Source: Candidatus Hydrogenedentes bacterium CG07_land_8_20_14_0_80_42_17
GTDB lineage: Bacteria > UBA8481
NCBI GenBank assembly: GCA_002780065.1
Contig: PEWQ01000158.1
Location: 1-14,128, forward strand
Direction of reading: 5' to 3'
DNA: 14,128 bases
In this document: positions 1 to 14,128 of the stretch, piece by piece
Numbering within the stretch: position 1 is the stretch's first letter
How the letters are laid out: every line of letters begins with the position of its first letter
The notes under the pieces: model-generated
Databases searched by the model: none
Seen by the model: the letters and a program-made list of their open reading frames with translations, nothing else
Told to the model about the DNA's origin: nothing
Made by a program: the position numbers and the translations under genes

Positions 1-3
1 TGG

Positions 4-127
4 GCGTCCATTGACGCGGAGCGCCCATTGACGCGGAGCGTCCATTGACGCGGAGCATCCATTGACGCGGAGCGCCCATTGACGCGGAGCGCCCATTGAC
101 GCGGAGCGCCCATTGACGCGGAGCGCC
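4..127 (+). repeat. Tandem array 1: seven 17-bp hairpin units
   Basis: Seven contiguous 17-bp units start at 4, 21, 38, 55, 72, 89 and 106, followed by a lone 5-nt arm at 123-127. Each unit reads arm-loop-arm-spacer: GCGYC, CATT, GACGC, GGA. Units 1 and 3 have the perfect arm GCGTC opposite GACGC. Units 2, 5, 6 and 7 carry GCGCC (one C/A mismatch) and unit 4 carries GCATC (one A/C mismatch). The right arm, loop and spacer do not vary. The array may continue left of the window. The unit is not a multiple of 3 and no gene covers it. Function is unknown. Confidence 0.95.
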
Positions 128-240
128 TGTGCCTCCATGACGAGTTATTATATTTGAAATTGCAAATTGGAAAGTGAAAAGTGCAAATTGAAAATTTTAT
201 TTCTCAAATTTTCTTTTTTCAATTTTTATCAGTTGTTAAA
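128..240. other. AT-rich non-coding spacer between arrays 1 and 2
   Basis: No plausible gene is present. The stretch is strongly A/T-rich. It holds a 9-nt direct repeat TGCAAATTG (161-169 and 182-190) and a 10-nt inverted repeat, AAATTGAAAA at 185-194 against TTTTCAATTT at 216-225. That stem is A/T only, so it is thermodynamically weak, and it is a poor candidate for an intrinsic terminator of the leftward operon. Nothing else is recognised. Confidence 0.5.
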
Positions 241-293
241 ACAGAATGTCCCATTTGACAGAATGTCCCATTTGGCAAAATGTCCCATTTGCC
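241..293 (+). repeat. Tandem array 2: about three 17-bp hairpin units
   Basis: A 17-bp period is repeated about three times. In the same register as array 1 the units are TGTCC-CATT-TGACA-GAA (247-263), TGTCC-CATT-TGGCA-AAA (264-280) and a partial third (281-293). A fragment ACA-GAA (241-246) precedes them. The outer four arm positions of unit 1 pair (TGTC with GACA) and the innermost pair is a C/T mismatch. Unit 2 keeps pairing through one G/T wobble. The array ends 5 nt from the stop codon of the leftward flavoprotein gene, so it would lie in the 3' untranslated region of that transcript. Confidence 0.85.
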
Positions 294-298
294 TTTAT

Positions 299-1555
299 TT
301 ATTTTTTTGCCGCTGACATTCCTGCTAATCTGCCGGTAGCCCACGCCCAAAAAAAGTTGTAGCCGCCAACAGCTCCAAATGCATCAAGCAGTTCTCCGCA
401 GAAATAAAGCCCGCGATGTCTGCGGCTTTCCATCGTCTTCGGATTTATTTCGGAGAGCGCCACTCCGCCCGCCGTCACTTCCGCAGAGTCATAACCTAAA
501 TAACCCGAAACAGGAAGTTCGCACCGGACAAGACAATCTATAAGCCGCTCCCGCTCAGCTCTCGTCAAATGTGCGAGCAGTCGCGACGGATTTACGCAAG
601 CAATCTTCATAAGGCGCTCAGCGAGCCGCGACGGAATTTTTCTCGAAATTAATCCGGCAACCGTAAGATTAGATTTTCTGCCGAACTCAACTGATTCTCT
701 CCATTCTTCTTCGGAAATGGAATTCCAGTCAGCTAACAGTCGGAAGTTTTTTTCCGAATTTTGAATTGCTTTAACCGCTTCATGCGAAATCTCAAGCACA
801 GCAGGACCGCTGTAGCCCCTGTGAGTAAAAAGAAAACCTCCGACTGCGAATGTCCTTTTCTTGCCGCATATTGCGGTTATTGCCGCGTTAAGCGATATTC
901 CAGCCAGTCCCGAATAAATCGGAGAATCGGACAATAGCGGAGTTAGTGCCGGAAAAGTCGGAACAATCTCATAACCAAGTTCCTCAAGCAGAGCCAAACC
1001 CGAGCCGTCACTTCCTGTCTTAGGCGCGGCTAATCCGCCGGTTGCAATGACCAGAGCATCAGCTTCTAATATTATTTTTCCATTCTCTTCAATTATCCAC
1101 TTGCCGCCTTCAGGTAAAATTCTCGTCACGCACGCGTTCATGATCATTCGAACTCCTCGGGCTTTTGCAAGCGACATCAACTTATTTCGAACAACAGCCG
1201 CTCTGCCTGACGCAGGAAAAACTTTTTCAGTTTCCAATTCGTCTGCAAGTAAAATCCCGGCTTCACATTCGAAAAATTTACGAACTGCCGGCAAAGGCCA
1301 TGACCTAACTATTTTTTTTAAAGTATTTCGAGATGAATTAGTAAAGAATTTCTTTTCATCAAGCGAGAGCGGTAAAAGATTGCATCTGCCTCCGCCTGAA
1401 ATAAGAATTTTACGGCAACCGTCATCAGTCCGTTCCACTAGTGCAACATCAGCTCCTGCGCCGGCGGCGTGAATTGCAGACATGACACCGGCGGCGCCGG
1501 CACCGATTACAGCCACGCTTCTTGCTGAACTGCTTACTCTCATTCCGTTTTGCAT
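299..1555 (-). CDS. YhiN/HI0933-family NAD(P)/FAD-dependent oxidoreductase
   Basis: The 418-residue protein matches the HI0933/YhiN flavoprotein family (usual length about 400). The N-terminus has the dinucleotide-binding GxGxxG (G18, G20, G23) with an acidic residue E41 at the end of the second strand. The family signature follows, with RKILISGGGRCN at 48-59. A mid-protein IATGG segment leads into GSDGSG, and the C-terminus has GLYFCGELLD and GGYNF blocks typical of the FAD domain. It is predicted to be cytosolic. Family members are mostly uncharacterised; some gut relatives (BaiN) reduce bile acid intermediates, but no substrate can be assigned here. The ATG lies 2 nt after the stop of the membrane glycosyltransferase gene, so it is the last gene of the leftward operon. 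A second in-frame ATG at 1543 (residue 5) is an alternative start. No clear Shine-Dalgarno is seen. Confidence 0.9.
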   Translation of the reverse strand: MQNGMRVSSSARSVAVIGAGAAGVMSAIHAAGAGADVALVERTDDGCRKILISGGGRCNLLPLSLDEKKFFTNSSRNTLKKIVRSWPLPAVRKFFECEAGILLADELETEKVFPASGRAAVVRNKLMSLAKARGVRMIMNACVTRILPEGGKWIIEENGKIILEADALVIATGGLAAPKTGSDGSGLALLEELGYEIVPTFPALTPLLSDSPIYSGLAGISLNAAITAICGKKRTFAVGGFLFTHRGYSGPAVLEISHEAVKAIQNSEKNFRLLADWNSISEEEWRESVEFGRKSNLTVAGLISRKIPSRLAERLMKIACVNPSRLLAHLTRAERERLIDCLVRCELPVSGYLGYDSAEVTAGGVALSEINPKTMESRRHRGLYFCGELLDAFGAVGGYNFFWAWATGRLAGMSAAKK

Positions 1556-1557
1556 CT

Positions 1558-3099
1558 CTACTTGCGTTTAAAAAGATAAATAGTAGGGCAAATGAAACGA
1601 GCATCGGCGCCTATAGGTGGACTATAAGATAAACCTAGAAATTGTGGAGTCCGTCTCCAAATATTGTAAATTTCAAAATCTTCAAGCTTTGCTTTAACTC
1701 CTTCGAAATCATATTCGCCGACAAGAAAATATTCCGGCTCCGTAAAAACCTTATCCGCTTGCGGACCGGTGATTCGAATAATGTGATATCGATTTACATC
1801 GATTTGTGGTAGAAAAAGCCACTGGGCAACGCCGATAGAAGTTCCTGCAGGCAGATGAGAGTGAATCCAGTCGCGAGATTCTGAATGAATTGGATACTGT
1901 TTCAATTCTTCAACCCAAGCCATGCTCCATAAAAAATTAATTATCAGCATAGCAAATAGAAAACTGCGCAATATAAGTGCGGATCTTTTTGAAAACCATT
2001 GTAATGGTGCCGGAGCTAGAAGGCATATAAAAGGAAGTAGAGGGCTCCATCTCTGCATTTGATTCAATCCCGTTGCCATCATCACAACAGCAATAGGAAA
2101 TGAAGCTAAAACAAATATTATTCCTAAACGATGCCGATGCCATAAGACAGTTGCTGCACCAATAATCCATAAAAAAATTCCTATTGGTGAAATTGACCAG
2201 ACTAATCCGTCTGATGCAACCTTGCACATTTGGCTCAATGAAGTGTAAGCATGTTTGTTGAGATTTTCTACTATGGTTACATCTCGATTAATAAGATTGA
2301 TATCAAGAAGAGCCGGATGAAATATGGGAAGCGCTAATAGAAATCCTATGACTGCCGGTATCCATATCTGCTTGAATGTAATATTAATTTTGTTCTTTGC
2401 AAACATAACACCTAAAATAGCAATTCCCATAACTGAGACTGTCACCTTTATTGCAACTGCATAAGCAAAGGTAGCTCCGACAAAGAATGAAAAAGAACGC
2501 ATCTTTTCGGGATTAGAGAGAGCCATGTCAAGCAGAATAATCGAGCAAATTACAATACATGCGGCTGGAACATCTGCAAGAAGAAAGTGGCTGTTCTGAA
2601 CATGTCCCGCGGCAACAGCTAAAAGCGCAGATGACCAATATGCAGATTCAATTCCAAAGGCGCGTTTAGCGAGAATGAATGTCATAACAACGGTAAAAAT
2701 GCCCATGAACGCTACAAGAAGTCTTCCAACAAAATAGATTTTTCCCAATTCCCCTGGATTTTGTCGATACCATTCTAAAGAAGAATGAGCTTCCAATATT
2801 CCAGTTGAATGAGCAATTAGAATTAATGCGCCATACGGCCAAAGAATGCCGGAGCCAATCTTCGGGCCGAATGATTCCGAGATAAAATCTCCATGCAACG
2901 GATTCATCTCTTTCAGCATCAAAAGATAAGAGGATTCATCGGTGCGATATGACCAACGATGAGTTCTGTCAGGTAGCCCCCAATCGAGCGCTATAAGTCG
3001 CAAGTAAATTCCTAGAATCAAGATGATGCCGGCTAATAGAGTGTTGATTACAAGACGTCGGTTGTTTGAAGAGAGCGGCACTGCTTCTTGAATATTCAT
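1558..3099 (-). CDS. GT-C membrane glycosyltransferase (PMT/GT39-like)
   Basis: This 513-residue polytopic membrane protein has the PMT/ArnT-like GT-C layout. A first membrane segment (about 16-36) ends in RLIALDWGLP. It is followed by an external loop with the acidic pair D54-E55 (YRTDESSY), the position of the catalytic Asp in this fold. A second conserved-looking block HFLLADVP (171-178) sits just before another membrane helix. Many more hydrophobic helices follow to about residue 400, then a roughly 100-residue soluble C-terminal part that probably faces the periplasm or exterior. Such enzymes move a sugar from a polyprenyl-phosphate donor to protein, lipid or glycan; acceptor and sugar cannot be read here. 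The start ATG overlaps the GT2 stop as ATGA (3096-3099). That pairing fits a donor-maker plus transferase. No Shine-Dalgarno precedes the start. Confidence 0.85.
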   Translation of the reverse strand: MNIQEAVPLSSNNRRLVINTLLAGIILILGIYLRLIALDWGLPDRTHRWSYRTDESSYLLMLKEMNPLHGDFISESFGPKIGSGILWPYGALILIAHSTGILEAHSSLEWYRQNPGELGKIYFVGRLLVAFMGIFTVVMTFILAKRAFGIESAYWSSALLAVAAGHVQNSHFLLADVPAACIVICSIILLDMALSNPEKMRSFSFFVGATFAYAVAIKVTVSVMGIAILGVMFAKNKINITFKQIWIPAVIGFLLALPIFHPALLDINLINRDVTIVENLNKHAYTSLSQMCKVASDGLVWSISPIGIFLWIIGAATVLWHRHRLGIIFVLASFPIAVVMMATGLNQMQRWSPLLPFICLLAPAPLQWFSKRSALILRSFLFAMLIINFLWSMAWVEELKQYPIHSESRDWIHSHLPAGTSIGVAQWLFLPQIDVNRYHIIRITGPQADKVFTEPEYFLVGEYDFEGVKAKLEDFEIYNIWRRTPQFLGLSYSPPIGADARFICPTIYLFKRK

Positions 3100-3986
3100 T
3101 TTTTTGAAAGATTATCTTTTTGGCGTTCCTGTGCCGGTGGAGCAGAGCCTGAAAGAAACCAAGCAGGAGCTTGAACTTCTTTTAAAGTTTCGCGAAGAAA
3201 GGTTTCATTGTCTGATATTCTAGCTCCGCGATTCAGACGCCACCGCGCTCTAATCCCCATCCACAGCACATGAAACCCATCTAAAAATCCGGCACCGGCT
3301 CGATAATGCGGAACACTAATTACATAATCATTGTCGATTCTAAATCCGAGATAAGCCAGTATGATTCCAACTTCGAATGCTCCGCTATACTTATATCCGC
3401 TGAACCATGGTAAAAGTTTAAGAAACGATTGAGCCTTCATCACTCGAAAATTAGATTCTACATCTTTGTACAAAAAGCCTCCCAAAAGGCTTGCAAAGAT
3501 AGTAAGGAAGATATTGCCTATCACTTTGTAGAAGGGATATATGCTGAAGTCTCGTCTGGCTAGCACAACGTCGATTTGACCTTGAAAAGATTCAAAGCGA
3601 TTGCAAAGAACACCAATGTATCGCGGATTGTGCTGTCCGTCGGAATCGATTTCAATGATGAGATCTTCAGGAGAAATAATTCCGCGAGTAATAAGATCAG
3701 TGACCAATGCGTAACCCTTGCGCAGAGCTGTTGATGCTCCGTTGTTACGCCGACACTGAATGACTATTGCGCGGTTATTTTTTTCTAACCAATCTTCAAG
3801 AATTATGTTTGTTCGGTCGCGAGATCCATCATTCACGGCAATGACGAGATCCGCTTCGGCTTCAATCTGTCTGATAACATCAGCGATCACATCTTCTTCG
3901 TTGTATATTGGAGTAATGACAATTCGACGAGCGTTTATCACGGGAATAGATTCAATCGACGGTTTCAAGGTAGGTGTCCGCGTCAT
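3096..3986 (-). CDS. GT2 glycosyltransferase, DPM1/polyprenyl-phosphate sugar synthase-like
   Basis: The 296-residue protein has a GT-A fold family 2 pattern. It opens with IVITPIYNEE (22-31) and continues with VNDGS (51-55) for nucleotide binding. The DxD-type metal site is IDSDGQH (113-119), and DVESNFRVM (175-183) corresponds to the acceptor-side region. A single hydrophobic stretch at about 154-172 suggests membrane association without the C-terminal TM pair of many GT2 enzymes. The likely role is transfer of a sugar from a nucleotide donor to polyprenyl phosphate for the downstream GT-C enzyme; this rests on family and context. The ATG at 3986 overlaps the cupin gene by 35 bp with no Shine-Dalgarno. 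A GTG at 3941 (residue 16) would remove the overlap and still keep the whole domain, so the start is uncertain. Confidence 0.85.
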   Translation of the reverse strand: MTRTPTLKPSIESIPVINARRIVITPIYNEEDVIADVIRQIEAEADLVIAVNDGSRDRTNIILEDWLEKNNRAIVIQCRRNNGASTALRKGYALVTDLITRGIISPEDLIIEIDSDGQHNPRYIGVLCNRFESFQGQIDVVLARRDFSIYPFYKVIGNIFLTIFASLLGGFLYKDVESNFRVMKAQSFLKLLPWFSGYKYSGAFEVGIILAYLGFRIDNDYVISVPHYRAGAGFLDGFHVLWMGIRARWRLNRGARISDNETFLRETLKEVQAPAWFLSGSAPPAQERQKDNLSKK

Positions 3987-4347
3987 CAGGATTAAATATT
4001 TCGCTTGATATTACCACTGCAGTGAGAGTTTCGGTGCCGGTGTTAATAAGAGCATGAGCTAGTCCTGGAACAATCTTGATTATGATCGGAACATCAAATG
4101 TCATTGGAATCGTAGCAGTATCTCCAGTTTCAATTTCCCGTAATTTCATCTCACCTCGGCCCGAAACCACGCAGAACCACTCTGTCTTTCTACGATGGAA
4201 ATGATGTCCTTTGGAGCGGCCGGGATATGCGGTTGTAATGAATATCTGGCCGCCTGAGGCTGAAGATATGCCATGCATAATCTCATATACCTTTCCTCGC
4301 TCATCTGCATGAACAGCAGGACGGCTGATAAGAGATTCAATATTCAT
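3952..4347 (-). CDS. Single-domain cupin, CapF C-terminal-domain / sugar epimerase-like
   Basis: A 131-residue cupin. I place the start at the ATG at 4345-4347 because it overlaps the aminotransferase TGA as ATGA, the junction used throughout this operon; an upstream ATG at 4377 would add 11 residues of no family character. DERGKVYEI (15-23), PGRSKGHHFHRRKTEWF (42-58), VVSGRGE (60-66), PGLAHALINTG (94-104) and EIFNPDDADTY (116-126) resemble the C-terminal cupin domain of CapF/WbjC, which epimerises C3 of UDP-4-keto-6-deoxy-HexNAc. The histidines H49, H51 and H98 with E56 could hold a metal. The N-terminal SDR reductase domain of CapF is absent. A QdtA/FdtA-like ketoisomerase role is the main alternative. 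Both readings place it on a 4-keto sugar nucleotide. It lies between aminotransferase and glycosyltransferase genes. Confidence 0.8.
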   Translation of the reverse strand: MNIESLISRPAVHADERGKVYEIMHGISSASGGQIFITTAYPGRSKGHHFHRRKTEWFCVVSGRGEMKLREIETGDTATIPMTFDVPIIIKIVPGLAHALINTGTETLTAVVISSEIFNPDDADTYLETVD

Positions 4348-5453
4348 TTCGCCGCAATAGCACGAATTGCTTCGCAAACTTCATCGATCTCTTCAATCGG
4401 CATGTGCGAGTAAAGCGGAAGGGAAAGCGTTCTCATTGAGAGATCCTCGGTGCGTAAGCAGACAACATCTTTCAGTTCTGTAGCGAAAGAAAGTTTATGC
4501 ACGGGAGGCCAATAATATTTTTTCGTCATAATACCGCGTTGTTCGAGTTCAAATGCCAGATGGTCTCGATCACATCCATATTCATCAGGCATTATAAATA
4601 TAGCATAATCTTTAATTGTGCTTTTCACATACTTAGCGCGATGGATTATCTGAATGCCACGCACTTTACTTAATTGCTCGTCATAATGGTCAGCAAGCTC
4701 ATTTCGTCTGGCAACCCATTTTTCAAGACTCTCTAATAATTTGAGTCCAATGACGGCATTAATTTCTTGCATTCTTGAATTCATACCATCGAAGAAGCAG
4801 TCAAGTGAACCTGGAGGATGACCGTGATTGCAGACGAGCCGCAAACGTTCGGCAAGAGCATCATCAGATGTTGTGATGATTCCGCCTTCGCCAGTTGGCA
4901 TTGTTTTAGTGGGTCCTAAACTGAAAACTTCGGCTCGGCCGAATGAACCTAGTTTTCGTCCTTTCCATTCTCCACCGAATCCGTGAGCCGCATCAAAAAA
5001 AAGCGGCACGCCTGCTCTATCGGCTATTTCTTGTAGAGCATCAATTTCCGGAGCATGTCCAAAACAATGAACAGCGACAATTGCCGAGGTAGAGGAAGTT
5101 AAAGCCTTTGAGACTTCATCCGGATCGATATTGCATCGTTCATCGCAGTCGACAGGCACGGCTTTCAGATTGTTCCAACGGAGAGCTTGATAAGTTGCAG
5201 AAAAAGTAAAAGCAGGAAGAATGACTTCAGTCCCTTTTGGAAGCACACTGAAAAGTGCAATGAGACCGCTGGTAGCGCAGGAACAACCGATAGCATGTTT
5301 CACACCGCAATATCGCGCAACTTCATCTTCAAATTTATTGACAAAAGGTCCCAGAGTTAATTGCCCTGTTCGAAATATCTCTTCAAAATTTGCGCGGACA
5401 TCATTGAATGAAGGAAGTGTCGGCTTCATAATTGGAATGCGAAAAGTAGTCAT
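4344..5453 (-). CDS. DegT/DnrJ/EryC1-family PLP sugar aminotransferase
   Basis: The 369-residue protein is a fold-type I aminotransferase of the DegT/DnrJ/EryC1/StrS family, the class that aminates 4-keto (or 3-keto) sugar nucleotides with glutamate as usual donor. Visible marks are PAFTFSAT (80-87), the PLP-ring Asp in FFDAAHGFG (D154) and the internal aldimine lysine K183 in GPTKTMPTGEGG. A C-terminal small domain contains KKYYWPPVHKL. The length is normal for the family (about 370). A strong Shine-Dalgarno AGGAGGT, 4 nt before the ATG, lies inside the end of the upstream acyltransferase gene, and the two genes overlap by ATGA (5450-5453). The neighbouring dehydratase and PglD-like enzyme suggest it converts a UDP-4-keto-6-deoxy-HexNAc to the 4-amino sugar. 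The stereochemistry cannot be read. Confidence 0.9.
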   Translation of the reverse strand: MTTFRIPIMKPTLPSFNDVRANFEEIFRTGQLTLGPFVNKFEDEVARYCGVKHAIGCSCATSGLIALFSVLPKGTEVILPAFTFSATYQALRWNNLKAVPVDCDERCNIDPDEVSKALTSSTSAIVAVHCFGHAPEIDALQEIADRAGVPLFFDAAHGFGGEWKGRKLGSFGRAEVFSLGPTKTMPTGEGGIITTSDDALAERLRLVCNHGHPPGSLDCFFDGMNSRMQEINAVIGLKLLESLEKWVARRNELADHYDEQLSKVRGIQIIHRAKYVKSTIKDYAIFIMPDEYGCDRDHLAFELEQRGIMTKKYYWPPVHKLSFATELKDVVCLRTEDLSMRTLSLPLYSHMPIEEIDEVCEAIRAIAAK

Positions 5454-6076
5454 GATGACCTCCTGGATATGATTCGCGCGGGTACTCCAACAAAAGTTTC
5501 ATTAGCTGGAATCGAATCTATTACAACTGCTCCTGCTCCGATTACAGACCATGCGCCGATATTAATCAGGGGAATAATATTGGCGCCGGTGCCGAGAAAA
5601 GCCCCCTCGCATACAACTGCCGCGCCGGCTATATGAACTCCTGGTGAAATATAGACATGATCTTCAATTCGGCAGTCGTGATCGATTGAGGCATTAGCAC
5701 AAACTATAACATTATCTCCAACGACTGCATTGGGCATGACTGTGACGTGCGGTCCGAGCCAAGTGCCGCGACCTATATGAGCTGTTGAATCTACAACAGC
5801 GGTTGAATGGATTACTGTGGTCATAGACATGATTTTTTTTAGTTTCTCAAAAATATCTTTTCGCTGTCGCATATAAGTGCATCCAAATCCTACAATAACG
5901 CTCGCAGAAGGTTCATCTGCCAATTTAGACAGATTGCCAACACACAATCGACCGTTTATTTCGCCGATTGGAATATTGTCATCGAGAAATACCGCGTCAG
6001 ATTCAGAAGGTATTGAGCCCATTATAGAGCGGCCGGTACCTCCTGCTCCAAGCACAATAATACGGGGTAAACTCAT
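5450..6076 (-). CDS. PglD-like left-handed beta-helix sugar N-acyltransferase
   Basis: A 208-residue two-domain acyltransferase of the PglD/NeuD family (usual length about 200-215). The N-terminal Rossmann-like domain opens with RIIVLGAGGTGRSI (5-18), which binds the UDP-sugar. From about residue 86 the chain shows hexapeptide repeats of the left-handed beta-helix, ending in the GVPARII block (197-203). The catalytic base is likely H133 in ASIDHDCRI. PglD acetylates the 4-amino group of UDP-4-amino-6-deoxy-GlcNAc with acetyl-CoA. Here the enzyme is encoded beside the aminotransferase that would make such a 4-amino sugar, so N-acetylation (or another N-acylation) at C4 is the likely role. It overlaps the dehydratase stop by ATGA (6073-6076) and the aminotransferase start by ATGA. 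Only a weak, distant AAGG precedes the start. Confidence 0.9.
   Translation of the reverse strand: MSLPRIIVLGAGGTGRSIMGSIPSESDAVFLDDNIPIGEINGRLCVGNLSKLADEPSASVIVGFGCTYMRQRKDIFEKLKKIMSMTTVIHSTAVVDSTAHIGRGTWLGPHVTVMPNAVVGDNVIVCANASIDHDCRIEDHVYISPGVHIAGAAVVCEGAFLGTGANIIPLINIGAWSVIGAGAVVIDSIPANETFVGVPARIISRRSS
5458..5464 (-). promoter_or_regulatory. Strong Shine-Dalgarno site for the aminotransferase gene
   Basis: On the minus strand the sequence is AGGAGGT, followed by CATC and the ATG at 5453. It is a full match to the usual anti-Shine-Dalgarno core, fixes the aminotransferase start and shows that this genome uses classical SD initiation. It lies inside the last codons of the acyltransferase gene. 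Confidence 0.85.
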
Positions 6077-7080
6077 CGAGTAAAGTAACCTTCTTCAAAT
6101 TCCATTCCCTCTGATTCAAGGTCGGATTGTTGAATGAGACTTCGGGTTTCCTCAAAAGAAATAAGGTTGTCGATAGAGTTGTATTCACGAGCTAATGCAG
6201 TCGGATATGTTTGCTGTTTCCATGGCTGAATTACAAAGTAATTATCTCGTTCTATGCACCGAGCCTGTTCCTCATCTGAAATAAGAATTTCGTGGACCTT
6301 TTCGCCTGGATAAGTTCCGATCACGGTATATTCGAATGGTTTTTCAGCGATGTCGCAAACTGCCCGAGCAATATCAATAATTCGGGCTGACGGGCAACGT
6401 CTCACTAGTGTCTCTCCGCCGATTGCATAATCGTGAGCCCAGATGACTAGTTCAACAGCTTGTTTTAATGTGAGCATAAAACGTGTCATTTCGGGATTGG
6501 TAATCGTAAGTTTTCGTCCACTATGCAGGCATGATCGAAAAAATGGAACAACCGATCCGCGTGAATTGAGCACATTTCCGTAACGAACGCAGACAAAGCG
6601 AGTTCCGCGGTTACGAGGATCTTGGTTTGCGTTTACAACTATTTTTTCCTGAAGAGCCTTAGTCAGTCCCATTACATTTACCGGTTTGACCGCTTTGTCG
6701 GTGCTGATACAGACAACACTTTCTACCCGTTCATCCAAAGCTGATGTTATGACATTGTTTGCTCCTATGATGTTCGTCATTACTGCTTCTTCAGGAAATT
6801 TTTCGCAGTGCGGAACTTGTTTCAGAGCGGCGGCGTGGAAGACTGCGTTAACACCTGACATTGCCTTTCGAACTGCATTTAAGTCGCGGATATCGCCAAG
6901 CATAAAGGTGATTCGCTCATCAGACGAAAACTTGTTGCGCATATCGAATTGCTTTTTTTCGTCCCGGCTGAAGACTCAAATTTCTCTGACTTTGGTATCA
7001 AGAAGACGTTTAACTACGTAGCGCCCGAACGACCCGGTTCCGCCTGTTACAAGAATAATTTTATCTTCAAAGTTATTCAC
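6073..7080 (-). pseudogene. UDP-HexNAc 4,6-dehydratase (CapE/WbjB/FnlA-type) interrupted by an in-frame TGA
   Basis: Read from GTG at 7080, the frame encodes 335 codons of an SDR-type UDP-N-acetylhexosamine 4,6-dehydratase, except that codon 35 is TGA (minus strand, 6978-6976). Before it stands the NAD-binding TGGTGSFG (12-19). After it the frame resumes without shift as VFSRDEKKQ. Further marks are FHAAALKQVP, STDKAVKPVN (TDK at 127-129), RYGNVLNSRGSVVPFF and PGEKVHEIL. The usual catalytic Tyr of YxxxK is Met (M137, K141), as I recall for CapE/WbjB/FnlA relatives rather than PseB. The product would start the pathway by making UDP-4-keto-6-deoxy-HexNAc. An ATG at 6942 could start a 289-residue fragment, but it would lack the NAD-binding site. 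A CGA-to-TGA change explains the stop. A sequencing error is possible; the rest of the operon is intact. Confidence 0.85.
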
Positions 7081-7101
7081 GAATGAAGATCACATAATGT
7101 A

Positions 7102-7113
7102 AATATTAATATT
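7102..7113. repeat. 12-bp AT palindrome upstream of the leftward operon
   Basis: AATATTAATATT is a perfect 12-bp palindrome about 22 bp upstream of the GTG start of the dehydratase gene. It could be an operator or part of the promoter. Such A/T palindromes also arise by chance in AT-rich spacers, so the assignment is weak. Confidence 0.35.
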
Positions 7114-7172
7114 TCACTCATGAATAATAATTATTCTAATAGATGCTGAGTTGTCAAATATTGTTTGGTGAA

Positions 7173-7307
7173 TTTTCCGAAAAAATCGACACCACCGTGT
7201 CGTAGACACCACCGTGTCGTGGACACCATTGTGTCGTAGACACCATCGTGTCGTAGACACCATCGTGTCGTAGACACCATCGTGTCGTAGTAAAAAATTT
7301 CGGAAAA
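7173..7307. repeat. 10-bp inverted repeat bracketing array 3
   Basis: TTTTCCGAAA at 7173-7182 and its exact reverse complement TTTCGGAAAA at 7298-7307 flank the array almost symmetrically, 5 bp before the first unit and 8 bp after the last. The arms could close a large cruciform or RNA stem with the smaller unit hairpins inside, or mark the ends of an inserted element. No target-site duplication is obvious. Confidence 0.6.
7188..7289 (+). repeat. Tandem array 3: six 17-bp perfect hairpin units
   Basis: Six contiguous 17-bp units start at 7188, 7205, 7222, 7239, 7256 and 7273. Each has GACAC, a 4-nt loop, GTGTC and a 3-nt spacer. All six have perfectly complementary arms. Loops run CACC, CACC, CATT, CATC, CATC, CATC; spacers are GTA except GTG in unit 2. 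Units 4-6 are identical. The register and orientation match arrays 1 and 2. It lies between two divergent operons. The period of 17 rules out a conserved coding repeat. Confidence 0.95.
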
Positions 7308-7326
7308 CTTCTCGAATGCTGTAATA

Positions 7327-7367
7327 AAATCGAAAAAAGGTAGCCTATTGCCTATCGCTTTCGATTT
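7327..7367. promoter_or_regulatory. 9-bp inverted repeat upstream of the ssnA-like gene
   Basis: AAATCGAAA (7327-7335) is the reverse complement of TTTCGATTT (7359-7367), with a 23-nt gap. The right arm ends 16 nt before the ATG. In RNA it could form a hairpin in the 5' leader; in DNA it could be a regulator site. The gap contains GCCTAT twice (7343-7348 and 7350-7355). Function is not established. Confidence 0.35.
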
Positions 7368-7383
7368 GATACCATACCTTGCT

Positions 7384-8727
7384 ATGAAAAATAATAAATT
7401 GCTTATAGGTCCCGGCACAGTGGTGACGTTCGGGAAAGAGAATAAGATTTTGCAGTCATCTGGAATTCTCGTCGAAGACGATGAGATAAAAGAGATCGGT
7501 GAATGGAAAGAGCTCGAAGAAAAAAATAAGTCTGCAATGATGCTCGATGCTGACGGTCGAGTTATTATGCCCGGACTGATTAATGCTCATACTCATCTTT
7601 ACAATTCTTTTGCGCGATGGATTAGTATGCCGGGCGAAGATTCAAATAATTTACAGAATATTCCTGATAAGTTGCAGTCAAAACTCGAGAGAGCTCTTCA
7701 GGTTGAAGATTGCTACCTATCGGCTGTGGTACCCATTATTCAAGGTTTGAAGAAAGGTGTCACAACATATATCGACCACCATTGTTCCCCTTTCTACCGC
7801 GATACTACTCCGCTCGGTTGTCTCGATGAAGTTGGCCAGGCAGTAATCGATCTCGGAGTTAGAGCGTGTTTATGCTGTGAAGTATCCGATCGTGACGGTG
7901 AGATGATAACACTGTCCGAGATTTCCGAAAACGAACGCTTCATCGAGATGACTCGAAGCGGGCACGGCGGCGGCAGACTTAGCTCAATGATAGGTTTGCA
8001 CTCGCAATTCACCTGCAGCGACGAAACGCTGGAGGCTGTCCGACAGTTGGACAGCTACGAGAAAGCAGGAATTCACGTTCACTGCGCTGAAACTTTGTCG
8101 GACGTTGAAGATGCGCGTTCACGCGGATTCGAAGGAGCAGTTGCAAGGCTTGCAGAGTTTAATCTCCTTACTGAAAAGACGATATTAGCAAATTGCGTGC
8201 ATCTGACAGAGAAAGAGATTGAACTCATTTCGAATTCAAGTTCCGCAGTCGTTTATCAGAATGCTGTTGGTGCGGCGGACATTATTAAGCTAATGAAAAA
8301 AGAAATTACTGTTGGAGTAGGAACCGATGAAATTTCTCCTAATCTTTTGGGCGATTTCAAAACTTCGGCAGGACTTCAGCATCACAAAAAAAAATATTCC
8401 CACGCAGGCTTGAGCGAACCGATCAAACTTTTAACCGAAGGCAATCCTGCTATTGCATCGAGATATTTTGAAAAGCCGGTTGGCATGATTGAAGCAGGCT
8501 CTTATGCCGATATCGCTGTAATGGATTATTATCCGCCTACGCATTTAGCAAAGGAGTCATTCGATGAGCATTTGCTGTCAGAACTTCTCAATTCCGACGC
8601 AATGCACACTATATGTCATGGAAAAGTTATAATTAAGGATAAGAAACTCAAAGGCAATTTTGACGAAGAAGCGCTTTCTGAGCTTGCCAAAGAGCATGCC
8701 GAAGATTTACGGCAAAGAATAATTTAA
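7384..8727 (+). CDS. ssnA: SsnA-like metal-dependent aminohydrolase (amidohydrolase superfamily)
   Basis: The 447-residue protein closely follows SsnA, a cytosolic amidohydrolase-superfamily member of about 440 residues linked to the selenium-dependent purine/hydantoin gene sets of enterics and clostridia. An N-terminal beta part leads to the HxH metal site in INAHTHLYNSFARW (H69, H71). IDHHCSP (130-136) is a close match to the same block in SsnA. Further metal or catalytic positions are HVHCAE (H231, H233, E236), NCVH (H273) and GVGTDEIS (D315). These residues support an active deaminase or chlorohydrolase-type enzyme; the substrate is not known. I start it at ATG 7384; a TTG at 7348 would add 12 residues with no domain support. 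No Shine-Dalgarno is evident. It is the first rightward gene, with glyA 63 bp downstream. No ygfK, xdh or hydantoinase partner is in view. Confidence 0.85.
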   Translation: MKNNKLLIGPGTVVTFGKENKILQSSGILVEDDEIKEIGEWKELEEKNKSAMMLDADGRVIMPGLINAHTHLYNSFARWISMPGEDSNNLQNIPDKLQSKLERALQVEDCYLSAVVPIIQGLKKGVTTYIDHHCSPFYRDTTPLGCLDEVGQAVIDLGVRACLCCEVSDRDGEMITLSEISENERFIEMTRSGHGGGRLSSMIGLHSQFTCSDETLEAVRQLDSYEKAGIHVHCAETLSDVEDARSRGFEGAVARLAEFNLLTEKTILANCVHLTEKEIELISNSSSAVVYQNAVGAADIIKLMKKEITVGVGTDEISPNLLGDFKTSAGLQHHKKKYSHAGLSEPIKLLTEGNPAIASRYFEKPVGMIEAGSYADIAVMDYYPPTHLAKESFDEHLLSELLNSDAMHTICHGKVIIKDKKLKGNFDEEALSELAKEHAEDLRQRII

Positions 8728-8781
8728 ATTGAATACGTTACGAATTCAGCCAAAAGCCTGCGGCTACCGTTGGAATAAAGT

Positions 8782-8786
8782 GAGGT
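8782..8786 (+). promoter_or_regulatory. Shine-Dalgarno site for glyA
   Basis: GAGGT lies 4 nt before the ATG at 8791, within TGAGGTAAGT. It supports this ATG as the glyA start. Confidence 0.75.
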
Positions 8787-8790
8787 AAGT

Positions 8791-10077
8791 ATGACTAAAG
8801 AAAAAACAGAACACAATTTGAATCTGGATGCGCTCAAGGCTGCTGACGCAGATGTGTACGACTATCTCGAGTGCGAAATATCTCGGCAGGAGAATCAACT
8901 TGAGATGATCGCTTCAGAAAATTTCTGCTCAAAGGCCGTTCTTCAAGCGGCGGGGACTCCATTGACCAACAAGTATGCAGAAGGCTATCCTGGCAGAAGA
9001 TATTACGGCGGATGCGAATTCATCGACAAAATAGAATCCATTGCAATCGAACGCGCGAAAAAACTTTTCAATACCGAACATGCAAATGTTCAGCCTCATT
9101 CGGGAACAACTGCAAATCAAGCAGTCTATTTTTCTGTATGTAAGCCAGGCGACACAATTCTCGGAATGAAATTAGCTCACGGCGGTCATCTATCTCACGG
9201 ACATCCGGTTAACTTTTCAGGATTGATTTACAGGGTTGTTTCTTACGGAGTTAATTTCGAGACAGGACTAATCGATTATGATGAGCTCTATAAGCAAGCG
9301 AAGGAATTCAAACCGAAAATTATTGTCAGCGGAGCATCGGCATATCCTCGTCAGATAGATTTCGCTCGAATTAAATCTATTGCTGATGAGGTTGGAGCGG
9401 CTCATCTTGCGGATATTGCCCATTACGCCGGGCTGGTAGTAGCTGGGCTTTACGGCTCTCCTGTGGGGTATGCAGATTTTGTTACGGCAACTACGCACAA
9501 AACTTTGCGTGGGCCGAGAAGCGGTCTGGCAATGTGCACCTCGGATTATGCAAAAGCCTTGGATAAAGCAGTTTTTCCCGGTTTGCAAGGCGGCCCGCTT
9601 GAGCACGTGATTCTTGCAAAAGCAGTGTGTTTCAAAGAAGCGATGACTGACGAATTCAAAAGATATCAAAAAAAGATTTTGGAAAACGCAAAAACGCTTG
9701 GTGAAACTTTGCTTTCAAATGGATATAAACTTGTTTCAGGAGGCACAGACTGCCATTTCATTCTGCTCGATCTTCGCGGGAAAAATATTACCGGAAAAGA
9801 CGCAGAAGAAGTTCTAGAACATTCCGGCATTACAGTAAATAAAAATGCGATACCGAACGATCCTCAAACTCCAGCCGTGACATCCGGAGTTCGAATCGGA
9901 GTTCCGGCTTTGACTACGCGCGGAATGGGCATAGCAGAGATGAAAACTATCGGAGGATGGATAACTGAATTGTTAGACAGTCCTCTGGACACAGAGAAAC
10001 AAAAAAATATTCGACACTCGATACTGGAATTGTGTCAAAGCTTTCCTCTGTATCGCAACGGCGGATTCTGCAGATAG
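8791..10077 (+). CDS. glyA: Serine hydroxymethyltransferase
   Basis: The 428-residue protein is a full-length serine hydroxymethyltransferase (bacterial forms about 410-430). It interconverts serine and glycine with tetrahydrofolate/5,10-methylene-THF in the cytosol and is PLP-dependent. Diagnostic blocks are EMIASENF (38-45), [15 protein letters not shown] (60-74), [14 protein letters not shown] (101-114), HGGHLSHG (130-137), [10 protein letters not shown] (206-215, with D208 and H211) and [13 protein letters not shown] (233-245), whose K237 carries the PLP. The C-terminal [15 protein letters not shown] block also fits. A clear GAGGT precedes the ATG. The 63-bp gap from the ssnA-like gene has no strong terminator, so the two may share a transcript. 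The stop lies 3 nt before the histidine kinase ATG, so those genes are almost certainly cotranscribed. Confidence 0.97.
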
Positions 10078-10080
10078 CTC

Positions 10081-12423
10081 ATGAAATTATTAAGATTCAT
10101 CACTAATTCCATTCGAGCAAAAGTTGCTCTGATGATCTTCTCTCTCACCGCGCTTTTATTGCTTGCTCAATCGGCAAACACGTTTGTTGCGGAGCAGAAC
10201 CGCGGCGACGCTGAATTGCTAAATCACATTGCAAACCTTCGAGTGATAATTCAGCACGTTGCGCGCTTGAGTAATGCTCTGATTTATGATGGACGCGAAG
10301 ACGAAAAATCGGCAGTTGCCGAATCTCTAAAAATAAGCCTGGATTTTTTTGAAGGCACTTTAGGTCTGCTCTCTGAAAGAAAAATATTTGAAGCCGAGTC
10401 GAGCCGATTAAATCTTATTCCGTTCCAATTGCTTCCGATACGTATCGATCCTCAATTTCTCAACCGCAAAATTTTTGAGCGTCAGCTCGACGAGGTAAGA
10501 ATCAAGGAAGGCGTTTCAGAGCTCAAAAGCGACTGGAAAAATTGGAAGCCTATGTTTGAACGCGTCGCCGCGCGCGATACGGAATTGACGGCTGACGACA
10601 TTGAAATCGCAGTGAGCGAACTGGATGACAGAAGCAATATGCTCGCCGAAACAATAAGTTCGATCTCAAACGAGAAGATAGACCGCGGTCAAAAGGTAAA
10701 TCTCGTCATTCTTCTCTTCTGCGTTTTTCTTACTGTTCTCTTTTACATTTCTATTAGAAAAATTATTCTCGAACCGATCGAAAACCTTCGAAGCACAGCT
10801 GAAGCATTTTCAAAAGGAGATACTGCTGTTCGAGCTGAAACAAAGCTGACTGATGAAATTGGAGCTCTCGCAATAACTTACAACAAAATGATGGAAACCG
10901 TTCTCGAACGTCTGAAGATAGACAAAGAAAGACTTGCAGAGATCGCTGAAAAGAATCAGGAACTTGAAAAGGCATCGAAATTAAAATCGCAGTTTCTTGC
11001 GAACATGAGCCATGAGCTAAGGACTCCGATGAATTCGATTATCGGGTATTCAGAAGTGCTTCTTGACGGGCTCGACGGAGATCTTTCTGATGAACAGCGT
11101 GATGATGTAGATGCAATACTCAGGTCGGCAGAACATCTTCTGAAGCTGATAAATGAAATTCTAGATCTTTCAAAGATAGAAGCCGGCCACATGAAGGTCG
11201 ATATCGGCGAACACAAATTAGCTCCAATTATCGATGAGATCATGACAATTATTAATCCGCAAATTAAGAAGAAGGGATTGAGCGCCGTCGTAAAGACCGA
11301 CGATGCTTTAATTATCAGAGCAGATAGAGACAGAATAAAGCAGATCATCATGAATCTAGTTTCGAATGCAGTTAAATTCACTGATCACGGTTCGGTTTCA
11401 GTCACAGTATCTCGAAGAAACGAATTTGCAGTAGTCGAAGTTAGAGATACAGGGATTGGAATTCCGAAGGAAGAGATCGAAAAAATATTTGAGGAGTTTC
11501 ACCAGGCGGACGGCAAATCGACTCGCAAATACGGAGGCACAGGACTAGGTCTGACAATTGCCAGACGCTTTTCCGAGTTAATGGGAGGTAGAATAGAAGC
11601 CGAAAGCGAAGACGGTAAAGGCTCCATATTCCGGGTTTTTATTACAATGACGACGGAAAAGAAATTTGATTCCAAAACCGCTCCGCAGATACTTATCGTC
11701 GAAGACGATCCTGACACTTTAGCACTCTACAACAGGCACCTCGAATCCGCAGGAATAAACATGATTCAAGCAAACTCAATTGCAGATGCTCTAAATACTC
11801 TGGAGTCGTCTTATCGTGCGGGAGCCCTTCCAAAGGCTTTGATTGCTGATTTACAGCTTCCCGACGGCGACGGCCGCGAATTGATTAAAACTCTGAAAAA
11901 AGATTCGAGATTTTCTTCTATCGAAATCGGAGTCATTTCAATTGAGGATAAAGATATTGCTCTTGAAGAATTAGGTGTCAAATACCAAGTTGTAAAACCT
12001 GTCAATCGAACTGAACTGATTAAATTCGCAAGGAATCTTTTAGGCGTGAAAAAAATGACTAAACGAATCCTCGTAATAGAAGACCATCCTGAAAATGCAA
12101 AGCTCGTGGAAAAGATTTTAACAAAATCAGGATATGAATTTATTTTGAAAGAAGACGCAATATCGGGCTTGGAAGCGCTTAAAATCGAAAAAATAGATTT
12201 ATTGCTTCTCGATATTTCATTGCCTGGAATGGACGGAATCGCCGCGGCAAAAAAAATACGCGAAGAACTTTTATTGAAAGAACTTCCCATTATTGCTCTG
12301 ACTGCTCATGCAATGGATGAAGACAGAAGACGCGCTTTGGACGCCGGGTGTAACGATTACATGACAAAACCGTTCAGACCGCACGAATTGATTTCAACAA
12401 TAAAGAGGTATTTAGATGAATAG
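10081..12423 (+). CDS. Hybrid sensor histidine kinase with two receiver domains
   Basis: 780 residues. TM1 at about 13-32, a predicted periplasmic helical sensor at about 33-205, TM2 at about 206-225, then HAMP (about 226-278) and a short coiled coil to about 303. HisKA carries the phospho-accepting H311 in MSHELRTPMNS. HATPase_c has the N-box around N425 and N429, G1 DTGIGIP (456-462) and G2 GGTGLGL (485-491). REC1 (about 536-653) has D590 in LIADLQLPDGDG and K639. REC2 (about 661-778) has D711 in LLLLDISLPGMDG, T741 and K763. It autophosphorylates on His and relays to its receivers; no Hpt domain is present, so the final target must be another protein, plausibly the next gene. The periplasmic ligand is unknown. 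The ATG follows the glyA stop by 3 nt; its stop overlaps the next ORF by 8 bp. No Shine-Dalgarno is obvious. Confidence 0.95.
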   Translation: MKLLRFITNSIRAKVALMIFSLTALLLLAQSANTFVAEQNRGDAELLNHIANLRVIIQHVARLSNALIYDGREDEKSAVAESLKISLDFFEGTLGLLSERKIFEAESSRLNLIPFQLLPIRIDPQFLNRKIFERQLDEVRIKEGVSELKSDWKNWKPMFERVAARDTELTADDIEIAVSELDDRSNMLAETISSISNEKIDRGQKVNLVILLFCVFLTVLFYISIRKIILEPIENLRSTAEAFSKGDTAVRAETKLTDEIGALAITYNKMMETVLERLKIDKERLAEIAEKNQELEKASKLKSQFLANMSHELRTPMNSIIGYSEVLLDGLDGDLSDEQRDDVDAILRSAEHLLKLINEILDLSKIEAGHMKVDIGEHKLAPIIDEIMTIINPQIKKKGLSAVVKTDDALIIRADRDRIKQIIMNLVSNAVKFTDHGSVSVTVSRRNEFAVVEVRDTGIGIPKEEIEKIFEEFHQADGKSTRKYGGTGLGLTIARRFSELMGGRIEAESEDGKGSIFRVFITMTTEKKFDSKTAPQILIVEDDPDTLALYNRHLESAGINMIQANSIADALNTLESSYRAGALPKALIADLQLPDGDGRELIKTLKKDSRFSSIEIGVISIEDKDIALEELGVKYQVVKPVNRTELIKFARNLLGVKKMTKRILVIEDHPENAKLVEKILTKSGYEFILKEDAISGLEALKIEKIDLLLLDISLPGMDGIAAAKKIREELLLKELPIIALTAHAMDEDRRRALDAGCNDYMTKPFRPHELISTIKRYLDE
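12404..12409 (+). promoter_or_regulatory. Shine-Dalgarno site for the REC-GGDEF gene
   Basis: AGAGGT sits 6 nt before the ATG at 12416, inside the last codons of the kinase gene. It favours this start over the in-frame ATG at 12428, which lies within the receiver's first strand. Confidence 0.75.
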
Positions 12424-13294
12424 AATAATGGTTGTTGATGATGATGAGCAGCTGAGAAAATTATTAGAGAAGAGATTCAAAGCATGCGGGTTCGAAGCAA
12501 TCTCGTTCGAAAGCGCCGTATTGGCTCTGGAAGCCTTTGGAAGCGTTTTGCCGGATCTTGTGATAATGGACGTCAACATGCCTGGCAAAGATGGAATAGA
12601 AGCCTGCCGCGAATTGACTCGGGAATATCCGGATACTCCCGTAATTTTTCTTACTGCGGCTGGAAGCGTCGATGATAAATTGAAGGGCTTCGAAGTCGGA
12701 GGGCAGGATTACATCGCCAAGCCGTTTCATTTCGAAGAGCTATTGGCAAGAATACATGCAGCTCTAAGAATTAAACGCGCTAGAGACGAGGCTGTGCAGA
12801 AAGCGGATAATTACAAAACTCTTTCGATAACCGATCCTCTGACTAAATTATCAAACAGGAGATATTTTGATATCAGATTTGCGGAAGAGCTGGAAAAGTC
12901 ATCGAGGCATGGGCAATTGCTCGCATGTTTGATGATAGATATAGACAAATTCAAATCGATAAACGATACCTATGGTCATGAAGCAGGCGACGAAGTCTTG
13001 AAGAAAGTTTCATCCGCAATTAAATCCGGAACGAGAACTTCCGATTTTGCCGCAAGATACGGAGGCGAAGAATTTGTAGTCGTTATGACTCAAACAGATT
13101 TAACCGGAGCGATTCAAACCGCAGAACGGATCCGCACCGCTATATCCAATCTCGATGTCTCTCCGCTTCCCTGCGTGACAGCATCTATCGGAGTTGCAAC
13201 AGGAGTCACTGCTGAGATATTAACAAATGCAGACACTGCGTTGTATGAAGCAAAGCGCAGTGGCAGAAACAAAGTTATTAAATACGAAAAATAA
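12416..13294 (+). CDS. REC-GGDEF response regulator, predicted diguanylate cyclase
   Basis: The 292-residue protein joins an N-terminal receiver to a GGDEF domain. The receiver (1-118) has the acidic pocket D8-D9-D10, phospho-acceptor D52 in VIMDVNMPGKDG, T80 and K102. A short helical linker (about 118-135) leads to SITDPLTKLSNRRYF, the start of GGDEF. The metal-binding IDIDKFKSIND block (174-184) and active-site GGEEF (216-220) are intact. The inhibitory RxxD motif is present as RTSD (207-210), five residues before GGEEF. It should make c-di-GMP from two GTP, with product inhibition, on phosphorylation-driven dimerisation. It overlaps the hybrid kinase gene by 8 bp (ATGAATAG) and has its own AGAGGT, so the kinase is the natural phosphodonor; that is inferred from context. 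No EAL or HD-GYP gene lies in the window. Confidence 0.95.
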   Translation: MNRIMVVDDDEQLRKLLEKRFKACGFEAISFESAVLALEAFGSVLPDLVIMDVNMPGKDGIEACRELTREYPDTPVIFLTAAGSVDDKLKGFEVGGQDYIAKPFHFEELLARIHAALRIKRARDEAVQKADNYKTLSITDPLTKLSNRRYFDIRFAEELEKSSRHGQLLACLMIDIDKFKSINDTYGHEAGDEVLKKVSSAIKSGTRTSDFAARYGGEEFVVVMTQTDLTGAIQTAERIRTAISNLDVSPLPCVTASIGVATGVTAEILTNADTALYEAKRSGRNKVIKYEK

Positions 13295-13296
13295 TT

Positions 13297-13301
13297 GGAG
13301 G
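13297..13301 (+). promoter_or_regulatory. Shine-Dalgarno site for the M29 aminopeptidase gene
   Basis: GGAGG, followed by AAAC and the ATG at 13306, lies only 2 nt after the stop of the REC-GGDEF gene. The spacing decides the start of the truncated last gene and implies cotranscription. Confidence 0.85.
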
Positions 13302-13305
13302 AAAC

Positions 13306-14128
13306 ATGGATCCCAGAATTATAGCTCACGGAAAATTAATTGTTCGGCATTCAACACAGCTCAAAAAAGGCGAGGTGATAGGAATATACGCAAATACTCT
13401 ATCAAGTAAACTCGCAGAAGCAATTTATCGCGAAGCGCTTTTGATTGGAGCTCACCCGTTCATACGTTTGTCTCTGCCTTCTATTCAGCCGTTCTTCTTC
13501 AAGAATGCTAATAAGGAGCAGTTGACACGAATTTCTAAATTGGATTGGGCGGAAGCTCGTGAGGTTGATGCCAGAGTGATAATCATTTCGGATTCGAACA
13601 CGCGAGCGCTCGCCGGCATCGATCCGCGCAGAATAGCGGAATTTTCCCGGGCGCGTAAGCCTGTAAGAGACTATCTCATAAACAACAAAAAGTGGTGTCT
13701 TACGATTCATCCAACTGAGGCTCTGGCGCAAGAGGCCGGAATGTCATTGGAGGATTATTCCGCATTCGTTTATTCGGCGCTATTCATTGATCAAAAGGAT
13801 CCTATTCGAGAATGGGAGAAACTTGAGCGAAAGCAGGCTGAGCTTATACGCCGCATCGGCAAAGCAAAACAGGTAAGAATTATCGGAGAAGATACTGACC
13901 TGACTTTTTCCGTAAAGGAACGTTTGTTCGTAAATTCGGAAGCTACTCAAAATTTACCGAGCGGCGAAATTTTTACTGCTCCGGTAGAAACTTCTACCGA
14001 GGGCAAAATCTATTTCGACATTCCCACCGCTCGAGATGGTCATCTTGTCGAAGGTGTGAGATTAGTATTTAGAAATGGGAAAGTTATTGAGGCTCACGCT
14101 GACCGTGGAGAAGATTACCTGAATAAGA
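13306..14128 (+). CDS. M29-family metallo-aminopeptidase (partial, 3' end outside window)
   Basis: The frame is open from ATG 13306 to the window edge, giving 274 complete codons of an expected 360-410. It resembles clan MQ, family M29 aminopeptidases (AmpS/AmpT/PepS type): an N-terminal domain with GEVIGIYAN (22-30), EALLIGAHPFIR (43-54) and REWEKLERKQ (168-177), then the signature NLPSGEIFTAPVE (216-228), where E221 is the expected first metal ligand. The remaining Glu, His, Tyr and Asp ligands would lie beyond the window, so activity cannot be judged. These are cytosolic dimeric enzymes that release N-terminal residues from peptides. The gene starts 11 nt after the REC-GGDEF stop behind a strong Shine-Dalgarno, so it shares that operon. 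Its link to the signalling genes is positional only. Confidence 0.9.
   Translation, partial: MDPRIIAHGKLIVRHSTQLKKGEVIGIYANTLSSKLAEAIYREALLIGAHPFIRLSLPSIQPFFFKNANKEQLTRISKLDWAEAREVDARVIIISDSNTRALAGIDPRRIAEFSRARKPVRDYLINNKKWCLTIHPTEALAQEAGMSLEDYSAFVYSALFIDQKDPIREWEKLERKQAELIRRIGKAKQVRIIGEDTDLTFSVKERLFVNSEATQNLPSGEIFTAPVETSTEGKIYFDIPTARDGHLVEGVRLVFRNGKVIEAHADRGEDYLNK

Follow-up and report, generated by a model that had tools for sequence, protein, structure and literature searches.

Tandem 17-bp mini-hairpins with covarying arms, probably carried by REP/BOX-like interspersed elements, in one isolated bacterial lineage

Tandem arrays of 17-bp mini-hairpins occupy several dozen intergenic places in the genome of one isolated bacterial lineage. 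The window analysed here, a stretch of DNA of 14,128 nucleotides, corresponds to contig C91 of that genome (207 contigs, 2.39 Mb, about 87% complete) and carries three such arrays. The explanation that accounts best for them, to which a probability of roughly 60% has been assigned, is that they belong to REP/BOX-like interspersed elements in which the loop carries mini-hairpins, presumably amplified by slippage, that are kept paired on one strand, with the elements themselves putatively spread by a RAYT transposase. On the minus strand of the window, the module consists of a 14-nt mini-hairpin, N4C-AATG-GN4', and a 3-nt Y-N-Y linker. The features concerned are listed below.

4..119, minus strand: array 1, seven units GCGTC-AATG-GRCGC (one GATGC) with 3-nt spacers, from TRF and unit parsing
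132-125, minus strand: 5' arm GCACAGGC of the enclosing REP-like palindrome, from the sequence
136-133, minus strand: 5' tag GGAG of the same palindrome, from the sequence
150..240, minus strand: AT-rich flank of the 14-bp-periodic CAATTTGCACTTTCCAATTTGC type, common to other loci
241..291, minus strand: array 2, three copies of TGTCA-AATG-GGACA, from TRF; fold z -2.3
7173..7186 and 7292-7307: left arm (TTTTCCGAAAAAAT) and right arm of an AT-rich inverted repeat that flanks array 3 and folds as an outer stem
7188..7289, minus strand: array 3, six units GACAC-RRTG-GTGTC with TAC or CAC spacers, from TRF
7290..7311, minus strand: diverged copy of the leader GGAGTTTCCCTAAATCTTTTGCTACG, from sequence comparison

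The three 17-bp arrays announced in a preliminary description of this DNA were recovered by TRF at 4-127 (7.3 copies), 241-291 (3.0 copies) and 7188-7290 (6.1 copies). The same description attributed complementary 5-nt arms to all of them, which holds for array 1, with its perfect or wobble-paired 5-bp arms, and for array 3, where 24 of 24 outer pair cells are Watson-Crick. It holds only in part for array 2, whose three copies, the third truncated, form four pairs with a mismatched A.G inner pair (TGTC-CCATTT-GACA), and which is a weak member of the mini-hairpin family. The leader GGAGTTTCCCTAAATCTTTTGCTACG is also found ahead of the GACAC arrays of C3, C55 and C190, and the AT-rich inverted repeat of array 3 was not seen around these other GACAC arrays. 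Near array 3, an epimerase-like gene of polysaccharide biosynthesis (Polysacc_synt_2; 6073-7083, minus strand) can be read through in a single frame interrupted by an in-frame TGA after about 35 codons, and its called ORF starts downstream of this codon; a pseudogene, a sequence error or recoding are possible.

The spacer is more variable than the GNA rule first proposed, which proved too narrow. Most spacers, read on the CATT strand, have the form R-N-R (GTG, GAG, GTA, GGA, GGG, GCA and AAG), some are 4 nt long, and the counts on the AATG strand are CAC 37, CTC 35, TAC 16, TCC 16, CCC 5, TGC 4, TGT 4 and, among the 4-nt forms, CCTC 9. Reading the GNA spacer as a C(GNA)G DNA triloop, which suited arrays 1 and 3, was rejected in view of this overall R-N-R pattern. 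Since CATT separates the arms on one side and the spacer on the other, units can pair across the spacer too, and the minimum-energy RNA folds are long rods, not rows of hairpins; complete CATT/AATG hairpins at the array ends favour the CATT/AATG register. Binding arrays of the CsrA/RsmE type, with GGA in the loop, were also considered and rejected, as GGA is not kept in the GACAC, GCACC and GGCGC units, and the arrays are without the kind of spacers found in CRISPR.

A search of the whole genome has revealed how widely the arrays are dispersed. With array 1 as a query, BLAST found 42 places. The pattern put forward in the preliminary description, CAYY(N5)GNA(N5) repeated three times, gave 27 matches against none in the reversed control, and CCATTG repeated three times at a spacing of 16-19 bp gave 91 exact matches, again against none, five or more arm types being represented; the arrays of the window are thus neither the only ones in the genome nor the only ones with complementary arms. 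GCGYC/GACGC is the commonest arm type, followed in this inventory by GACAC/GTGTC or GTGCC (contigs C3, C55, C91 and C190), GACGC/GCGCC (C32 and C198, probably the two ends of one array), GCACC/GGCGC (C18 and C126) and GAATC/GATTC (C14), with the TGTC arms of array 2 as a weak sixth. Several arrays lie at the end of a contig in this assembly, which suggests that such arrays probably break short-read assemblies. In all, 0.92 Mb of the genome was fully read, part of it picked for containing arrays, and five array places were found on 0.53 Mb of contigs picked irrespective of arrays.

Although 89% of bases are coding, 25 of 30 arrays with at least two exact tips lie wholly outside ORFs. This bears on the suggestion that the repeats encode peptides or are palindromic by accident, which can be regarded as refuted for the 17-bp family: a 17-bp unit shifts the reading frame, the arrays are outside ORFs, and the absence of control matches and the covariation described below speak against chance. 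What gives the suggestion some substance is that 15-bp tandem hairpins of the same genome are in long ORFs in all but one of the cases checked, as is one 18-bp CATC array on contig C89. Tandem 15-bp repeats within long ORFs, several of them palindromic, were recorded at L064:17202, L082:16559, L095:16701 and L061:11466.

Outside this genome, a scan of 84,980 GTDB species for CCATTG repeated three times at 17 bp, covering arms not starting in A, detected 79 stretches, in whose best units 0-3 of the 5 arm positions are paired, with a single case of 4 and none of 5; the search outside this genome yielded ten viral-contig matches besides. Within the scope of that scan, tandem CCATTG repeats exist elsewhere without the hairpin plan. 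The array-1 units, with arms starting in A, were not found beyond this genome among 386 genomes searched, including the single further genome from the phylum.

The pairing of the arms was assessed in 53 arrays of at least two units, parsed without demanding pairing and including a few chance arrays. On the AATG strand, the outer pair cells comprise 683 Watson-Crick, 73 G.U, 14 C.A and 26 other combinations. A unit parse with the other strand read gives 60 C.A against 10 G.T. In the AATG reading, and in that reading alone, G.U-type combinations therefore outnumber C.A by roughly 5:1, an excess in copy count, both classes being about equal by distinct variant types, which indicates that the classes differ in the extent to which they have spread. 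Such a strand bias in non-Watson-Crick pairs is in keeping with one folded strand being under selection or tolerating them, and the single-stranded DNA energies point the same way, at -2.4 kcal/mol for the G.T variant in the AATG strand against -1.2 in the other. When 28 distinct units were compared, 90% of cells were paired and 31 showed double changes, against 9.9 (sd 2.3) in shuffles. The covariation score was 0.641 against 0.165 for shuffled data and was reached by none of 500 shuffles, a count that is not a probability because the rows are related; the signal became strongly weaker when the partner columns were slid. The arm classes differ from one another at 3-4 of 5 positions. Shuffle tests of the unit consensus of each array have low power (p about 0.1 each), and it is the covariation across arrays that is informative. 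Together with the genome scan, it bears out the earlier proposal of a family defined by structure, whose tip and period are fixed, whose units share one orientation and whose paired arms are interchangeable.

The piling up of G.U-type variants on one strand could also be taken to mean that the hairpins act as RNA, with the AATG strand transcribed and the structures in 3' or 5' UTRs tuning mRNA stability or termination, or being bound by a protein through recognition of the CAAUGG tip. This is considered unlikely, even though the AATG-strand folds are strong (z -3.5, and -6.2 for the minus strand of array 3) and published REP and BOX elements are frequently transcribed (PMC3733652, PMC3049150). 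G.T pairs occur in single-stranded DNA too, and consequently the bias does not single out RNA. In addition, the orientation of the arrays to neighbouring genes is mixed, the upstream gene being on the AATG strand in 15 cases and on the opposite strand in 8, array 3 sits between divergent genes, and the window has no Rfam match at gathering thresholds.

The units of array 1 occupy the apical loop of a dispersed palindrome, GGAG-GCACAGGC…GCCTGTGC on the AATG strand. Tag and arm, at 125..136 in the window, recur at dozens of loci, at each of which 5+17n bases separate them from the 3' arm GCCTGTGC; the window retains just the half that bears the tag, because the contig begins at base 1 and cuts the 3' arm. 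Array 1 is accordingly not an independent array but a copy, among dozens, of a REP-like element. Its flank CGCCTGTGCCTCCA is recurrent in the genome, and the AT-rich CAATTTGCACTTTCCAATTTGC-type flank adjoins the tag side of many GCACAGGC-type copies; AT-rich, 14-bp-periodic CAATTTGCACTTTCCAATTTGC repeats beside GCACAGGC palindromes (L076:5418-5693, L084:5544-5710 and many flanks) reach up to 20 tandem copies. Within the 0.92 Mb read, the GGAG palindrome is present in 39 copies, mostly of three arm types (GCACAGGC/GCCTGTGC, GCACGTGC/GCACGTGC and GCACGCAC/GTGCGTGC). Loop lengths are mostly 5/6, 22/23, 39, 56/57, 73, 90 and 107, that is, 5+17n, a ladder whose unit is the mini-hairpin. The shortest loops, of 5 or 6 bases, are GCCCC, GCCAC and GCCCTC, and the lengths that fall off the ladder result from 18-bp spacers or nested copies. 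Two loci are perfect head-to-head dimers of GGAG palindromes with a 20-nt linker, and more have decayed partners. Tag and arm are themselves found in 21-bp tandems, for example GGAGGCACAGGCTCTACGCAT (L094:5946-6001, L100:9424-9487 and L111:4457-4576), which constitute a second level of tandem growth.

The commonest form of the proposed element is a GGAG-tagged palindrome, at times in head-to-head pairs like REPINs, with from none to at least six modules in its apical loop, so that the single strand folds as an outer stem closing either several small hairpins or one long rod. The number of modules would change by replication slippage or by recombination between identical hairpins, and pairing may have persisted owing to a role of the element as a folded single strand. 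Another possibility is that the arrays are a neutral by-product, with ordinary minisatellites growing by slippage at quasi-palindromes and template-switch repair perfecting the arms, a process that would require no mover and no binding partner. Hairpins are hot spots for slippage and for quasi-palindrome correction, each array is homogeneous in its units, spacer variants group by array and unit number is freely variable, all of which is in keeping with such a process. It has nevertheless been judged quite improbable, as it leaves unexplained the CAATGG tip and the 17-bp period across at least five arm types, the common orientation within GGAG palindromes and the excess of G.U over C.A, and CCATTG tandems elsewhere have unpaired arms.

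Returning to the REP/BOX-like reading, the palindromes may have been spread, at least formerly, by one of the RAYT-like HUH transposases of the genome. Four Y1_Tnp genes are present, on contigs C131, C2, C12 and C205 (L217-L220), all of which match only the NCBIfam model for REP-associated tyrosine transposases, below its cut-off. The C2 gene, which runs off the contig, resembles the solved TnpArep 4er8 (E 3e-4). About 130 bp upstream of it lies a GCACAGGC palindrome, GAGG-CACAGGCG-CCA-CGCCTGTG, with a 5-base loop; the contig end cuts off the opposite side. This link between a RAYT and the arrays is circumstantial and comes from one locus, and could be due to chance, roughly estimated at 5-10%. 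The C131 and C12 genes are flanked by inverted repeats (GGGGTCAGGCTTGAACTTTTTTACTTTTT in C131, ATAGTTATATAGTTAT-type ends in C12), recalling TIRtrons, the IS200/IS605-type TIR-tyrosine-transposase elements. In C131, GGGGTCAG fits the published motif GGGGWSAS (PMC3733652); these TIRs are unrelated to the mini-hairpin arrays. In C205, GTAG-tagged palindromes occur within and near the RAYT-like gene. True GTAG palindromes form a separate family in the same genome, CGGTAGCCGCAGGCTTTAGCCTGCG (L058:13722, L061:718, L064:13032, L065:188 and others), and GTAGGGRCA-type palindromes, some in tandem, were noted at L091:2694-3309 and at the end of L256.

Comparison with known systems indicates which features are shared. 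With REP, REPIN and BIME elements and their RAYTs, the GGAG palindrome has in common variable stems, a short C-rich loop and RAYT genes in the same genome, and it resembles REPs in its number of copies, as a palindrome of about 20-40 bp located outside genes, and in its opposite-orientation dimers. Published REPs are short extragenic palindromes that bear a GTAG or CGTC tag and have loops mostly of 2-4 nt (PMC3733652, PMC2817692, PMC3116915), some loops reaching up to 27 bp and being self-complementary, though not tandem, with long self-complementary loops in Bradyrhizobium. Here the tag is GGAG instead of GT(A/G)G or CGTC, so that the element is not classed as a GTAG or CGTC REP, and 17n bases of tandem hairpins enlarge the loop, a feature not mentioned in the sections of the open-access REP literature covered. 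The resemblance to BOX is one of architecture alone. Around the tandem series, BOX has boxA and boxC as its ends, the element described here a GGAG palindrome, and boxB measures about 45 bp, compared with the 17-bp mini-hairpin. Like BOX of Streptococcus pneumoniae, which is a dispersed extragenic element with pairing end modules and variable tandem, self-folding boxB (PMC3049150), the arrays show pairing ends around a variable tandem series, the 5+17n ladder lying within paired arms; the published account, in the part covered, describes no boxB series with covarying arms. In its workings the element resembles a REP whose variable loop is of the BOX type.

The module is also present in a second form, which consists of modules with GACAC arms placed after a leader, GGAGTTTCCCTAAATCTTTTGC. 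On the AATG strand, this leader precedes the GACAC arrays of C3, C55 and C190 with small differences, it is followed by one unit of other arms (GACTC-AATG-GAGTT) at L095, and it stands without any unit at L078. Taken beside the GGAG palindrome, this places the module in at least two host contexts, and the GACAC, GAATC and GACGC arrays outside GGAG palindromes indicate that it is not bound to REPs. A more general reading, advanced tentatively and with low confidence, would see a family of CAATGG-tipped mini-hairpins defined by structure, with arms free to vary as far as pairing on one strand is preserved, and amplified as tandem copies in two or more host elements that are unrelated. If this is true, a dedicated factor, either a single-stranded DNA transposase or a hairpin-binding protein, would read the tip and the pairing and not the sequence of the arms.

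The arrays unite REP palindromes and BOX-type modular arrays in one element. With one tip, one period and many arms in one genome, and with a countable ladder of units, they represent a natural experiment on the evolution of palindromic repeats, and this system would allow testing whether single-strand folding, rather than sequence, sustains such repeats.
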